Source of the DNA: Chitinophagales bacterium
Lineage (GTDB): Bacteria; Bacteroidota; Bacteroidia; Chitinophagales; UBA10324
Length of the DNA: 64,000 nt
Assembly: GCA_013816805.1 (NCBI GenBank)
Contig: JACDDS010000012.1
Span: 1-64,000, forward strand
Direction of reading: 5' to 3'
Below the pieces are notes generated by a model, which saw only the letters and a program-made list of their open reading frames with translations, made no database searches and was not told the origin of the DNA. Both the position numbers and the translations under genes were made by a program. Positions within the stretch are counted from its first letter, which is position 1; each line of letters begins with the position of its first letter. Below, piece by piece: positions 1-64,000 of this stretch.

Positions 1-377
1 GGAAAAACGTAGGGCTTTATATAATATTATTTTTAGTGGGTTTACAAACGGTACCTACACAATACTATGAAGCAGCAAAATTGGAAGGTGCTACAAAATG
101 GCAGCAATTTTACCACATTACTTTACCTATGATTAACCCTACTATTTTTATGGTAGTTATCCTGTCTACTATCGGTGGGTTTTCACTTTTCATTGAACCA
201 TACATTCTTACCGGCGGCGGACCATTGAATCAAACCTTGTCAGCGGTATTATACATTTATAAGCAGGCTTTTCAATTTTACAATATGGGATATTCGGCCA
301 CTCTTGGGTTTTTTTATGCAATCATGATCATGACTGTTGTAGTGCTTCAAAAGAAATTTATTGAAAGAGAGAGTTAA
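1..377 (+). CDS. Sugar ABC transporter permease, MalF-type (5' end outside window)
   Basis: Inner-membrane permease subunit of a carbohydrate ABC importer. The reading frame is open from the first bases of the window, so only about the last 125 residues are present and the true start lies upstream. The EAA loop that docks onto the ATPase is clear (YEAAKLEGA, then a proline-terminated helix ending ITLP), followed by two hydrophobic segments and a short charged tail. The family (binding-protein-dependent transport permease, MalF/UgpA-like) is certain. The substrate is inferred from the GH130 genes downstream to be a short beta-linked oligosaccharide, perhaps manno-oligosaccharide. A second permease starts 34 bases later and the ATPase is the sixth gene of the run. 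A solute-binding protein is expected upstream but cannot be seen. Confidence 0.93.
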   Translation, partial: KNVGLYIILFLVGLQTVPTQYYEAAKLEGATKWQQFYHITLPMINPTIFMVVILSTIGGFSLFIEPYILTGGGPLNQTLSAVLYIYKQAFQFYNMGYSATLGFFYAIMIMTVVVLQKKFIERES

Positions 378-411
378 CCATTACAAGCTGCTGTATGGCC
401 TTAAATAAATT

Positions 412-1239
412 ATGACACAAAAGATCTCATTTCAAAAACTGATGTTTTATGCAGCGTTGCTGTTAGCTGCACTTAGTTTCATTTATCCCTTTATGTGGAT
501 GGTAAGTGCTGCACTATCGCCGGAAAATGAGATCAGCAGGCTTACACTATTTCCATCTCATCCTACCCTGAGCAACTTTAAAGCAATGGTGGAAAAAATC
601 CCCATTGGCAGGTCACTGGTTAATAGCTTACTGGTAGCCACATGCACTACGGCTTTGGTGATGGTTACCGGATCTATGGTGGGATACGCCCTGGCAAAAA
701 TGAGGTTTAAAGGACGGCTTATGATTTTTTACGTGATCGTTTTTACCATGTCTCTTCCCTTTCAGATTACCTTGATTCCAAATTATATTACGATGGTGAA
801 CCTGCATTTAGTGGATACCTATCTTGCTCTTATTATGCCTTTTGCAGTCAGTGCTTTCGGTATCCTAATGTTCCGGCAGGCTTTCCAGGGACTGCCACAA
901 GCTTTGATTGATGCAGCACGGCTGGATGGTTGCAATGAATTGCAGATTATATTTAGAATTCTGTGGCCGAATATAAAACCTACGTTAATAACTGTGGCTA
1001 TCCTGACCTTTATCGGCTCCTGGAATGAAGTACTGTGGCCGCTCATCGTCATCCGTAACGAACAATTAATGACGATGCCGCAACTGGTAACCCTGTTTGT
1101 GGTAGGTGGCCGTGCAGATGCGCAGCTGGGAGTTAAGATTGCTGCAGGGGTGTTGCTTGCCGTTCCGGTTATTGTTGCGTTTCTATTTTTTCAAAAGCAC
1201 TTTATCCAGAGTATGGCTTCGGCAGGTTTAAAAGATTAA
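412..1239 (+). CDS. Carbohydrate ABC transporter permease, MalG-type
   Basis: Second inner-membrane permease of the importer, 275 residues, the usual length for MalG/UgpE-like subunits. About six hydrophobic segments are visible, the first at residues 10-32. The ATPase-contact EAA motif is DAARLDG at 167-173, followed by a WP turn. It pairs with the partial MalF-type permease upstream to form the membrane channel. The 141 bases after it hold a perfect 14-base palindrome at 1283-1296 but no T-run, so read-through into the GH130 gene is likely. The family is certain; the substrate is inferred from the neighbours. Confidence 0.95.
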   Translation: MTQKISFQKLMFYAALLLAALSFIYPFMWMVSAALSPENEISRLTLFPSHPTLSNFKAMVEKIPIGRSLVNSLLVATCTTALVMVTGSMVGYALAKMRFKGRLMIFYVIVFTMSLPFQITLIPNYITMVNLHLVDTYLALIMPFAVSAFGILMFRQAFQGLPQALIDAARLDGCNELQIIFRILWPNIKPTLITVAILTFIGSWNEVLWPLIVIRNEQLMTMPQLVTLFVVGGRADAQLGVKIAAGVLLAVPVIVAFLFFQKHFIQSMASAGLKD

Positions 1240-1380
1240 CCAGGAAATTATAAATTGACGAATCCTGCAACTCCTGCCGATGTTTCTCCGGAGAAATGCA
1301 GCAAAGAATTATAACCAGATAACTAATTTTTCAGCATCTTAAAAAATTAATTTAGTTTAAACCAGAATCGCCAACGATCG

Positions 1381-2814
1381 ATGAACATTATTAAAGATTC
1401 ATTACACTTATATGCTGATGCAAAGGCGGTAATTACTCAATTTTTATTTTTGTCACAAGAGAAGCGGATCTTTAACATGATAAATCGGGTGGAAAATTTA
1501 AGTGCTAATGAGGCAGATGAATGCCTCCAAATCCTAACCAAAGATTTTGCCGCCCGCCATCGAGATCTGGATCAAACCCTCTTGAATCATTTTCAAAAAA
1601 TAGAAGAGCAGAACGGAATTAACCTTTCCCGTTTCACTGTTGCAAAAAAACTATTGCTGGGTGCATTTTTTACAAAAGAATATTCTATACAGGCTGCAGC
1701 ATTATTTAATCCCTCCATTGTGCCCCATCCAGATCAACAAGGATTAAAGTCAGGCCAACAGCGATTTATAATGAGCCTGAGGGCAACCGGAGAAGGTCAC
1801 ATTTCTTCTATAATATTTAAAACAGGAATAGCAGACGAGAATGCCCGCATCACGCTCGACAGTTCTTCGGGCTATTTTATTTGTCTGCAAAAAAAAATTG
1901 ACACAAGATATAGCCGGGATTTTATACGAAGCCGTGCGGTATTATTTAAAGATTTTGATTTTAGCGTTGTTGATTCTTTACCGGAACATTTTTCAGAAGC
2001 GGAAGCGCTTTCTCTCCTAAAATCTGCAACAGTAAAGACGAATGTAGCGACAAACTCTATCAGCCAAATAGAAAAAATATGGGATGCTAATTACAATCTC
2101 ATAAGTTCTTCACAAATACCGATCAATGAAAAAGTAATATTTCCTGTAGCAAGAATAGAAAGCATGGGAATGGAAGATGTGAGATTTGTAAAGTTTAGTG
2201 ATAACGGTATCGCAATTTATTACGGTACTTACACTGCTTATGACGGCCATCAGATACAGTCGCAATTGATTGAAACCTCAGATTTTAATGAATTTAAAAT
2301 ACGCTCATTATACGGCGAGGCTGTATCAGACAAAGGAATGGCGCTCTTTCCTGAAAAAATAAATGGCAGATATGTGATGGTTTCACGCCAGGGTGGTGAG
2401 AATATAAGTATCATGTTTTCTGAAAATATTTATGAATGGAAAAGCTACCAGCTGTTGATGGAGCCATACTATCCATGGGAGCTGCTGCAATCAGGTAACT
2501 GCGGATCACCTGTAAAGACAGAAAGAGGCTGGCTTTTGCTGATACATGGCGTGGGCTTAATGCGCACTTATGTTATAAGCGCCATACTATTGGATCTGCA
2601 TGATCCCACTCAGATTATTGGCAGGCTTGATAAACCGCTCATCCAAGCTGATCAAGCCGAACGTGAAGGTTATGTTCCGAATGTAGTTTATACTTGTGGT
2701 TCTATGCTTCACAATAAAACACTGGTTATTCCTTATGCAGTGTCTGACTCTGCAACGGCTTTTGCAACAATAGGATTAGAAGAAATTCTCAACGAGATGA
2801 AACCTGCACCATAA
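1381..2814 (+). CDS. Glycoside hydrolase family 130 protein (beta-mannoside phosphorylase/hydrolase-like)
   Basis: Predicted cytoplasmic five-bladed beta-propeller enzyme of family GH130, whose members phosphorolyse or hydrolyse beta-mannosides. Family marks read by eye: PSIVPHPDQ at 111-119, RATGEGHISS around 134-143, GMEDVRF at 263-269 and the closing GYVPNVVYTCG block from residue 430. At 477 residues it is longer than the classical 330-400 residue phosphorylases because of an N-terminal helical extension of about 100 residues. There is no signal peptide, so it should act on sugar brought in by the ABC importer. The next gene starts 5 bases after its stop. Whether it is a phosphorylase or a hydrolase cannot be settled without aligning the phosphate-binding residues. 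Confidence 0.88.
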   Translation: MNIIKDSLHLYADAKAVITQFLFLSQEKRIFNMINRVENLSANEADECLQILTKDFAARHRDLDQTLLNHFQKIEEQNGINLSRFTVAKKLLLGAFFTKEYSIQAAALFNPSIVPHPDQQGLKSGQQRFIMSLRATGEGHISSIIFKTGIADENARITLDSSSGYFICLQKKIDTRYSRDFIRSRAVLFKDFDFSVVDSLPEHFSEAEALSLLKSATVKTNVATNSISQIEKIWDANYNLISSSQIPINEKVIFPVARIESMGMEDVRFVKFSDNGIAIYYGTYTAYDGHQIQSQLIETSDFNEFKIRSLYGEAVSDKGMALFPEKINGRYVMVSRQGGENISIMFSENIYEWKSYQLLMEPYYPWELLQSGNCGSPVKTERGWLLLIHGVGLMRTYVISAILLDLHDPTQIIGRLDKPLIQADQAEREGYVPNVVYTCGSMLHNKTLVIPYAVSDSATAFATIGLEEILNEMKPAP

Positions 2815-2819
2815 ACCTT

Positions 2820-4121
2820 ATGAATAAAAAAATACAGAGTTTATTCTATTTATCGGCACTCATAATCATGTTTATAGCCTGTTCGAAAACCGCAATGAAC
2901 CAGGCTCCGGCAGTCGATACGGAATTGGTGAATACAGCTCACCTTGATTACCTCTATACGCCTCTTACTTTTCCGGCGGGCAGCAAATCCGCGGGCGTTT
3001 ACATATATGCAGATGCCCCGGATTATCACCGTGTTGAGGCGTCTGGTGAAGGATTTTCATGTGTAGATGATGTATCAAGAGCTGCGTTAGTTTATTTGAG
3101 AAGCACCCGGTTTTCTACAGATACAGCCATCCAGGCTAAAGCTATGAACCTGATCCGCTTTATTCTGGGGATGCAATCAGATAACGGCTATTTCTATAAT
3201 TTTTTATTCTCCAGCGGACTGATAAACACAGGAGGAAGCACCAGTTTAAATATTCCTAACTGGTGGTCGTGGAGAGCCTTACAAACTTTAATAGAAGGCG
3301 AACCTTTTATAAAGAACCTAAACCCACCTTTATTTGCGCAAATGGATGCTGCAATAATTAAATTGATTGCTCAAATAAAATTAGACCTGGTCAATATCCC
3401 TCAAACAACAAAAATTGTAAATGGTATTACAGTTCCGGAATGGCTTCCCGCAGGAAGTGCCACAGATCAGTCGGCATTGCTTATTATAGGGCTAATTCCC
3501 TGGTGCCAGTCTACGAATGATGCTGTTTTAAGAGACTATATTAAAAAATTGGCAGATGGCATTGCGCTCATGCAAGCCGGTGATTCCTCTCACTATCCCT
3601 ATGGCTGTTTTTTAAGCTGGGAAAATACATGGCATGCATATGGGAACATCCAGGCTTATGCTTTATTGAAGGCGGGCCTGTTTCTGAATGATCCGCAATA
3701 CACCTCGAAAGCATTAGTAGAAATAGATAACTTTTATCCCTGGCTGATTAAGAATGGTTATAAATCTTCTCTTTTACTCGCAAAAAGTGGAAATGTATTT
3801 CAGACACTAACTGATAACAAATATGATCAGATTGCCTATGGAATAGAGCCTATGGTTTTTGCTGCAATCGAAGCCTATAAGGAAACAGGAAATGATACCT
3901 ATGCTGATCTCGCAGGGCATCTTGCTGCATGGCTCCTGGGAGCAAATGATTTAGGAATCAGTATGTATGATACAGCCACAGGCCGCTGCTACGATGGATT
4001 ATCTGCGGGTGGTGTCAACTATAATTCCGGCGCTGAATCTACCATCGAGGCATTGCTTACTTTGCAAAATGCTGAAAATTATCCGGCGGTAATAACGGCC
4101 CTGGATAAATATAAAAAATGA
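2820..4121 (+). CDS. Lipoprotein with predicted (alpha/alpha)6-barrel, glycosidase-like
   Basis: A 433-residue exported lipoprotein: hydrophobic leader ending in the lipobox FIAC with Cys21. The body is helical with repeated aromatic-rich segments, and has the motif GFSCVDDVSRAAL near residue 80, reminiscent of the DD-containing signature of (alpha/alpha)6 proteins found next to GH130 genes. This suggests a surface or periplasmic glycoside-processing or glycan-binding role that feeds the importer. The exact family is not recognised. Its last four bases (ATGA) overlap the start of the next GH130 gene, so the two are probably translationally coupled. The fold call is by inspection only. Confidence 0.7.
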   Translation: MNKKIQSLFYLSALIIMFIACSKTAMNQAPAVDTELVNTAHLDYLYTPLTFPAGSKSAGVYIYADAPDYHRVEASGEGFSCVDDVSRAALVYLRSTRFSTDTAIQAKAMNLIRFILGMQSDNGYFYNFLFSSGLINTGGSTSLNIPNWWSWRALQTLIEGEPFIKNLNPPLFAQMDAAIIKLIAQIKLDLVNIPQTTKIVNGITVPEWLPAGSATDQSALLIIGLIPWCQSTNDAVLRDYIKKLADGIALMQAGDSSHYPYGCFLSWENTWHAYGNIQAYALLKAGLFLNDPQYTSKALVEIDNFYPWLIKNGYKSSLLLAKSGNVFQTLTDNKYDQIAYGIEPMVFAAIEAYKETGNDTYADLAGHLAAWLLGANDLGISMYDTATGRCYDGLSAGGVNYNSGAESTIEALLTLQNAENYPAVITALDKYKK

Positions 4122-5260
4122 ATGCAACTCCAATAATTGCCGACCATCTGATTTTTAAACCTGGTGATGTAGAATTATCATACTCACCACTTCGCAATGG
4201 CATTAAGGAAAATACTTTTGTGCTTGGTACTTTTAATCCTGGCTTATGTCGCTTGCCGAATGGCAATTTGCTGATGATAGTACGTGTGGCGGAAGCTTTA
4301 TCAAACTCTGTTAAAGGAGACAGCGTGCACAGCATAAGATGGGATTCAGAAAAGCGATTTGTAATCGATGCATGGCCATTGATTGAAGTGGATATGAAAG
4401 ATCCAAGAAAATTCAGAATTAAAACTTATGATTTTCCTGTTTATGCATTAACGTCTCTATCATGGCTGTTGCCGGTAGAACTGAATGCCGATGGCACGGC
4501 AGTAATTAAAGTACATTACGATAAAATTATTTCACCGCAATTTACCAGTCAGGAATACGGAATAGAAGATGCCCGGATTTCAACCATTGAAAACCAGTAT
4601 TATATGACCGCTTGTTGTGTAGGCAGCGAGCGTCATTCAACGATGTTATATGTTTCAGATGATGGCCTAAATTATAAATGTCTTGGCATTGTGCTTGACC
4701 ACCAGAATAAGGATATGCTGGTATTTGAAGGAAGAATAAATAATATTTACTACGCTTTAACAAGACCATTAGGGGAAAATTATTTTGCCACGCCACCATC
4801 TTCCACTTACCATTCCTGCGCATCTGTTCAAATGTCCTCTTCACGGGATTTACTGCATTGGAAACCATCCGATACCGCATTTCTGAGGGCACGGCGATCA
4901 TCTTTATCCAATATGAAAATAGGTGGCGGAACTCCGCCTTTGTTAACACCCTACGGCTGGCTGATGCTGTATCATGGAGTTGAAAAGAAAGGTGAAGTAG
5001 GCATCTACCGCACCTTCTGGGCACTGCTGGATAAGGACGATCCGTTAAAAATTACTCGTTTGGAAGATAAAGTGCCTTTGCTGGAAGCAAATCCATTGCT
5101 TACTGATGGTATCAGCCATCAGAAATATCTTGAAGATGTTGTATTTACCACCGGTATTGTGGAACATGGCGATGATTTTATTATCGCATCCGGAGAATTA
5201 GACCTGGCATGTCGGATCACCAGGATATCAAAAAAATATTTTTCAAGCGAACACTTTTAA
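4118..5260 (+). CDS. Second glycoside hydrolase family 130-like protein
   Basis: A 380-residue predicted cytoplasmic beta-propeller, the normal length for GH130. Recognisable features are FNPG at 39-42, RVAEA at 56-60, GIEDARI at 148-154 (the family's catalytic-region motif), a TPPLLTPYGWLMLYHGV stretch around 273-289 and a C-terminal YLEDVVFTTG block. It is clearly diverged from the first GH130 protein, so the operon encodes two different specificities rather than a recent duplication. It starts inside the stop of the lipoprotein gene (ATGA) and its stop lies 5 bases before the ATPase start. Beta-mannoside phosphorolysis or hydrolysis is the family expectation; the exact substrate is unknown. 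Confidence 0.87.
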   Translation: MNATPIIADHLIFKPGDVELSYSPLRNGIKENTFVLGTFNPGLCRLPNGNLLMIVRVAEALSNSVKGDSVHSIRWDSEKRFVIDAWPLIEVDMKDPRKFRIKTYDFPVYALTSLSWLLPVELNADGTAVIKVHYDKIISPQFTSQEYGIEDARISTIENQYYMTACCVGSERHSTMLYVSDDGLNYKCLGIVLDHQNKDMLVFEGRINNIYYALTRPLGENYFATPPSSTYHSCASVQMSSSRDLLHWKPSDTAFLRARRSSLSNMKIGGGTPPLLTPYGWLMLYHGVEKKGEVGIYRTFWALLDKDDPLKITRLEDKVPLLEANPLLTDGISHQKYLEDVVFTTGIVEHGDDFIIASGELDLACRITRISKKYFSSEHF

Positions 5261-5265
5261 TAAAG

Positions 5266-6396
5266 ATGGCGGAGGTTTTATTAGAGCATATTTCAAAGAT
5301 CTATCCACGTGGTGCAAAAAAAGAAGCACCCTCTAAAGCCATTGAGGATATTTCCTTTACGGTGCACGATAAAGAATTTATGGTGATCGTAGGTCCTTCC
5401 GGCTGTGGAAAATCTACATTGCTACGGATGATTGCAGGGCTCGAAGAGATCAGTGAAGGCACTCTCAGCATAGATGGAAAAAGGATAAATGATCTGGATC
5501 CGCGCGACCGTGATATTGCAATGGTGTTTCAGAATTATGCTTTATATCCGCACATGACCGTTTATGATAACATGGCTTTCGGATTAAGATTAAAGCACTT
5601 CAGCAAAACCGAAATAAAACAAAGAGTAACTCAGACTGCCCAGCTGCTGGAAATGGAGGAGGTGCTAAATCGCAAACCAACCACTTTATCCGGAGGTCAG
5701 CGCCAGCGGGTAGCAATTGGAAGGGCTATTATCCGAAGACCTAAAGTTTTTTTATTTGATGAGCCGCTCAGCAACCTTGATGCAAAGCTTCGAAGCCAGA
5801 TGCGCATAGAACTTCAAAAGCTGCACCGCGACATCAATGCGACGATGATCTATGTAACGCATGACCAGACTGAAGCCATGACGTTAGGAAACAGGATTGC
5901 TGTGTTGAACAAAGGCAAGCTCATGCAATTGGATACTCCGCTGCATTTGTACAATAACCCGGCGAATAAATTTGTTGCGGGATTTATCGGTTCGCCTACC
6001 ATGAATTTTATGGAGGGCTCTATTGTGCGCCAGAACAGATATTCTTTTATTCCCGAAACAAAAAGTTGTCAGATTTCTTTAGGAACTTCAATTCCCGCGT
6101 CTTTAGAAAGCTATGTTGGAAAAGCTATTCTGATTGGCATACGGCCGGAGCATATTCTAATTTGTGAAGAAGGGGAAGCCAATCCAGGTGACTGTACTTT
6201 AAAAGTCCTGGCTTACGAAAACATGGGCAACGAACAACTGGTATATTTTTCCATGTCAAATCAAACACTAATTGTAAGAACCCCGCCACGCGAAATTATT
6301 GACGTTGGGAATGAAAAAGAGATTAAATTTTTAATAGAAAAAATTATTTATATGGATGCAGTGAGCGGGGCGGTAATAAATAAGAACCTGCTTTAA
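5266..6396 (+). CDS. Sugar ABC transporter ATP-binding protein, MalK/MsmK/UgpC-type
   Basis: ATPase that energises the importer. From the start chosen here (MAEVLLEH) it is 376 residues: Walker A GPSGCGKST at 43-51, ABC signature LSGGQRQRV, Walker B VFLFDEP, the switch histidine in THDQTEAM, and a C-terminal TOBE regulatory domain with the typical GIRPEH motif. An earlier in-frame ATG exists at 5209, but that would overlap the GH130 gene by 52 bases; 5266 matches the family N-terminus and lies 5 bases past the preceding stop. MsmK-like ATPases can serve several sugar permeases, so it may not be dedicated to this system. Confidence 0.96.
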   Translation: MAEVLLEHISKIYPRGAKKEAPSKAIEDISFTVHDKEFMVIVGPSGCGKSTLLRMIAGLEEISEGTLSIDGKRINDLDPRDRDIAMVFQNYALYPHMTVYDNMAFGLRLKHFSKTEIKQRVTQTAQLLEMEEVLNRKPTTLSGGQRQRVAIGRAIIRRPKVFLFDEPLSNLDAKLRSQMRIELQKLHRDINATMIYVTHDQTEAMTLGNRIAVLNKGKLMQLDTPLHLYNNPANKFVAGFIGSPTMNFMEGSIVRQNRYSFIPETKSCQISLGTSIPASLESYVGKAILIGIRPEHILICEEGEANPGDCTLKVLAYENMGNEQLVYFSMSNQTLIVRTPPREIIDVGNEKEIKFLIEKIIYMDAVSGAVINKNLL

Positions 6397-6422
6397 TTCT
6401 TCGATCCACACTTAACTGCGTA

Positions 6423-6430
6423 TAAATTTG
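6423..6430 (+). promoter_or_regulatory. Candidate Bacteroidota -7 box before the porin gene
   Basis: TAAATTTG matches the TAnnTTTG -7 element of Bacteroidota promoters and lies 25 bases before the porin ATG. No clear TTTG -33 box is found at the usual spacing, so this is only a half-supported promoter. If real, the porin can be expressed apart from the ABC operon. Confidence 0.35.
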
Positions 6431-6455
6431 AATTTAAATAGTTAAATAGCAGGCA

Positions 6456-7544
6456 ATGAAAAAGCTGACTATTTTACTATTCGTCTTTGCCCAAATGAGT
6501 GTCTTGGCGCAATCAGACAGTGTAAACCGCACGCTCACGTTTTCAGGAATGGTGGATGCTTATTTAGCATATTACACGGATTCCGTGGGAACCGGTAACT
6601 ACCAAAAATTTCAAAGTATTTCACCCAGAAGCAAGCAGTTCGGATTGAACGTTGCCTCCATCACTGTAAAATATTCTGCAGACCGCATGCGGTCAATCGT
6701 TACGCTTCACTATGGCGACATTCCCCGCAGCTCCTGGTCATCTACTTTTAACTTTATACAGGAAGCTAATGCAGGGTTTCGGATTTATAAAAATTTATGG
6801 ATCGATGGCGGATTCTTCCGTACGCATATTGGAACGGAAGGGCTTTTTCCTAAAGAAAATATAACCAGCTCTGTAGCTGTGGCTACTTTTTTTGAACCTT
6901 ATTTCGAGGCAGGATTCCGATTAAATTATACGCCAACGGATAAGTTACTGCTCAACCTTTATTTGCTAAACGGGTATAACCTCTATGAGGATAATAACAA
7001 AAAAAAATCGATCGGACTTTTCGCTGCCTATACTGTTAACGACGCTGTTAGCATCGGGTATAATAATTACCTGGGAAACGATGCAGCAGAAGACGATACC
7101 GTTTCACGCACCCGGTTTTACAACAATGTGTTTTTAAATTTTCAGAAAGGAAAAATCAGGATGGTTGCCGGTGCCGATTTAGCTGTACAACAGCATGGTG
7201 ACCTCAAGAACGCAGAAAAATCTGCAAGCTATGCAAGTGCTTTGCTGGCCCTTCGCTACCAGGCAGTAAACCGGTTTGGCATTTACGGCAGAGGAGAAGT
7301 CTTCCACGATCCGCAGGGAATGTTATCAGGTGTGTTCTTGAATGAAGGAAATGAATTTTCGGGTATAAAGCTCTGGGGCATCACACTCGGTGCAGAGTAT
7401 AAGCCAACGGATAATTTTTATGTGCGGCTCGAAGGTAGAAATCTTACCGCAGATTCAGGTCAGAAAATTTTTTATTCAGATACTAAGTCAACGAATCACA
7501 GGCTGGAAGCGATGCTGAATTTCGGTTTGTATTTTCCACAGTAA
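6456..7544 (+). CDS. Outer-membrane beta-barrel porin (BBP2-like)
   Basis: A 362-residue protein with a signal peptide (hydrophobic residues 4-16, cleavage after LAQ around residue 19). The body is made of alternating hydrophobic/polar strands rich in Tyr, Asn and Gly and ends in an aromatic residue close to the C-terminus (FGLYFPQ), as in outer-membrane barrels. It resembles the porin family that begins GMVDAYLAYY in Bacteroidota. It sits 59 bases behind the ABC ATPase, so it plausibly provides the outer-membrane entry port for the sugar taken up by that system, the job that SusC does elsewhere in the phylum. The function is inferred from position. Confidence 0.75.
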   Translation: MKKLTILLFVFAQMSVLAQSDSVNRTLTFSGMVDAYLAYYTDSVGTGNYQKFQSISPRSKQFGLNVASITVKYSADRMRSIVTLHYGDIPRSSWSSTFNFIQEANAGFRIYKNLWIDGGFFRTHIGTEGLFPKENITSSVAVATFFEPYFEAGFRLNYTPTDKLLLNLYLLNGYNLYEDNNKKKSIGLFAAYTVNDAVSIGYNNYLGNDAAEDDTVSRTRFYNNVFLNFQKGKIRMVAGADLAVQQHGDLKNAEKSASYASALLALRYQAVNRFGIYGRGEVFHDPQGMLSGVFLNEGNEFSGIKLWGITLGAEYKPTDNFYVRLEGRNLTADSGQKIFYSDTKSTNHRLEAMLNFGLYFPQ

Positions 7545-7617
7545 ATCATGGAAGCTCGATCTTTAGCACTGCATACTGCCAAAGCCATTAATTATCTTAT
7601 AAATTCCTATAACAACA

Positions 7618-8820
7618 ATGCAATTTACCCATACAGAAAATAAACCAAGATATTCCCTCCGGCAACTTGTACTCTATTTTTTGAAGCTGGGTTATGCGGG
7701 CTTCGGAGGCCCCGTTGCATTGGTAGGCTATATGCACCGTGATCTTGTCGAGCAGCGTAAATGGATTTCAGAAGAAGATTACAAGGAAGGCTTAACCCTT
7801 TCACAGCTTGCGCCCGGTCCATTGGCGGCACAGCTTGGTATTTATTTGGGCTTCGTGCATTACCGCTACCTAGGAGCCACATTAGTTGCCATTGCTTTCG
7901 TGCTGCCATCTTTTTTAATGGTAGTCGCTTTGGGAATTGCTTACAAGATGTTCAACGGTTTGCCCTGGATGCAGGCCGTTTTTTATGGAGTAGGAGCAGC
8001 AGTGATTGGAATAATTGTGATGAGCAGCTACAAACTCACCACAAAATCAATTGGCAAATTCAATCTTGAATCATTCAGAACAAAATGGATGTTATGGCTT
8101 TTCTTTCTCACCACTTTAGTCATCACGCTCATTTCACAAACGGAAGTGCTTCCGGTTTTCCTTGCAGCGGGGCTATTGTATATGTTCATAAAAGCACCAC
8201 CGGCATGGGCAAAAAGAACTTCAACACTACCGGTTATGCTTCTGACGGGAATTGGTTTTTGGGACTATGATTCGAAAGCACTGGGACAAATGTTTTGGTT
8301 TTTCCTTAAAGCAGGAGCGTTTGTTTTTGGAAGTGGCCTGGCGATCATTCCTTTTTTACATGGAGCCGTTACCCAGTACCATTGGATTGACGAGCATACT
8401 TTTCTCGATGCAGTAGCGGTGGCGATGATCACGCCGGGGCCCGTGGTGATCACAGTAGGTTTCATTGGTTACTTAGTGGCTGGTTTCCCAGGTGCCTGTA
8501 TCGCCGCAGCGTGCACGTTTCTTCCCTGTTATTTCTTTACCGTGATTCCCGCGCCCTATTTTAAGAGGTATGCTAAGAATGCATCCATCAAAGCATTTGT
8601 TGACGGCATTACCGCTGCAGTAATCGGAGCACTCACCGGAGCTGTAATTATTATTGCAATAAATACTTTCACGAGGAACCCTAGCGTGATTCTCGATATA
8701 CCTTCCGTACTCATTGCAGTAGCAACTGTCCTGACGCTATTGTATGTAAAAAAAATTCAGGAACCATATATCATTTTTATCGCCGCTGTCTTGGGTTTGA
8801 TTTTAAAGACGTGGGTTTAA
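7618..8820 (+). CDS. chrA: Chromate efflux transporter ChrA
   Basis: Inner-membrane exporter of the CHR family that lowers cytoplasmic chromate. At 400 residues it is a full-length two-domain ChrA: both halves carry the family pattern, with GYAGFGGPVALVGYMH near residue 24 and a second FGSGLAIIPFLHGAV with ITPGPVVITVGFIGY in the C-terminal half. About ten membrane segments are visible. The C-terminal third and 100 bases of its 3' flank recur as a diverged fragment at 15614-16279. Single-copy bidomain chrA genes are usual in this phylum and typically sit in metal-resistance regions, as here. Confidence 0.95.
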   Translation: MQFTHTENKPRYSLRQLVLYFLKLGYAGFGGPVALVGYMHRDLVEQRKWISEEDYKEGLTLSQLAPGPLAAQLGIYLGFVHYRYLGATLVAIAFVLPSFLMVVALGIAYKMFNGLPWMQAVFYGVGAAVIGIIVMSSYKLTTKSIGKFNLESFRTKWMLWLFFLTTLVITLISQTEVLPVFLAAGLLYMFIKAPPAWAKRTSTLPVMLLTGIGFWDYDSKALGQMFWFFLKAGAFVFGSGLAIIPFLHGAVTQYHWIDEHTFLDAVAVAMITPGPVVITVGFIGYLVAGFPGACIAAACTFLPCYFFTVIPAPYFKRYAKNASIKAFVDGITAAVIGALTGAVIIIAINTFTRNPSVILDIPSVLIAVATVLTLLYVKKIQEPYIIFIAAVLGLILKTWV

Positions 8821-8920
8821 ATAGCTCGAATCGACTATAGGAGAAACTAACTCTTTGAAAGATTAAGCAGCACAGAAGAGCCTGTCTCCATACAGAAATT
8901 TCTTCTTTATCATTACACCG
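8265..8920 (+). repeat. Direct repeat, copy 1: chrA 3' third plus flank
   Basis: This stretch is repeated in the same direction at 15614-16279. It covers the last third of chrA and about 100 non-coding bases, in which a two-part stem (GAAG/CTTC around CTGT/ACAG, 8875-8905) is conserved. Together the two copies bracket the DUF6660-czcA-czcB block. Confidence 0.8.
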
Positions 8921-9247
8921 TAGGCAGACCCCTCAACCTTTGTTTTATACTTCATTTTTTGTGTGTTGGTTACATGTAGGTCTTAAATACATTTATTTAT
9001 AATTGAACTACAGTTATCTTACCTAAAACAGATAGGATATAATAGATCTGCGATTAAATGTTGACATTCTTTACCTTCTATCAAAGAGCAAAACACAATA
9101 GAAAGACACTTGCAAGAAGACTTATCAACCATCGAAGCCACAAAAAACGGGAAGCAAAATGGAAGCAAAAAATAAAATGTAATAAATAAAGTTTGGGGAG
9201 TGGAGAAAAAGGTAATAGCATAACTTTTACAGCAACCTCAAAAAAAT
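8821..9247. other. Intergenic region after chrA
   Basis: The first 100 bases are shared with the region behind the chrA fragment and hold the small conserved stem-loop described for the repeat. The rest is AT-rich with no convincing gene. A 30-codon open stretch ending near 9175 (reading EQNTIERHLQEDLSTIEATK) could be the tail of a lost gene but was not identified. Confidence 0.4.
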
Positions 9248-9255
9248 TATCTTTG
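9248..9255 (+). promoter_or_regulatory. -7 promoter box (TATCTTTG) of the czc operon
   Basis: A perfect TAnnTTTG -7 box ends only five bases before the ATG of the DUF6660 gene. Transcription would then begin at or next to the start codon, giving a leaderless or near-leaderless message. The -33 element is weak (CTTTTAC about 20 bases upstream). Confidence 0.55.
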
Positions 9256-9260
9256 CCCCC

Positions 9261-9569
9261 ATGAAATTCTTAGCCCTCATATTCGCTTGCTTCACATTGG
9301 CACTTTCTTTTGCGCCATGTTGCGACAGTAACGTTGGGCTTGCCAATATCCCTCAAACAATTCAGCAGTCACAGGAACAGCACCATCAGGACAATGAGCT
9401 TTGCTCACCTTTCTGCCAGTGTAATTGCTGTCATGGCTTTGTGGTAATTGCTCATTTCAGAACTTCCAATACGCTTCCTGCTTTTACACAGAAACATTTT
9501 ACGCTTTATACCGAACGCTTTATTTGTGGTATCCCTGATAGCCACTGGCAGCCTCCCCGCCTTTCTTAA
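9261..9569 (+). CDS. DUF6660 family small cysteine-rich exported protein
   Basis: A 102-residue protein with a hydrophobic leader (residues 1-18) and Cys clusters at 20-21 and at 48, 52, 54, 56 and 57, preceded by a His/Gln-rich stretch (HHQDNELC). This pattern and its place just before a CzcA gene match the DUF6660 proteins of Bacteroidota. Thiol and histidine ligands suggest metal binding in the periplasm or as a sensor, but no function is established. It should be the first gene of the czc operon. A second, unrelated Cys-rich protein occupies the same position before the Cus module. Confidence 0.8.
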   Translation: MKFLALIFACFTLALSFAPCCDSNVGLANIPQTIQQSQEQHHQDNELCSPFCQCNCCHGFVVIAHFRTSNTLPAFTQKHFTLYTERFICGIPDSHWQPPRLS

Positions 9570-9711
9570 TTCATTTCGTTAATTGCATTTCACCGCTGCA
9601 TTGCTAAAGCAATGGCGCAGGTTATGTTGCTTTTGCAATATCGCAATTAACATGCTGTTGTTGCAGCGCAACATCATTAAATATTTCTTATTAATAAAAT
9701 TTCAACTCAGG

Positions 9712-12700
9712 ATGATTGATAGAATTATTGCATTCAGTATAAAAAACAAGCTCATCATTGGCATCTTTACTTTGCTCCTGACTGCTTTTGGCATATACTC
9801 CCTCACAAGACTTTCAGTAGATGCATTGCCGGACATAACAACCAATCAGGTAAACATTGTTACATGGTCGCCAAACCTTGCTGCGCAGGAAGTGGAACAG
9901 TTCATTACATTTCCTATCGAGCAAACCATGTCAAACATTCCAAAAGTTACGGAAGTGCGAAGCATTTCACGTTTTGGTTTATCAGTGGTTACAGTGGTTT
10001 TCAGGGATGATATGGACACCTATTTTGCCCGGCAGCTTGTAGGAGAAAAATTAAACAGCGCAAGCCAGGATATTCCTGAAAAGTTCGGCAAGCCTGAAAT
10101 TTCAGCCAACACTACCGGCTTGGGAGAAATCTATCAATATGTGGTGCATACAAAGCCCGGATATGAAAAAAAATACAATGCAATGGACTTGCGCACCATT
10201 GAAGACTGGATTGTTCGCAGGCAACTAATGGGAGTTGCAGGCATTGCCGACATCAGCAGCTTTGGCGGCCAGCTAAAGCAATACGAAGTATCAATAAATC
10301 CTGACAAGCTGCGCAGTATGAACATCAGCATCAGTGAAGTGTTTGAAGCCCTTGAAAAAAATAATAACAACACCGGGGGCAGCTACATTGAAAAAGGACC
10401 TTCACTATATTTCATTCGTGCCGAAGGTTTGGCAAAATCAATTTCCGATATTGAAAATATAGTAGTAAAAAACAACAATGGACTACCCGTGCTCATTCGT
10501 GATATTGCAACAGCTCAATTCTCCGCAGCTAATCGCTACGGTGCGCTTACCCGCAACGGTGAAGGTGAGGTAGTGGGCGGAGTAGTGCTGATGCTTAAAG
10601 GGGCAAATTCAAAAGAGGTCATTTTAAATGTAAAGGAGCGCATCACACAAATTGAAAGTTCTTTACCGGAGGGCGTAATCATTGAGCCATTCATTGACAG
10701 AACAAAACTTATTGATAAAACTACCTCAACAGTCAGCCGTAATTTATTGGAAGGTGCATTAATCGTAATTTTTATTCTCGTTTTGTTGCTCGGTAATTTC
10801 CGTGCAGGATTAATTGTAGCATCAGTTATTCCCCTGTCAATGCTTTTTGCAATTATCCTGATGAATGCCTTTGGCATCACAGCAAACCTCATGAGTATGG
10901 GTGCTCTTGATTTCGGTTTGATTGTGGACGGTGCAGTAATAATTGTTGAATCCGTTTTGCATCATCTGCATTCGCATTTTAAAAATAAAATGCTCACTAA
11001 AAACGAAATGGATGAAGAAACAGAGAAAACATCTGTAAAAATTATTCGCCCTGCAGTGTTTGGTGTAATAATAATTCTCATTGTGTATTTACCCATTCTT
11101 TCATTGGTAGGCATAGAAGGAAAAATGTTTCGTCCAATGGCACAAACAGTTGGGTTCGCTTTGATAGGTGCTATGCTTCTTTCACTCACGTATGTTCCAA
11201 TGATGTGTTCATTGTTTATCAATCGAAATATTAAAGACAAAGTAACAGTTGCCGATAAAATCATTCATGCAATGCAACGGTTTTACGAACCGGCATTGCG
11301 TTTTGCACTTCGCTTTCGCAAAAGCACTGTTGCAGTGGCAGCAGCTATGTTAGCCATAAGTATCTTCATTTTTATAAATCTTGGAGGCGAGTTCATTCCA
11401 ACCTTACAGGAAGGTGACTTTGCTGTGGAAGCTCGAATAATGCAGGGCAGCTCAGTGAATGAAACTGTAAGAAGCTTTTCAGAAGCTGAACGCATTTTAA
11501 AAGCACAATTCCCCGAGGTAATTCAGGTCATTTCAAAAATTGGAAGCGGTGAAATTCCAACAGATCCAATGCCTATTGAAAGTGGTGACATTATGATAAT
11601 ACTGAAAGATAAATCTGAATGGACATCAGCCATCACACAGGAGGAATTATCCGAAAAAATGGAAGATGCTTTAAAAGTTATTCCTGGGTTAAATGTGGAA
11701 TTTCAGCAACCTATTCAAATGAGGTTTAATGAAATGATTGCCGGAATAAAATCAGATGTGGCAATAAAAATATTCGGTGAAGATTTAGACATTCTCACTC
11801 AGAAAGCAAATGAAGTGCAGTCGCTAATAAAAAATATTAATGGTATAGCTTCCACTAAAGTGGAGCAGGTAGATGGTCTGCCGCAAATTGTAATCATTTA
11901 CAACCGTGCAAAAATGGCGCAGTATGGTTTGAATGTAGATGAATTAAATACTACTGTAAATACAGCTTTTGCTGGCGCAAAAGCCGGAACTGTATATGAA
12001 GGGGAGAAAAGATTTGATTTAATAATTAAGCTCGATGAAGAACACAGGAGTGATATTGAAAGTGTTCGCAATTTATTCGTTCCGCTTCCTTCCGGCAGCC
12101 AGATAACATTGCAACAAGTTGCAGATGTTTCATTCAAATCAGATCCTGTTCAGATTTCACGGGAAGATGCAAAGCGCAGAATTTATGTTGGATTAAATAC
12201 AAGAGGTCGGGATGTGCAAAGCGTAGTAAAAGATATTCAAAAAACATTAAATGAAAAATTGAAATTGCCGCCTGGCTACTTTATAACCTACGGTGGTCAA
12301 TTCCAAAACCTGGAGGAGGCATCAAAACGGTTAAGCATAGCCGTGCCGGTTGCATTGCTTCTTATCCTGCTCATGCTTTTTTTCACTTTTCGTTCCGTCT
12401 CTGAAACACTGATGATTTTTACAGCTATTCCGTTTTCTGCAATAGGAGGCATTATTGCCTTGTGGTTAAGAGGAATGAATTTTAGTATTAGTGCAGGTGT
12501 AGGCTTTATTGCATTATTCGGAGTAGCGGTATTAAATGGAATTGTGTTGATAGCATATTTCAATCGCTTAAAAAACGAAGGAGAAGAAAATATAACAACA
12601 AGAATAATGAAAGGAACAAAATCACGGCTAAGACCGGTTATTGCAACAGCAGCCGTTGCATCATTGGGCTTTCTCCCCATGGCATTAAGCACATCACCGG

Positions 12701-14037
12701 GCAGTGAAGTGCAAAAACCGTTGGCAACGGTAGTAATTGGCGGATTGATTTCATCAACCATTCTTACACTGATTGTTTTACCCGTATTGTATAGTTTATT
12801 TTTCAGCAGAAAGAAAAATGAAAATAAAATTTCATCGTCCTCATCAATTACCGCAATTGTCATCCTGATAATTGGCTCGTCAGCATTTGCAACAAGTGCA
12901 AATGCACAAACAACACAGCTTGGCAGCCTGGTAAATTTTGCTTTGCAAAATCATCCTTATTTGCAAACAGCAGGTTATAATTTGCAGCAGCAACAGGTTT
13001 TGAAGAAAAATTCATTTACCCTTTCTCCGCTCAGTGCAGAATACACTAATGGACAAATAAACACAGCAGCAAGGGATTACAATATTACCGTGCAGCAGGG
13101 TTTTCAATTCCCAACTGTGTATGCTGCTCAAAGTAAATTGAACAATCAGAATATCCAATTAGCGCAACAGCAATACACACTTACAAAAAATGAATTGGTA
13201 AAAAATGTAACCACCGCTTATTACCAATTACTCTACGGTCACGAGCAATTGAAATTATATGAGCAGCTGGATAGCATTTTCAAAAACTTCTCAGAAGTTG
13301 CGGATAAAAAATATCAGGCAGGTGAAACAGCAGAGTTAGAAAAATTTACCACGCAATCTCAATGGCAGCAGTTAAAAATAAAATCGCATGAAGCGCAAAG
13401 TGATGTTGAAATTTTTCAAACCACTTTGCAGCAATGGTTAAATACAACTCAACCCATCGTTTTGTCAGAACAAAACCTGCAAGCCATCTCCCCGCCCATT
13501 GCATTAGACACATCACAGCTTTACGGCAGTCCTTTACTTCAGTATCAAAAGCAATTGGTAAACGTTGCAAATGCTGAATGGAAATACGACAGATCAAAAT
13601 TTGCTCCCTCACTTTCGTTCGGTTACTTCAATCAAAGCATGGACAATGCTAAAGGATTCCAGGGATACATTATTGGTGCTCAAATACCACTATTCAAATC
13701 AGGTGTGGGTAACAATTCAAGAGCATCACATTTCAATGTAATGAAAACACAAAGCGAAGCAGACAATTTTAAATTACAGTTGAATACGGAATACTCAACC
13801 GCTATTCAGAATTTCAATAAATACAAACAGTCATTGCAATACTATCAGTCCTCAGGTTTGCAAATGGCAGATAAAATTCTCAGCAGTGCACAAATCGGCT
13901 ATCAGGAGGGAGAAATAAATTATGTGGAATATGTGCAAAGCATAAAACAGGCAATTTTTATTAAAACGGATTACCTGCAAACACTCAATAACTATAATCA
14001 GTCAGTCATCTATTTAAACTACTTAATCAGTAAATAA
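9712..14037 (+). CDS. czcA: CzcA-type heavy-metal RND pump fused to a TolC-like outer-membrane channel
   Basis: Proton-driven efflux pump, 1441 residues from the start chosen here (MIDRIIAFSIKNK, the family N-terminus; an upstream in-frame ATG at 9583 would add 43 atypical residues). Residues 1 to about 1040 are a full RND transporter. The proton-relay helix reads DFGLIVDGAVIIVES near residue 400, the form seen in divalent-metal (Zn/Co/Ni/Cd) HME pumps. After a hydrophobic linker that looks like a buried signal sequence (ending ATSANAQ near 1065) comes a TolC/CzcC channel domain to the C-terminus. Such single-chain pumps of about 1450 residues are known in Bacteroidota. The CzcB adaptor follows 12 bases later. 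The specificity is inferred. Confidence 0.93.
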   Translation: MIDRIIAFSIKNKLIIGIFTLLLTAFGIYSLTRLSVDALPDITTNQVNIVTWSPNLAAQEVEQFITFPIEQTMSNIPKVTEVRSISRFGLSVVTVVFRDDMDTYFARQLVGEKLNSASQDIPEKFGKPEISANTTGLGEIYQYVVHTKPGYEKKYNAMDLRTIEDWIVRRQLMGVAGIADISSFGGQLKQYEVSINPDKLRSMNISISEVFEALEKNNNNTGGSYIEKGPSLYFIRAEGLAKSISDIENIVVKNNNGLPVLIRDIATAQFSAANRYGALTRNGEGEVVGGVVLMLKGANSKEVILNVKERITQIESSLPEGVIIEPFIDRTKLIDKTTSTVSRNLLEGALIVIFILVLLLGNFRAGLIVASVIPLSMLFAIILMNAFGITANLMSMGALDFGLIVDGAVIIVESVLHHLHSHFKNKMLTKNEMDEETEKTSVKIIRPAVFGVIIILIVYLPILSLVGIEGKMFRPMAQTVGFALIGAMLLSLTYVPMMCSLFINRNIKDKVTVADKIIHAMQRFYEPALRFALRFRKSTVAVAAAMLAISIFIFINLGGEFIPTLQEGDFAVEARIMQGSSVNETVRSFSEAERILKAQFPEVIQVISKIGSGEIPTDPMPIESGDIMIILKDKSEWTSAITQEELSEKMEDALKVIPGLNVEFQQPIQMRFNEMIAGIKSDVAIKIFGEDLDILTQKANEVQSLIKNINGIASTKVEQVDGLPQIVIIYNRAKMAQYGLNVDELNTTVNTAFAGAKAGTVYEGEKRFDLIIKLDEEHRSDIESVRNLFVPLPSGSQITLQQVADVSFKSDPVQISREDAKRRIYVGLNTRGRDVQSVVKDIQKTLNEKLKLPPGYFITYGGQFQNLEEASKRLSIAVPVALLLILLMLFFTFRSVSETLMIFTAIPFSAIGGIIALWLRGMNFSISAGVGFIALFGVAVLNGIVLIAYFNRLKNEGEENITTRIMKGTKSRLRPVIATAAVASLGFLPMALSTSPGSEVQKPLATVVIGGLISSTILTLIVLPVLYSLFFSRKKNENKISSSSSITAIVILIIGSSAFATSANAQTTQLGSLVNFALQNHPYLQTAGYNLQQQQVLKKNSFTLSPLSAEYTNGQINTAARDYNITVQQGFQFPTVYAAQSKLNNQNIQLAQQQYTLTKNELVKNVTTAYYQLLYGHEQLKLYEQLDSIFKNFSEVADKKYQAGETAELEKFTTQSQWQQLKIKSHEAQSDVEIFQTTLQQWLNTTQPIVLSEQNLQAISPPIALDTSQLYGSPLLQYQKQLVNVANAEWKYDRSKFAPSLSFGYFNQSMDNAKGFQGYIIGAQIPLFKSGVGNNSRASHFNVMKTQSEADNFKLQLNTEYSTAIQNFNKYKQSLQYYQSSGLQMADKILSSAQIGYQEGEINYVEYVQSIKQAIFIKTDYLQTLNNYNQSVIYLNYLISK

Positions 14038-14049
14038 AAATTCCGAAAA

Positions 14050-15321
14050 ATGAATTGCAACATAGAAAATAATTTTAAAGCTATCAGCAAAGCTGCAAAG
14101 CATACTGCTTTGCTCTTTGCAATCACAGTTTTGATTTCTTCCTGCGGAAGCAGATCAAAAAATGAAACAGTTAAAGCTGATGCTGTAATAGAAAAGTCGA
14201 ACCCATTAGAAGTAAATATTACAGAGCAGCAGTTCAAATCAGCGCAAATTGAATTAGGTAAACCAGAATACCGGAATCTCACCAGCGCAATCAAATCGAA
14301 CGGTAGATTGTCTTTGCCCCCTCAGAATAAAGCAACAATAAGCACCCCCTATGGGGGTATCGTGCAAGAAATAAAAGTTTCAACGGGACAGCAGGTAAAT
14401 AAAGGAACTGTGTTGGCAATTATTCAAAACCCTGACATCATACAGTTGCAGCAGGATTATTTGGAAAATGCTTCACATCTTGAGTTTATGAAAACTGATT
14501 ATGAAAGACAAAAAACGTTACAGAAAGATAACATCACATCGCAAAAACATTTTCAGGAAACAGAAGCTGATTACAATGGCACGGTAGGAAAAGACAATGC
14601 ATTAAAAGCAAAATTGCAATTGATCAATATCAACACTGAAAATTTGAAGGAAGGTAAAATAATTCCTAACCTCACTATCACCGCCCCCATCAGTGGCTAT
14701 GTGCAGGACATCACAACAAACATCGGCACGTTCGCAGAACCCAATTCAATGCTATTTGAAATCATCAATAACACCGATTTGCATATAGACCTGCAGGTAT
14801 TTGAAAAAGATGTTCGGCAAATTAACATTGGTCAAAAAGTAACTTTTAGCTACACAAATTCTGGAAATGAAAAGCAGCAGGACATTGCAACAGTATTTGC
14901 AATTGATAAAGAATTTGACCCGCAGACTCAGGCAATAGTTGTTCATGCAAAAATTCAAAACCCAAAAGGAATCATGTTACCCGGCATGTATGTAGAAGCA
15001 AGAATCGTGATTGATAATGACCGTGCTCTGGCAGTTCCTGATGATGCAATCGTTTCGCAGGGTGATGATCATTTTATTTTTATAGCCGAAGGAAAAAATA
15101 AAGAAACAGAAAATAATAAAAGTGAAAGTGAATCAAAAGAAGAAAGTGAACAAACAGGTGCAACACACACCTTTCGTAAAATCAAGATCATTGTTGGTTC
15201 CGGTGATATGGGCTATATAGCAATTACCTCTAGTGAGCAACTTTCAGAGGAAACACAAATAGTAATAAAAGGAGCTTATGCTTTACTTTCTGAAATGAAC
15301 AAAGGCGGTGAAGAAGAATAA
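14050..15321 (+). CDS. czcB: RND efflux periplasmic adaptor, CzcB-like
   Basis: Membrane-fusion protein that links the pump to the channel. It has 423 residues: lipobox LISSC with Cys32, a split biotinyl-lipoyl domain (STPYGGIVQEIKV at one end and TAPISGYVQDI at the other), a coiled-coil hairpin between them, and beta-barrel and membrane-proximal domains. A low-complexity acidic/serine insert (KETENNKSESESKEESEQ) lies in the C-terminal part and could be a flexible or metal-binding linker. It is co-transcribed with the CzcA-TolC fusion, 12 bases upstream. It has no His-rich or HMBD-type metal domain, unlike the last adaptor of the Cus module. Confidence 0.92.
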   Translation: MNCNIENNFKAISKAAKHTALLFAITVLISSCGSRSKNETVKADAVIEKSNPLEVNITEQQFKSAQIELGKPEYRNLTSAIKSNGRLSLPPQNKATISTPYGGIVQEIKVSTGQQVNKGTVLAIIQNPDIIQLQQDYLENASHLEFMKTDYERQKTLQKDNITSQKHFQETEADYNGTVGKDNALKAKLQLININTENLKEGKIIPNLTITAPISGYVQDITTNIGTFAEPNSMLFEIINNTDLHIDLQVFEKDVRQINIGQKVTFSYTNSGNEKQQDIATVFAIDKEFDPQTQAIVVHAKIQNPKGIMLPGMYVEARIVIDNDRALAVPDDAIVSQGDDHFIFIAEGKNKETENNKSESESKEESEQTGATHTFRKIKIIVGSGDMGYIAITSSEQLSEETQIVIKGAYALLSEMNKGGEEE

Positions 15322-15329
15322 AACTTAAA

Positions 15330-15641
15330 GTGAAAAAAATGAAGTTACCTTTCAAAGACAAAAAATTCATTCTGCTGCTCTCATCAGTAGTCATTGTGAT
15401 AGTATTAGAAATACTCTCGCTAACGGGTATTCATATTCCAATGCCTTATGCTCCATTCGTTTTTGCAGCTTTTATTTTCTCAATAGGCTATAAGGGAATT
15501 TGGAATGGATTAAGGTCGCTTGCCAAAATCAATTTCAGCAGTATTAATTTATTGATGCTGATTGGGGTAGCAGGCGCTTTTTATTTAGGCGAATATCCCG
15601 AGGCAGCAGTAGCTTTTGGGATTATGACTCAAAAACCTTAG
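15330..15641 (+). pseudogene. Heavy-metal P-type ATPase, N-terminal remnant
   Basis: Begins as a Zn/Cd/Pb-type P1B ATPase: the first 96 or so residues carry two or three membrane segments and the typical block NFSSINLLMLIGVAGAFYLG followed by EAAVAF. The similarity then stops abruptly at TTTTGGGA (15614-15621), where chrA sequence takes over in another frame, and the frame ends after six foreign codons. The actuator, phosphorylation and nucleotide domains are all missing, so it cannot pump. It was probably the third gene of the czc operon before the rearrangement. Confidence 0.85.
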
Positions 15642-16183
15642 GTCAGATTGCACTGTTCTTTACCAAAGCAGGTGCCTTTGTTTTTGGAAGTGGCCTGGCA
15701 ATCATACCTTTTTTGCATGGCGCTGTTACGCAGTACCATTGGATTGATGAGCACACGTTTCTCGATGCCGTTGCTGTAGCAATGATTACCCCCGGACCTG
15801 TTGTAATCACTGTGGGTTTCATTGGTTATTTAGCTGCCGGCTTTCCAGGTGCCTGTATCGCCGCAGCGTGTACGTTTCTTCCCTGTTATTTTTTTACGGT
15901 TATACCTGCACCCTACTTTAAGAAGTATGCAAAGAACGCAAGCATCAAGGCCTTCGTGGACGGCATTACAGCAGCCGTGATCGGCGCACTCACTGGAGCC
16001 GTAGTCATTATTGCCATAAATACATTTACCCGCAACCACACAGTGGTGGTTGATATTCCTTCTGTACTTATTGCAGTGGCAATTGTCCTGACGCTATTGT
16101 ATATAAAAAAAATTCAGGAACCATATATTATTTTTATCGCCGCTGTCTTGGGTTTGATTTTAAAAACGTGGGTTTTTAAATAA
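15614..16183 (+). pseudogene. chrA 3' fragment (second chromate transporter copy)
   Basis: The last 189 codons of a chrA gene, open from the junction (FWDYDSKTLGQ) to the stop with no frameshift. The protein is about 93% identical by eye to the C-terminal half of the intact chrA at 7618-8820. It lacks the whole N-terminal half and any natural start; an internal ATG at 15713 could give a 156-residue product, but there is no reason to think this works. DNA identity is patchy: near-identical tracts alternate with stretches where almost every codon differs at the third base. It is fused at its left end to the P-type ATPase remnant. Confidence 0.88.
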
Positions 16184-16279
16184 GCCAAATCGACTCTAAG
16201 AGGAGTTCACTCTTTGATAGTATTCACCAGCACTGAAGAGTCTGTCTCCATACAGAAATTCTTCATTATTATTACACCC
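15614..16279 (+). repeat. Direct repeat, copy 2: chrA 3' third plus flank
   Basis: Same orientation as 8265-8920. The homology continues past the stop codon through the conserved stem (GAAG 16235-16238, CTGT 16242-16245, ACAG 16252-16255, CTTC 16261-16264) to ATTACACC at 16271-16278. Confidence 0.8.
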
Positions 16280-16489
16280 AAACCATCCATTCATTTTTTC
16301 AAATTAATCCACAAGACCCGCCTTTCATTCCTAACAATAATCTTGCGCAAACGGAACAGCAAGGTGAAAAATCGAGAGTGGTTTCACACGAACCGTTTAC
16401 CGGATTCCTTGCTGAGTAGGGAGGTTTGCGTGGAGGAACAAGCGTATTGCACGAAGTGCAAGAGCACGAGTAATGTTTTTTAATTGTAA

Positions 16490-16700
16490 CAATTTTGTTG
16501 TCCTGAAGTTGCGCAGCAACGAAGGAAATTACCCGCCTCGCGAGAAGAGTGTGGGGTAACAACCCCACTCGCAGCAACACGCGCACCGCGCGGTGCAATG
16601 GGTGAGTCTTGCTCTTTTTGCAATAAGAGCTTGAACCGAAAATCCTTTCTCTAAGAAAAGACTGCAATAGTAAATTATTGCTCTGGTATTTTCGTTTTCG
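16490..16700. other. Hairpin-rich intergenic element before hemA
   Basis: Six short perfect inverted repeats follow one another: GTTGC/GCAAC (16508-16520), CTCGCGAG (16537-16544), GTGGGG/CCCCAC (16551-16566), the 14-base palindrome GCACCGCGCGGTGC (16583-16596), GCTCTT/AAGAGC (16611-16630) and GCAATA/TATTGC (around 16663-16680). Base composition is more GC-rich than in the surroundings. A minus-strand reading frame crosses it but looks like chance. It may be a structured RNA, a REP-like repeat or the remains of a mobile element. The rest of 16280-16880 shows nothing I can identify. Confidence 0.45.
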
Positions 16701-16882
16701 GAGTAGTCGCAAGCTTAGGAGTGAGTTAGTTTAATGGTGTAAATATTTTCAACTGATGAGTTAAAGAACTTTCTATGGATCGGTGACAACCGAAAAATTG
16801 TTCTGTAAGTTATTGTTGGATCTTTTGATGTCGATGGAAATTGTCATAGTAATGTCCATTTTTCGAGAATTACTGCTCCAAG

Positions 16883-16914
16883 TTGTCTTTATCAGAGTTG
16901 GATTAATAGCTTTG
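16883..16914 (+). promoter_or_regulatory. Promoter of the heme operon
   Basis: TTG (16883-16885), a 21-base spacer and TAGCTTTG (16907-16914) fit the Bacteroidota -33/-7 consensus. Transcription would start about 10-20 bases before the hemA ATG. No other promoter-like site was noticed between hemA and hemH, in keeping with one long transcript. Confidence 0.6.
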
Positions 16915-16933
16915 CCCCATTATTATAAACATA

Positions 16934-17977
16934 ATGTTTTTCATGAATGAAGATGTACAAGACTTTTCGATTACAGGAGTAAGTTATAGAAAAACATTAT
17001 TAGAGATTCGAAATAAATTTGCCTTTACAACAGAGATTGTCCAAAGAATTTATCAAGAAGAGAGTAGCAACTACCCTGTTAATTTTTTTATTCTCTCTAC
17101 CTGTAATAGAACAGAAATTTACAGTTTTACAAAACAACCCGAACAACTGTGTGAATTGTTCACCCGTTACAACTATATTGGTGCTGACGAGGTAAACAGG
17201 TACACCTATATCAAATCAGGATACGAGGCGATTAAACATCTGCTGCATGTTGCTTGTGGTCTCGATTCTCAGATTCTCGGTGATTATGAAATAATCGGGC
17301 AATTAAAAAATGCTTTTGCACTCGCTAAATCCCATTATCGGACCAGCGGCATAATGGAGAAGTTGATGAATACCTCGTTGCAGGCATCACGTCAAGTAAG
17401 AAATCGCACTTCAATTTCTGATGGAACTACTTCAATTTCATATGCCGTCATTCAATTGATGAACCAGGAAATAGGCAACAACATAGCAATGAATATTTGC
17501 TTGATGGGGCTTGGTAAAATTGGAACACTCACTTTAAAAAATCTTAAACATTATTTGCCCCGGCATAAAGTTACATTGATAAACAGAAATGAAATCAGAG
17601 CGCAATCAGCTGCCAATGAATATAATGTAAGCTATGCAACCTTCGAACAGCAAAGCGAAGCACTTCAAAACTCGGATGTTTTAATAGTCGCAACAGCTGC
17701 TGACCATCCGCTTATTACAAAGTTGCAAATTGAATCTTCCAGAATAAAATTGCTGTTCGACTTGTCTGTTCCATCAAATGTGAGTGATGATGTCAAAGAA
17801 GTAAAAGATTTAAAGTTTTACGACATTGATAACCTTTCTAAAATTGTAAACGAAACTATTTCGAAACGCAGAAATCAAATCCCTCTTGCATCGGAAATTA
17901 TAGAACAGCATATCACTGAGTTGCAAGAATGGGAGAGGAGACGAGAATTGTATTCGATTAAAGAAGAGAAAAAATGA
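16934..17977 (+). CDS. hemA: Glutamyl-tRNA reductase, short form
   Basis: First committed step of C5 heme synthesis: NADPH-dependent reduction of glutamyl-tRNA to glutamate-1-semialdehyde. The catalytic Cys57 lies in STCNRTE, followed by the substrate-binding stretch LLHVACGLDSQILGDYEI and a Rossmann domain (LMGLGKIG). At 347 residues it is 60-80 shorter than usual. The protein ends just into the long spinal helix (LQEWERRRELYS), so the C-terminal dimerisation domain is absent. An in-frame ATG at 16943 is an equally possible start. The stop overlaps hemC by ATGA. The call is secure; whether the short form is a natural variant or a truncation is open. Confidence 0.93.
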   Translation: MFFMNEDVQDFSITGVSYRKTLLEIRNKFAFTTEIVQRIYQEESSNYPVNFFILSTCNRTEIYSFTKQPEQLCELFTRYNYIGADEVNRYTYIKSGYEAIKHLLHVACGLDSQILGDYEIIGQLKNAFALAKSHYRTSGIMEKLMNTSLQASRQVRNRTSISDGTTSISYAVIQLMNQEIGNNIAMNICLMGLGKIGTLTLKNLKHYLPRHKVTLINRNEIRAQSAANEYNVSYATFEQQSEALQNSDVLIVATAADHPLITKLQIESSRIKLLFDLSVPSNVSDDVKEVKDLKFYDIDNLSKIVNETISKRRNQIPLASEIIEQHITELQEWERRRELYSIKEEKK

Positions 17978-18903
17978 AATCTTCTCGCGTAATTCATGTT
18001 GCTACGCGAAGCAGCCCACTTGCTTTGTGGCAGGCAAATGAAGTGAAGGAAGAACTGGAATCTGCTGGTGACAAATGCGAGTTGATACATATTGAGAGCA
18101 CAGGCGATGTGCAAGTGACTCAACCCATTTATACAATGGGAATTTCAGGAGTTTTCACAAAACAATTAGACACTGCATTACTGAATAACCAGGCGGAGAT
18201 TGCAGTTCATTCTTTGAAAGATGTTCCTACTCAATTAGCTGAAAATATTTTTCTCGCTGCGGTTCTAAAAAGAGGTGCCCATGAAGATTTGGTGGTGGTA
18301 AAACGAAAAGAAATACTGGAAATTAATTCTGCACAAGCAACCATTGCCACCAGTAGTTTAAGGCGCAGCGCACAGTGGCTAGCAAAATATCCGAAGCATA
18401 CGACCGTTCCCATTCGCGGCAATGTGCAAACACGATTGAGAAAGTTTGAAGAAGATAAACATCTTGACGCCGTCATTTTAGCGAAAGCCGGATTGGAAAG
18501 ATTAAATCTGCTCACCGAAAATTCGATAACACTCGATTGGATGTTACCTGCACCTGCCCAGGGAATTATCGGAATTGTTTGCCGGGATGATGATACAGAG
18601 ATGAAAGAAATCTGCAACAAAATAAATCATCCCGAATCGTTCATTGCAGGGTTTGTGGAAAGAGAATTTTTAAAAACATTAATGGGCGGATGTTCAGTTC
18701 CCATAAGCGCATTCGTTAAAATCAATGGAAATGAAATAGATTTTCAAGGAGCCATGCACTCGTATGACGGTAGCAGATGCTTTGAAATACGCAGAGCCAT
18801 GCCGTTTACTGAATGGGAAAATGCGGGAAAGGTATTAGCCGAAAAACTTTTGCAACAAAACGGAGCACTTGAGTTGATAGAAGAAATCAGAAATAAAAAG
18901 TGA
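17974..18903 (+). CDS. hemC: Hydroxymethylbilane synthase (porphobilinogen deaminase)
   Basis: Cytoplasmic enzyme that joins four porphobilinogens into linear hydroxymethylbilane. It has 309 residues, normal length. Motifs: ATRSSPLALWQA at 10-21, SLKDVPT at 80-86, TSSLRRSAQW at 127-136, IRGNVQTRL at 147-155, and Cys240 in MGGCSVP, which carries the dipyrromethane cofactor. It is coupled to hemA by an ATGA overlap, and hemD starts one base after its stop. Confidence 0.98.
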   Translation: MKSSRVIHVATRSSPLALWQANEVKEELESAGDKCELIHIESTGDVQVTQPIYTMGISGVFTKQLDTALLNNQAEIAVHSLKDVPTQLAENIFLAAVLKRGAHEDLVVVKRKEILEINSAQATIATSSLRRSAQWLAKYPKHTTVPIRGNVQTRLRKFEEDKHLDAVILAKAGLERLNLLTENSITLDWMLPAPAQGIIGIVCRDDDTEMKEICNKINHPESFIAGFVEREFLKTLMGGCSVPISAFVKINGNEIDFQGAMHSYDGSRCFEIRRAMPFTEWENAGKVLAEKLLQQNGALELIEEIRNKK

Positions 18904-18904
18904 A

Positions 18905-19606
18905 ATGATAAAAATGCTCTCGACTAAAATGATTGATGGGGAAACAATCGCTCATGCTCACACATTGAATTTGAATATTCGGTGTGTTGATTTTATAAAA
19001 GTTAATGGAGTTGATTTTGACACTCATTCCATTCATTCGCACACCTTCGATTCGATTGCTTTCACCAGTGCCAATGCCGTGAAATATTTTTTCGGGAATC
19101 AAAATGCTTTGAATTTATTAAGAGGCAAAAACATTTTTTCTCTCGCAGGAAAGACATCAGAGGAACTAGCAAGATATAACCTCAAAGCAATTTACACAGG
19201 AGAAAACGCGGATGATTTAGCAGAAGTAATTATTCAAGCTAAACTTGCGAAATCGGTTTTGCATTTTTGCGGTAATCTCACATTGGAGGTGCTTGGAGCA
19301 AAATTGAAAGGTGCCGGAATAGAATATTCTTCGTTGATAATATATCAAACAATTCTGCAAAACAAAATTGTATTGAATGAAGATTTTGATGTTGTCATGT
19401 TTTATAGTCCGAGTGGCGTGGAAAGTTTTTTTGCTGCAAATAAATTGAATAATGAAAATGTTTGTTGCTGTATTGGAGAAACAACGGCAATGGCATTGAG
19501 AAAAAAAAATAGCACCGCAAAAATTATTTTACCCCGACAACCATCACTTCAATCAATAATTGAAGCTATCGCCAAATATTTTCAAAATAGCCGAATAGAA
19601 TTATGA
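18905..19606 (+). CDS. hemD: Uroporphyrinogen-III synthase
   Basis: Closes and inverts ring D of hydroxymethylbilane to give uroporphyrinogen III. It has 233 residues, usual length for a family that is poorly conserved. Support comes from the two-lobed HemD pattern (FTSANAVKYFF near residue 60 and MFYSPSGVESFF near 160) and from its position between hemC and hemE. The stop overlaps the hemE start by ATGA. Confidence 0.92.
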   Translation: MIKMLSTKMIDGETIAHAHTLNLNIRCVDFIKVNGVDFDTHSIHSHTFDSIAFTSANAVKYFFGNQNALNLLRGKNIFSLAGKTSEELARYNLKAIYTGENADDLAEVIIQAKLAKSVLHFCGNLTLEVLGAKLKGAGIEYSSLIIYQTILQNKIVLNEDFDVVMFYSPSGVESFFAANKLNNENVCCCIGETTAMALRKKNSTAKIILPRQPSLQSIIEAIAKYFQNSRIEL

Positions 19607-20634
19607 GTGAATTAAAAAATGATTTGTTGCTGAAAGCATTGCGGGGTGAAACTGTTTCGCGCCCTCCGGTTTGGATGATGCGGCAAGCCGGTCGCTACCT
19701 TCCGCAATACATGAAGTTGAAAGCGAAGTATGATTTTTTTACGCGCGTTCAAACACCTGAACTCGCTTGTGAAATCACAATGCAACCCATTGACATTATC
19801 GGCACCGATGCTGCTATTATTTTTTCCGACATACTTGTTATTCCGCAGGCATTGGGAGTCGAAGTGCTGATGGAAGAAGGCAAAGGACCTTCGCTTCCAA
19901 AAACTATCAGCACACAAAAAGATATTGATATTCTTCAGGCGGAAGGCGTGGCTGAAAGATTGGATTATGTGTGCAAAGCAATTTCGCTCACAAAAAAAGA
20001 ATTGAACGGCAGAGTTCCGCTCATCGGATTTGCAGGCGCACCTTTCACCATTCTTTGTTACATGGTAGAAGGTAAGGGAAGCAAAACATTTGATAAGGCA
20101 AAACAATTTTGTTTTACTCAAACGGTATTGGCTCAGCAACTACTACAAAAAATTACCGATTCAACAATAGAATACTTAAAAGCACAGGTAATTGCCGGAG
20201 CAGATTGCGTGCAGATATTCGACAGCTGGAGCGGCATGTTATCGGCAGATGATTTCACAACTTTTGCGCTGCCTTATCTCAAAAAAATTTCAGATGCACT
20301 AAGTCCGCTTTGTCCGGTTATTCTTTTTCCTAAAGGAAGTTGGTATGCCCTGAAACAATTAAGTAAAACATCTGCTGATGCAATTGGAATTGACTGGACG
20401 ATTACTGCCGATTATGCAAAAGAGCAAACCGGTAACAAAATTACTCTGCAAGGAAATTTCGACCCGGTGAAACTTTTATTACCTCCAAAAGAAATTCAGC
20501 TAGAAGTAAAAAAGATGATTAATGCGTTCGGCTCGCAACGTTATATCGCCAATCTCGGGCACGGAATTTTACCTCATATACCAGTTGACCATGCGAAAGC
20601 TTTTGTTGATTCAGTAAAAAATTATTCTGTGTGA
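19603..20634 (+). CDS. hemE: Uroporphyrinogen decarboxylase
   Basis: Removes four acetate carboxyls from uroporphyrinogen III to give coproporphyrinogen III in the cytoplasm. It has 343 residues, full length. The N-terminal signature PPVWMMRQAGRYLPQY (21-36) contains the substrate-binding Arg residues, and the second signature GFAGAPFTILCYMVEG follows near 145. The gene overlaps hemD by 4 bases and hemF by 1 (TGATG), so translation of the three is probably coupled. Confidence 0.98.
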   Translation: MSELKNDLLLKALRGETVSRPPVWMMRQAGRYLPQYMKLKAKYDFFTRVQTPELACEITMQPIDIIGTDAAIIFSDILVIPQALGVEVLMEEGKGPSLPKTISTQKDIDILQAEGVAERLDYVCKAISLTKKELNGRVPLIGFAGAPFTILCYMVEGKGSKTFDKAKQFCFTQTVLAQQLLQKITDSTIEYLKAQVIAGADCVQIFDSWSGMLSADDFTTFALPYLKKISDALSPLCPVILFPKGSWYALKQLSKTSADAIGIDWTITADYAKEQTGNKITLQGNFDPVKLLLPPKEIQLEVKKMINAFGSQRYIANLGHGILPHIPVDHAKAFVDSVKNYSV

Positions 20635-21539
20635 TGAAAGAAGAATTTTCAAACTGGATAAAAGAAATTCAAAACAGAATTTGCCTCGAAGCAGAACTTG
20701 CTGATGGCAAGGAAAAGTTTTTTACAGATAAATGGACACGCAAAGAAGGTGGCGGGGGAATTACGCGTATAATTCAAAACGGTGCTGTGTTTGAAAAAGG
20801 AGGAGTAAATACTTCGGAAGTTTCTGGGAAGATAACCTCTCAAATACTCGAACAATTAAAAGTAGAAGGAGAAAAATTTTTTGCCTACGGAATTTCTTTG
20901 GTGCTTCATCCATACAGCCCGATGGTTCCTACCGTTCACGCTAACTTCAGGTATTTTGAAGTGTATGATAAAAACGGAGATGTCATTAATTGCTGGTTTG
21001 GTGGCGGATCAGATTTAACTCCATATTATTTGTTTGAAGAAGATGCAAAATATTTTCATCAAACATTCAAAAAAAGTTGCGACAAATTCGGAGAAGATTT
21101 ATATCCGAAATTCAAAACGCAATGTGATAATTATTTTGTCAATCATCATCGCAACGGAGAACGAAGAGGTATAGGAGGGATTTTTTATGACTATCTTAAA
21201 CCTTCCGAAACATTTACTGCGAATGAGTTGTTTGAGCTTGCAAAATCAAATGGTGAAGCGTTTATTAAAGCATATTTTCCTATTGTAGAAAAGAGGAAGA
21301 AATTGTCTTTCACCGAAGAACAACAGCATTGGCAATTGATTCGCCGAGGGCGCTATGTAGAGTTTAATTTAATTCACGACAGAGGAACGCTCTTCGGATT
21401 GAAAAGTAATGGACGGACAGAAAGTATTTTAATTAGTTTACCAATGCATGTTCGTTTTGAATACGATTATCGACCGGAAAAAAATTCGGAAGAAGAAAAA
21501 TTGCAACGGATATTGATGAACCCGATTAACTGGATATAA
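20634..21539 (+). CDS. hemF: Oxygen-dependent coproporphyrinogen-III oxidase
   Basis: Oxidatively decarboxylates two propionates of coproporphyrinogen III to vinyl groups using O2. The protein is 301 residues from the ATG used here, which overlaps the hemE stop as TGATG; a GTG three bases earlier is less likely. Family signatures are strong: FAYGISLVLHPYSPMVPTVH, WFGGGSDLTPYY, GERRGIGGIFYDY and GRYVEFNLIHDRGT. Having the aerobic enzyme here rather than HemN suggests an oxygen-respiring host. Confidence 0.98.
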   Translation: MKEEFSNWIKEIQNRICLEAELADGKEKFFTDKWTRKEGGGGITRIIQNGAVFEKGGVNTSEVSGKITSQILEQLKVEGEKFFAYGISLVLHPYSPMVPTVHANFRYFEVYDKNGDVINCWFGGGSDLTPYYLFEEDAKYFHQTFKKSCDKFGEDLYPKFKTQCDNYFVNHHRNGERRGIGGIFYDYLKPSETFTANELFELAKSNGEAFIKAYFPIVEKRKKLSFTEEQQHWQLIRRGRYVEFNLIHDRGTLFGLKSNGRTESILISLPMHVRFEYDYRPEKNSEEEKLQRILMNPINWI

Positions 21540-21549
21540 ATTTTACAGG

Positions 21550-22539
21550 ATGCAAAGAAGAAACAGAACACTCAGGAAATCAGTTGCCGTTCGCGAAATG
21601 GTGGCAGAAACGAATGTCACCCCAAACGATTTTATTGTTCCGCTATTCATTACAGAGGGCAAAGAAGTGAAAGAAGAAATTTCTTCTATGCCCGATTACT
21701 TTCGAATGAGTTTAGATAATCTGAAAAACGAAATTGATGAGTTGTGGAACTTAGGATTGAAAAGTGTTTTGCTGTTTGTAATGGTTCCCGATAAACTGAA
21801 AGATAATAATTGTTCTGAAGCATTAAATAAAAATGGTTTGATGATTCGCGCAATTCAAACAGTAAAAGAAAAACAACCTGAAATGTGTGTAATGACGGAT
21901 GTTGCTCTTGATCCATTTTCTCTTCACGGGCATGATGGCTTGGTGAAAGATTTCGAGATATTGAATGATGAAACAGTAAAAGTTCTTGCTGAAATGAGTG
22001 TACTTCATGCAACTGTCGGAGCTGATTTTGTTGCTCCATCCGATATGATGGACGGCAGAATCGGTGCTATCAGAAAAGCTTTGGAGCAAAACGATTTTAC
22101 CAAAACAGGGATTCTTGCATACAGCGCAAAATATGCTTCGTGTTTTTACGGACCGTTCAGGGATGCTTTATACAGTGCTCCCGGTTTTGGAGATAAGAAA
22201 AGTTACCAAATGGATTTTCGCAACCGTAAAGAAGCAATCAAAGAAGTGTTGGATGATATAAGTGAAGGAGCGGATGTGGTAATGGTGAAACCTGCCGGAT
22301 CGTATCTCGATATTATTCGCGAAGTAAAAAATGCAGTCCATGTTCCGGTTGCTGCATATCAGGTGAGCGGGGAATATGCAATGATAAAAGCCGCTTCGCG
22401 AAACGAATGGGTAAATGAAAAAGCTGCAGTTATTGAATCGCTTACTTCCATTAAACGAGCGGGGGCAGATTTAATCGCCACTTATTTTGCAAAAGATTTT
22501 GTGAAGTATAGTGCAAGTGTAAAAAATGAACACCAATAA
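21550..22539 (+). CDS. hemB: Delta-aminolevulinic acid dehydratase (porphobilinogen synthase)
   Basis: Condenses two 5-aminolevulinates to porphobilinogen. It has 329 residues. The Schiff-base lysine lies in MVKPAGSYLDI near residue 246 and the second active-site lysine in LAYSAKYAS near 200. The metal site near residues 118-130 reads MTDVALDPFSLHGHDG: where zinc enzymes have three Cys it has Ala/Asp-type residues, which suggests the Mg-dependent, Cys-free class. The last 14 bases overlap hemL. Confidence 0.97.
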   Translation: MQRRNRTLRKSVAVREMVAETNVTPNDFIVPLFITEGKEVKEEISSMPDYFRMSLDNLKNEIDELWNLGLKSVLLFVMVPDKLKDNNCSEALNKNGLMIRAIQTVKEKQPEMCVMTDVALDPFSLHGHDGLVKDFEILNDETVKVLAEMSVLHATVGADFVAPSDMMDGRIGAIRKALEQNDFTKTGILAYSAKYASCFYGPFRDALYSAPGFGDKKSYQMDFRNRKEAIKEVLDDISEGADVVMVKPAGSYLDIIREVKNAVHVPVAAYQVSGEYAMIKAASRNEWVNEKAAVIESLTSIKRAGADLIATYFAKDFVKYSASVKNEHQ

Positions 22540-23806
22540 GAGCAAAGAATTATTCAACGAAGCCCAACTCCACATTCCTGGTGGAGTGAACTCGCCTGTG
22601 CGCGCCTTTAAACAAGTGGGAGGCACACCCATTTTCATGAAGCGTGCTGATGGTGCTTACATTTTTGATGAGGATGGCAATCAATACATTGATTACCTCA
22701 ATAGCTGGGGACCGATGATTCTCGGACATAATCATCCCAAGGTTGTTGATGCGGTTCAGCAACAAGTGAAAACTGCTTTTTCGTTCGGCACACCAACAAC
22801 TTTAGAAGTTGAACTTGCAAAACTCATCAAAGACATGGTGCCGAATATTGACATGGTGCGCATGGTAAATAGTGGAACAGAGGCATGTATGAGCGCAGTT
22901 CGGTTAGCGCGTGGATTTACAGGGAAATCCAAAATCATAAAATTCGAAGGGCATTATCATGGACATGCCGATATGTTTTTGAAGAAAGCAGGAAGTGGAG
23001 TAGCCACCTTAAACATTAAACAGGAAGGAGGAATTCCAAAAGCGGTAACGGATGATACCATTGTTGTCGCCTTCAACAATTTTGAACAATTGGAACAAAC
23101 CGTGAATGGAAATAAAAATGAATTATCTGCAATCATCGTTGAACCTGTTGCGGGAAACATGGGCTGTGTGCCACCCAAAGCAGGTTATCTTGAACTGATG
23201 CGCAGGTTATGTTCTGAAAATAATATCGTTTTAATTTTTGATGAAGTGATGACCGGTTTCCGTTTAGCAAAAGGCGGTGCACAGGAGCGATTAAATGTTT
23301 GGGCTGATTTGGTAACCTTCGGAAAAGTAATTGGTGGGGGTTTGCCTGTTGGCGCATTTGGCGGAAGAAAAGATATGATGAGTTGCATTGCACCGCTCGG
23401 GAATGTTTATCAGGCAGGAACTCTCAGCGGAAATCCATTGGCAATGACAGCCGGTTTTGCAACACTTTCCGAATTAAATTCAAATTCTTCCATTTATTCC
23501 GAATTAGAAAACAAAGGAAATTTCCTCAAGAAAAAGATGAATGAAATTTTTACTGCTAAAAGAATTACACAAGCTATCAACCAAATCGGTTCGATGATTA
23601 GCGTTCACTTTTGTGAAAATGCGGTAACCGATTTTGAATCTGCTTCAAAAGGTAATAACGACACCTTCAAAAAGTTCTTTCACCACATGCTTGATAATGG
23701 AATCTACTTACCACCGTCAGCATTTGAGAGTTGGTTTTTGAGCGCGGCTTTGAGCAATGAAAATTTAAACCACACTTTATTGGTGTGTGAAAGTTTTGTA
23801 AGTTAA
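22526..23806 (+). CDS. hemL: Glutamate-1-semialdehyde 2,1-aminomutase
   Basis: PLP enzyme that converts glutamate-1-semialdehyde (the HemA product) to 5-aminolevulinate. It has 426 residues, full length. The PLP lysine is in TFGKVIGGGLPVGAFGG near residue 267, with the aminotransferase marks IFDEVMTGFR and VNSGTEACMSAVRLARG. Its start lies within the hemB coding region, so the order of genes (A, C, D, E, F, B, L, H) does not follow the order of reactions. Confidence 0.98.
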   Translation: MNTNKSKELFNEAQLHIPGGVNSPVRAFKQVGGTPIFMKRADGAYIFDEDGNQYIDYLNSWGPMILGHNHPKVVDAVQQQVKTAFSFGTPTTLEVELAKLIKDMVPNIDMVRMVNSGTEACMSAVRLARGFTGKSKIIKFEGHYHGHADMFLKKAGSGVATLNIKQEGGIPKAVTDDTIVVAFNNFEQLEQTVNGNKNELSAIIVEPVAGNMGCVPPKAGYLELMRRLCSENNIVLIFDEVMTGFRLAKGGAQERLNVWADLVTFGKVIGGGLPVGAFGGRKDMMSCIAPLGNVYQAGTLSGNPLAMTAGFATLSELNSNSSIYSELENKGNFLKKKMNEIFTAKRITQAINQIGSMISVHFCENAVTDFESASKGNNDTFKKFFHHMLDNGIYLPPSAFESWFLSAALSNENLNHTLLVCESFVS

Positions 23807-23848
23807 TGCTGATTCATCTTTTTAAAAACCATTTCACTTTTTATTACA

Positions 23849-24901
23849 ATGAATTCAAATAACAAAGGGCTTATTATAATCAATCTGGGTTCACCTGAAA
23901 GTTATTTGGTAAGGGATGTGAGAAAATATCTGAAGGAGTTTTTGATGGATGAAAGAGTGATTGATATTCCTTCTTTGCTGCGGCAAATATTGGTGAAAGG
24001 AATTATTGTTCCTTCCCGCTCTGGAAAATCCGCCAAAGCCTATCAATCAATCTGGACAAGTAAGGGCTCGCCATTGAAAGTTATTACCGAAGAATTCGCC
24101 AATATTATTGAGAGTAAAATTGAAATACCTGTATCCGTTGCAATGCGATACGGAAATCCAACTCCGGCTGATGCCTTGAAAGATTTAAAGAACAAAGCAG
24201 AAAAACTCGATCAAGTTTTAATTGCACCGATGTATCCGCATTATGCCATGAGTTCTTATGAAACCGCCGTTGCACATGTAAAAAATCAAATTTTATCGTT
24301 ACTGAAAAATTGTAAAATTCATGTGCTGAAACCATTTTATAATGAACCTGCTTACATTTCATCACTTGCAGCAAACATGAAAAGCTATCTTGCTAAATAT
24401 GACTTTGATGCTTTCTTATTCAGCTATCACGGTTTGCCAATCAGGCATCTCCAAAAATCGGACACAACAAAAAATCATTGTTACATGAATGATGACTGCT
24501 GCGAAATAATTTCAGCAGCATGGCAAACATGCTATAAACATCAGGTAAAAACAACTACCCAGCTTGTTTCGGAAAAACTAAATCTCGATGCAAAAAAAGT
24601 GATGATTTCATTTCAATCGCGCCTTGGTTCTGATAAGTGGATTCAACCCTTCACCGATAAATTGCTTGCTGAACTTCCGAAACAAGGCGTGAAAAAATTG
24701 TTAGTGTCATGTCCTGCATTTGTAGCCGATTGTCTGGAAACACAAGAGGAGATTGATCTCAGGGGTAGGAAAATATTTTTGAAAAATGGAGGTGAAATCT
24801 TTGAGCGGGTAAACTGCCTCAATACTTCTGACGAATGGACAGAAACTTTTTCTTCTTATTGCAAAAACTCTGAAACCACTTACAAAGATTGGTGGAATTA
24901 A
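23849..24901 (+). CDS. hemH: Ferrochelatase
   Basis: Inserts Fe2+ into protoporphyrin IX, the last step of the protoporphyrin-dependent heme route. It has 350 residues. Family marks are INLGSPES near the N-terminus, the active-site histidine in FSYHGLPIRH near residue 195, a Cys pair in YMNDDCCEI, and SFQSRLGSDKWIQP followed by VSCPAFVADCLETQEEI. It is 42 bases after hemL and ends convergently with hemJ, 16 bases away. Confidence 0.98.
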   Translation: MNSNNKGLIIINLGSPESYLVRDVRKYLKEFLMDERVIDIPSLLRQILVKGIIVPSRSGKSAKAYQSIWTSKGSPLKVITEEFANIIESKIEIPVSVAMRYGNPTPADALKDLKNKAEKLDQVLIAPMYPHYAMSSYETAVAHVKNQILSLLKNCKIHVLKPFYNEPAYISSLAANMKSYLAKYDFDAFLFSYHGLPIRHLQKSDTTKNHCYMNDDCCEIISAAWQTCYKHQVKTTTQLVSEKLNLDAKKVMISFQSRLGSDKWIQPFTDKLLAELPKQGVKKLLVSCPAFVADCLETQEEIDLRGRKIFLKNGGEIFERVNCLNTSDEWTETFSSYCKNSETTYKDWWN

Positions 24902-24917
24902 TGCCAGCAACATTAAG

Positions 24918-25442
24918 CTATTTTTTTCGCATGAGTTTGTAAATCCTAATAGCACTCATCAAAAGGACTACAAATAAGCCAAGCCCGATTAATCCCCATA
25001 CAAAACTTAAATTCTCTTTCACTACTGCCAGCATCACAATGGCAACTAAAAAAATGGTTGCTACTTCATTCCATAGCCGAAGGTGATTAGAATTGTACCT
25101 GAACTCACCGCGCATCTGCTGTCGAAAAATGATATGTAGTGTGAAATGATAAACGTATAATCCCACTACAAAACATAATTTAATAATTAACCAATCGGGA
25201 AGTGAACCATACAAATACATAGTCCACAAACCGAACACCAATGTTAAAATAGCAGATGGAAATGTAATTCCATACCACAAACGCCTTATCATGAGATTGA
25301 ATTGAGTATGCAGAATAGTTTTCTCTGCTTCTGTTTTTTCTTCCGCCTCTACATTGTAGATAAACAGGCGCACGATATAAAATAAACCGCTGAACCAGGT
25401 TACAATAAAAATTATGTGGAGTGTCTTAACGTAGAAATACAT
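24918..25442 (-). CDS. hemJ: Protoporphyrinogen oxidase, HemJ type
   Basis: Membrane protein of 174 residues with four hydrophobic segments, matching the HemJ (former UPF0093) family that oxidises protoporphyrinogen IX in bacteria without HemG or HemY. The N-terminus YVKTLHIIFIVTWFSGLFY carries the conserved His9 and is typical; the Arg/His-rich loop near residue 52 and LWNEVATIFLVAIV also fit. It supplies the only step of the pathway missing from the plus-strand operon, so together they are complete. A TATTTTTG -7 box lies 13-20 bases before its ATG (25455-25462), so it has its own promoter. Confidence 0.93.
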   Translation of the reverse strand: MYFYVKTLHIIFIVTWFSGLFYIVRLFIYNVEAEEKTEAEKTILHTQFNLMIRRLWYGITFPSAILTLVFGLWTMYLYGSLPDWLIIKLCFVVGLYVYHFTLHIIFRQQMRGEFRYNSNHLRLWNEVATIFLVAIVMLAVVKENLSFVWGLIGLGLFVVLLMSAIRIYKLMRKK

Positions 25443-25544
25443 TCAAGTCAATTTCAAAAATAATTGGTTAAAAAATCTGCTGCTTAGTCTTGCAATTAAA
25501 ACTTTGCACTAAGGCTCAAATAAATTAGTTTTTTATACCAACCC

Positions 25545-25789
25545 TGGCGCAAGCGTCCGCTTGTGCCTGATTAATTTCAGCAAATTTTCGATAAGCAGCA
25601 AATATAAAATTCTTGAACAGATGAAATTCTATTTCGTTTCTTTTGCAGTAATTAACCCGATAAGTCTGTAGAGCAGGGATGAGTATAAAACATTCCTACC
25701 CGACATTGTGCAAGAAATTATGCAGGAGAAATTAAGGAACTAAGAATAGTTTGCCGGGATTACAGCGGCACTAGCGGACGCTTGCGCCA
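25545..25789. mobile_element. MITE-like element, complete copy (245 bp)
   Basis: A non-coding element bounded by 23-base inverted terminal repeats that match at 22 positions: the left end starts TGGCGCAAGCGTCCGC (25545-25567) and the right end is its complement (25767-25789). No transposase is encoded and no clear target duplication is seen. A second, diverged copy lies 380 bases downstream in the same orientation. It was probably moved in trans by an unidentified transposase. Confidence 0.75.
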
Positions 25790-25842
25790 CTAAGAGGGTG
25801 AAAATCTTTTGGCGACAGTGAGACCATCAACGGCTACAATGG

Positions 25843-26133
25843 TTGCCGAATGATTCAAAAACAGCAAAACTTACTTTTAATTACAATGGACTTTCCTTAT
25901 TTTTCAAAATTACATTTAACGAAATTGGTGAGATAACCGAGATGGAGACCAAGCGTTATATGGGCGATAAAAATTTAGAAACTTGGGTTATCAAAGCCAC
26001 CAATTACAAGGAATTTAATAATGTATTTATACCGACAGCTTTTGATGTTTTATGGAGATTAGACAAAGGCGATTTCAGTTATGCAAAATTCAATGTGAAA
26101 GAAGTTGAATACATTAAACCAAAAAGATTCTAA
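25843..26133 (+). pseudogene. DUF6544 (DUF6920) family protein, C-terminal fragment
   Basis: About 96 codons that end in a normal stop and resemble the tail of DUF6544/DUF6920 proteins (TFNYNGLSLFFKITFNEIGEI, then METKRYMG and DVLWRLDKGDFSYAKF). The frame starts from a TTG and is blocked upstream by a stop 24 bases earlier, just behind the MITE-like element, so the first two thirds of the gene are gone. The family's function is unknown. It most likely survives as debris between two repeat copies. Confidence 0.7.
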
Positions 26134-26170
26134 CTACACCAACAAAGCGGGTATGCAGCTTATCGAGTAG

Positions 26171-26389
26171 CCTGTGCCTGAATAATTAATTTCAGCAAAC
26201 TTTAGATAAGCAAGAAATATACAATTCTTGACCAGCCGAAACTCTATTTCTTTCCTTCGCAGTAGTTAGCTGGGTAGATCTGTTTATCAGGAATGAGCAA
26301 AAACATTTTACTCGGCACAGTGCAGGAGAATGCAGATTACTCAAAATAGTTTTGCTCGATGACAGTGTCACAAGCGGACGCTTGCGCCA
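26171..26389. mobile_element. MITE-like element, second copy with eroded left end
   Basis: Aligns along its length with 25561-25789 at roughly 70% identity by eye (GTGCCTGA, TTTCAGCAAA, ATTCTTGA, GGAATGAG and TGCAGGAGAA recur in order). The right terminal repeat is intact (26367-26389, 22 of 23 bases matching the left end of the first copy), but the left terminal repeat is missing. Higher divergence than between the two ends of copy 1 suggests an older insertion. Confidence 0.65.
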
Positions 26390-26427
26390 GGAAGGGGGAT
26401 ACGAAAAGGCTATGCCGCATTACATAT

Positions 26428-26627
26428 TTATGCCACCAAATGTATTCTGGCATGATCTCTCCATTGTGCAGGGGGTTCATCAACATGTCGCTTAAAAGCC
26501 CTGTTGAAAGCTATGTCAGAATCATACCCTGCCTTCAGCAAGGAGAATCTTTGGTTCCTGTAGATTCCCCGAATTATCGCATATCCGACAAATGCTAATT
26601 TCAGAATTGCTACTTTTGTACCCGTAA
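26428..26627 (-). pseudogene. AraC-family regulator, C-terminal HTH fragment
   Basis: On the minus strand a 65-codon frame ends in a stop and reads FSLLKAGYDSDIAFNRAFKR followed by a PPAQWRDHARI tail, which is the second helix-turn-helix of an AraC/XylS regulator. An in-frame stop at its left edge and the absence of the first helix-turn-helix and sensor domain show it is a relic. It abuts the MITE-like element on one side and the start of the Cus module on the other. Confidence 0.75.
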
Positions 26628-26636
26628 GTCATTTTA

Positions 26637-27026
26637 ATGAAACAGCTTCTCACCATCTTTTTTGCATTGATCTACCTTACTTCCATTGCGGGAGTAACGA
26701 TAAATAGTCAATATTGCTTTGGGGTGAAGTCCTCCGTTTCCATTGATGGTATTGGTGCAAAGAGGTGCTGTTGTGCTTCTCCTGATGCCTCAAAGAATTG
26801 TTGCTCCCACAAGCAATTGGTTTTAAGAATAAGTGACAGTCACGTAGCCAGTGCAGGATCAGTTTTTAATCCTCCCGCGCCGCTTAGTCTTTTAGTAATT
26901 ACTCCCTTCAGTCATAACCAATTGCTATCTTTAAATAGCATTCAGTCAATTTCCAATGATATTCATGGTCCGCCTTTATCATCCGAACCTGCCCTCTTTA
27001 TTCTTCACGCTGTTTTCCGCATTTGA
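26637..27026 (+). CDS. HYC_CC_PP family small exported protein
   Basis: A 129-residue protein with an N-terminal hydrophobic leader (residues 3-20), then QYCFG, a CCC and a CC cluster (residues 43-58) and HGPPLS near the end, in the order that names the HYC_CC_PP family of Bacteroidota, which is found beside copper/RND efflux genes. Metal binding through the Cys groups is likely but unproven. TACTTTTG at 26611-26618 fits a -7 promoter box 18 bases before its ATG. It is probably the first gene of the Cus module. Confidence 0.75.
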   Translation: MKQLLTIFFALIYLTSIAGVTINSQYCFGVKSSVSIDGIGAKRCCCASPDASKNCCSHKQLVLRISDSHVASAGSVFNPPAPLSLLVITPFSHNQLLSLNSIQSISNDIHGPPLSSEPALFILHAVFRI

Positions 27027-27136
27027 TTTCTTCTTCAATGGGTTTGCTCGCTATACTGCGCAGTAAGCCATCCTGAAAGCGATACTCTTTTCGCTTTTCG
27101 CATTTCTTTTGTATCTGTCATTAAAAAAATCAATTC

Positions 27137-27394
27137 ATGAAAAAATCAATTTTCATGGTAGCGATGACTGCTATCATAAGCACGGCGCTCGTTGCTTGTT
27201 CCTCAGGCAATAATTCTAAAACGCTATCATCAGAGCAGGCAACTATCGATCAAGCAGATTTGTATTACTGCCTCATGCATCCGGATGAGACGAGTGCCAA
27301 GCCAGAAACGTGTCCGGTTTGCGGAATGGACATGATAAAAGATCACGATGGCATTCGTGAGCACTTGCTCGTTAGCTTATCTCATGTGAAATAA
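27137..27394 (+). CDS. Heavy-metal-binding-domain lipoprotein
   Basis: An 85-residue lipoprotein: leader with lipobox LVAC (Cys21), then one heavy-metal-binding domain, YYCLMHPDET followed by CPVCGMDM. This domain is usual at the N-terminus of Cus-type adaptors; here it stands alone as a small periplasmic protein and may hand Cu(I)/Ag(I) to the pump. The C-terminus is short and unrelated. CusA starts 24 bases later. A related domain is found in the second adaptor of this module (residues 41-65). Confidence 0.85.
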   Translation: MKKSIFMVAMTAIISTALVACSSGNNSKTLSSEQATIDQADLYYCLMHPDETSAKPETCPVCGMDMIKDHDGIREHLLVSLSHVK

Positions 27395-27418
27395 TTTTTA
27401 ACAGCTCAACTGAGTAAA

Positions 27419-28705
27419 ATGATCAACAAAATAATTTCATTTTCAATCCGCAATCGCTTTATCGTACTAACTGTGACTTCCGTGCTCTTAGGTTGGGGCA
27501 TCTACTCTATGAAGCACAATCCGGTAGATGCAATTCCAGACCTCAGCGAAAACCAGGTGATCGTATTCACTGAATGGCAAGGTAGAAGCCCGCAATTGAT
27601 GGAAGATCAGGTTACCTATCCTCTCGTGAGCAACCTGCAAGGGATTCCTAAAATAAAAAACATTCGCGGCACCTCCATGTTCGGAATGAGCTTCGTCTAT
27701 GTAGTATTCGATGACGATGCAGATATTTATTGGGCACGCACGAGGGTAACAGAACGGTTGAATTATGCTCAGCGATTATTGCCTGAAGGTGTAACGCCAA
27801 CCCTGGGACCTGATGGTACAGGCGTAGGACACATTCTTTGGTACACGCTGCAGGGTAAGGGAACCGATCTTGGAGATCTTCGAGCTGCACAGGATTGGTA
27901 TGTAAAGTTTGGATTACAGACTGTACCAGGAGTGAGTGAAGTAGCCTCTTTCGGTGGTTTTCAAAAGCAATACCAGATCACCATCGATCCCAATAAACTT
28001 ATCTATTATCATCTTTCAATGAAGAATGTGCTCGATGCCGTAAAAAGCAATAACAATGATGTGGGAGGAAGAAAATTTGAGATGAGTGATCAAAGCTACA
28101 TCGTTCGCGGATTGGGTTATATCAAAAACATTCAGGATGTAGAAAACATTTCTGTTGGTACAAATCAAACGATTCCTATTCGCATACAAGACATTGCAAC
28201 TGTGCAAATGGGCGGCGATTTGCGGAATGGAATATTTGATGAGAACGGTGAAGGAGAAGCAGTAGGTGGTATCATCGTGATGCGCTATGGTGCAAATGCC
28301 GACCAGGTTATTAAAGACGTGAAGGCAAAAATAGAGGAAGTAAAAAAAGGGTTACCACCAGGTGTATCCTTTCATTTCGCATACGATCGCAGCCAGTTGA
28401 TAGAAGCTTCGATTGATTCGGTGAAGGAAACCTTGATTGAAGAAATAATTGTCGTGTCACTCATTGTGTTGCTCTTTTTATTCAATGCACGAAGCACGCT
28501 GGTCATTCTTATTCAATTACCTGTTTCTATTGGCATCAGCTTCATTTTATTGCAATCATTTCACATTACATCAAACATCATGTCACTCACAGGTATTGCA
28601 TTGGCAATCGGGGTAATCGTGGATGCCGGAATCGTGATGGTGGAAAATGCGTACCGCCATTTAAGTGAAGCGCAGGAATTTTTTATGCTAAAAAGAAAAT
28701 CATGA
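27419..28705 (+). CDS. cusA: CusA-type copper/silver RND pump, N-terminal part (frameshifted gene)
   Basis: First 428 codons of a Cus-type HME-RND pump: IISFSIRNRFIVLTV at the N-terminus, DAIPDLSENQVIVFTEW, and the proton-relay helix AIGVIVDAGIVMVEN, which is the monovalent-ion (Cu+/Ag+) form with DA rather than DG. The frame ends in a stop right after YRHLSEAQEFF. Adding one T to the T6 run at 28679-28684 joins it seamlessly to the next frame as EAQEFFYAKKKIMST, giving a normal pump of about 1060 residues. This is therefore a one-base deletion or a homopolymer sequencing error, not a natural end. Confidence 0.9.
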   Translation: MINKIISFSIRNRFIVLTVTSVLLGWGIYSMKHNPVDAIPDLSENQVIVFTEWQGRSPQLMEDQVTYPLVSNLQGIPKIKNIRGTSMFGMSFVYVVFDDDADIYWARTRVTERLNYAQRLLPEGVTPTLGPDGTGVGHILWYTLQGKGTDLGDLRAAQDWYVKFGLQTVPGVSEVASFGGFQKQYQITIDPNKLIYYHLSMKNVLDAVKSNNNDVGGRKFEMSDQSYIVRGLGYIKNIQDVENISVGTNQTIPIRIQDIATVQMGGDLRNGIFDENGEGEAVGGIIVMRYGANADQVIKDVKAKIEEVKKGLPPGVSFHFAYDRSQLIEASIDSVKETLIEEIIVVSLIVLLFLFNARSTLVILIQLPVSIGISFILLQSFHITSNIMSLTGIALAIGVIVDAGIVMVENAYRHLSEAQEFFMLKRKS

Positions 28706-30600
28706 GTACCATTTTAAATAATAAAGAACGGGTAGCCATCATCGAAAGATCAGCACACCAGGTTGGGCGCCCCATCTTTTTTTCTACCATCATCATCATA
28801 GTATCATTCCTGCCGGTGTTTCTGCTCACAGGCCAGGAATACAAATTGTTTTCACCATTGGCATTCACCAAAACGTTTGTGTTGCTGGGTTCGGCAGTAT
28901 TGGCGATTACCCTAGTGCCGGTGTTGATGGTCATCTTTTTGAAAGGAAAGATCAGGCCTGAAAACAAAAATCCTGTCACCAACTTTTTCAATCGCCTGTA
29001 TGCACCGGTATTGCATTTTGCATTGAAATATAAAAAGCTCGTGCTTGTTATCAACATCGCTGCATTGATCATTGCCGTTCCGATGTTCATTAAAACGGGT
29101 TCAGAATTTATGCCGCCATTGGATGAAGGTTCTATTCTATTTATGCCTGTCACCCTTCCGGATGTTTCTAATTCAGAAGTAAAGCGGATTCTGCAATTGC
29201 AGGATAAGATCATTAAGTCCGTTCCTGAAGTAGATAATGTGTTGGGCAAAGCAGGAAGAGCAAATACTGCGACCGACAACGCTCCCATCAGCATGGTAGA
29301 AACAATGGTGATTTTAAAACCCAGATCGCAATGGCGCCCGGGCATAACAAAAGATGATATCATCAATGAACTCAATGCAAAACTCCAGATTCCCGGTGTG
29401 GTGAATGGCTTCACGCAACCGATCATCAATCGCATCAACATGCTTTCAACAGGAATAAGGACGGATGTCGGGTTGAAAGTGTACGGGCAAAATCTCGACA
29501 GCATTTACAAATTAGCAACTCAAATGAAAAATTCTTTACAGGGAATTGACGGCGTGAAAGATTTATACGTGGAACCGATTGTTGGCGGAAAATATCTCGA
29601 CATTCAAATAAAGAAAGAAGTGATTGGCAGATATGGATTGAGTGAGGATGATGTGAACACTTTTATTGAAACAGCATTGGGCGGAATGAATTTGACAACT
29701 ACTGTTGAAGGAAGACAACGCTTTAATGTGAATGCGCGATTTGCACAGGATTACCGAAATAATCTTGATGCGATTAAACAACTCACTATTCAAACAGCGG
29801 ATAACGGATCCATTCCCCTTTCGCTCATTGCGGATGTGAAATTATCGGAGGGACCTCCGATGATCAATTCTGAAAATGCGATGTTGAGAGGAACCGTTTT
29901 ATTCAATGTGCGCAACCGCGATTTAGGAAGCACCGTAAAAGAATCACAACAAAAACTGAATGATCTTTTCAAAAAACTTCCCAACGGATATAGTATAGAA
30001 TGGAGCGGGCAATGGGAAAATAAAATTCACGCCGATCAGAGCTTGCGCATCATTATTCCCCTTGTGCTCATTCTTATTTTCCTCCTGCTCGTTTTCATTT
30101 ATCGCTCCTGGAAAGAGGCAATGATCACTTCCTTAAGTGTCCCGTTTGCGTTGATCGGTGGCGTGTACCTGGTCTATTTCTACGGAGTAAATTATTCGGT
30201 GGCAGTTGCTGTGGGTTTCATTGCGTTACTTGGTGTTGCAGTAGAAACTGGAGTGCTGATGGTTATCTATTTGGATGAAGCCATCACAAAAATGAAAAAA
30301 GACAAGGGAGATAAACCCATTACTCAAAATGATCTTAAAGATGCCGTGATCGAAGGGTCTGCAAAAAGGTTACGCCCGAAGTTGATGACGGTTGCCACTG
30401 CCCTATTTGGCTTGATACCAATTCTTTTCTCTCACGAAACAGGAAGTGATGTAATGGTACCCATTGCATTACCCATGATTGGTGGCATGATCACCTCCAC
30501 CATTCATGTGCTCATTGTTACTCCCATCATTTTTTTAATCACCAAAGAACGCGAATTAAAAAAGCACGGTACTATTGAAGTGCTTGGTTTTAAACATTAA
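28702..30600 (+). CDS. cusA: CusA-type copper/silver RND pump, C-terminal part (frameshifted gene)
   Basis: The remaining 632 codons of the same pump. It opens in the middle of the relay region (ERVAIIERSAHQVGRPIFF), continues through the second periplasmic porter domain and ends with the last membrane bundle (GVAVETGVLMVIYLDEA, then RLRPKLMTVATALFGLIPI). The ATGA overlap with the first part could allow coupled re-initiation, but half an RND protein on its own would not be expected to work. The fused TolC domain of the czc pump is absent here; a separate channel gene follows 5 bases later. Confidence 0.9.
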   Translation: MSTILNNKERVAIIERSAHQVGRPIFFSTIIIIVSFLPVFLLTGQEYKLFSPLAFTKTFVLLGSAVLAITLVPVLMVIFLKGKIRPENKNPVTNFFNRLYAPVLHFALKYKKLVLVINIAALIIAVPMFIKTGSEFMPPLDEGSILFMPVTLPDVSNSEVKRILQLQDKIIKSVPEVDNVLGKAGRANTATDNAPISMVETMVILKPRSQWRPGITKDDIINELNAKLQIPGVVNGFTQPIINRINMLSTGIRTDVGLKVYGQNLDSIYKLATQMKNSLQGIDGVKDLYVEPIVGGKYLDIQIKKEVIGRYGLSEDDVNTFIETALGGMNLTTTVEGRQRFNVNARFAQDYRNNLDAIKQLTIQTADNGSIPLSLIADVKLSEGPPMINSENAMLRGTVLFNVRNRDLGSTVKESQQKLNDLFKKLPNGYSIEWSGQWENKIHADQSLRIIIPLVLILIFLLLVFIYRSWKEAMITSLSVPFALIGGVYLVYFYGVNYSVAVAVGFIALLGVAVETGVLMVIYLDEAITKMKKDKGDKPITQNDLKDAVIEGSAKRLRPKLMTVATALFGLIPILFSHETGSDVMVPIALPMIGGMITSTIHVLIVTPIIFLITKERELKKHGTIEVLGFKH

Positions 30601-30605
30601 TCGTC

Positions 30606-31844
30606 ATGAAAAAAATTATTGCATCACTCGTATTACTCTTAGTCGCTCATTGGAGCCAGGGACAGGTTCTTACGCTCGATAGTGTTTTGAATCGAATTGA
30701 AAAAAATAATCCGCAATTGAAGGTTTACGAGGCAAACATTCTTGCAGACAGCGCTTATGCATCAGGTGCAAAAAGTTGGGACGCGCCAACGATACAAGCC
30801 GGGATATGGAATACGCCATATGGTCATTTCTTCAATAGTGATTACAAAAACTCTGGACAACTCATGTTTGCTGCGGAACAATCCATTCCGAACCCCGGCA
30901 AGCTAAAAGCAAAACAAAATTTCCTGAACGCAAAAGGTTCAGTTCAAAGTGCTAATCGCAGCTATGCGTTAAACCAACTCTTATCTGAAGCAAAATTGAA
31001 TTACTACAATTGGGTGATTCTGAAAAGAAAACAAAGTGTGCTCATTTCCATTGACAGCTTGCTCACCTTCATCATCAAAGATGCAGAGTTGCGATATCCC
31101 TACAACCAGGACAATCTTAGCAGCGTGTACAAAGCGAAGGCTGAACTCTTTGAATTGAATATTGAGCAGGTGATGAATGAAAATGAAATCCAACAAAAGC
31201 AGATAGCACTGAGCACATTGATGAATCGCGATAAGAATTTTGTGTTCGATGTGGATACAAATATCGTAGTGAGAGATTATCAAACCACTTTAATTGATAC
31301 CACAAGCATTAATAAATTCAGAAGCGACATTCGCTCCATCGATCAAAGCATCAATGTTCAGTTGCTCAACCAGAAGGCTGAACTCTCCAATCTCAAACCT
31401 GATTTCGGTATCCGCTGTGAGCACATGCAAACCTTCGGAAATCAACCTCTGTTCTATTCAATTCTTGGAATGGTTACCATACCGATAGCACCTTGGTCGA
31501 AGAAGCAATATCATTCGAATGCTGCCGGCATGCAATATGAAATAGAGGCAATGCAAAATCAAAAGCAATCCATCGTAAACGAAACGGCGGGTAAACTGCA
31601 ATCTATTCAGACTGATATTTCAAATAAGAAAATACAGTTAGAGATGTATCACAAAAACATCATTCCAGCATTGCAAAATAATTATCATACTACGTTACTC
31701 GCCTATGAGCAGAACAAAGAAGATTTTTTTGTGGTGCTGGATGCTATCCGTGCTATGAGCGACGCGCAATTAGAGAATCTGAATTTGCAACAGGAACAGT
31801 TACAATTGCAAGTGAGCTACGACCAGGAAATTGAACAACGATAA
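30606..31844 (+). CDS. TolC-family outer-membrane channel (CusC-like)
   Basis: Outer-membrane factor of the Cus tripartite pump, 412 residues with a signal peptide (cleavage near SQGQ, residue 20) and the two-fold TolC repeat of long helices (NPQLKVYEANI near residue 37, an equivalent block near 230). The coiled-coil-rich composition with Gln, Asn and Lys is typical. Position between CusA and two adaptors makes the partner assignment firm. Confidence 0.9.
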   Translation: MKKIIASLVLLLVAHWSQGQVLTLDSVLNRIEKNNPQLKVYEANILADSAYASGAKSWDAPTIQAGIWNTPYGHFFNSDYKNSGQLMFAAEQSIPNPGKLKAKQNFLNAKGSVQSANRSYALNQLLSEAKLNYYNWVILKRKQSVLISIDSLLTFIIKDAELRYPYNQDNLSSVYKAKAELFELNIEQVMNENEIQQKQIALSTLMNRDKNFVFDVDTNIVVRDYQTTLIDTTSINKFRSDIRSIDQSINVQLLNQKAELSNLKPDFGIRCEHMQTFGNQPLFYSILGMVTIPIAPWSKKQYHSNAAGMQYEIEAMQNQKQSIVNETAGKLQSIQTDISNKKIQLEMYHKNIIPALQNNYHTTLLAYEQNKEDFFVVLDAIRAMSDAQLENLNLQQEQLQLQVSYDQEIEQR

Positions 31845-31856
31845 AATTATTGAACA

Positions 31857-32978
31857 ATGAAAAGAAAGATTTTAATCATCGGTTTGGCAGTGCTCGTTTT
31901 TGCTTCCTGCAAAAAACCTTCATCTTCCGCAAGTGGAAATTCCAATCCTGTTGACATAAGCAGTGTCACTGCTCCCACCGATCAATCCGTAGTTGCTTCG
32001 GTTTCAACCACTAAACCAATGGTGAAAACATTCAGCGACACCATTACCGCCCAGGGATACATTGATTATGATACGCGCACCTTCAACACCATTACAACGT
32101 TATATGGCGGTCGCATTGACAAGTTGAATGTAAAGTATGCGTATCAGGAAATTCATAAAGGAGAATTGCTCTTCCAAATTTACAGTCCCGACATTGTAAA
32201 TGCAGAAGACAATCTCATTTTCATTCTGGTAAACGATGCAGATAACGCTACCCTCATCAATGCCGCAAAGCAAAAATTACGAACACTTGGATTGAATGAA
32301 AAGCAAATTGAAAAAGTAGTTGCCACAAAAAAAGCGGATAACGCGTTGCCGGTTTACAGCCAATACGATGGGCACATTCATGAAATGAATAGCTCTATGA
32401 TGAGCACCGCTGACGGAATAAATAAAAATCTTTCTGATGCTTTGCTATCACTCAAAGAAGGAATGTATGTTGAAAAAGGGCAAGCATTATTCAACGTGGT
32501 AAATGCGCATCATGTTTGGGCAATCCTGAAAATTTATCAAAATGATATCCGCAAGATCCAACTGCATCAATCTATGGAAATTTCCATGCAGGATGAACCG
32601 GGTATGTCATGGAATGCGCACGTTGATTTTATTGAACCTGCTTTCAGCGATGGCAGTAAAACACTTAATGTTCGGGTGTACACCGAAAACATGATGCACA
32701 CGTTTAAAGTAGGTTCAAGAGTAGTGGCAAAAATTAAAACAGATAGCATTACAGGATTATGGATTCCAAAATCGGCTACGGTTGATTTGGGAAATAATTG
32801 GGTAGTGTTTCTGAAAAACAAAACTGTTTTTCAGTCAAGAAAAATTCAAACCGGTGCAAGCGCAGGCGATTTCATTCAGATTATAAATGGAATAACATCC
32901 GATGATGAAATTGCTTCTAAAGCACAATTTTTAATTGACAGCGAAAGCTTCATAAAAACTTCAAACCGCGAAAACTAA
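31857..32978 (+). CDS. RND efflux periplasmic adaptor (CusB-like), first
   Basis: A 373-residue membrane-fusion lipoprotein (lipobox FASC, Cys18). The barrel-sandwich parts are GGRIDKLNVKYAYQEIHKGE and VYSQYDGHIHEM, followed by a barrel domain (NVVNAHHVWAILKIYQ) and a C-terminal membrane-proximal domain. Two His/Met-rich spots (HIHEMNSSMMS, MHTF) could bind Cu(I). It is 12 bases behind the channel gene and 4 bases before a second adaptor. Two adaptors with one pump may form a mixed hexamer, or one may be accessory. Confidence 0.87.
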   Translation: MKRKILIIGLAVLVFASCKKPSSSASGNSNPVDISSVTAPTDQSVVASVSTTKPMVKTFSDTITAQGYIDYDTRTFNTITTLYGGRIDKLNVKYAYQEIHKGELLFQIYSPDIVNAEDNLIFILVNDADNATLINAAKQKLRTLGLNEKQIEKVVATKKADNALPVYSQYDGHIHEMNSSMMSTADGINKNLSDALLSLKEGMYVEKGQALFNVVNAHHVWAILKIYQNDIRKIQLHQSMEISMQDEPGMSWNAHVDFIEPAFSDGSKTLNVRVYTENMMHTFKVGSRVVAKIKTDSITGLWIPKSATVDLGNNWVVFLKNKTVFQSRKIQTGASAGDFIQIINGITSDDEIASKAQFLIDSESFIKTSNREN

Positions 32979-32982
32979 AATT

Positions 32983-34221
32983 ATGAGCATTGCAAAAAGG
33001 TATTCAGTCGCCACCATAATTGCTTTCGTAATTTTCGTGGGCAGTATATTTCTTCTTTCTTCTTGCATCAGTATGGAAAAAGACGACACCGATGCGAATG
33101 TCTATTACACGTGTTCGATGGATCCGCAGGTACATGAGCAGCATCCGGGTAAATGTCCAATCTGTCATATGGAGCTGACTAAAGTTGAAATGTCACCTGA
33201 AGATATGAATGAGGTAAAACTTAGTGCCGAGCAGATGCGGTTAGGAAACATTCATACCGATACAATGAAGCTTCAAAATGTAAGCGATGAAAAAATTCTC
33301 AACGGCACCGCAGTGATAAACGCTCAAAATGTTCAACAGATCAGTTCACGAATCAGCGGGAGAATTGATCATCTGTATTTTAAAAACACAGGCGAAGTAA
33401 TTCATAAAGGCGATCATCTCTATGATATTTTCAGTCAGGAGTTACAGGCAGCACAGCAAGAATTTCTTTTGGCTATTGCCAAAAAGAAAACGCTTGGCAA
33501 TAATGAAATCAATTATGAGGATCTTATGGCTTTTGCAAAAAATAAATTACTGCTTGCAGGCATGAGTGAAAAACAAATTGAACCCCTTCAATCATCAGGT
33601 ACGGTTCAATTATCCGTTCCTGTTTACAGTTTGGTAAATGGTACTATAACCAATGCTTTAGTTCATGAAGGTGATTATGTGAACATGGGAAGCGAGCTTT
33701 TTGAGCTTGCCGATCTTTCATCTTTATGGATAGAGGCGCAGGTGTACAGCAATCAAGTGGACATGTTGCACAACCAGGAATATGCAGAAGTAAAAATTGC
33801 AGCGTTCCCGAATGAAATCATCAAAGGTAAAATAGATTTTGAAAACCCTGAACTTGTTGCACAAAGCGAAATCAATTTAGTGCGAATAAAAGTGCTGAAT
33901 CCAACCGGCAAATATCAACCGGGCATGATGGCATACGTCGTGCTAAGAGGAAAAAATTCAAAGTCATTTTTAATTCCATCCGATGCGGTAATGCATGATT
34001 CAAAAAATAGTTGGGTATGGATCAAAAATCAAAAAGAAAATTTTGAAATAAGAATGATAAATACCGGTATTAGTCGCAATGATAGTACCGAAATCATTTC
34101 AGCCATAAATGAAGGTGATATAGTAGTTACCTCCGGCGCATATCTGATTAATAGCGAATACACCTTTCGTAATGGAACTAATCCTTTGCAGGGAATGAAT
34201 ATGCCAAATATGAAAATGTAG
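32983..34221 (+). CDS. RND efflux periplasmic adaptor with heavy-metal-binding domain
   Basis: A 412-residue CusB-type adaptor lipoprotein (Cys28 in LLSSC). Residues 41-65 form a heavy-metal-binding domain: YYTCSMDPQV with CPICHMEL, the usual N-terminal metal acceptor of Cus adaptors. Barrel-sandwich halves (RISGRIDHLYFKNTGEVIHK and PVYSLVNGTITNALVHEGDY), a barrel domain (LADLSSLWIEAQVY) and a Met-rich C-terminus (GMNMPNMKM) follow. The Met tail is a plausible extra Cu(I)/Ag(I) site. It is the last gene of the Cus module; the operator of the mer operon starts about 400 bases on. Confidence 0.92.
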   Translation: MSIAKRYSVATIIAFVIFVGSIFLLSSCISMEKDDTDANVYYTCSMDPQVHEQHPGKCPICHMELTKVEMSPEDMNEVKLSAEQMRLGNIHTDTMKLQNVSDEKILNGTAVINAQNVQQISSRISGRIDHLYFKNTGEVIHKGDHLYDIFSQELQAAQQEFLLAIAKKKTLGNNEINYEDLMAFAKNKLLLAGMSEKQIEPLQSSGTVQLSVPVYSLVNGTITNALVHEGDYVNMGSELFELADLSSLWIEAQVYSNQVDMLHNQEYAEVKIAAFPNEIIKGKIDFENPELVAQSEINLVRIKVLNPTGKYQPGMMAYVVLRGKNSKSFLIPSDAVMHDSKNSWVWIKNQKENFEIRMINTGISRNDSTEIISAINEGDIVVTSGAYLINSEYTFRNGTNPLQGMNMPNMKM

Positions 34222-34615
34222 CAATCTTATTGAAATATAATTAAATTAGAAATCTTAAATAAAATAGTTCGTAGGGAACTCTTCCACGTGTCGGGCTTTA
34301 GGCTCCAATCATTTATGAAATAGAAAAGGCTCTCCGCTGCAATCACTATTATAAAAAAATACATCCGCTCCAACATCGCAACATCGCTAATAGTCGCTCG
34401 TTGCTTTTGTTGGCGTTCCGCAGTGGCAACTGCCCCGTAAGCGGGACGAGCTCTCGCGGTGTAACGGCCCGGCTTGCCACTTGATACTGCTACACGCATT
34501 CAGGTAACTCCACAATGTTTCCTCTTATCGTTACCTTATAAAATCAGTAGTCGTTCAGCTCACTCAATCGTTACACTTGCTTTTACCGACCCGCGTTCCC
34601 GTCTTTAAATTTAAG
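34222..34615. other. Intergenic region with nested inverted repeats
   Basis: GTGGCAA (34423-34429) pairs with TTGCCAC (34474-34480), and the enclosed 44 bases contain two further hairpins, CCCG/CGGG (34434-34445) and CGAG/CTCG (34447-34456). The GC-rich island is set in AT-rich DNA. A 90-codon minus-strand frame across it has no recognisable family and looks like chance. It could be a structured RNA or a REP-type repeat; no T-run follows it, so it is not a simple terminator. Confidence 0.4.
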
Positions 34616-34650
34616 TATTTGCTTAAATAAGCAAATAATAATTAAATTTG
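34616..34650 (+). promoter_or_regulatory. Promoter and ArsR-type operator of the mer-like operon
   Basis: A perfect inverted repeat, TATTTGCTTA-AA-TAAGCAAATA (34616-34637), has the size and AT-rich look of ArsR/SmtB operators. The -33 box TTTG (34618-34621) lies inside it, and the -7 box TAAATTTG (34643-34650) follows with a 21-base spacer. Regulator bound to the palindrome would cover the -33 box and most of the spacer, so autorepression relieved by metal is the natural reading. The arsR ATG is 18 bases further on. Confidence 0.75.
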
Positions 34651-34668
34651 CTTGGTTAAACTATTGGA

Positions 34669-35046
34669 ATGAACAAAAACACTTGCAATCGCATCTTTGC
34701 TGATATTAGTCAAATCAATAACTGCCGTGAGAAATTAAAAGCTAATGATAAATCATTCGCGCAGTCAGGTCAGATTCTTTCACTGGCAGGCAGCGAAGTG
34801 CGTTTGAAAATCCTTTATCTGTTAGAAGAAGAAAATGAGCTTTGCCCTTGCGATCTCAGCGACATACTTGGAATGAGCATTCCCGCAGTTTCACAGCATT
34901 TGCGCAAATTGAAAGATGGAAATATAATTGAATCAAGAAAAGAAGGTCAGACAATTTTTTATTCGCTAAAAAAAGAACACTTGAAAATTCTGCGCTCCTT
35001 TTTCAAAATTATTAATCATGAAAACCTTAAACTTCAACCTGTATGA
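34669..35046 (+). CDS. ArsR/SmtB-family metal-responsive repressor
   Basis: A 125-residue winged-helix repressor. The helix-turn-helix runs from about residue 59 to 85 (CDLSDILGMSIPAVSQHLRK). The metal site is of the alpha-3N kind: Cys59 and Cys61 in ELCPCDL, with further N-terminal Cys6 and Cys19, as in CadC/CmtR-like sensors of thiophilic metals (Hg, Cd, Pb). It is expected to repress its own operon through the palindrome at 34616-34637 and let go when metal binds. Its stop overlaps the merTP start by ATGA. Mercury is favoured as ligand because of merTP, but Cd/Pb cannot be excluded. Confidence 0.92.
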   Translation: MNKNTCNRIFADISQINNCREKLKANDKSFAQSGQILSLAGSEVRLKILYLLEEENELCPCDLSDILGMSIPAVSQHLRKLKDGNIIESRKEGQTIFYSLKKEHLKILRSFFKIINHENLKLQPV

Positions 35047-35654
35047 ATGTGAAAGCAAAGTCAGATAGTGGTTTGTTGGCAGGCATAATTGCTGCTGTCG
35101 CAGGTTCATTATGCTGTATCATTCCTGTAATTGCTTTAATAGGCGGACTTGCTGGAGCAGCCGCTTCATTCAGTTGGATTGAACCCTTACGCCCTTATCT
35201 GATCAGTTTAACCGTGCTTATTTTCGGATTCGCCTGGTATCAGAAATTAAAACCTCAGCCGGTTGATGATTGTGGGTGTGAAGTGGATGAAAAACCAAAT
35301 TTCATTCAATCAAAAATATTTCTTGGCCTCATTACAATTTTTTCAGTGCTTATGATCACATTTCCATACTACTCAAAAATATTTTTTACTGACAATGCAA
35401 AACTGGTTGTTGTAGCTGACCAGTCAAACATTCAGACGGCCGAATTTAAAATCTCAGGAATGAGTTGCAGCAGTTGTGAACAGGAAGTAAAGCACGAAGT
35501 CAACAAAGTAAATGGACTTGTCAAAGCTGAGGTATCGTATGAAAAGGCATTTGCGCAAATCCAGTTCGACAATTCTAAAACGAATGCCAGTGAAATAGAA
35601 AAAGCAATTAACTCCACAGGTTATCAGGTTACAAGTTCTACAATCAAAAAATAA
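35043..35654 (+). CDS. merTP: Mercuric transport fusion protein MerTP
   Basis: A 203-residue fusion of a MerT-like membrane importer and a MerP-like HMA domain. The first membrane helix has the Hg-relay pair Cys24-Cys25 (AGSLCCIIPVI), a loop holds CGC (DDCGCEVDE), and the C-terminal domain carries GMSCSSCE near 138-145. MerTP fusions of this kind are known in Bacteroidota. In the mer scheme it brings Hg(II) in for a reductase, yet no merA is present in this window, so either merA lies elsewhere or the protein acts on another metal or in another direction. Confidence 0.9.
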   Translation: MNVKAKSDSGLLAGIIAAVAGSLCCIIPVIALIGGLAGAAASFSWIEPLRPYLISLTVLIFGFAWYQKLKPQPVDDCGCEVDEKPNFIQSKIFLGLITIFSVLMITFPYYSKIFFTDNAKLVVVADQSNIQTAEFKISGMSCSSCEQEVKHEVNKVNGLVKAEVSYEKAFAQIQFDNSKTNASEIEKAINSTGYQVTSSTIKK

Positions 35655-35660
35655 ACTACA

Positions 35661-35764
35661 ATGAAAAAACTATTCTTCTTTCGATCATTGAATTTGCTGC
35701 AATTACATTCCATGTCTGCAAAATTGGCAATGCAAGCACTTCACCACAAACCGAAGTGAAATGA
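35661..35764 (+). pseudogene. Short exported-peptide remnant between merTP and the GDCCVxC gene
   Basis: From the ATG the frame gives only 32 codons of nondescript sequence (MKKLFFFRSLN). If the A6 run after the ATG had seven A, the product would read MKKTILLSIIEFAAITFHVC, a plausible signal peptide, and its stop would overlap the next ATG as ATGA. This suggests a small exported protein lost by a one-base deletion, perhaps the start of a MerP-like gene. The evidence is thin. Confidence 0.35.
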
Positions 35765-35973
35765 GCGCCACTATTTTTTTAGAATCAGTAATTACATGTC
35801 CGTCATGTGGTAACAAGAAGGAAGAAACAATGCCGGTTGATGCCTGCCAGTATTTTTACGAATGTGAAAATTGCAATGCAGTTTTAAAAACTAAACAAGG
35901 GGCCTGTTGTGTTTATTGTAGTTACGGAACTGTAAAATGTCCTCCACAGCAGGAAGGGGACAGCTGTTGTTAA
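35761..35973 (+). CDS. GDCCVxC-domain small protein
   Basis: A 70-residue protein with ten or more Cys: TCPSCGNKKEETMP, CQYFYECENC, and the family block CCVYCSYGTVKCPP, here with GACC in place of GDCC. The family is annotated as GDCCVxC-domain (seleno)protein and is frequent next to merTP in Bacteroidota and Proteobacteria. All candidate selenocysteine positions are ordinary Cys codons here. It is a probable mercury- or thiol-metal-binding protein. The C-terminus (DSCC) adds another pair. Confidence 0.85.
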   Translation: MSATIFLESVITCPSCGNKKEETMPVDACQYFYECENCNAVLKTKQGACCVYCSYGTVKCPPQQEGDSCC

Positions 35974-36314
35974 TCAGAAAAACAAGAATACATTATATAA
36001 TCTCATATTTCATAATTCTACTCGGATTAATTCATATTTATTTTGCCCGTTGCAGACATGAGTTTGATATTGATACTCTGTATTTTATTGGTTCAGGTAT
36101 CGCCATAATATTTGCAGGGTTAATAAATCTTATGGAAATTAGAACTGCAACGGCCTTTAATATGAGAATAACCGTCTTCACTAACATTTTAATGTTTTCA
36201 CTTTTCATAGTGAGTGCTTTTGCCCTTCATCAGCCGCAGGTTAATATCGCAATAGTTCTGTTTGCAATCGCTTTTTTCCTCTCAATCAAAAAAACTTCCG
36301 TTCCCGTGAAGTAA
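35937..36314 (+). CDS. Small integral membrane protein of the mer-like operon, unknown function
   Basis: A frame of up to 125 residues with four hydrophobic segments (ISYFIILLGLIHIYF, then FIGSGIAIIFAGLINLM and two more). The ATG used overlaps the preceding gene by 37 bases and gives an odd N-terminus (MSSTAGRG). TTG at 35967 is a better-placed alternative start, just before the preceding stop. No family is recognised. Its position suggests a membrane partner in metal handling. Confidence 0.6.
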   Translation: MSSTAGRGQLLLIRKTRIHYIISYFIILLGLIHIYFARCRHEFDIDTLYFIGSGIAIIFAGLINLMEIRTATAFNMRITVFTNILMFSLFIVSAFALHQPQVNIAIVLFAIAFFLSIKKTSVPVK

Positions 36315-36359
36315 ATAAGTCCATCAAGTCCAAGTAGTCTAACCATTATCTGTTTAACT

Positions 36360-36724
36360 TCTGCATTGGAGGCTCCAGAGAACAAATACAACAGGAAGTT
36401 AAGAGATGATGAAGAAAATCGCATTGCTGCTGAATTACTTATAACCCTGGAAGGGCTGCTACAGTATTTTTATTCAGTGTTCAGCCACTGGGTGTACATG
36501 TAACGTTATACACCGAGGATAATAATTTTTACGATTATTATAAGCGACAGTTAGCATACGTGATACTTCCTGATGGAAGCTGTTTAAATAAACTGTTGAT
36601 TCGTGAAGGATACGCAAAACCAGAGGCTGAATACTACTGCAAAATGTTGTTAGAATATGAGCGAATTAATTTCGCTACACAGCAAGCCAGACAAGGATTG
36701 TATGCTCTTGCACCGTTATTTTAG
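36360..36724 (+). pseudogene. Thermonuclease (SNase-like) gene relic
   Basis: Two frames together spell the C-terminal two thirds of a staphylococcal-nuclease-like protein. The first reads ALEAPENKYNRKLRDDEENR and ends near 36450. The second, shifted, runs from GRAATVFLFSVQPLGVHVTL through YKRQLAYVILPDGSCLNKLL and EGYAKPEAEYYC to a stop at 36722-36724. The N-terminal catalytic part is missing and no start is present. It lies between the mer-like operon and tRNA-Lys. Confidence 0.75.
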
Positions 36725-36803
36725 AATGTTTCCCATATGTTTCCCACAGAAAGAAAAATGGAGTGCAATTAGTTGATTTGCAATATATTATATTACATAT
36801 ACG

Positions 36804-36876
36804 TGATCCCGCTGGGACTCGAACCCAGGACCCCAACATTAAAAGTGTTATGCTCTACCAACTGAGCTACGAGATC
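36804..36876 (-). tRNA. tRNA-Lys (anticodon TTT)
   Basis: On the minus strand the 73 bases fold as a tRNA: acceptor stem GATCTCG paired with CGGGATC, D arm with AGCTCAGTTGGTAGAGC, anticodon loop CTTTTAA giving TTT, and T arm GGGTTCGAGTCCC. The discriminator base is A and CCA is not encoded. The bases just beyond its 3' end contain a 9-base direct repeat (TGTTTCCCA at 36727-36735 and 36738-36746). Confidence 0.96.
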
Positions 36877-36957
36877 AATTTTAAAAAAGTGTGGGCAAAG
36901 ATAACCTGAACAATAGTATTTTCAAATTCTATCGTTCATTTCCCAAAACCCAATAAA

Positions 36958-37893
36958 TTATGTCTGGTTGTCGGCATAGATTGCTGTAACAGCCAATCCG
37001 CCACTCTTCCGGTATCCGCGGTACATGCCTTCAGAATTAAAAGGCATTTCAATATTGCAAAACCGGTCAATGGCAATCAATCCGCCCTCTGCTCCCAGGG
37101 AAACTAATTTTTTATGCACAACAAGGTCGCAGGCCTCCCGCAGCAGCATGTCTTTATATTCCATTAAGGCATGTACATCATAGGCTACTACAGCCCGGAT
37201 AAAAAATTCTCCATGGCCGGTGCACGATATCGCACACGTACTGTTATTAGCATACGTGCCGGCTCCAATTACAGGGCTGTCCCCTACCCGTCCGAAGCGC
37301 TTGTTGGTAATACCGCCCGTCGAAGTCGCCGCTGCAAGGTTCCCATAACCATCGAGAGCTACTGCTCCTACCGTTCCGTATTTTTTTTCTCCGCCGTGGT
37401 CAAGTGTAATAACATCGTGCTTTAAGGCGTGCTGCCATTGATTGTATCGTTCCTGGTTAAAAAAATAGTCATCACCTTCCAGCCGAAGATTTCTTTCACG
37501 GGCGAATTCTTCGGCACCTTCGCCGCATAAAAAAACATGCTCTGAATGAAGCATTATCTCTTTAGCCAGGGCGATGGGGTTTTTTACATGCTTTATACCC
37601 GCTACCGCACCTGCTTTCAGATCAGAACCATCCATAATAGAGGCGTCCATTTCGTGCTTTCCCTCATGGTTAAAGACAGAACCCTTGCCTGCATTGAAGT
37701 AAGGATAATCTTCTAGGCATTCCACCGCAGCTTCTACTGCATCAATGGCACTTCCATTGTTTTCCAGAATCCTGTAACCTGCTTCTATGCCCAATTCCAG
37801 GGCTGCCCGGTAATTTTTTTCTTTTTCCGAAGTCAGGATTTTTTTAAAAATGGTGCCGGCTCCGCCATGCACGGCAATTGCAAATTTTTTCAA
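36958..37893 (-). CDS. iaaA: Isoaspartyl peptidase / L-asparaginase (plant-type, Ntn hydrolase)
   Basis: A 311-residue precursor of the IaaA family that cleaves isoaspartyl dipeptides and asparagine. It self-cleaves before the catalytic threonine in KYGTVGAVALD (near residue 178) to give alpha and beta chains. Substrate residues are visible in RFGRVGDSPVIGAGTYA, and the N-terminus AIAVHGGAG is typical. There is no signal peptide. It sits alone between tRNA-Lys and a TPR membrane protein, both on the same strand. Confidence 0.95.
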   Translation of the reverse strand: MKKFAIAVHGGAGTIFKKILTSEKEKNYRAALELGIEAGYRILENNGSAIDAVEAAVECLEDYPYFNAGKGSVFNHEGKHEMDASIMDGSDLKAGAVAGIKHVKNPIALAKEIMLHSEHVFLCGEGAEEFARERNLRLEGDDYFFNQERYNQWQHALKHDVITLDHGGEKKYGTVGAVALDGYGNLAAATSTGGITNKRFGRVGDSPVIGAGTYANNSTCAISCTGHGEFFIRAVVAYDVHALMEYKDMLLREACDLVVHKKLVSLGAEGGLIAIDRFCNIEMPFNSEGMYRGYRKSGGLAVTAIYADNQT

Positions 37894-37969
37894 CAGGTAA
37901 TTTTTTTATTCCTGAATGGTTTCAATGATCATTTTATTGATAAGGTATAAACGTTTTCGTTTACAAAAA

Positions 37970-39865
37970 TTACAATCCCAATTGTTTTATGGCATCCATT
38001 CCTGCCAATGCCTGCGCATGCTGCGGATTCAGGAACAGCGTTTTCTGCCAGCATTGTTTTGCCTTTTCATATTCTTTTTTTGAAAAATAAGCTCCTCCAA
38101 GGTTATACCAGCCCTCCGCATCATTTGGTGCATATCGGACTGCTGTCAAAAACTCCGTAATGGATGCATCAAAATTCTGGCTGGTACCTTCCGTCATTCC
38201 CTTCTTATAATGGTAATTAGCAAGATACTTATCGTACTCCTTTAAGTTTCCATCATCAGGATCGATAGCACGGGCCTTATTCCATGCCGCCTCTGCTTTT
38301 TCGGTGCTGTCCAGCCGCACATACGCCACGCCGATGTTTAGCCATGGTGTAATAAACCCGGGTTGAATGACAATACTTTTTTTGAAATAACCGATAGATG
38401 TTTTCAAATCGCTGATCTTTTGAGCCTGCTCCGTTACCTGGTCACTGTTATGCACCAGTGCAACACCGGCGTAGGCGTTAGCCCGCGCACTTCCTGAAGA
38501 CAATTTTACATCATGCAGAAATAATGTTTCATCTGATTTCCAATCTGTATTCCGGGAGATCACTTTAATTGCACTTAATATAACTACTATGAAAGTGAGT
38601 GCCACGGCCACGCCGGATTGCACAGCCATCCTCCAATTCAATTTCATAACCGCCCTTCGTAAGATTTCAACTACTATTATTACAAAAGAAATGGATGGCT
38701 GAAAAAGAAAACGCTCTGCCATAGGCGCTCCAATGTTAAACAGCAAATTGGAAACAATGAATATGCTTGCGAGATAGAAAAGTATGCAATAGCTGACCAG
38801 ATCTTTTGACTTTAATTTATAGATGGCATAACCAATGAGTGAAGCATGGATGATGAGTGAAAGCAATACGAGGGGACTGGCAAAACTCTGATACGGAATC
38901 TGATTGAAAGAATAATCGTAAGTGAGGTAATAGGGGGAAAAAAGCAAATGCAAATTTTTAAGATAAACCAATAAAACGGTTGCGTACTTCTGCAGAGGTG
39001 TTGCAAGCACAAACGGATTATCCAAAACGCTTTTTATTTCATTGTTCTGGAAGCCTAATAAAGAAATACGGATAAGCACATAGAACACGGCAACCAGTAA
39101 AAATGGAATGGTAAGTCTAAAAATCCTTAACCAACTTTCTTTCGCGAAAAAATAAAGTGTAAGCGGAATGATGAAGAGGAAGGTGAATCCGTTTTCCTTG
39201 GAAAATAATGCAAGGAAATAAAAAATAACAGAAAAAATAAAGTGTTTTATTTTATGGGTCTGGTTAATGTACAGAAGCAGGAAGTAGAGATTTAATAATA
39301 GAAAAAGCAATGAAAAGATTTCATCACGACTTTTTATGTTCGCTACTACCTCACTGTGTACGGGGTGAATAACAAACAAAATGGAAGCACAAAATGCTCC
39401 GATTTGGAAGCCTGGTAATATAAACTTCCGTAGAAGAACCAGGAGCACAACGCCAGTTAAAGCATACAACAGCACATTTATTAAATGATGCATTGCAGGA
39501 CCATTTCCAAAAAAAGAGTTTTCTATGGCAAAGGAGACAAGTGACAAGGGGCGGTATCTGCCTCCGGATAAATTTTTTGACTGACCGATAGATCCATAAA
39601 AGCTATCGTGGGAAAGGATGTCCGGAATGCCGCTGATGCCCCGCTGGACAAATGCATTATCGCGCAGCACTAATCCATCATCCAGCGCGTATCCGTTCCA
39701 TATGGAATTTCCGTAAAAAAGAAATGAAAGCAGTATAACAGTTATAACCTGATTTTTTCGGGAAGAAAATAGTGCGTCTAATCCTGTTTTACCCCGTGGT
39801 TCAATCAGGGGATTTAGCGGCTGTTGTTTTATTCCGGAAACCCGCTTTTTCTTTTTCTCTTTCAT
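37970..39865 (-). CDS. Multi-pass membrane protein with C-terminal TPR repeats (TMTC/ArnT-like)
   Basis: A 631-residue protein. After a basic cytoplasmic N-terminus (KEKKKKR) come about eleven hydrophobic segments with the loop motif DDGLVLRDNAFVQRG near residue 65 and IHPVHSEVVANIKSRDEIFS near 175, as in TMTC-type GT-C mannosyltransferases. Residues from about 450 form two or three tetratricopeptide repeats (PNDAEGWYNLGGAYFSKKEYEKA). A glycosyltransferase that uses a lipid-linked sugar is a reasonable guess, with the TPR part binding the protein target. No partner genes are adjacent. Confidence 0.75.
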   Translation of the reverse strand: MKEKKKKRVSGIKQQPLNPLIEPRGKTGLDALFSSRKNQVITVILLSFLFYGNSIWNGYALDDGLVLRDNAFVQRGISGIPDILSHDSFYGSIGQSKNLSGGRYRPLSLVSFAIENSFFGNGPAMHHLINVLLYALTGVVLLVLLRKFILPGFQIGAFCASILFVIHPVHSEVVANIKSRDEIFSLLFLLLNLYFLLLYINQTHKIKHFIFSVIFYFLALFSKENGFTFLFIIPLTLYFFAKESWLRIFRLTIPFLLVAVFYVLIRISLLGFQNNEIKSVLDNPFVLATPLQKYATVLLVYLKNLHLLFSPYYLTYDYSFNQIPYQSFASPLVLLSLIIHASLIGYAIYKLKSKDLVSYCILFYLASIFIVSNLLFNIGAPMAERFLFQPSISFVIIVVEILRRAVMKLNWRMAVQSGVAVALTFIVVILSAIKVISRNTDWKSDETLFLHDVKLSSGSARANAYAGVALVHNSDQVTEQAQKISDLKTSIGYFKKSIVIQPGFITPWLNIGVAYVRLDSTEKAEAAWNKARAIDPDDGNLKEYDKYLANYHYKKGMTEGTSQNFDASITEFLTAVRYAPNDAEGWYNLGGAYFSKKEYEKAKQCWQKTLFLNPQHAQALAGMDAIKQLGL

Positions 39866-39989
39866 AATCTTTCAGGCTGAAAGGTAATACTGGTTTCAAA
39901 GATAAAGGAACACAATCTTTACTCTTTGGTTTATTACTTTTATGCCATCCCTTCAGTATAGCTTACCACGTTATAATTGTAAATTTAAG

Positions 39990-40772
39990 ATGATGAGTTA
40001 TTCCTATATAGAAATTGAGAAAAACGACCGTATTCAATATATAATCCTTTCACGCCAGGAAAAAAAAAATGCGCTCAATTATGATTTTGTCACGGAGCTG
40101 AAAGATGCATTGCAAGCAGCAGAAAATGACAATTCCACAAAAGTGATAATCATAAAAGCAAAGGGGAATGTTTTTAGCGCCGGGGCTGATCTTGAATATC
40201 TGCAGCAACTTCAAAATTTTTCTTTCGAAGAAAATCTTGCTGATTCCAACCACCTTAAGGATTTGTTTCTACATATATACACTTCAAAAAAAGTGGTGAT
40301 TGCGCAGGTGGAAGGCCATGCTATTGCGGGAGGCTGCGGCCTGGCAACCGTGTGTGATTTTTGCTTTGCCGTTCCCGATGCAAAATTTGGATATACCGAA
40401 GTGAAGATTGGCTTTATCCCTGCACTGGTAATGGTTTTTCTTATAAGGAAAATTAATGGGTCTAAAGCAAAGGAATTATTACTTACCGGCAAACTGATAG
40501 GCGCAAACGAGGCAGCCGCCATTGGACTGATAAATGCTGTAGCTGATCAGGATCGAATTGAAATATTTGTTAAAGATTTTGCAACTGCCTTGTGCAACGA
40601 AGCCTCTGCACAGTCAATAGCTGCCACAAAAGAAATGTTGAACAAAATTTCTTCAATGGATTTGAGCAGTGCGCTTGATTACGCCGCACGAATGAACGCC
40701 AATACCCGTGCAAGTGAAGATTGCAAAAAAGGTATTGAATCATTTCTGAAAAAAGAAAAAATCAATTGGTAG
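39990..40772 (+). CDS. Enoyl-CoA hydratase/isomerase family protein
   Basis: A 260-residue crotonase-fold enzyme. The oxyanion-hole segments are FSAGADLEYL and VEGHAIAGGCGLATVCDF, and the catalytic-glutamate region reads GYTEVKIGFIPALVMVFL. The start chosen (MMSYSYIEIEKND) gives the standard N-terminus; an ATG at 39942 would add 16 residues (MPSLQYSLPRYNCKFK) not expected for the family. It is probably a methylglutaconyl-CoA or general enoyl-CoA hydratase, but the substrate cannot be read. It stands alone, convergent with mazG. Confidence 0.9.
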   Translation: MMSYSYIEIEKNDRIQYIILSRQEKKNALNYDFVTELKDALQAAENDNSTKVIIIKAKGNVFSAGADLEYLQQLQNFSFEENLADSNHLKDLFLHIYTSKKVVIAQVEGHAIAGGCGLATVCDFCFAVPDAKFGYTEVKIGFIPALVMVFLIRKINGSKAKELLLTGKLIGANEAAAIGLINAVADQDRIEIFVKDFATALCNEASAQSIAATKEMLNKISSMDLSSALDYAARMNANTRASEDCKKGIESFLKKEKINW

Positions 40773-40812
40773 CACCAGAATGAGTTAGCAAGCCTAATCT
40801 TCAAGATTTGCT

Positions 40813-41613
40813 TTACTTAAAAGTTTCTTTTGCCGTATTCCACAGAGCATCCATTTCCTGCAGAGTCATCTCTTTAAGCTTTTGATTTTTCTCTTGGGCT
40901 AAATCTTCCATCATTCGAAAGCGATTAATAAATTTTTTATTTGTCTTTTCCAATGCCGCTTCAGGATCAATAGAGAGAAATCTTGAAAAATTAACCAAAG
41001 AAAAAAGCAGGTCACCAAATTCGCTTTCCATCTTTTCTTTTTCAAAGGCTGAAAGGTTTTCGCTGTGTGAATATTCGCTGAATTCATTCAGTTCCTCTTC
41101 CACTTTCTTCCACACCTCTTCCTTATTTTCCCATTCAAAGCCTACTTGTTTTACTTTATCCTGGATCCGAAAAGCTTTCACTACAGCGGGAAGAGATTTT
41201 GGAACCCCTTCGAGAACAGATTTTTTTCGCTCTTCCATTTTTATCTGTTCCCAATTACGCTTTACATCCGCTTCGGAATTGACCTTTACATCACCGTAGA
41301 TATGAGGATGACGTTTAATGAGCTTATCACATAGCGAATTGATAACTTCCGTAATATCAAATTCTTTTTTTTCAGCAGCAATTTTTGCATAAAAAACTAG
41401 ATGCAGCAACACATCCCCCAGCTCTTCCTTCAGTCCCTGCATATTTTTCTCATCTATGGCATCGGTAAGCTCATAGGTTTCTTCAATGGTAAGCAGCCGA
41501 AGGGATTCAATGGTTTGCTTTTTATCCCAGGGACACTGCTCCCGCAACTCGTCCATAATTTTCAATAAGCGATCAAGGGCAATTCCGGCAGGAGTCATGA
41601 GATACCCATTCAA
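40813..41613 (-). CDS. mazG: Nucleoside triphosphate pyrophosphohydrolase
   Basis: Housekeeping NTP pyrophosphatase that clears non-canonical or excess nucleotides. It has 266 residues with the tandem MazG domains: CPWDKKQTIESLRLLTIEETYEL near the N-terminus with the metal-binding EExxE-type helix (ELGDVLLHLVFYAKIA), and a second copy in the C-terminal half (EFGDLLFSLVNFSRFL). Full length. A start at the inner Met (residue 6) is possible. Confidence 0.96.
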   Translation of the reverse strand: MNGYLMTPAGIALDRLLKIMDELREQCPWDKKQTIESLRLLTIEETYELTDAIDEKNMQGLKEELGDVLLHLVFYAKIAAEKKEFDITEVINSLCDKLIKRHPHIYGDVKVNSEADVKRNWEQIKMEERKKSVLEGVPKSLPAVVKAFRIQDKVKQVGFEWENKEEVWKKVEEELNEFSEYSHSENLSAFEKEKMESEFGDLLFSLVNFSRFLSIDPEAALEKTNKKFINRFRMMEDLAQEKNQKLKEMTLQEMDALWNTAKETFK

Positions 41614-41632
41614 ATTCTCAGTACAGATAAAA

Positions 41633-43267
41633 TTATTTATTTCCTATAAGGATTTTTGCAGAGCCAAGTAATTGATTTCCCTGTGCAACTAACAGGTAAC
41701 TGCCAATTGTAAGATTACTGGTGTTTATGGAAAGGCTTTGCTGTTGCATGATGCTGATATCTGTTTTAGCGTATACAACTTGTCCCAGCATATTCACTAA
41801 TGAAATTGAAATGGTTACAGGCGATGGAGCGTATAGCTGAACATTTACTTCACCTGGTAAGACTGAGTAATTTAAAGTGAATGGAAATTTTGGAGAAGAT
41901 CCATTTGCCAGGTACAGTGTATCTTCCAGGTAGCAGTTGTGGACACTTTCAACTATAGTGTCATTTAATGCAACCTTAAAACTATCGAGCCTTTCCTTGT
42001 ACAGCTGGATTAATTGCTGATAGTTTGAGTTTAGTATTTGGTTTTCATTTTCTTCCGGATCTTTATTCAGATCAAAAAATTCTTCCGTCAACCCATCACA
42101 GTAATAGTATGTATAGGCATAATTTTTATCACGCACTTGTCTTAATGCAGGCAATGTTTCATTAGAAAGGACTTCATAGTAAATCGAGCTACGATTCACA
42201 GAGCCATCATATAATTGTTTCAGCGAAATACCATCAAAATTATAGACAGATGGATCAATGCCGGCAGCATCAAGGATAGTTGGAGCAAGATCAACATTCA
42301 AAGCAAACTGATCATTTACGATTCCGCTAATTGGAAACCATGCTGGAAAGCGTATGAACAGAGGCACCTTGCTCGATTCTTCATAAGCCAGTCGCTTTAC
42401 CTGGAGCTGATGTTCGCCCCATAAGTGTCCGTTATCACTGGTAAATATCACCATGGTATTATCCAAAAAATTCCTGCTCGTGAGCTTGCTGAAAATACGC
42501 TGCACACTGGCTTCCACACCGGCAAGCATCTGATAATAGAGGCGCAAAGTGGTATCTAAATCTATAGTATCCTGTATGTAAAAGTGAAAATCCCGGAGAA
42601 AGCTTGGATAATTATGCTGGAAAAAATAAAAATTATCCGGGATGGGCATCGGAATGCTATCGTAAAGCGAATCATCCTGTTGACGGGGCTGAAAAGGTGT
42701 GTGCGGAGCGAGGTGACTAACCATTAAGAAAAATGGTGTGTCTGCAGGCTCATCCAGCAGAAAGCCAACCGCTGAGTCAGTAATAATATCCGTTTTATGT
42801 CCAAAATAAGAACGTACTACTCCATTGTAATTGAACTGAGCATTGCTATAATCTTCGCCGATGGATGCGAACCAATAATCCCATCCCTGCTGCGGGTCAG
42901 TGGCCCAATCATACTTTCCGACAAAGCCAGTGCGATAGCCGTTGGTCTTTAAAATACTTTGCAATTGAATGAGCGTGGAGTCAGGTGTAAAGCCATTGTT
43001 TCTGGCTCCGTTCTTATGGGGATATAAACCTGTAAGCAGAGACGCACGGCTGGGAACGCACAGGGAATAAACACAGTAAGAATTTGAGAAATTGACACCT
43101 TCATTCGCAATACGCGAAATACTGGAATCATTGAAAAAATCCGGGCCACCATTGGGTGAAAAGGAATCAAACCGGGCATCGTCAAGCAAAATAAGTAATA
43201 CGTTCGGCTTTGTCTGGGAATAACAAAATCCGCCCATTAACATTAAACAGAAAACAATAAACTTCAT
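41633..43267 (-). CDS. Secreted sulfatase with type IX secretion C-terminal tail
   Basis: A 544-residue exported arylsulfatase-family protein. It has a signal peptide (1-17, ending CYSQ), metal aspartates Asp29-Asp30 in LLILLDDARFD, and the sulfatase signature CVPSRASLLTG with Cys70, the residue converted to formylglycine. The last 80 residues are a beta-sandwich tail (NMLGQVVYAK and IGSYLLVAQGN), a type A sorting domain of the T9SS, so the enzyme is cell-surface or secreted. The substrate is probably a sulfated glycan. The maturing enzyme (anaerobic SME or FGE) is not in this window. It ends 19 bases from the mazG start. Confidence 0.92.
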   Translation of the reverse strand: MKFIVFCLMLMGGFCYSQTKPNVLLILLDDARFDSFSPNGGPDFFNDSSISRIANEGVNFSNSYCVYSLCVPSRASLLTGLYPHKNGARNNGFTPDSTLIQLQSILKTNGYRTGFVGKYDWATDPQQGWDYWFASIGEDYSNAQFNYNGVVRSYFGHKTDIITDSAVGFLLDEPADTPFFLMVSHLAPHTPFQPRQQDDSLYDSIPMPIPDNFYFFQHNYPSFLRDFHFYIQDTIDLDTTLRLYYQMLAGVEASVQRIFSKLTSRNFLDNTMVIFTSDNGHLWGEHQLQVKRLAYEESSKVPLFIRFPAWFPISGIVNDQFALNVDLAPTILDAAGIDPSVYNFDGISLKQLYDGSVNRSSIYYEVLSNETLPALRQVRDKNYAYTYYYCDGLTEEFFDLNKDPEENENQILNSNYQQLIQLYKERLDSFKVALNDTIVESVHNCYLEDTLYLANGSSPKFPFTLNYSVLPGEVNVQLYAPSPVTISISLVNMLGQVVYAKTDISIMQQQSLSINTSNLTIGSYLLVAQGNQLLGSAKILIGNK

Positions 43268-43459
43268 GCAAGGTGTTATAGAGCAATATTAGAATATTTC
43301 AGCCGGACGGATAAAAGTATTTATTCACCGGTATTTTAATATTGTTATAGGATTGATAAGCACATCTAACATCCTGATTAAAAAGGTAATCTGATTTTTA
43401 ACGGAAGGTGTAGCTTTAAAGGCAAAAGCCTAATTTTATAATCGAAAAAGAAATTTTTT

Positions 43460-43837
43460 ATGCCTGTAAGGCCCGACGATTATTATCCCGAAAAGCAATA
43501 TTATGCAATAGGTGAGGTTGCCAAAATGCTTAACCTTTCTGTTTCCAACCTTAGGTTTTGGGAAAAAGAGTTTGAAATACTCCGTCCGAAAAAAAATGCT
43601 AAAGGTGACCGGTTCTTTACAAAAAAAGACTTGGAATATCTTAAGCTTATCCATCACCTGTTAAAGGAAAAGGGATATACCATTGATGGTGCGCGGAAGA
43701 AATTAATGCAGAACCAGGATCTTGTAACTGACCGTGTGGCAGTATTAGATTCCTTAAAAAAAATCCGTTCTTTTCTGGTTACCCTGAAAGATTCCATGGA
43801 GAAAAAGGAAGGCACTGAAGAAATTAGCAGTAAATAG
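43460..43837 (+). CDS. MerR-family transcriptional regulator
   Basis: A 125-residue DNA-binding protein. The winged helix (YAIGEVAKMLNLSVSNLRFW) is followed by FEILRPKKNAKGDRFFTKKDLEYL and a coiled-coil tail. It lacks the C-terminal Cys residues of metal-sensing MerR proteins and is close to the short Bacteroidota MerR proteins of unknown ligand. It lies divergent from the sulfatase gene, with 192 bases between them. Confidence 0.9.
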   Translation: MPVRPDDYYPEKQYYAIGEVAKMLNLSVSNLRFWEKEFEILRPKKNAKGDRFFTKKDLEYLKLIHHLLKEKGYTIDGARKKLMQNQDLVTDRVAVLDSLKKIRSFLVTLKDSMEKKEGTEEISSK

Positions 43838-43897
43838 ATATAAAGTGTCGGCTGCTGCCTTTTGGATAATGAAAAGGTGCTATCCATTTTTATCTTT

Positions 43898-45592
43898 TCA
43901 GAACTGAAAATTCTTGCCGGGTATATTCATTCTGACCCCAGCCTGGAATACAGAAGTTGAGGAAGCAGATGAAGAAACATTGGACCTTGTTCTGCGATAC
44001 ACATAAGACACATCCACATACAGATTGTGTTTGATCATCCAGGCAGCGCTTAATTCACTGAGAAATAACTTTGTTTTTACACCCTGCCCTACCTCATTAT
44101 TGTAGATATGAATCACATTGGTTTGGTCCGTTGGAAAAAAAATATTAGCCCCGTAATTCAATCCTGAGGTATCGTTTCCCTGGCGGGCGAACGTCCATCT
44201 CCATTGAATGGTAACAGGAAAAACAGGCTGGTAACGGATTTTTCCGGTCCACTCATTAAAATTCGCTCCAAGTGGGTGAGCCAGTGCCTGGTTGTAATTA
44301 GTATAGCTGGAAACAGTGTCGTAATGAGTATAAGTATACGGGCGAACATGATTCCATTCCAACTGCAAATCGAAATTCTGTATATCAAATGCGTCTATAT
44401 ATTTAATGCCATTTTGAAGACCGTATTTATCTCCCCAATATCCTTTACCATTTTTAGATTCACCTATATTAAGATCGTCTATCATCAATTGACCATACCA
44501 GGAAAAATGGTGTAAAAAATTAATCCGGTAATCGGCGCCAAGCATTGTATTATCAGGGCTTCCAATCAATTGTTCCACAGATCGGTAAAAAATGATCGGG
44601 TTGAGATATTGCAGTTCAAATCCATTGTTACGGTGAAAAACCACGCTTTCCCATAAGCCTGCATTTAGAAACTTTGTAACATTGATGCTCAGGTGATGAA
44701 ATGCTGCAAATTTCTTGGGAAGCAACTGATCACCGCCTCTCAGAAATTTACCGGTCATGTCAGCAAAAATATTTTGATAGCTAAACTTCCATACCTGGGT
44801 TTGGAGTTTTAAAAAGATATAATCTTCCGAAAAATCAGAGAGTGCAAGCGAACGAATACCATTACCGATAAAATTTTTATCATGCCCAAACTGAACAGTG
44901 ATAAATTTTGCCACCTTAAAATCGAAATATCCTTTTGCATCAAAAAAATCGACGCCTTCCTTACCGAAAGTTTTATAGTATCCTTCATTTGGCAAGGCAC
45001 CGAAAGAATCCGTTCGCTCTCTTACGAACAAGGGAAACCGCGCCTGGTTTTCAGTTAAGAAAAAATAATAGCCAACCTTTTTTGAGATCCAGCCACGTAA
45101 ATCAACTCCACGGGTATTGATATACAGTGTGCGGTCAGATGCAGACTCTTTTCCTATATTAAATTCAAATACCGGGTTAATCTTTATCAGGAAATCATTT
45201 GAATGGTATTGGTAAAAATCCGCGGGTGAATTATAAAAATATTTTAAAAATGAATGGCGACTTTCAGCGCTATCGTTGCTCCATTCCTGGTTATCAAGTC
45301 GCAGGTATTCAATAGCCATTATATCTGTGTTAGACAGGGATATAGATTTACCCCGCATTGAATCGAGAAAACGAATCGCATTCTGGCGAAGTAAAGGCAG
45401 GCAGGAAAAATGCAGGTCATCAGAAACTTTTCCCGATTTAATCTCAAAACGGGAAAGATAATTATAGGAAAAATCGTTTAAAGGGATGAAAGCACTTTGT
45501 GCACAGGCCTTTTTTGAGGGAGAAAAAAAAAGAAGCCAACAAACCATCAAGCAGCATCTGAACATTACATTGAACGCAGGAAAACCATTCAT
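43898..45592 (-). CDS. Outer-membrane protein, RemB/Wzi-like
   Basis: A 564-residue exported protein with a leader (hydrophobic 10-24, cleavage near ACAQ). It is rich in alternating strands with Tyr/Phe/Asn, and ends in a barrel-closing stretch (VFQAGVRMNIPGKNFQF). The central block GHDKNFIGNGIRSLALSDFS with LKLQTQVWKFSYQNIFA recalls RemB, an outer-membrane protein of gliding flavobacteria, and the related Wzi-like capsule-assembly barrels. A role in surface polysaccharide attachment or gliding is inferred from that resemblance only. No gliding genes are nearby. Confidence 0.65.
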   Translation of the reverse strand: MNGFPAFNVMFRCCLMVCWLLFFSPSKKACAQSAFIPLNDFSYNYLSRFEIKSGKVSDDLHFSCLPLLRQNAIRFLDSMRGKSISLSNTDIMAIEYLRLDNQEWSNDSAESRHSFLKYFYNSPADFYQYHSNDFLIKINPVFEFNIGKESASDRTLYINTRGVDLRGWISKKVGYYFFLTENQARFPLFVRERTDSFGALPNEGYYKTFGKEGVDFFDAKGYFDFKVAKFITVQFGHDKNFIGNGIRSLALSDFSEDYIFLKLQTQVWKFSYQNIFADMTGKFLRGGDQLLPKKFAAFHHLSINVTKFLNAGLWESVVFHRNNGFELQYLNPIIFYRSVEQLIGSPDNTMLGADYRINFLHHFSWYGQLMIDDLNIGESKNGKGYWGDKYGLQNGIKYIDAFDIQNFDLQLEWNHVRPYTYTHYDTVSSYTNYNQALAHPLGANFNEWTGKIRYQPVFPVTIQWRWTFARQGNDTSGLNYGANIFFPTDQTNVIHIYNNEVGQGVKTKLFLSELSAAWMIKHNLYVDVSYVYRRTRSNVSSSASSTSVFQAGVRMNIPGKNFQF

Positions 45593-45773
45593 TGAAGAAA
45601 ATATAGAAGAGTTAAGCTACCAGATAATAAGATATGCGATCTGATAGAAATTTAATTTAAGTATTGATATAAACAAAGGCTATAATCAAAAATAGAGTTT
45701 ATTTCAGCAGCAGATTCGCAACCTTTTCCAAATTATTCCTCTATAATTATTTTAGTACATTGTAAAGTATCAA

Positions 45774-46433
45774 ATGACGATCCTCAGCATTTTTGATTTT
45801 TTTAAGGATATTTTTCACCATCCGATGGCAATGTTTAAGCCGGAGGACATTATAAAATATGGTGGCATGCTTTTACTATTTCTGTGCGTTTATGCACAGA
45901 TCGGATTATTTTTTTGCTTTTTTTTACCTGGTGACGCTTTGCTTTTTACAACCGGCGTATTTGTAGCAACCGGAAATTTTGATCAACCAATACTTTCAGT
46001 GTGTATTGTATTGGTAATAGCAGCCTTCATGGGAAATCTTTCTGCTTATATTTTTGGAAGGAAAGCAGGGCCCTTACTTTTTAAACGAAAAGATTCTATC
46101 TTTTTTAAACACGAACATTTAATAACCGCCGATCAGTTTTTCCAAAAAAATGGAGCAATTGCTGTTACCGGATGTTTTTTTCTTCCCATAATAAGAACCT
46201 TTACGCCCGTTATAGCAGGTGTTGTTAAATACCCCTTCCCCAGATTCGTGCTTTGTTCACTTTTAGGAGCTTTGCTATGGATAAATATATTAGTACTTGC
46301 CGGGTATTTCCTGGGAGATGTCCCCTTTGTAGAAAAGAACTTAAAATATATTATACTCGGGATGATCATTGGTCTTACCCTGCCAGTGATTTTGAAAATC
46401 GTTCGCAGTTCCCGCGGAATCAAAACTAAATAA
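45774..46433 (+). CDS. DedA-family membrane protein
   Basis: A 219-residue inner-membrane protein of the DedA/SNARE-associated family, which includes undecaprenyl-phosphate and phospholipid flippases. It shows FFLPGDALLFTTGVF, then GRKAGPLLFKRKDSIFFKHEH, and the re-entrant motif FLPIIRTFTPVIAGVVKYP with the conserved Arg and Pro. Four to five membrane segments. It lies 76 bases before pfkA in the same direction, perhaps co-transcribed. Confidence 0.92.
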   Translation: MTILSIFDFFKDIFHHPMAMFKPEDIIKYGGMLLLFLCVYAQIGLFFCFFLPGDALLFTTGVFVATGNFDQPILSVCIVLVIAAFMGNLSAYIFGRKAGPLLFKRKDSIFFKHEHLITADQFFQKNGAIAVTGCFFLPIIRTFTPVIAGVVKYPFPRFVLCSLLGALLWINILVLAGYFLGDVPFVEKNLKYIILGMIIGLTLPVILKIVRSSRGIKTK

Positions 46434-46509
46434 GTATTGCTGCCTCTCCTGCTTTTTTGAAATACGCTATTATCTCATTTCCTATTTTCGCACTATTATC
46501 AATCAAAAA

Positions 46510-47493
46510 ATGCCCGAAAAAATAAAAACGCTTGGAGTATTAACCTCAGGCGGCGATGCACCTGGAATGAATGCCGCAATACGTGCTGTAGTGAGAACAG
46601 GAATTTATTATGGTTTAAATATAGTGGGTATTATGCGCGGGTTTGAGGGGCTTATAGAAGGAGATTTCTTAGATATGGATTCCAGGTCGGTAAGCAATAT
46701 TATCCATCGCGGAGGCACTATTCTTAAAACAGCCCGAAGTTCTGCTTTTATAACTGTTGAAGGAATGTCAAAAGCATTCGATCAGATCACAGCAAAAAAG
46801 ATTGATGGAATTATTGCAATGGGAGGCGATGGAACATTCAAGGGCGCTTTCGAATTCAGTGAGCGGTATGATGTTCCTTTTATCGGTATACCGTGCACCA
46901 TTGATAACGATTTATATGGTACTGACTATACCGTAGGTTACGATACAGCCATTAATACTGCCATGGAAGCAATAGATAAGATCAGGGATACAGCTGATGC
47001 ACATAACCGTCTTTTTTTTATTGAAGTAATGGGCCGTGATGCGGGTTTTATTGCGATGCGTTGCGGATTGGCAAGTGGTGCAGAAGCTATTATGGTTCCG
47101 GAATTACACATGACTATTGACGAACTGATAGAAAAATTAGATCAGGGTGCAAAAAGAAAAAAGTCTTCCAGTATTGTAATTGTTGCGGAGGGGGATGAGG
47201 AAGGCGGAGCTTTTGAAGTAGCTAAAAAAGTGAAAGAAAAATTCGATTACTACGATACCCGTGTATCTATAATCGGCCATATGCAAAGAGGCGGAAGCCC
47301 CACCTGCCAGGACCGCGTAATAGCGAGCCGCTTTGGGTTTGCCGCAGTGGAAGCACTGCTTAACGGACGGAAAAACGAGATGATAGGTGTAATGCACCAC
47401 GACGTGATTCACACACCTTTTTCTAAAGCAATAAAGCATCACCTTGAAATAAATCCTCAAATGCTTAAGCTGGCTGAAATACTTACTATCTGA
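46510..47493 (+). CDS. pfkA: ATP-dependent 6-phosphofructokinase
   Basis: Glycolytic kinase that converts fructose-6-phosphate to the 1,6-bisphosphate. It has 327 residues, the standard bacterial length. ATP loop TSGGDAPGMNAAIRA (12-26), GGDGTFKGA near 104, the catalytic block IPCTIDNDLYGTDYTVG near 135, and the C-terminal GHMQRGGSPTCQDRV. Gly after GGDG (GGDGT) indicates ATP rather than pyrophosphate use. Dihydroorotase follows 65 bases downstream. Confidence 0.98.
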   Translation: MPEKIKTLGVLTSGGDAPGMNAAIRAVVRTGIYYGLNIVGIMRGFEGLIEGDFLDMDSRSVSNIIHRGGTILKTARSSAFITVEGMSKAFDQITAKKIDGIIAMGGDGTFKGAFEFSERYDVPFIGIPCTIDNDLYGTDYTVGYDTAINTAMEAIDKIRDTADAHNRLFFIEVMGRDAGFIAMRCGLASGAEAIMVPELHMTIDELIEKLDQGAKRKKSSSIVIVAEGDEEGGAFEVAKKVKEKFDYYDTRVSIIGHMQRGGSPTCQDRVIASRFGFAAVEALLNGRKNEMIGVMHHDVIHTPFSKAIKHHLEINPQMLKLAEILTI

Positions 47494-47558
47494 TGCCTTA
47501 CGTGAGTGTAGTCAGTCTGAATTTCTGCACACATCTTTAATCCCGAAATCCAAATTCT

Positions 47559-48917
47559 ATGAGAAGTCTTGTTATAAGGAATGCGTCTATAGTGAATGAG
47601 GGAAAAATATTTATTTCCGATCTGTTGATTAAAAACGGGCATATAGAAAATATTAACCCGCAGATAACAATAAAAGAAGCATTCACAGAAATTAATGGTG
47701 AAGGAAAATATTTATTGCCTGGAATTATTGATGACCATGTCCATTTTCGTGAACCAGGCTTAACGCAGAAGGCAACTATCTACTCCGAATCTAAGGCCGC
47801 AATAGCCGGAGGTGTTACATCTTTTATGGAGATGCCTAATAGCATTCCTGCTGCAGTTACTCATGAATTGCTGGAGCAGAAATATCAAATAGCGCAAACC
47901 ACATCGCTTGCTAATTTTTCATTTTATCTGGGAGCAACCAATGAAAACCTTGAAGAAATAAAAAGGACGGATGCCGGAAAAATCTGCGGGGTTAAAATTT
48001 TTATGGGATCCTCAACAGGACAATTATTGGTAGATGATACATTAGCGCTGGAAAACATCTTCAGATTTGCTCCTGCTTTGATAGCAGCACATTGCGAAAC
48101 AGAGCAAATAATCAAATTAAATGAACAGCTTTTAAAAGATAAGTATGGCCTTGGTATACCCATTACATCTCATCCGGTTATCAGAAACGAAGAAGAATGC
48201 TTTTTATCTTCCAAAACTGCTATTGAGCTGGCAAATAAATACGATTCAAGGCTTCATGTTCTTCACATTTCAACGGAAGAAGAAACTGCACTCTTCTCTA
48301 ATCAAACACTTCTTGATCAAAAAAAAATTACAGCTGAAGCGTGTGTGCATTATCTCTGGTTCACAGCCGGTGATTATGACCGGCTAGGGCCTCAGATAAA
48401 ATGCAACCCTGCAATAAAAGAATCACGCCACAGAGATAAACTTCTTCAAGCCATCATTGACGACCGTATAGACCTAATAGCTACAGATCACGCTCCTCAT
48501 ACGTGGGATGAAAAATATACAATGGCCGAAGGCAATACTATCAATTATTTCAAATCTCCATCCGGCCTTCCTTTAATCCAGCATTCGCTTAACATTATGG
48601 TTGAACTATACAGGAGTGGCAAAATTTCACTGGAAAAAATTGTTGAAAAAATGTGCCATGCCCCAGCTACTTTATTCCGGGTAAAAAAGCGCGGCTTCAT
48701 CAGAGAAGGATATTTCGCGGATTTAGTGCTGCTGGATTTGAACACTTCTTTTATTGTGAAAAAAGAAAATATACTGTATAAATGCGGATGGTCACCGCTT
48801 GAGAATACAACTTTTCACGGAAGTATTACGCATACATTTGTAAACGGACGATTGGTTTTTGCAAATGGATTATTTGATGAAAGCATAAATGGAATGAGGC
48901 TTTTATTTAACCATTGA
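47559..48917 (+). CDS. pyrC: Dihydroorotase
   Basis: Third step of pyrimidine synthesis (carbamoyl-aspartate to dihydroorotate). It has 452 residues, class I. Zinc ligands in DHVHFREPG near residue 61, the carboxylated-lysine strand VKIFMGSSTG near 145, LIAAHCET near 170, RLHVLHISTEEE near 230, and the catalytic aspartate in IATDHAPHTWDEK near 308. Full motif set, so it should be active rather than a PyrX-type pseudoenzyme. It is the last intact gene before the decayed operon. Confidence 0.95.
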   Translation: MRSLVIRNASIVNEGKIFISDLLIKNGHIENINPQITIKEAFTEINGEGKYLLPGIIDDHVHFREPGLTQKATIYSESKAAIAGGVTSFMEMPNSIPAAVTHELLEQKYQIAQTTSLANFSFYLGATNENLEEIKRTDAGKICGVKIFMGSSTGQLLVDDTLALENIFRFAPALIAAHCETEQIIKLNEQLLKDKYGLGIPITSHPVIRNEEECFLSSKTAIELANKYDSRLHVLHISTEEETALFSNQTLLDQKKITAEACVHYLWFTAGDYDRLGPQIKCNPAIKESRHRDKLLQAIIDDRIDLIATDHAPHTWDEKYTMAEGNTINYFKSPSGLPLIQHSLNIMVELYRSGKISLEKIVEKMCHAPATLFRVKKRGFIREGYFADLVLLDLNTSFIVKKENILYKCGWSPLENTTFHGSITHTFVNGRLVFANGLFDESINGMRLLFNH

Positions 48918-49149
48918 ATCTCACTTCTGAATTAGTTATCAGAACAGAATAATCATGTTTTTTATAGATGGTATCATTTCTGCTCACTTGGGATTATGTC
49001 CACGTCAGTTAGAAAATTTTTAGATCCAGCGGGAAATCCTGATCCGGTAAATTCATTGTACGCATTCGCTCTGAATATTATTTATAATATGCTTCTAAAC
49101 TTCACGCTAATATTGCATTAGTCGCTGAAGATTCCTTTAACATTTTATG

Positions 49150-49495
49150 CTAAAAATAATATGAGCCTATAAGTACAGCTACAGGAAGAAGAACAGGCAG
49201 CCATCCTGTTACCGGGTCACCTACAGCTACGCTGGAATAAATAGCACCAATTAAATCATATGAAAAGCCCGCATAAGCCCACTCCTTAATTCCAGGATAA
49301 CCAGAATGAGTATTGCGATTACACCCAATAACTTTGCTATCCCTATAAAAGGAATAAAATAAGCCGGATAACCCAGATGCTCAGTTACCATTTTAACTTC
49401 ATCGGCCATACTAATTACATCCGGAATTGAGGGTGCCAGCATTAATGCTGCAAGCAGCTTAGTTAGCACTCAATAAATTGTTTTGTTTTTTTAAT
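49150..49495 (-). pseudogene. DoxX-like membrane protein, frameshifted
   Basis: Read in three frames on the minus strand this is a DoxX-like small membrane protein: KKTKQFI near the start, then LTKLLAALMLAPSIPDVISM through GYPAYFIPFIGIAKLLGVIA, and after a missing C near 49295 IKEWAYAGFSYDLIGAIYSS to GSYYF and a stop. A second lesion lies near 49472, and the initiation codon appears changed. The middle frame alone would give a 72-residue fragment. It is the most decayed member of the group. Confidence 0.75.
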
Positions 49496-49623
49496 GTTTA
49501 TCCATTTAAATTTTAGATGCTGGCAGTAAAGTTCACCATCCTTACAGATTAATGTACAGGACTGCCAGCCGTTATTTGTTGTAGTTTTTTTGTTTAATGC
49601 TTTATTAATCTTGTCCGCGTGCT

Positions 49624-50012
49624 TTAACTGTTCTGACTATAATTATAATTTACCATCCATTGAACACCGAACTTGTCGGTAAGCATTCCAAAGTAAGCAC
49701 CCCAAAACATTTTTTCAAGTGGCATGGTAACTTCTCCACCAGATGAAAGGCCTTTGAATAAATGGTTTGCTTCGGACCGAATTTAACCTGTGGCATACTT
49801 TCCAATACATCAGTACCCATAAGAAGGTTGCTTCCTATCGGTAAAGCAACGTGCATAATTTTCTCGCGATCATTTGCCGATATCTTGTCTGCTTCAGGTG
49901 TATCCTTTAAACGTTGAAGCGTTGTAAATTCTCCGCCAAATACTGATTTGTAAAAATTAAATGCTTCTTCCGTATTACCATTAAAGTTTAGATAAGAATT
50001 AATTGTTGCCAT
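49624..50012 (-). pseudogene. VOC (glyoxalase/PhnB-like) protein, frameshifted
   Basis: The first 77 or so codons are a normal VOC domain (INSYLNFNGNTEEAFNFYKS with FGGEFTTLQRLKDTP). After QVKFGPKQTI the frame breaks, with the loss of some internal codons near 49760. The correct ending resumes in another frame as LFKGLSSGGEVTMPLEKMFW and then DKFGVQWMVNYNYSQNS to the stop at 49624. The unshifted frame yields an unrelated 35-residue tail. The likely parent is a PhnB-like metalloenzyme of unknown substrate. Confidence 0.8.
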
Positions 50013-50126
50013 TTTTTTATTTTAAGAGTTAGATAATGAATTGTCTTTTCCTTTCTACCCTGTTTATTGTCGCTGCATCCATTTGCATTCCTTCCCAAGG
50101 TGTCTCGATAAACCTGAGATCCCGGG

Positions 50127-50605
50127 CTATGATTTTTCAAGAATATTTTTTAAATTAAAAAAGGCTTGTTTGTAAATCCTGACCTAGCATATTATCTATA
50201 TAGAGATTCATAAAATTCATAGGGTATGGATTTCTGCCTTTCATTCCCCATTTTAATTTTGTTTGATTATCAGTAACATTCTCTGCATTCATATAGATAT
50301 CAGCGGTATTTTCAAAAGGTTTTTTGAAACGTACTTTCATGTTTATTCTTTGCCATCCTTTATCCTTTCAATTTCCTGTTCTCCTTTACCAACCTCGTTA
50401 TTCTGACTGTCCCAGGCATATAAAAAACCTACGGTGCCATCCGTTCCTTTAAATTGTTTTTTCATCAAAGGGTCTGTCATTATCCACTTATTATAATTAT
50501 CCTGGTTTTTTAGATATTTCACATATCCGTTATAAATGATGCTCCAATAAGAGGTATAGCGATAACAATGGTTCTTGCGATTATGAGTTTTTTTAAGGTT
50601 TTCAT
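50127..50605 (-). pseudogene. SRPBCC (polyketide cyclase-like) protein, three frameshifts
   Basis: The frames join into one START-like protein: MKTLKKLIIARTIVIAIPLI (membrane anchor), then a missing T near 50545, NGYVKYLKNQDNYNKWIMTD to RIKDGKE, a missing base near 50345, MKVRFKKPFENTADIYMNAE through YIDNMLGQDLQTSLF, and an extra T near 50160 before NLKNILEKS and its stop. All three lesions are single-base and two sit in T runs. The parent would be about 160 residues long. Confidence 0.8.
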
Positions 50606-50723
50606 TTTTATGGTTTGATGTTTACAGTTAAAAATTTGTTATGGCTCCTGATTGTGAAAAAGTTTGGTGGTTGTTCTTAATTAAACCTGACAGTGAAATT
50701 TATCTGAAGTTCTCATTATTAAT

Positions 50724-51111
50724 TTATTTAGATGAATTATGGGCAATAGCAGCAATTAACAGATTTTTTAAAGCCTGCTTATTTATGGTATCGCCTTCGT
50801 AAAACCTTACAGACCGGGAAATTTTAGCATCATGTCCGGCGTTAAAAAGTTTCTGCGGATCTTCAAGTGCGGCGCCCTGAAAAAAATTAATCCCTACATT
50901 ATCCTTGAAAAGCTGCTACACCGCAAACCAGACCATTGTGCGACCAGACTGCCGTATTCCACTTCCATTCTTCAACTATTTCCGGATTAGTGTTCCGAAT
51001 GAACTCAAGTAACTGGGCAAACAATTTTCCCCGCCAGTCAGCAAGCTCTCCAATGCGGGCGGTGATTAGCTCAGACGGACTTTTATTTACTTTTAAAATT
51101 GGTTTCTTCAT
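50724..51111 (-). pseudogene. DUF1801-domain protein, frameshifted
   Basis: The first 68 codons (KKPILKVNKSPSELITARIG, then WRGKLFAQLLEFIRN and EWKWNTAVWSHNGLVC) are a DUF1801 (YdhG-like) protein. An extra T near 50907 stops the frame; corrected, it continues AFKDNVGINFFQGAALEDPQ, then LFNAGHDAKISRSVRFYEGD and a HNSSK ending. One base is the only fault, so this gene may have died recently. Confidence 0.8.
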
Positions 51112-51212
51112 GCTGTGTTCTTTATTAATATTTAATTCCTGAAAAATTCTGATACTTTACTTAATTTTTAAAACCTGGTTTCTCAACATCTTTCACGGCC
51201 TCAGCACCATTC

Positions 51213-51707
51213 TCACATGTATTTCATGGCTTCGTAACCTAATAACCTTCTCCATAAAGCTATTTGCCCTAAAATATTTGCTTCCCGATAAATAATAAAG
51301 GTGATCATATCAAAAAAGGTCATGGTGATACCGGGCATTTCGAAAGGACTATTCAATTTATTATCATTTATATTAACGAATGCTTCTCTTAACTTAGGGC
51401 TGGTACTTTCCCAATCGCTTTCAAAGGTGCTTAGTTTGGGATAAGTAATATTGTCCTGAATGCCTTTATTATTTTTAAATAATTCATTGGCTGCCTGTTG
51501 TTGATCTATTCCAAGACTTCTAGCTATTTCAGACCGCTGCTGAACCAGACTGCCAGTTAACCAGGCAATGTGATTTGCTTTTGTATTTAAGCGGCTATGC
51601 GCATCTTTATCAGAAATGCCATCCAGCGCTTTAGTAAAAAATGCTGTGTGCATATCGTATAATACAATAAGGGAGAACATTCTATTGCTTTCTGTTTGTG
51701 TTTCCAT
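51213..51707 (-). CDS. DinB-like family protein
   Basis: A 164-residue four-helix protein of the DinB/YfiT type. Putative metal or thiol-cofactor histidines are in KANHIAWLTGSLVQQR, but the usual C-terminal His pair (HEAYHxGQ) reads REANILGQIALWRR here, so a standard third ligand seems missing and the protein may have no metal. It is the only intact gene of the minus-strand group that continues with DUF1801, SRPBCC, VOC and DoxX remnants. A -7 box (TAACTTTG on the minus strand) lies 20 bases ahead of its ATG. Confidence 0.8.
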   Translation of the reverse strand: METQTESNRMFSLIVLYDMHTAFFTKALDGISDKDAHSRLNTKANHIAWLTGSLVQQRSEIARSLGIDQQQAANELFKNNKGIQDNITYPKLSTFESDWESTSPKLREAFVNINDNKLNSPFEMPGITMTFFDMITFIIYREANILGQIALWRRLLGYEAMKYM

Positions 51708-51727
51708 TTTAAGTTGTTTTATAAATG

Positions 51728-51735
51728 CAAAGTTA
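51728..51735 (-). promoter_or_regulatory. -7 promoter box before the DinB-like gene
   Basis: The minus strand reads TAACTTTG, a perfect TAnnTTTG, 20 bases before the DinB-like ATG. A matching -33 TTTG is not obvious. It would have driven the whole group of small genes down to the DoxX remnant. Confidence 0.4.
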
Positions 51736-51803
51736 CTGTCATAAAATAGTTATTATAGGTGCTTTTGCGGCAGTTAGAGGGTAATTTGCGCCATGATTTT
51801 TCA

Positions 51804-51811
51804 TAATTTTG
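51804..51811 (+). promoter_or_regulatory. -7 promoter box before the GlxA-type regulator
   Basis: TAATTTTG ends four bases before the regulator ATG, with TTTG at 51785-51788 but a short 15-base spacer. If used, the message is leaderless. The divergent arrangement with the DinB-like promoter 70 bases away allows the regulator to control both. Confidence 0.4.
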
Positions 51812-51815
51812 AATC

Positions 51816-52802
51816 ATGAAACATATTTCTATTCTCGTTCCCAATAAAGCAATTTTAGGCAGCCTTGAGGGATCCCGACAGTTGCTGACACAAGTAAACG
51901 AGTTTTTTAAAGCTAAGCAGGAGCCCCCATTGTTTAAAGTCCAACTGGTGGGGCTTGACAATGAGACTTCTGTAAGCGGTGGCCTTTTTACTGTAAATGC
52001 TGATGCCGTATTGAATGATATAAAAAAAACAGACCTTATAATTATTCCGGCATTGGATGGAGATATAACAGAGGCTATTGATAAAAATCGTGATTTTATT
52101 CCCTGGATAATAAAGCAATATAACAACGGAGCTGAAGTGGCAAGCCTTTGCTTAGGAGCCTTTTTATTGGCTTCAACAGGTTTATTAAAAGGAAGAAAAT
52201 GTGCCACGCATTGGATGGCTGAAAATCAATTTCTCCGGATGTTTCCTGAAGTAAACCTGGTAACTGAAAAGATTATTACTGATGAACTCGGTATATATTC
52301 CAGCGGAGGAGCTTTTTCTTACTTGAACCTTATATTATACCTGATTGAAAAATATGCGGGCCATGAAATAGCCGTTCTTTCTGCTAAAGTATTTGCAATA
52401 GAAATAGAAAGGGATAACCAGTTATCGTTCACTATTTTTCAGGGTCAGAAAGGACATGATGATGAACCTATAAAGAAGGCCCAGGAATTTATAGAGAAAA
52501 ATTTCCATGAAAAAATAACCGTTGAGCAATTGACTTCCATGTTTGCTTTCAGCCGCAGAAATTTTGAACGGAGGTTTAAAAAAGCGACCTCTAACACAGT
52601 ATCAGAATATATACAACGAGTAAAAATTGAAGCCGCAAAATTAAGCCTGGAATCTTCCCGCGAAAATGTGAATGGTGCTATGTATAACGTAGGCTATACT
52701 GATCCGAAAGCTTTCCGGAATACATTCAAAAAGATTACAGGATTATCGCCTATAGAATATAAAAATAAATATAACCGGGAAATGAGTTATCAGCATGTAT
52801 AG
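51816..52802 (+). CDS. GlxA-family transcriptional regulator (DJ-1/PfpI plus AraC HTH)
   Basis: A 328-residue regulator. Residues 1 to about 190 are a DJ-1/PfpI-type domain (ISILVPNKAILG at the start, the nucleophile-elbow Cys in VASLCLGAFLLASTG and the following ATHWM). From about 220 comes an AraC-type double helix-turn-helix ending NVGYTDPKAFRNTFKKITGL. The DJ-1 part is probably a ligand sensor. It is divergent from, and likely controls, the DinB-like gene and its decayed neighbours; these families (DinB, DUF1801, SRPBCC, VOC, DoxX) are often found together with such regulators in Bacteroidota. Confidence 0.92.
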   Translation: MKHISILVPNKAILGSLEGSRQLLTQVNEFFKAKQEPPLFKVQLVGLDNETSVSGGLFTVNADAVLNDIKKTDLIIIPALDGDITEAIDKNRDFIPWIIKQYNNGAEVASLCLGAFLLASTGLLKGRKCATHWMAENQFLRMFPEVNLVTEKIITDELGIYSSGGAFSYLNLILYLIEKYAGHEIAVLSAKVFAIEIERDNQLSFTIFQGQKGHDDEPIKKAQEFIEKNFHEKITVEQLTSMFAFSRRNFERRFKKATSNTVSEYIQRVKIEAAKLSLESSRENVNGAMYNVGYTDPKAFRNTFKKITGLSPIEYKNKYNREMSYQHV

Positions 52803-52851
52803 CTTAGACGAAATATTCTGTAGGGTTGCAATTGAAAAGGTGAGCTTATTC

Positions 52852-53637
52852 TTATAATGAATCAGAACTGACGGTAACTTTCTCATCAATCCATTCACTA
52901 ATATATTCAGCCACTTCTTCCCATCCAGGCTGGCCGCAAATGTAATGGCCGCGATTAGGAAACTCTTTATAGGCACTAATGCTTCCTTTATCTGTGTATG
53001 CCTTACTGTTTTTCTCATTTAATTCAGGAGGTATTATTTCGTCAATTTCGCCCCCAATAAAAAGCAGTGGAGAATGTGGGGTGGCAAGATCCACATGCCT
53101 GTCTTCCATCATGCAATCACGAAGTATATTGCGGCTGTCGTGAGTGGCAGTCTTTTCATATTCACGATTCGACTCTTCCATGGACATTGCATTGGCAAAA
53201 TTCTTATGAAAACCTTCAGCTGTCATTAAATAGGGCTCATCACCTTTTAATGGATTGGCTATAGACATACTGTTTCTAAAAAAGCCCCAATCGAAAGCAA
53301 GCATTTTATTTGGAGCAACTGAATCAATACAAATACCTGCAACACCTAATCCTTTATTAATTAACGTTTGTACAATCAAGCCTCCCACTGAGTGTCCGAT
53401 CAAAATGGCATCTGGATTCTTTGCTGTAATATCTCCAAATTTCTTAATCACAGTTTGAAGCCCTAATGTTCCTAACCCATCCGGTATATTTCTTCTTAGT
53501 TCAGAAGGTTCTCCTTCGTGAAAAGGCCATGATTGCACAATGCAATTGTAACCCACCCGTTCAAAAAAAATAACCCAATTCTCCCAGCTTTTATCATTTT
53601 GAAACATTCCGTGGATAAATATTATTGTTTTAGTCAT
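52852..53637 (-). CDS. Alpha/beta hydrolase
   Basis: A 261-residue alpha/beta-hydrolase of the AB_hydrolase_1/6 kind. The oxyanion region is IIFIHGMFQND near residue 5, the nucleophile Ser83 is in IGHSVGGLIVQ, the acid is probably Asp in FIGGEIDEIIP, and the histidine is in RGHYICGQPGW. There is no signal peptide. The substrate is unknown; a lipase/esterase or haloperoxidase-like role fits. It ends convergently with the GlxA-type regulator. Confidence 0.88.
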   Translation of the reverse strand: MTKTIIFIHGMFQNDKSWENWVIFFERVGYNCIVQSWPFHEGEPSELRRNIPDGLGTLGLQTVIKKFGDITAKNPDAILIGHSVGGLIVQTLINKGLGVAGICIDSVAPNKMLAFDWGFFRNSMSIANPLKGDEPYLMTAEGFHKNFANAMSMEESNREYEKTATHDSRNILRDCMMEDRHVDLATPHSPLLFIGGEIDEIIPPELNEKNSKAYTDKGSISAYKEFPNRGHYICGQPGWEEVAEYISEWIDEKVTVSSDSL

Positions 53638-53756
53638 AAGGAGTAGAACTGAAATAAAGTCTTTTATTAAGATATATTAGCCAGATAACTGATCCACCTA
53701 AAAAGGATACAAATACTTCACATATAAATTGTGTATAATGATTAAATAAAGAGAGT

Positions 53757-53793
53757 AAAAAAAAATAGCCTGGTATTTCTGTTCACAGGCCAT
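53757..53793 (-). terminator. Terminator of the YciF-type gene
   Basis: On the minus strand TGGCCTG and CAGGCTA form a 7-base-pair stem (one G-T) with a 13-base loop, followed by nine T. It lies 26 bases past the stop of the DUF892 gene. Confidence 0.75.
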
Positions 53794-53818
53794 TATTATT
53801 CAGCATAATTAATAACCG

Positions 53819-54316
53819 TTAAGCAGTTTGCGCTCTCTGATTTATTATATTTTTAGCCAGAAAATTCAACTTCGTGTCAGCTTGTTGCTCTTCCTGTAAT
53901 ATCATTCGCAATTTGGATGCAACGGCGTCATAACCCAGCATTTCGGCGTAGCAAGCTGCGGAGCCATAACCGGATATTTCATAATGCTCTACCTTTTGTG
54001 AACCGGCAATTATAGCCGCGTCGAGCGCTTCGTCGGTTACGTCTTTACTCATTACCTTTTCCCCTTCTTCAATGATTCCTTTCATACCCGGGTTGAAATC
54101 TCCTTCGGGATCTATTCCGAATTGCTTTGCTATAAATTCCATTGCTACTTTATGCTGATCAGTTTCAGCCAGGTGAAATGCGAGGCTATTTTTTAATGCC
54201 GGATGTTTCGCCTTCTCAATCATTTTTGGTATGGCTTCTACCAGCAATTTTTCAGCACTCCACAACACCTGTATTTCATGGTAGAAAAGGTCTTCCAGGT
54301 CATTTATTTCTTTCAT
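53819..54316 (-). CDS. Ferritin-like DUF892 (YciE/YciF) protein
   Basis: A 165-residue four-helix protein of the YciF family, stress-induced and ferritin-like. Helix A begins LEDLFYHEIQVLWSAEKLLV, with metal-type Glu/His residues; others are in FHLAETDQHKVAMEF and QKVEHYEISGYGSAACYAEML. It lies in a stress-gene neighbourhood, next to a zinc dehydrogenase on the same strand and 44 bases away. Iron storage or peroxide defence is the family guess. Confidence 0.93.
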   Translation of the reverse strand: MKEINDLEDLFYHEIQVLWSAEKLLVEAIPKMIEKAKHPALKNSLAFHLAETDQHKVAMEFIAKQFGIDPEGDFNPGMKGIIEEGEKVMSKDVTDEALDAAIIAGSQKVEHYEISGYGSAACYAEMLGYDAVASKLRMILQEEQQADTKLNFLAKNIINQRAQTA

Positions 54317-54360
54317 AATTTCTATTTTAATTGTTTACAGATAAAGATTCATTATGTAAT

Positions 54361-55527
54361 CTAAGAAAGGCCCGGCTTCATAACCACTTTCACACAATCA
54401 TCTGTTTTCTTCTTAAACATGTCGTAAGCTTCAGACGCTTGGGTAAGTGGTAATTTGTGAGTTATGATATCATCCAATACTACCTTACCGCTTCGCACGT
54501 AATCAAAGCACTGATCTATATAAAGGTGCGTTTGGGCCTGGCCAAACTGCAGGATTAAACCTTTGTCGAAAATGCGATGAATAGGAAAATTATCATAAGG
54601 ACTTGCATAGACACCTACAACTGCTATAGTACCATTCCGGCGTACCGCTTCAGTACATATTTCAATAACCTTTGCCGTTCCTTTTTCTGCATTCAGAACT
54701 GCCTTAGCCTTTTCAAAAACATTTCTGTTTGCTTCCATGCCAACAGCATCAATAGCTACATCAGCACCCCGTCCATTAGTCATTGATCGGATCTGTTCCA
54801 TCAGGTCATCATCGTTTGCATCAATTGTATCTACATTATTTACCGATCTTGCTTTATCCAGTCTGTATTTCAGAGGGTCTACTGCAATAACCCGGGCAGC
54901 ACCGTGAGCCCATGCAGCTTTTTGTGCCATCAGCCCTACGGGTCCACTCCCAAAAATTACAACACTATCCCCTTCTTTTACTTTACCCCATTTAACGGCG
55001 CTCCACCCGGTAGGGAAAATATCTGTAAGAAATAAAACCTGATCATCAGTGAATTCATCCGGAATAATTTTAGGGCCTGCGTTTGCTTTTGGTACACGAA
55101 CATATTCTGCCTGACCACCATTGTAACCGCCGTACATGTCTGTATAACCAAACATGCCGCCACCCTTTCCTTTCAAAAGATCACCTTCCGGACCATACAT
55201 TTTTGGATTGGTATGCTCACAGCTTGGATGAAAACCCTGCGCACAAAAAAAACATTGTCCGCATGCAATGGTAAATGGAACTACCACCCTGTCACCTTTC
55301 CGTAGCTTTGTTACAGCCGAACCTGTTTCTTCCACTATACCCATAAACTCATGTCCTAATACCTGGTCTTTGAGCTGAGGTACAAATCCATCATAAATAT
55401 GAAGATCAGAACCGCATATAGCTGTAGAAGTAACTCTTAAAATAATGTCATCAGGAACTTCAATAGTGGGATCATCTACGTTATCGACACTGATATCTCC
55501 AATTTTGTGAAATACTGCTGCTTTCAT
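54361..55527 (-). CDS. Zinc-dependent alcohol/formaldehyde-type dehydrogenase
   Basis: A 388-residue medium-chain dehydrogenase. Catalytic zinc ligands Cys38 (AICGSDLH) and His59-Glu60 (LGHEFMG), structural zinc Cys89, Cys92, Cys95 and Cys103, and a nucleotide-binding GSGPVGLMAQ near residue 195. The length, with an insert after the structural zinc (KMYGPEGDLLKGKGGGMFGY), points to the glutathione-independent formaldehyde dehydrogenase/threonine-dehydrogenase-like branch. The substrate is uncertain. It is probably co-transcribed with the YciF gene. Confidence 0.93.
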   Translation of the reverse strand: MKAAVFHKIGDISVDNVDDPTIEVPDDIILRVTSTAICGSDLHIYDGFVPQLKDQVLGHEFMGIVEETGSAVTKLRKGDRVVVPFTIACGQCFFCAQGFHPSCEHTNPKMYGPEGDLLKGKGGGMFGYTDMYGGYNGGQAEYVRVPKANAGPKIIPDEFTDDQVLFLTDIFPTGWSAVKWGKVKEGDSVVIFGSGPVGLMAQKAAWAHGAARVIAVDPLKYRLDKARSVNNVDTIDANDDDLMEQIRSMTNGRGADVAIDAVGMEANRNVFEKAKAVLNAEKGTAKVIEICTEAVRRNGTIAVVGVYASPYDNFPIHRIFDKGLILQFGQAQTHLYIDQCFDYVRSGKVVLDDIITHKLPLTQASEAYDMFKKKTDDCVKVVMKPGLS

Positions 55528-55779
55528 AATAAGATTTTAGTTGGGAATTAAAATAAGGATGAGAATATGAGAATAATTGAATAAAAACTAAGCCAGCAAT
55601 AAATGGAGGAATTCTATAGGAGGAGTACTTTTTTTTGTGAAAAACATTTCCCGCCTTTTTAATGGATGTGGAAATGGTTGCTGTTGAATAACCCGGCAAT
55701 TAAGGAAGTATATAGGTTAGTGTATATTCTAATGAACTACAATAAATGTGTGGACTAAGGCATTACGGGGCATATATTA

Positions 55780-56400
55780 TTATCTAACGGATGAAATCAA
55801 TTTTAGCTTATCATCAAGCTGTTTGCCTATTTTTTCTTTTACTAAATTCCACTCATCATCTATTATGCTATAATAAGCAGTATTTCGCGCTATACCGTTA
55901 TCCTTAATCCTGTCTTTTCTTAGAATGCCTTCAAAACAGCCACCGATTTTTTCAATTGCTTTTCTGGAACGCAGATTTGTTTCATCTGTCTTTAACTGAA
56001 CCCGGATGGTTTTTAAAACTTCGAAGCAATATTTCAATAACAGAAATTTACATTCGAAATTAACTCCTGACGACCAATAATTTGATGTTATCCAGGTCCA
56101 TCCAATCTCGAGCTTTCTGTCTTTAGGTACAATATCAAATAACCTGGTTGAACCAATGAGTCTTTGCGTTTGATTATCCAAAATTACAAAGGGATAATGA
56201 TTTCGCTTGTCTCTTTCTGCTAAAGCTGTATTGTAAAGCGCTCTAAAGTTTTCGGGAATTGAGGCATCGGTTGGCGTAAACTCCCACAGCTTTTTATCTG
56301 ATGCAGCATTCATCAGTTCCTCAAAATGAGGTTTCTCCAGCGGCATCAATTTTATAATTTGTCCCTGCAAAATAACCGGATGTTTTATCCATTCATCCAT
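55780..56400 (-). CDS. GNAT-family N-acetyltransferase (RimJ/RimL-like)
   Basis: A 206-residue acetyltransferase. N-terminal PVILQGQIIKLMPLEKPHFE, a strand with IGSTRLFDI, then EIGWTWITSNYWSSGVNFEC and the acetyl-CoA region VQLKTDETNLRSRKAIEKIG are typical for the RimJ/RimL-type subgroup. Targets range from ribosomal proteins to small amines; none can be chosen here. Single gene; the 250 bases downstream hold nothing recognisable. Confidence 0.92.
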   Translation of the reverse strand: MDEWIKHPVILQGQIIKLMPLEKPHFEELMNAASDKKLWEFTPTDASIPENFRALYNTALAERDKRNHYPFVILDNQTQRLIGSTRLFDIVPKDRKLEIGWTWITSNYWSSGVNFECKFLLLKYCFEVLKTIRVQLKTDETNLRSRKAIEKIGGCFEGILRKDRIKDNGIARNTAYYSIIDDEWNLVKEKIGKQLDDKLKLISSVR

Positions 56401-56548
56401 TACCTGTCTAGATTGAGTTTATTTAGGATCATCGTCTAAATAGAAATAAAATTCAACAAGCAAAAGTGAATGTATGGTCCAATTTTTTGCCTGAAAAGGA
56501 TTGAACAGGTAGTGATGACAGTAATTACTGCATTAGATTCATTACAAA

Positions 56549-56580
56549 TAAATAAAAAAAGCCTTCATTTGAAGGCATTA
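56549..56580 (-). terminator. Terminator of the His/Met-rich lipoprotein gene
   Basis: The minus strand gives GCCTTC-AAAT-GAAGGC followed by seven T (56561-56576 for the stem), 40 bases past the lipoprotein stop. Strong and compact. Confidence 0.85.
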
Positions 56581-56619
56581 GTTTATTAAGCAATTTTAAA
56601 CCAGACTTGTACATCGCTT

Positions 56620-56835
56620 TTAGCGGTGCATCGTATCCTGATTCATCATACCACCATCATGGTGCATTCCGGTATCAGTACTCATTGAGGTATGATCCTG
56701 TTGCATATTATTACTGTCGGGTCTCATAACCATAGTATCGTTACTCATGGTCTGATTATCTGTTTGTGTAGTTGATTTGCAGGAGGTGATAGCAAAACCA
56801 CTCAGCAAAATTACGGCTATAAGAATCTTTTTCAT
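56620..56835 (-). CDS. Small His/Met/Asp-rich lipoprotein
   Basis: A 71-residue lipoprotein with lipobox AITSC and Cys19. The mature part of 52 residues contains eight Met, seven His and many Asp, Asn and Thr, with recurring MxxD/DxMx pieces (NDTMVMRPDSNNM, TDTGMHHDGGMMNQDTMHR). Such composition suggests a periplasmic copper or silver sponge, yet no metal pump adjoins it. Its own terminator follows and the glycine-zipper stress gene precedes it with a terminator between, so it is transcribed alone. Confidence 0.75.
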   Translation of the reverse strand: MKKILIAVILLSGFAITSCKSTTQTDNQTMSNDTMVMRPDSNNMQQDHTSMSTDTGMHHDGGMMNQDTMHR

Positions 56836-56860
56836 TTTTGGAATTTTAGATTGAACAACA

Positions 56861-56897
56861 AAACTAACAGGATCACTTTAATCCTGTTAGTTTTTTG
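56861..56897 (-). terminator. Terminator of the glycine-zipper stress gene
   Basis: A perfect inverted repeat, AACTAACAGGAT (56862-56873) with ATCCTGTTAGTT (56881-56892), has a 7-base loop and T-rich sequence on both flanks (TTTTTTGTTTT on the plus side, TTTTGTTGTT on the minus side). It lies 11 bases after the stress-protein stop and could work in both directions. Confidence 0.88.
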
Positions 56898-56907
56898 TTT
56901 TAAGTTA

Positions 56908-57450
56908 TCAACGATAGATTTCTTCTCCTTTACTTGACCTCCATTGATTTTCTATATAAGAGGCATCTTCATCATTACGGGGATGTATCCCCATTACAAT
57001 ACGTCCATTTTTTATTCCTTCCTCATATTTCTTTGCACGGTCTTCAGGAATCCCCGCTCCTATCAATGCACCAATTAAGCCACCTGCAACTCCACCAGCA
57101 CCTGCACCGGCAAGTGCTGCTGCTAAAGGACCTGCTACTACCAATCCCAATCCCGGAATGAGCAAACTGGTACCGATAGCCGCTACGGCTCCTATAATAG
57201 CACCTAAGGTTCCTCCTATAGCAGAACCTGTTCCTGCGCCTTCCATTGCTTTACTGCCCAATTCGGTAGAAGGACGATCATCATTTTTAAAATGCTTTTT
57301 ACGGGTATCATCAGACATCATTACATTCACGTCGTCTTTTTGATAACCACGCTCATGAAGGGCTTTATATGCTTGTTCAGCACTATCCCTATCGCTAAAC
57401 ATTCCTGTCAGCATTGGACGATTAGTGGTATTAGAATTTAAGTTTTCCAT
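56908..57450 (-). CDS. General stress protein with glycine-zipper membrane segment (YflT-like)
   Basis: A 180-residue protein. The N-terminal 55 residues form a YflT/GSP17M domain (PMLTGMFSDRDSAEQAYKAL with KDDVNVMMSDD). The middle is a glycine-zipper (GAGTGSAIGGTLGAIIGAVA and ALAGAGAGGVAGGLIGALIG) that can span or embed in a membrane. The C-terminal VVMGIHPRNDEDA-type block (here RIVMGIHPRND) closes the domain. Proteins of this design respond to osmotic, heat or general stress. The function is unknown beyond that. Confidence 0.88.
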   Translation of the reverse strand: MENLNSNTTNRPMLTGMFSDRDSAEQAYKALHERGYQKDDVNVMMSDDTRKKHFKNDDRPSTELGSKAMEGAGTGSAIGGTLGAIIGAVAAIGTSLLIPGLGLVVAGPLAAALAGAGAGGVAGGLIGALIGAGIPEDRAKKYEEGIKNGRIVMGIHPRNDEDASYIENQWRSSKGEEIYR

Positions 57451-57593
57451 TTGTAATGTTATTTGGTTAAATTAATATGAATGCTAATTATAAATACTAT
57501 GCCATTGATTATAGTAGGTGTTAACAAACTGAGCCGCTATAATGGGGGAAAATTTTCTACAAGCAGATGTGCTTTTTCAAAATTATTGTTGAA

Positions 57594-58337
57594 TTACCAT
57601 CCTAAAACTTCCTTTAATTTTATATACCCGGTTTTGCTTACCGGAATTTGCTTGCCCGATTTAAGAACTGCGAGATGACTTTCCTTCTCATAAGGATCAA
57701 TGCGTGTGATCTCATGAATATTAATCATATATGATCTGTGAGTTCGTACAAAATGAAGAGTATCCATAAATTGCTCAAAGTGGTTCATCGTTCTGTTTTT
57801 TAAAAAATATCCTTCCCGCGTAAATATTTTAACATAATCATCAGCAGATTCCAGGTAATGAATATCATGGATAGGAATAATTTTTATTTTTCCGGCAATC
57901 TTAACCACAATGCGCTGGCTTTGCATAGGCGAAAGGGCAGCAGTTTCTAATAACGATACGGTTTTCACAGTCGCCGGCTGTGATGGATTTTGAGCAACCC
58001 ATTTTTGCAATGCCTTATCGAAACGGTCCTGACTGAAAGGTTTTAATAAATAATCAATTGCATGCGCTTCAAAGGCACGGATTGCAAATTCATCAAAAGC
58101 AGTAGTGAAAATAACTGCAGGGGGCTGGTCAATAAGCTCCAGCATTTCGAATCCATTGATTTTAGGCATTTGAATATCGAGAAACAGAAGGTCAGGATGA
58201 TGTTCATGAATAGCCTTAACTCCTTCAAACCCATCATTGCATTCCTGGATAATCTTCACCTGCGGGTACTTCTGCAGGTATTCTTTCACTATTGAACGTG
58301 CCAGCGGTTCATCATCGATAATAATACATTTAGTCAT
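57594..58337 (-). CDS. LytTR-family response regulator
   Basis: A 247-residue regulator: receiver domain (acidic pocket IIDDEPLAR, phosphoacceptor Asp54 in LLFLDIQMPKI, the lysine in YLLKPFSQD) and, from about residue 145, a LytTR DNA-binding domain (IHYLESADDYVKIFTREGYF and HRSYMINI). Its start overlaps the end of the LytS-type kinase gene by 8 bases, so the two form a two-component pair. It is the last gene of the LiaF-DUF4288-LytS-LytTR run. Confidence 0.95.
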   Translation of the reverse strand: MTKCIIIDDEPLARSIVKEYLQKYPQVKIIQECNDGFEGVKAIHEHHPDLLFLDIQMPKINGFEMLELIDQPPAVIFTTAFDEFAIRAFEAHAIDYLLKPFSQDRFDKALQKWVAQNPSQPATVKTVSLLETAALSPMQSQRIVVKIAGKIKIIPIHDIHYLESADDYVKIFTREGYFLKNRTMNHFEQFMDTLHFVRTHRSYMINIHEITRIDPYEKESHLAVLKSGKQIPVSKTGYIKLKEVLGW

Positions 58338-59370
58338 GGTGCTGCGGTATTTTTATCAGGGTTATAAAGTTTTTACCGGAAATCTCTGTTTGCAAAAGAT
58401 CGTTCCTTGCAAATAATAAATACAATCGCCGTTGTATGGATGCCAGACCGAATCCTGTTCCCTTAATTGGCTGCGAGGTTTCCGGATCGAAAGGATTGTC
58501 TACAGTAATAACTAAATGCTGCTCCTCCGCTTTAATTCTAACATGAATGGTTATTGCTTCGATAGTATCATACAATCCGAATTTAATTGCGTTTTCCACA
58601 ATTGGCTGCAGCAGCATTGCCGGTATTTCCATTTGCCTGCTTTCTTCGTCACTTTCAATTATGGTAGAAAGACGGTATCCGAATCTGACTTTCTCTATAT
58701 CCAGATATAATTCCAGATACTGAAGTTCTTCAGCAAGGGATACCCATTGGTGCTCATCTTTCCGAAGAGTTCGTCTTAAAAAATCACTCAATTGCTGTAT
58801 CATTCGACGCGCTTCCTCCGGGCGGGAACCTACCAATGCGCTTATCGAGTTTAAGCTATTAAAGAGAAAATGAGGCTGAAGCTGTTGCCGCAATTTGAAC
58901 AGTTCCGCTTCCCGGGATAATTTTTCCGCATCTGTTTTGCGCTGCTCATTTGATTTTTGTTCTTCAAGGGTATACCAGAGCATACTGACCATAGCTGAAA
59001 TCCCTATTACCAAAAAAGCAAACAAAAAACGTGCGGGCAAAGATTTATAGAGAAAAGAAGAATAGGAATTGCTTGTATTGATTTGTGCCAGAAGCCACCA
59101 GGTTACCATTAACCACACCGCAGTTAACCCTGCATTTCTTACCAGGGTAAACCAAACGCGTTCTTTTTGAGGCAGGTAAAATCGAAAATGGTTACTTACA
59201 AGAATACAGACGGCGGCCAGCAATGCATTGGAAACAAAACTGTCTGCTATGGCTTCTCTAAGTGAAATTCCCAGCCAGTCCATTGCTTTCACCTGCATAC
59301 AGGCCCATGTAAACCATCCTGCAGCAAAGAGCCAGCGGAACCTTGTTTGCGATAAAGGCGAAGTAGTCAC
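58330..59370 (-). CDS. LytS-type sensor histidine kinase
   Basis: A 346-residue membrane kinase with four N-terminal membrane segments (residues 10-135), a short coiled coil, and the His_kinase module: phosphoacceptor His167 in LQPHFLFNSLNSIS, then AMLLQPIVENAIKFG (N box) and GTGFGLASIQRRLYLLF (G box). There is no extracellular sensor domain, so like LytS/YpdA kinases it probably senses through its membrane helices or a partner. The partner may be the LiaF-like protein two genes upstream. Confidence 0.93.
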   Translation of the reverse strand: MTTSPLSQTRFRWLFAAGWFTWACMQVKAMDWLGISLREAIADSFVSNALLAAVCILVSNHFRFYLPQKERVWFTLVRNAGLTAVWLMVTWWLLAQINTSNSYSSFLYKSLPARFLFAFLVIGISAMVSMLWYTLEEQKSNEQRKTDAEKLSREAELFKLRQQLQPHFLFNSLNSISALVGSRPEEARRMIQQLSDFLRRTLRKDEHQWVSLAEELQYLELYLDIEKVRFGYRLSTIIESDEESRQMEIPAMLLQPIVENAIKFGLYDTIEAITIHVRIKAEEQHLVITVDNPFDPETSQPIKGTGFGLASIQRRLYLLFARNDLLQTEISGKNFITLIKIPQHHD

Positions 59371-59457
59371 GGCAGAGTTAAATAATGGTTGCTTTGTTCA
59401 TTGGAAATGATCATTCTACACCTCTTACCGGGTTAATTCTTTTTGATCGGTGAGATC

Positions 59458-59838
59458 TTAAAACAGCAAAACTGCATCACGTAAAGGCTGCAAAAATTCC
59501 GAAAGATGCTCGGGTTGAAATTGAGATGCTTTTTTACGAATTAATGCTTTATAATTTTCAGGCTGTTCCGGCTCTTGTATCCTGGAATACATTTCAGCAC
59601 CATCAACCAGTTGATCCATAAGATAAATTTCAGGAGCATCTATAAATTTCCACTGCACTGGTTTCTTTTGCTTGTTGTAAAATATTTCCTGCTCCTGCTC
59701 TCCCAGTGCTTTTGCTTTTTCATAAGCTTGCTGCTGACTATCTGCTTTAATTAACCGCAGCTGTTCATCAAATTGCGGACGGTGTTTTCCTTCTCCACAA
59801 ATAATTTGAAAAATGATTTTTGCTAAATACCATTTCAT
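59458..59838 (-). CDS. DUF4288-domain protein
   Basis: A 126-residue cytoplasmic protein. The N-terminal 85 residues (MKWYLAKIIFQIICGEGKHR, then QFDEQLRLIKADSQQQAYEK and WKFIDAPEIYLM) fit DUF4288, a small domain of unknown function. It stands between the LiaF-like and LytS genes on the same strand with 50-90 base gaps, so it may belong to the same signalling unit. Confidence 0.8.
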   Translation of the reverse strand: MKWYLAKIIFQIICGEGKHRPQFDEQLRLIKADSQQQAYEKAKALGEQEQEIFYNKQKKPVQWKFIDAPEIYLMDQLVDGAEMYSRIQEPEQPENYKALIRKKASQFQPEHLSEFLQPLRDAVLLF

Positions 59839-59887
59839 GTTATAAAATTTAAGGTGTTAATTATCGAAAATTTATATTCTTTAATTT

Positions 59888-60610
59888 CTAGAAGCTGCGG
59901 ATATCTATTCCTCCTAAAAAACAAGTCCCTTTTAATACCAGCACTTTATCCGGATTGACAGTGATCGATTCCCGGGGTCGCTTGTCCTCAATGCCTCCGA
60001 ATACAGAGACTAATTCAGATCTTACATCCCAGTTTGTAGGAAGGATAAGCTTTGTTCCACCGAGTATAGATGTTACATCGAGCGTTACCCGGCCATTGAT
60101 ATCAGCCTGCGTTAAATCCAGTTCAGTACCACCCATAAAACTCGTAACATCACCTCCTTTAAAATCTTTTGAAAGTATTATTTTTCGCACTCCTCCGAAT
60201 ACAGAGGTGGTATCAAGATAATCTTCACCGGAATTTATGGGTGGCCGGGCATTTTTCCACTTCATTGATTCCTGATCCCAGTGACGATAATTTTTTGGGC
60301 GAATAATTAACCACAAGCCAACGGCAATAATGATTACCGGAAGAGAAAATTGATGAAGGGATAGCGATGGGTATACATCATCGATCATAGATATTCCACC
60401 AATAAGAATAAGCACCAGCCAGGCTGCACCCTTGAACTGATGGCGGACACCTATAAAAATTCCAAGAAGTATCAGAAAAGTTTTCCAGGTAAATAGCCAG
60501 TTAGGAATCGGGGTTCCGGCTTTTTGAAGCATTAAACCAATTCCTACGATAAGTAAAAGAAACCCTAACCAAATCGATCCCTGGTGTTTCCTTGCATCTC
60601 TGTTTTCCAT
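59888..60610 (-). CDS. LiaF-like envelope-stress membrane protein
   Basis: A 240-residue protein from the start chosen (MENRDARKHQGS); an upstream ATG at 60655 would add 15 residues. Four or so membrane helices (LGFLLLIVGIGLML onwards) resemble the LiaI/DUF5668 part, followed by a cytoplasmic beta-helix (DTTSVFGGVRKIILS, FKGGDVTSFMGGTELDLTQA and SILGGTKLILPTNW), which is the LiaF C-terminal domain. In Firmicutes LiaF inhibits the LiaS kinase; here it is coupled to a LytS-type kinase. It is the first gene of the four-gene run. Confidence 0.88.
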   Translation of the reverse strand: MENRDARKHQGSIWLGFLLLIVGIGLMLQKAGTPIPNWLFTWKTFLILLGIFIGVRHQFKGAAWLVLILIGGISMIDDVYPSLSLHQFSLPVIIIAVGLWLIIRPKNYRHWDQESMKWKNARPPINSGEDYLDTTSVFGGVRKIILSKDFKGGDVTSFMGGTELDLTQADINGRVTLDVTSILGGTKLILPTNWDVRSELVSVFGGIEDKRPRESITVNPDKVLVLKGTCFLGGIDIRSF

Positions 60611-60738
60611 AATTTTATTTTGAACAAAATTGATTAAGTCTGCACTATGGTACAATTGTAAATGGGTAAGCCAATGTATTTAATCGGTGAAAACAGGAAT
60701 TTAATCGGTGAGATAAGGATGCAGGAGTTTTTATTTCC

Positions 60739-61176
60739 TTATTCGGCCACTGGGTTCCATCCTAAAAGCTCACAATCGTGAGCATAACCTATTTCGCATA
60801 ATTTATTTGTCCAGGTGGTTAGTGCCTGCAAGTCCATTTTAATTTGCGGACCGCTGCCACTTATTACCCATAATTTTTTATCCTTTGATGAACGATGCAC
60901 TTTGTTAAAATGATAAGCCGGAGAAGGTAATTCAGAAACAAGTCCCTGAGCCTTCAGCGAGTCATCGGTTGCAAAATAAAATTCAAGAGAAATGTTGCTG
61001 CTTTCATTAACTCCATACTGGGTAAGGAATTTTAATTTCTGAGTATTTAACTTTCGAAAGTGTTCCATATCAGCGGTCATTCTTTCAGGTGAGAAATACC
61101 GTATCTCTTTTTTCCCGCAGGAAACTATATTGATTACGATCATACACCAAAATGAAAAATTTTTTTTAGTCACCAT
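60739..61176 (-). CDS. RraB-domain putative lipoprotein
   Basis: A 145-residue protein. A hydrophobic start ending INIVSC (Cys20) looks like a lipobox. The rest matches the RraB/DUF695-type fold (DMEHFRKLNTQKLKFLTQYG, then ISLEFYFATDDSLKAQGLV and LTTWTNKLCEIGYAHDCELL). RraB in gamma-proteobacteria inhibits RNase E, but an exported lipoprotein cannot do that, so only the fold is shared and the function is unknown. Confidence 0.75.
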   Translation of the reverse strand: MVTKKNFSFWCMIVINIVSCGKKEIRYFSPERMTADMEHFRKLNTQKLKFLTQYGVNESSNISLEFYFATDDSLKAQGLVSELPSPAYHFNKVHRSSKDKKLWVISGSGPQIKMDLQALTTWTNKLCEIGYAHDCELLGWNPVAE

Positions 61177-61226
61177 TCAAAATTAAAGCATGCAAATACA
61201 ATAAATTTTTTTTTCAATCTTGTTTT

Positions 61227-62417
61227 ATGGTGGAGAAAATTTCGAATCAGATGGCAAGGCAGATTGTTTTGCAAAGTCAGTTACTCGATCATCCTTTCCC
61301 CTTGTCTGGAAAAGAAAGTGTTTTAAAAACTATCGAGCATCTTAGCTACATTCAGATTGATACTATATCTGTGGTTGAGCGTGCGCATCACCATATCCTC
61401 TGGTCACGAGTAGCTGATTACAAAAAATCCTGGCTTGATCAGTTACAGAAAGAGAAGCTGGTATTTGAATACTGGAGCCATGCGGCATCCTACCTTCCTA
61501 TGAAAGATTACCGCTTTTCATTAATGCGAAAGAGAGCGTATTTAAGGGGGAAATCACACTGGTTTGAGCAGGATAAAATGTTAAAGAAACTGGTATTACT
61601 ACGCATTAAGAATGAAGGTCCCTTGCAGTCAAAAGATTTTGAAGCGTCCGTTCAAGGCCCGAGGGAATGGTATTATTGGAAGCCATCGAAGCGTGCCCTT
61701 GAGCAATTATTTATGGAAGGAAAGCTGATGGTCAGCCATCGCCAGGGGTTTCAAAAGGTTTACGACCTTACTGAAAGAGTTTTACCGGTAGAAACAGACC
61801 TGAAATTTCCGTCAAAAAATGAATATGCTGAATACCTTATTTCAAGCGCTATCAGAGCTAATGGTATTGTAACGGAAAGAGAAATAACCTACTTGCGACC
61901 CGGGTGGAAAACAGAAGTTGGGAAGGCTATTCGCAGGTTATTGAAACAAAACATAATTACTAAGGTGATTGTGGAAAATAATGATTCCAGCATTTTTTTC
62001 AAAAGTATGCAGCATCAAATAGATGTATCCGGTGCATTCAAAAACTCAATTCATATTCTTTCGCCGTTCGATAATTTGCTTATTCAACGCAAACGAACAC
62101 AGCAATTATTTCAGTTTGAATATATCATTGAATGCTATGTTCCGGAAAATAAACGCAAATACGGTTACTTTATACTTCCGGTAATTTATGAAGACAAGTT
62201 TATAGCACGGTTGGATGCGAAGGCAGACCGGGATGATGAAATACTTTTGATTAGGAATCTTTTATTTGAGGATACTGAGTCTTTAACAGATGAAATGCTT
62301 TTTTCTTTAGCAGAGAAATTAAAGTTGTTTGCTGTATTTAATGGCTGCAATAATATACTAGTCGGAAAATGCAACAATAAAAAAGGAGAAGCTGGTGTAA
62401 AAAAATATTTAAAATGA
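61227..62417 (+). CDS. YcaQ/AlkZ-like winged-helix DNA glycosylase family protein
   Basis: A 396-residue HTH_42 (DUF1006) family protein. The tandem winged-helix arrangement includes LSYIQIDTISVVERAHHHIL near residue 30, the family block FEYWSHAASYLPM near 93, a second winged helix with YDLTERVLPVE, and the catalytic-type loop HILSPFDNLLIQRKRTQQLF. AlkZ/YcaQ proteins unhook interstrand DNA cross-links. The residue pair QxQ/QxD expected in the active site is QID at the IQIDT motif. The call rests on the domain; activity is inferred. Confidence 0.9.
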   Translation: MVEKISNQMARQIVLQSQLLDHPFPLSGKESVLKTIEHLSYIQIDTISVVERAHHHILWSRVADYKKSWLDQLQKEKLVFEYWSHAASYLPMKDYRFSLMRKRAYLRGKSHWFEQDKMLKKLVLLRIKNEGPLQSKDFEASVQGPREWYYWKPSKRALEQLFMEGKLMVSHRQGFQKVYDLTERVLPVETDLKFPSKNEYAEYLISSAIRANGIVTEREITYLRPGWKTEVGKAIRRLLKQNIITKVIVENNDSSIFFKSMQHQIDVSGAFKNSIHILSPFDNLLIQRKRTQQLFQFEYIIECYVPENKRKYGYFILPVIYEDKFIARLDAKADRDDEILLIRNLLFEDTESLTDEMLFSLAEKLKLFAVFNGCNNILVGKCNNKKGEAGVKKYLK

Positions 62418-62503
62418 CTCTTTCACTCCATAAAATTCTGTTCTAATTATACCTTAATCGGTTTAAAGCATAAGGTTTATTACCATTCTTTTTGCTCCGT
62501 TTT

Positions 62504-62731
62504 TCAAAAGGTACTATGTAATTGTGATAATGTGTTTTGCATAACCTGCCAGGAATTAATCGAAGGCTTTGGATTAATAAATCCGCTGCGGGTACCATCA
62601 TCACCTGGATTAATAAGATCACGGTCGTGAACTACCACATGTGATCTTCTTCCGTGTACTCTGACGAAACATGAAGAAAGCAACACAGTCATTAACGTAG
62701 CAATCAGGAAAAAATTGATTTTTTCTTTCAT
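62504..62731 (-). CDS. Small lipoprotein, unknown function
   Basis: A 75-residue protein from the inner start (MKEKINFFLIATLMTVLLSS), which gives a proper lipoprotein leader with Cys21; the longer frame from 62815 puts 28 unrelated residues ahead of it. The mature part is basic and His-containing at first (RVHGRRSHVVVHDRDLINPG) and has no known domain. Confidence 0.6.
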   Translation of the reverse strand: MKEKINFFLIATLMTVLLSSCFVRVHGRRSHVVVHDRDLINPGDDGTRSGFINPKPSINSWQVMQNTLSQLHSTF

Positions 62732-62860
62732 AGTGGCTTTTAATGCTTTAATCTCTAAAATAATGCCGATTGTATTACTGGCCTTGTAATATTTCATGAA
62801 CTTTAATTTTGGCATATTTTTAGGGTAAGTGGTTAAGCTTAATTTAAAACCTAAATAACC

Positions 62861-63274
62861 ATGAAAAAGAACTTATGGATAGTGCTTGTTACCATTGCTT
62901 CTTTACAGGCAGCAATAGCACAAAAACCTGCGGTTGTAGTAAAAGACAATGCCGGATGGCATAGAATAGCAACCACAGTAGTGGATCTTAAAGGTGATCG
63001 TGATGAAATTGCTGTACTGGGAAACGATCACTTTAAATCTTTGAAATTAAAAGTTACTGATAAGCCTGTTGAAATTACAGATCTTACAGTGGTTTATGAA
63101 AATGACACGCGGCAGGAAATTCCGGTAAGGAATTTTATAAAGGCTGGCGGAGAAACCAGGGTACTTGATTTGGAAGGAAAAGAGCGGGCTATTAAAAAAA
63201 TTATTTTAATGTATAAAACAGTTCCTAATGCTAAGGACGATAAATCTCATGTTGAGATTTTTGGATTGAAATAA
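62861..63274 (+). CDS. Periplasmic DUF2541-like beta-sandwich protein
   Basis: A 137-residue secreted protein with a clean signal peptide (cleavage after AIAQ, residue 21). The mature domain (WHRIATTVVDLKGDRDEIAV, then FKSLKLKVTDKPVEITDLTV and GKERAIKKIILMY) resembles DUF2541/YjfN-like proteins, short beta-sandwiches with an RDxI motif. The function is unknown. A terminator follows, so it is transcribed alone. Confidence 0.7.
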   Translation: MKKNLWIVLVTIASLQAAIAQKPAVVVKDNAGWHRIATTVVDLKGDRDEIAVLGNDHFKSLKLKVTDKPVEITDLTVVYENDTRQEIPVRNFIKAGGETRVLDLEGKERAIKKIILMYKTVPNAKDDKSHVEIFGLK

Positions 63275-63296
63275 AGAAAGAATAAACTGTAAACTA

Positions 63297-63330
63297 AAAG
63301 CTGATGCTTAAATCATCGGCTTTTTTTATT
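63297..63330 (+). terminator. Terminator of the DUF2541-like gene
   Basis: AAGCTGATG (63298-63306) pairs with CATCGGCTT (one G-T pair) across a 7-base loop, followed by a run of seven T (63321-63327). Confidence 0.85.
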
Positions 63331-63520
63331 GTAATTGACATACTGTGACCTATTAATACTGCCTAAAAACTAAAAGTAATTTTTTATCAGTTAATTTAAT
63401 TATTTCATTTTAGGCTTGGAATGAATTACTTCCCGTTCAGAATATAAAAAAGCTTGTTAGAAGATTAATATCTCGTTTAGATTTTAATTATATTCAAATT
63501 GTATACTTAAAATCTACAAC

Positions 63521-64000
63521 ATGAAAAAGATTTCACTTCTTTTAATCTTCACCTTATTTTCAGCTACCATGCTGTTTGCCCAAAGCTGGGTTTCGCGTTA
63601 TAATGGTATTAGAAAAGGCATTGATGTTATTAAAGCGCTGGTCGTTGATGATGCAGGTAACGTATACGTAACCGGATATTCATCCAGCACTTCAAATGGA
63701 TTCGATTACCTGACTATTAAATACAATTCAAATGGTGCAACACAATGGACAGCCCGTTACAATGGACCCGCAAATGAAATGGATGAAGCCAAATCCATTT
63801 TTGTTGATCCTTCAGGAAATGTATATGTAACAGGAACAATTGATGCCTTTAGCGGCGATTTTATCAATGGTAATGCAGCCACTATTAAATATAGTCCTCA
63901 GGGACAACAACTTTGGGTGGCGATCTATGATGATGGGTTTGGACGGGAAGACGCCGGAAACTCAGTAAAAGTGGACGCCGCAGGAAACGTTTATATTACA
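63521..64000 (+). CDS. SBBP-repeat beta-propeller secreted protein (3' end outside window)
   Basis: The frame is open from this ATG to the end of the window (160 codons). A signal peptide (LLLIFTLFSATMLFAQS) is followed by repeats of about 50 residues with the pattern VDDAGNVYVTGYSSSTSNG, YLTIKYNSNGATQWTARYNG, then VDPSGNVYVTG and again VDAAGNVYIT. These are seven-bladed-propeller SBBP repeats. In Bacteroidota such proteins normally end in a type IX sorting domain, which would lie outside. Surface location is likely, and the target is unknown. Confidence 0.85.
   Translation, partial: MKKISLLLIFTLFSATMLFAQSWVSRYNGIRKGIDVIKALVVDDAGNVYVTGYSSSTSNGFDYLTIKYNSNGATQWTARYNGPANEMDEAKSIFVDPSGNVYVTGTIDAFSGDFINGNAATIKYSPQGQQLWVAIYDDGFGREDAGNSVKVDAAGNVYIT

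Follow-up and report, generated by a model that had tools for sequence, protein, structure and literature searches.

A binding-protein ABC importer, a SusC/SusD pair and two dissimilar GH130 proteins in a Bacteroidota gene cluster with a suggested role in beta-mannoside utilisation

The window, that is, the whole stretch of 64,000 nucleotides analysed, comprises positions 1-64000 of contig C12 and starts at the contig start. At 3-7544, open reading frames and Pfam matches agree with the kinds and order of genes that an earlier note had read from the sequence:

3..377, + strand: MalF-type permease, truncated by the contig start to its C-terminal 124 aa (Pfam BPD_transp_1)
412..1239, + strand: MalG-type permease (Pfam BPD_transp_1)
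1381..2814, + strand: GH130a (Pfam Glyco_hydro_130)
2820..4121, + strand: lipoprotein related to PDB 7tem, predicted to form an (alpha/alpha)6 toroid (without a Pfam or NCBIfam match)
4118..5260, + strand: GH130b, nearest Lin0857 and Uhgb_MS (Pfam Glyco_hydro_130)
5266..6396, + strand: MalK/UgpC-type ATPase with OB domain (Pfam ABC_tran and OB_MalK)
6456..7544, + strand: BBP2 (OmpL-like) porin (Pfam BBP2)

Pfam matches and gene order likewise bear out the association of a CUT1-type ABC importer with two different GH130 proteins. The overlaps and 5-base gaps said to couple the set are, however, limited to the run from GH130a through the lipoprotein and GH130b to MalK, where 5 bases separate GH130a from the lipoprotein gene and GH130b from MalK; MalF, MalG and the porin stand apart, with gaps of 34 bases (MalF-MalG), 141 (MalG-GH130a) and 59 (MalK-porin). 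ATGA overlaps, claimed in the plural, come down to one, shared by the lipoprotein and GH130b genes (4118-4121). The MalK start is the ATG at 5266 (MAEV); a longer frame from 5209 begins off the conserved position. A scan for promoters and terminators gave counts near those of shuffles (25 versus 19.8, sd 4.5; 10 versus 6.9, sd 2.7).

The window genes appear to be the second half of a conserved cluster, the upstream half of which we infer to lie on another contig of this genome, C10. That contig carries SusC and SusD, a pair of LamG proteins, a solute-binding protein (SBP; C10:149,480-150,805), a Gfo/Idh/MocA oxidoreductase and the N-part of MalF (L068:12409-13020), and so supplies the upstream binding protein that had been proposed as a check. 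The MalF fragment of the window matches residues 178-300 of MalF from a relative at 93% identity, and the genome holds one MalF N-part and one C-part. We put the adjacency of C10 and C12 conditionally, since the end of the former matches the start of the latter across 86 bases with an identity of just 72%. A foreign origin of C12 is disfavoured on two counts. In tetranucleotide profiles, the values for the end of C10 (0.905) and for C12 at 64-84 kb (0.896) lie inside the range of 0.651 to 0.912 seen among 17 further contigs; and among relatives, too, the N-part of MalF is as a rule less conserved than the C-part. Nor was the operon found in duplicate: the MalF halves and the SBP gene occur once each in the genome, and the only GH130 genes are the two on C12. 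Across the presumed join, the SBP, two BPD permeases and a MalK with OB domain constitute a CUT1 (MalFGK) importer, and the adjacent SusC (TonB plug plus barrel) and SusD on C10 constitute a SusCD polysaccharide-utilisation locus.

Because SusC and SusD belong to the upstream half, the ABC importer goes together with SusCD, and the contrast first drawn, of an ABC system in place of SusCD, has to be given up. An outer SusCD pair and an inner binding-protein ABC system, often treated as alternatives, are here joined in one conserved cluster. The related proposal that the porin replaces SusC fares no better. BBP2 does begin 59 bases past malK on the same strand, as a stand-in for SusC with this importer might; yet SusC and SusD are encoded upstream of the SBP on C10 and also at 11 of 35 ABC-bearing loci, and BBP2 was found at none of the lipoprotein loci compared (0/49). 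Such a substitution is accordingly very improbable, and the porin is simply the next same-strand gene, outside the conserved unit.

These comparisons draw on 49 loci with a relative of the lipoprotein (72 stretches, 49 relatives; L095-L099 fall outside the count), which are not a random sample since the scan was pattern-based, and at which absences are not firm since many loci stop at contig ends. Nor are all loci independent: L095 resembles L022 and L098 resembles L021, while L019 and L070 represent a single contig, as do L020 and L069. The six-gene order, for which a search in other genomes had been suggested, recurs exactly at six of the 49 (L019, L022, L024, L027, L033 and L052), including Flavisolibacter ginsengisoli. 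SusCD, ABC and GH130 genes are contiguous in L095, and also in L022, L024 and L027, there with SusC cut by the end of the stretch. A survey of 248 genomes from the order found close relatives of MalG (E at most 1e-60) in 15 and of the lipoprotein (E below 1e-60) in 16, and every genome with the former also has the latter. Of these 15 genomes, 14 carry both genes on a single contig at a distance of 1.26-1.58 kb, and one has them on separate contigs. The association of MalG with the lipoprotein exceeds chance.

A GH130 gene accompanies the lipoprotein relative at 41/49 loci. None was found within the stretch examined at the other eight, namely L034-L037, L045 and L047 (Larkinella, Spirosoma and a Spirosomataceae MAG), which have SBP and MalFGK, and L021 and L038, which have SusCD only. 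The GH130 proteins present include close relatives of Uhgb_MS (E 5e-159; 8/49) and of Lin0857 (E 5e-106; 6/49), as well as a third type, GH130c, with RN instead of NKD and with Teth514_1788 and TM1225 as best matches (6/49). A GH2 relative occurs at 8/49 loci, with an Ig_mannosidase domain in L039 and L049 and not in L040, the three scanned. GH13 is present at four of the 49, only one of these being from Bacteroidota (L055); it occurs in Serratia, two Yersinia, Enterobacter and Listeria loci, plus one Flavobacterium locus, and suggests an alpha-glucosyl part in some substrates.

Both window proteins belong to GH130 (PF04041), scoring above the profile cut-off and carrying the catalytic Asp in a GxEDxR-like motif, and they are indeed as dissimilar as the earlier note held, at 30% identity over about 210 residues. 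GH130a consists of N-terminal helices, a helical insert between blades and a beta-propeller, with no signal peptide seen by eye. A tree and column comparison covered 33 window or locus rows (L024b having an in-frame stop, read as X) and five characterised chains, of which two were incomplete and one was a beta-1,4 row. GH130b groups with Lin0857 and Uhgb_MS (98/95), and GH130a with Teth514_1788/1789 (93/82, below the 95/80 mark). The family tree, another of the checks proposed, thus places both nearest to beta-1,2-mannoside phosphorylases, on branches so long (about 2 changes per site) that transfer of activity to either protein is unsafe. GH130b keeps the catalytic Asp and the NKD Lys, Arg, Lys and His columns, the His that precedes the conserved Arg in Lin0857 being Thr; the NKD/DKG Lys is present in both proteins. 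Gln370 of GH130a is invariant in 21/21 sequences (window plus 20 loci), at a column occupied by Lys or Arg in each of the 24 other GH130 rows in the comparison. We take this column to be the Lys/Arg position of the phosphate site, and GH130a is therefore a putative second phosphorylase. Mannoside phosphorylases of GH130 have three basic phosphate-binding residues, and Cuskin et al. tied a Lys to beta-1,2 specificity in the family (PMC4599007). GH130a offers a natural test of the residues that such a phosphorylase requires.

The lipoprotein begins with a lipobox-like MFIAC, as read from the sequence, and has no Pfam or NCBIfam match at E 0.001. Its predicted fold agrees with the (alpha/alpha)6 character assigned to it before, and full-length sequence and fold similarity place it in the family of the exported protein YPO2471 (PDB 7tem; E 8e-84, Z 60.3 over 397 residues), its only close solved relative, though at 40% identity. 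The fold is shared with known glycoside hydrolase families (GH9, GH76, GH88, GH127) at about 8-15% identity, GH76 alpha-mannanases reaching Z about 26, and with AGE epimerases at Z about 30 and about 10% identity. Invariant in 30/30 aligned sequences (window plus 29 of the 49 loci) are E77, D83, D84, R87, D216, H272, Y340, D392, E406 and E410; the invariant His residues are H41 and H272, and AGE epimerases use a catalytic His pair. D83/D84 fall towards the start of the domain and E406/E410 towards its end, which gives an impression, and only that, of GH9-like placement. No paper on the function of YPO2471/7tem or its family was found in the open literature searched; 7tem is named in an AlphaFold comparison and YPO2474 in a Yersinia expression study.

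Thermoanaerobacter sp. X-514 is a thermophilic member of the Bacillota. Its beta-1,2-mannoside cluster Teth514_1785-1796, as described in the accessible part of the source, pairs an ABC importer with two GH130 phosphorylases differing in chain-length preference and is the nearest characterised arrangement (PMC4264767). The likeness extends to the position of GH130a next to Teth514_1788/1789 in the tree, whereas the same part of the source names GH5, GT4 and mannose-1-phosphate guanylyltransferase genes and not SusCD (PMC4264767). Loci of the Listeria type (L100, and L057, L061 and L101 from Serratia, Yersinia and Enterobacter) share SBP-MalF-MalG plus GH130, but the GH130 is single. In Listeria, Serratia and Yersinia pekkanenii it is accompanied by both GH13 and DUF1861; in Enterobacter GH13 occurs without DUF1861, and a phosphomannomutase/phosphoglucomutase gene adjoins the locus. 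On DUF1861, the open literature searched gave nothing evidently related. A lipoprotein relative is present in the Serratia and Yersinia loci and was not detected in L100 or L101. The Listeria locus L100 reads LacI, SBP-MalF-MalG-GH13-DUF1861-GH130-phosphohexomutase, its GH130 being 98% identical to characterised Lin0857 and its SBP an Lmo0859 homologue; Lmo0859 is also the best solved relative of the C10 binding protein (E 4e-46; next 2e-15). Maltose was rejected as the substrate carried by the Lmo0859 transporter, since the accessible part of PMC2860498 reports its uptake by a different one. Bacteroidota SusCD-MFS loci (L025, L026, L028-L032, L055) combine SusCD-type genes with a member of the lipoprotein family and a GH130 resembling Uhgb_MS, but with an MFS carrier, an ABC permease not being found in the stretch; on the gene context of Uhgb_MS itself, nothing was found in the open literature searched.

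The sequences establish the identities, order and conservation of these genes, their family placement and their conserved residues; what they add up to is probably a polysaccharide-utilisation cluster for short beta-mannosides, the likeliest linkage being beta-1,2, with SusCD at the outer and a CUT1 ABC system at the inner membrane. The lipoprotein, probably an exported depolymerase to judge from context and fold, would attack the glycan outside the cytoplasm together with the LamG proteins; SusCD would carry fragments into the periplasm, and the binding protein and MalFGK would import them across the inner membrane. In the cytoplasm GH130b, and probably GH130a, would cleave them to alpha-mannose 1-phosphate, which a phosphohexomutase could pass into metabolism; two PGM/PMM genes are present in the genome. 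The route first proposed, in which a short beta-mannoside is imported and phosphorolysed, stands as the best reading because both GH130 proteins lie nearest to beta-1,2-mannoside phosphorylases, with Gln370 leaving the share of GH130a putative.

The same architecture could instead serve a mannoside of beta-1,4 or mixed linkage (mannosyl-glucose, or fragments of gluco- or mannan type), which we think rather unlikely. GH130c, by its occurrence at six of the 49 loci, does indicate that linkage may be mixed, for it matches TM1225 (E 1e-31) and mannosyl-glucose phosphorylases (E 1e-24, 1e-21), and the GH2 relatives and the long GH130a and GH130b branches are consistent with this; at the NKD/NRN column, however, both window proteins have Lys where TM1225 and GH130c have Arg, the characterised rows closest to them and the SBP indicate beta-1,2 systems, and mannanase families are absent among the proteins scanned, a subset of the ORFs. 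Less likely again is a heteroglycan with beta-mannose as one part (fungal mannan caps, an alpha-glucosyl mannoside), in which the lipoprotein would cut a non-mannosidic or alpha bond. Its fold similarity to GH76 alpha-mannanases and AGE epimerases would suit such a role, as would GH13 adjoining GH130 in Serratia, Yersinia, Enterobacter and Listeria; against it stand the rarity of such GH13 genes at the lipoprotein loci, above all in Bacteroidota, and the absence of alpha-mannosidase families among the proteins scanned.

For the favoured short beta-mannoside, a more specific proposal can be made tentatively: that the lipoprotein represents an undescribed glycoside hydrolase family of exported (alpha/alpha)6 beta-mannan depolymerases, probably beta-1,2-specific, feeding the GH130 proteins, and that GH130a is a mechanistically altered member of GH130. 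The family, a candidate new glycosidase family, lies beside GH130 in Bacteroidota, Ignavibacteria, Sphingomonas and Yersiniaceae (Pseudomonadota), and a dedicated beta-1,2-mannan depolymerase is not named in the titles and abstract openings that the literature searches brought up. A family with a solved structure and a blank function, placed beside GH130 genes, is thus a lead to an exported enzyme acting on beta-mannans. A domain related to the lipoprotein is also found fused to a GT4-type glycosyltransferase, adjoining another GH130; if the new family is real, that fusion would suggest that some bacteria synthesise such a glycan as well.

The gene order claimed for the start of contig C12 (131,295 bases, the window being its first 64 kb, in a genome of 3.57 Mb and 31 contigs) is borne out by reading frames and profile matches, with the C-terminal part of MalF and then MalG being followed by:

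1381-2814, forward strand, GH130a
2820-4121, forward strand, lipoprotein
4118-5260, forward strand, GH130b
5266-6396, forward strand, MalK
6456-7544, forward strand, BBP2 porin

The tight coupling described in the earlier note holds for GH130a, lipoprotein, GH130b and malK, four genes joined by a 5-base gap, an ATGA overlap and a 5-base gap, but does not extend to the other genes of the cluster. When the six-gene order was sought elsewhere, among 49 lipoprotein-bearing loci collected by a pattern scan of genome contigs, MalF-MalG-GH130a-lipoprotein-GH130b-MalK recurred exactly at six (L019, L022, L024, L027, L033 and L052); the nearest operon-bearing relatives are two Chitinophagales MAGs of the same family (L019 and L020), which makes the source genome a probable member of the Chitinophagales. 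At least one GH130 is found at 41 of these 49 loci, an ABC permease at 35, both at 29, and a GH2 relative at eight. A search with the lipoprotein through 248 genomes of the order gives hits in 46 at E 1e-3; in 16 the hit spans most of the query with E below 1e-60, and in the other 30 it is short and mostly C-terminal. Fifteen genomes have a close MalG (E at most 1e-60), every one within those 16, and in 14 of the 15 it lies on the same contig as the lipoprotein at a spacing of 1.26-1.58 kb, the room of GH130a, which is present there in the four MalG examples fetched (L095, L096, L097, L099). In a sample of the phylum, the lipoprotein was detected at E 1e-40 in 24/296 genomes. Against a strict tie between lipoprotein and GH130 stand eight loci with no GH130 within the stretch, six being of Larkinella/Spirosoma type with SBP, MalFGK and lipoprotein.

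A solute-binding protein, expected upstream, was located among the genome's contigs as its sole SBP_bac_8 match, 2.2 kb from the right end of contig C10, where the genes read in order:

SusC
SusD
LamG protein, with FIVAR
LamG protein
solute-binding protein (SBP)
23S-IVP-type small protein
Gfo/Idh/MocA oxidoreductase
MalF, to about residue 205

MalF resumes at residue 178 where C12 begins, and neither part turned up a second time in the genome; both the composition and the MalF conservation pattern are consistent with one genome and one gene. In other Chitinophagaceae the series SusC-SusD-SBP-MocA-MalF-MalG-GH130a-lipoprotein-GH130b-MalK is unbroken, with LamG included in some; it is complete in L095, and the same in L022, L024 and L027 save that the stretch end cuts SusC. 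The facing contig ends (window 1-86; G000:C10:152934-153019) share an 86-base overlap that is in coding register but only 72% identical, too divergent for a normal assembly overlap. We infer that C10 and C12 are adjacent, the 72% overlap leaving one doubt. The 23S-rRNA-intervening-sequence-type gene between SBP and oxidoreductase (L068:10897-11247, on a stretch of C10) has no room at the corresponding place in the related locus L070.

The proposal that the porin replaces SusC found no support in this comparison: in stretches of which many are incomplete, BBP2 occurs at 0/49 lipoprotein loci, and SusC/SusD-type genes at 21/49; of the 35 loci that have ABC permeases, 11 carry SusC/SusD-type genes. 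The BBP2 porin is a neighbour gene, not the outer-membrane partner of the importer.

The two GH130 proteins, called dissimilar in the earlier note, join different characterised enzymes in a 38-row tree, midpoint-rooted and with partial Teth rows, in which both stand on stems of close to 2 substitutions per site (2.09 and 1.92). GH130b, whose top score is Lin0857, falls with Lin0857, Uhgb_MS and the Ferruginibacter, Yersinia, Serratia and Sphingomonas enzymes (support 98/95); GH130a joins Teth514_1788/1789 at 93/82, below the program's 95/80 mark. Teth514_1788 and Teth514_1789 are also the closest solved folds to GH130a, a protein of 477 aa modelled (pLDDT 92.8) as a GH130 propeller with ~90 largely helical N-terminal residues and a helical insert between blades. 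Both proteins retain the catalytic Asp, the NKD/DKG Lys, an Arg and a His in a position table; from the alignment, we take the NKD Lys to be the counterpart of BT3780 Lys199. The His beside that Arg in Lin0857 is replaced by Thr in GH130b, by Ser/Gly in most GH130a and by Asn in TM1225. At another column GH130a has Gln (14/14 in the position table, 21/21 in a wider set), where 24/24 other rows, including Lin0857, Uhgb_MS, both Teth enzymes, TM1225 and GH130b, have Lys or Arg; on the same basis, this is presumably one of the three phosphate-binding basic positions. As described by Cuskin et al., GH130 phosphorylases bind phosphate via three basic residues and hydrolases have Glu instead, and BT3780 Lys199, kept in both Teth enzymes, is a mark of beta-1,2 specificity (PMC4599007). 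Because Gln replaces Lys/Arg, whereas hydrolases have Glu, GH130a appears from its sequence to fit neither the textbook phosphorylase nor the textbook hydrolase.

The lipoprotein model (pLDDT 91.4) matches 7tem, the structure of its relative YPO2471, with Z 60.3 over 397 residues, followed by AGE epimerases (Z ~30) and then GH76 and GH9-type enzymes (Z ~26), at ~10% identity; the first Foldseek match after 7tem is a GH9 exo-glucosaminidase. Many sugar enzymes have this fold, and it does not reveal the reaction. Residues invariant in 30 aligned members include E77, D83, D84, R87, D216, H272, Y340, D392, E406 and E410. From the export signal, the invariant acidic residues and the GH130 genes so often found nearby, we infer that the lipoprotein is most likely an exported glycosidase. 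At two other loci, L013 and L014 (G011:C386, G007:C122), a GH130 is directly followed by a long protein (frames of 795-802 aa) with a GT4-type glycosyltransferase part (by Pfam for L014) and a C-terminal part that matches the lipoprotein, LDDNARA motif included; similar weak matches occur in ~30/248 genomes of the order.

As to the sugar, the best solved relative of the binding protein is Lmo0859 (E 4e-46; runner-up 2e-15). The homologous locus of Listeria monocytogenes has a divergent LacI-type gene, then SBP-MalF-MalG-GH13-DUF1861-GH130-phosphohexomutase (PGM_PMM domains), its GH130 being 98% identical to Lin0857, a characterised beta-1,2-mannobiose phosphorylase (PMC8950772). SBP-MalFG-GH13-GH130-DUF1861 is accompanied by the lipoprotein in Serratia oryzae and in two of three Yersinia loci, the third (Y. 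similis) being without a GH13 match, and in Enterobacter an annotated phosphomannomutase/phosphoglucomutase adjoins a comparable gene set. An MFS carrier without ABC permease marks 8/49 lipoprotein loci, all with a GH130 (L026: E 5e-159) like Uhgb_MS, which is listed as making beta-1,2-mannobiose from alpha-Man1P and mannose (PMC8950772). Since the Lmo0859-like SBP, the Listeria-type loci and the Uhgb_MS-like GH130s point together, we favour beta-1,2-mannosides as the probable sugar; the linkages may also be mixed, given that GH130c (a further GH130 type) and GH2 occur in other clusters. The MFS-carrier loci (L025, L026, L028-L032, L055), where lipoprotein, SusCD and the Uhgb_MS-like GH130 stand together, possibly represent the same pathway with a different inner-membrane carrier. 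The Listeria and Enterobacter records (L100, L101) are filed as plasmids, of 2.9 Mb and of 0.6 Mb with metE, ubiE and udp, respectively; they look like chromosomes or chromosome pieces.

An ABC importer with two GH130 phosphorylases is already known from Thermoanaerobacter, one enzyme serving DP 3 and up and the other the disaccharide (PMC4264767). A search of one open literature library, mostly of titles and abstracts, found no paper on the window's cluster, nor any description of the union of ABC importer and GH130 with SusCD in Bacteroidota, of the exported (alpha/alpha)6 protein or of the altered GH130a.

Elsewhere in the window, the chromate transporter gene (7618-8919) recurs in part: a second copy of its 3' part, at 15614-16278, is 82% identical to 8257-8919, and apparent metal-efflux genes stand between the two copies. 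A 103-aa frame at 15330-15641, with no Pfam match, runs into the second 3' part; we take it to resemble the start of a P-type ATPase. Tetranucleotide fit is somewhat lower (0.788) at 7.6-20 kb, and a ~240-base repeat is present in two copies of 74% identity, at 25559-25798 and 26170-26398.
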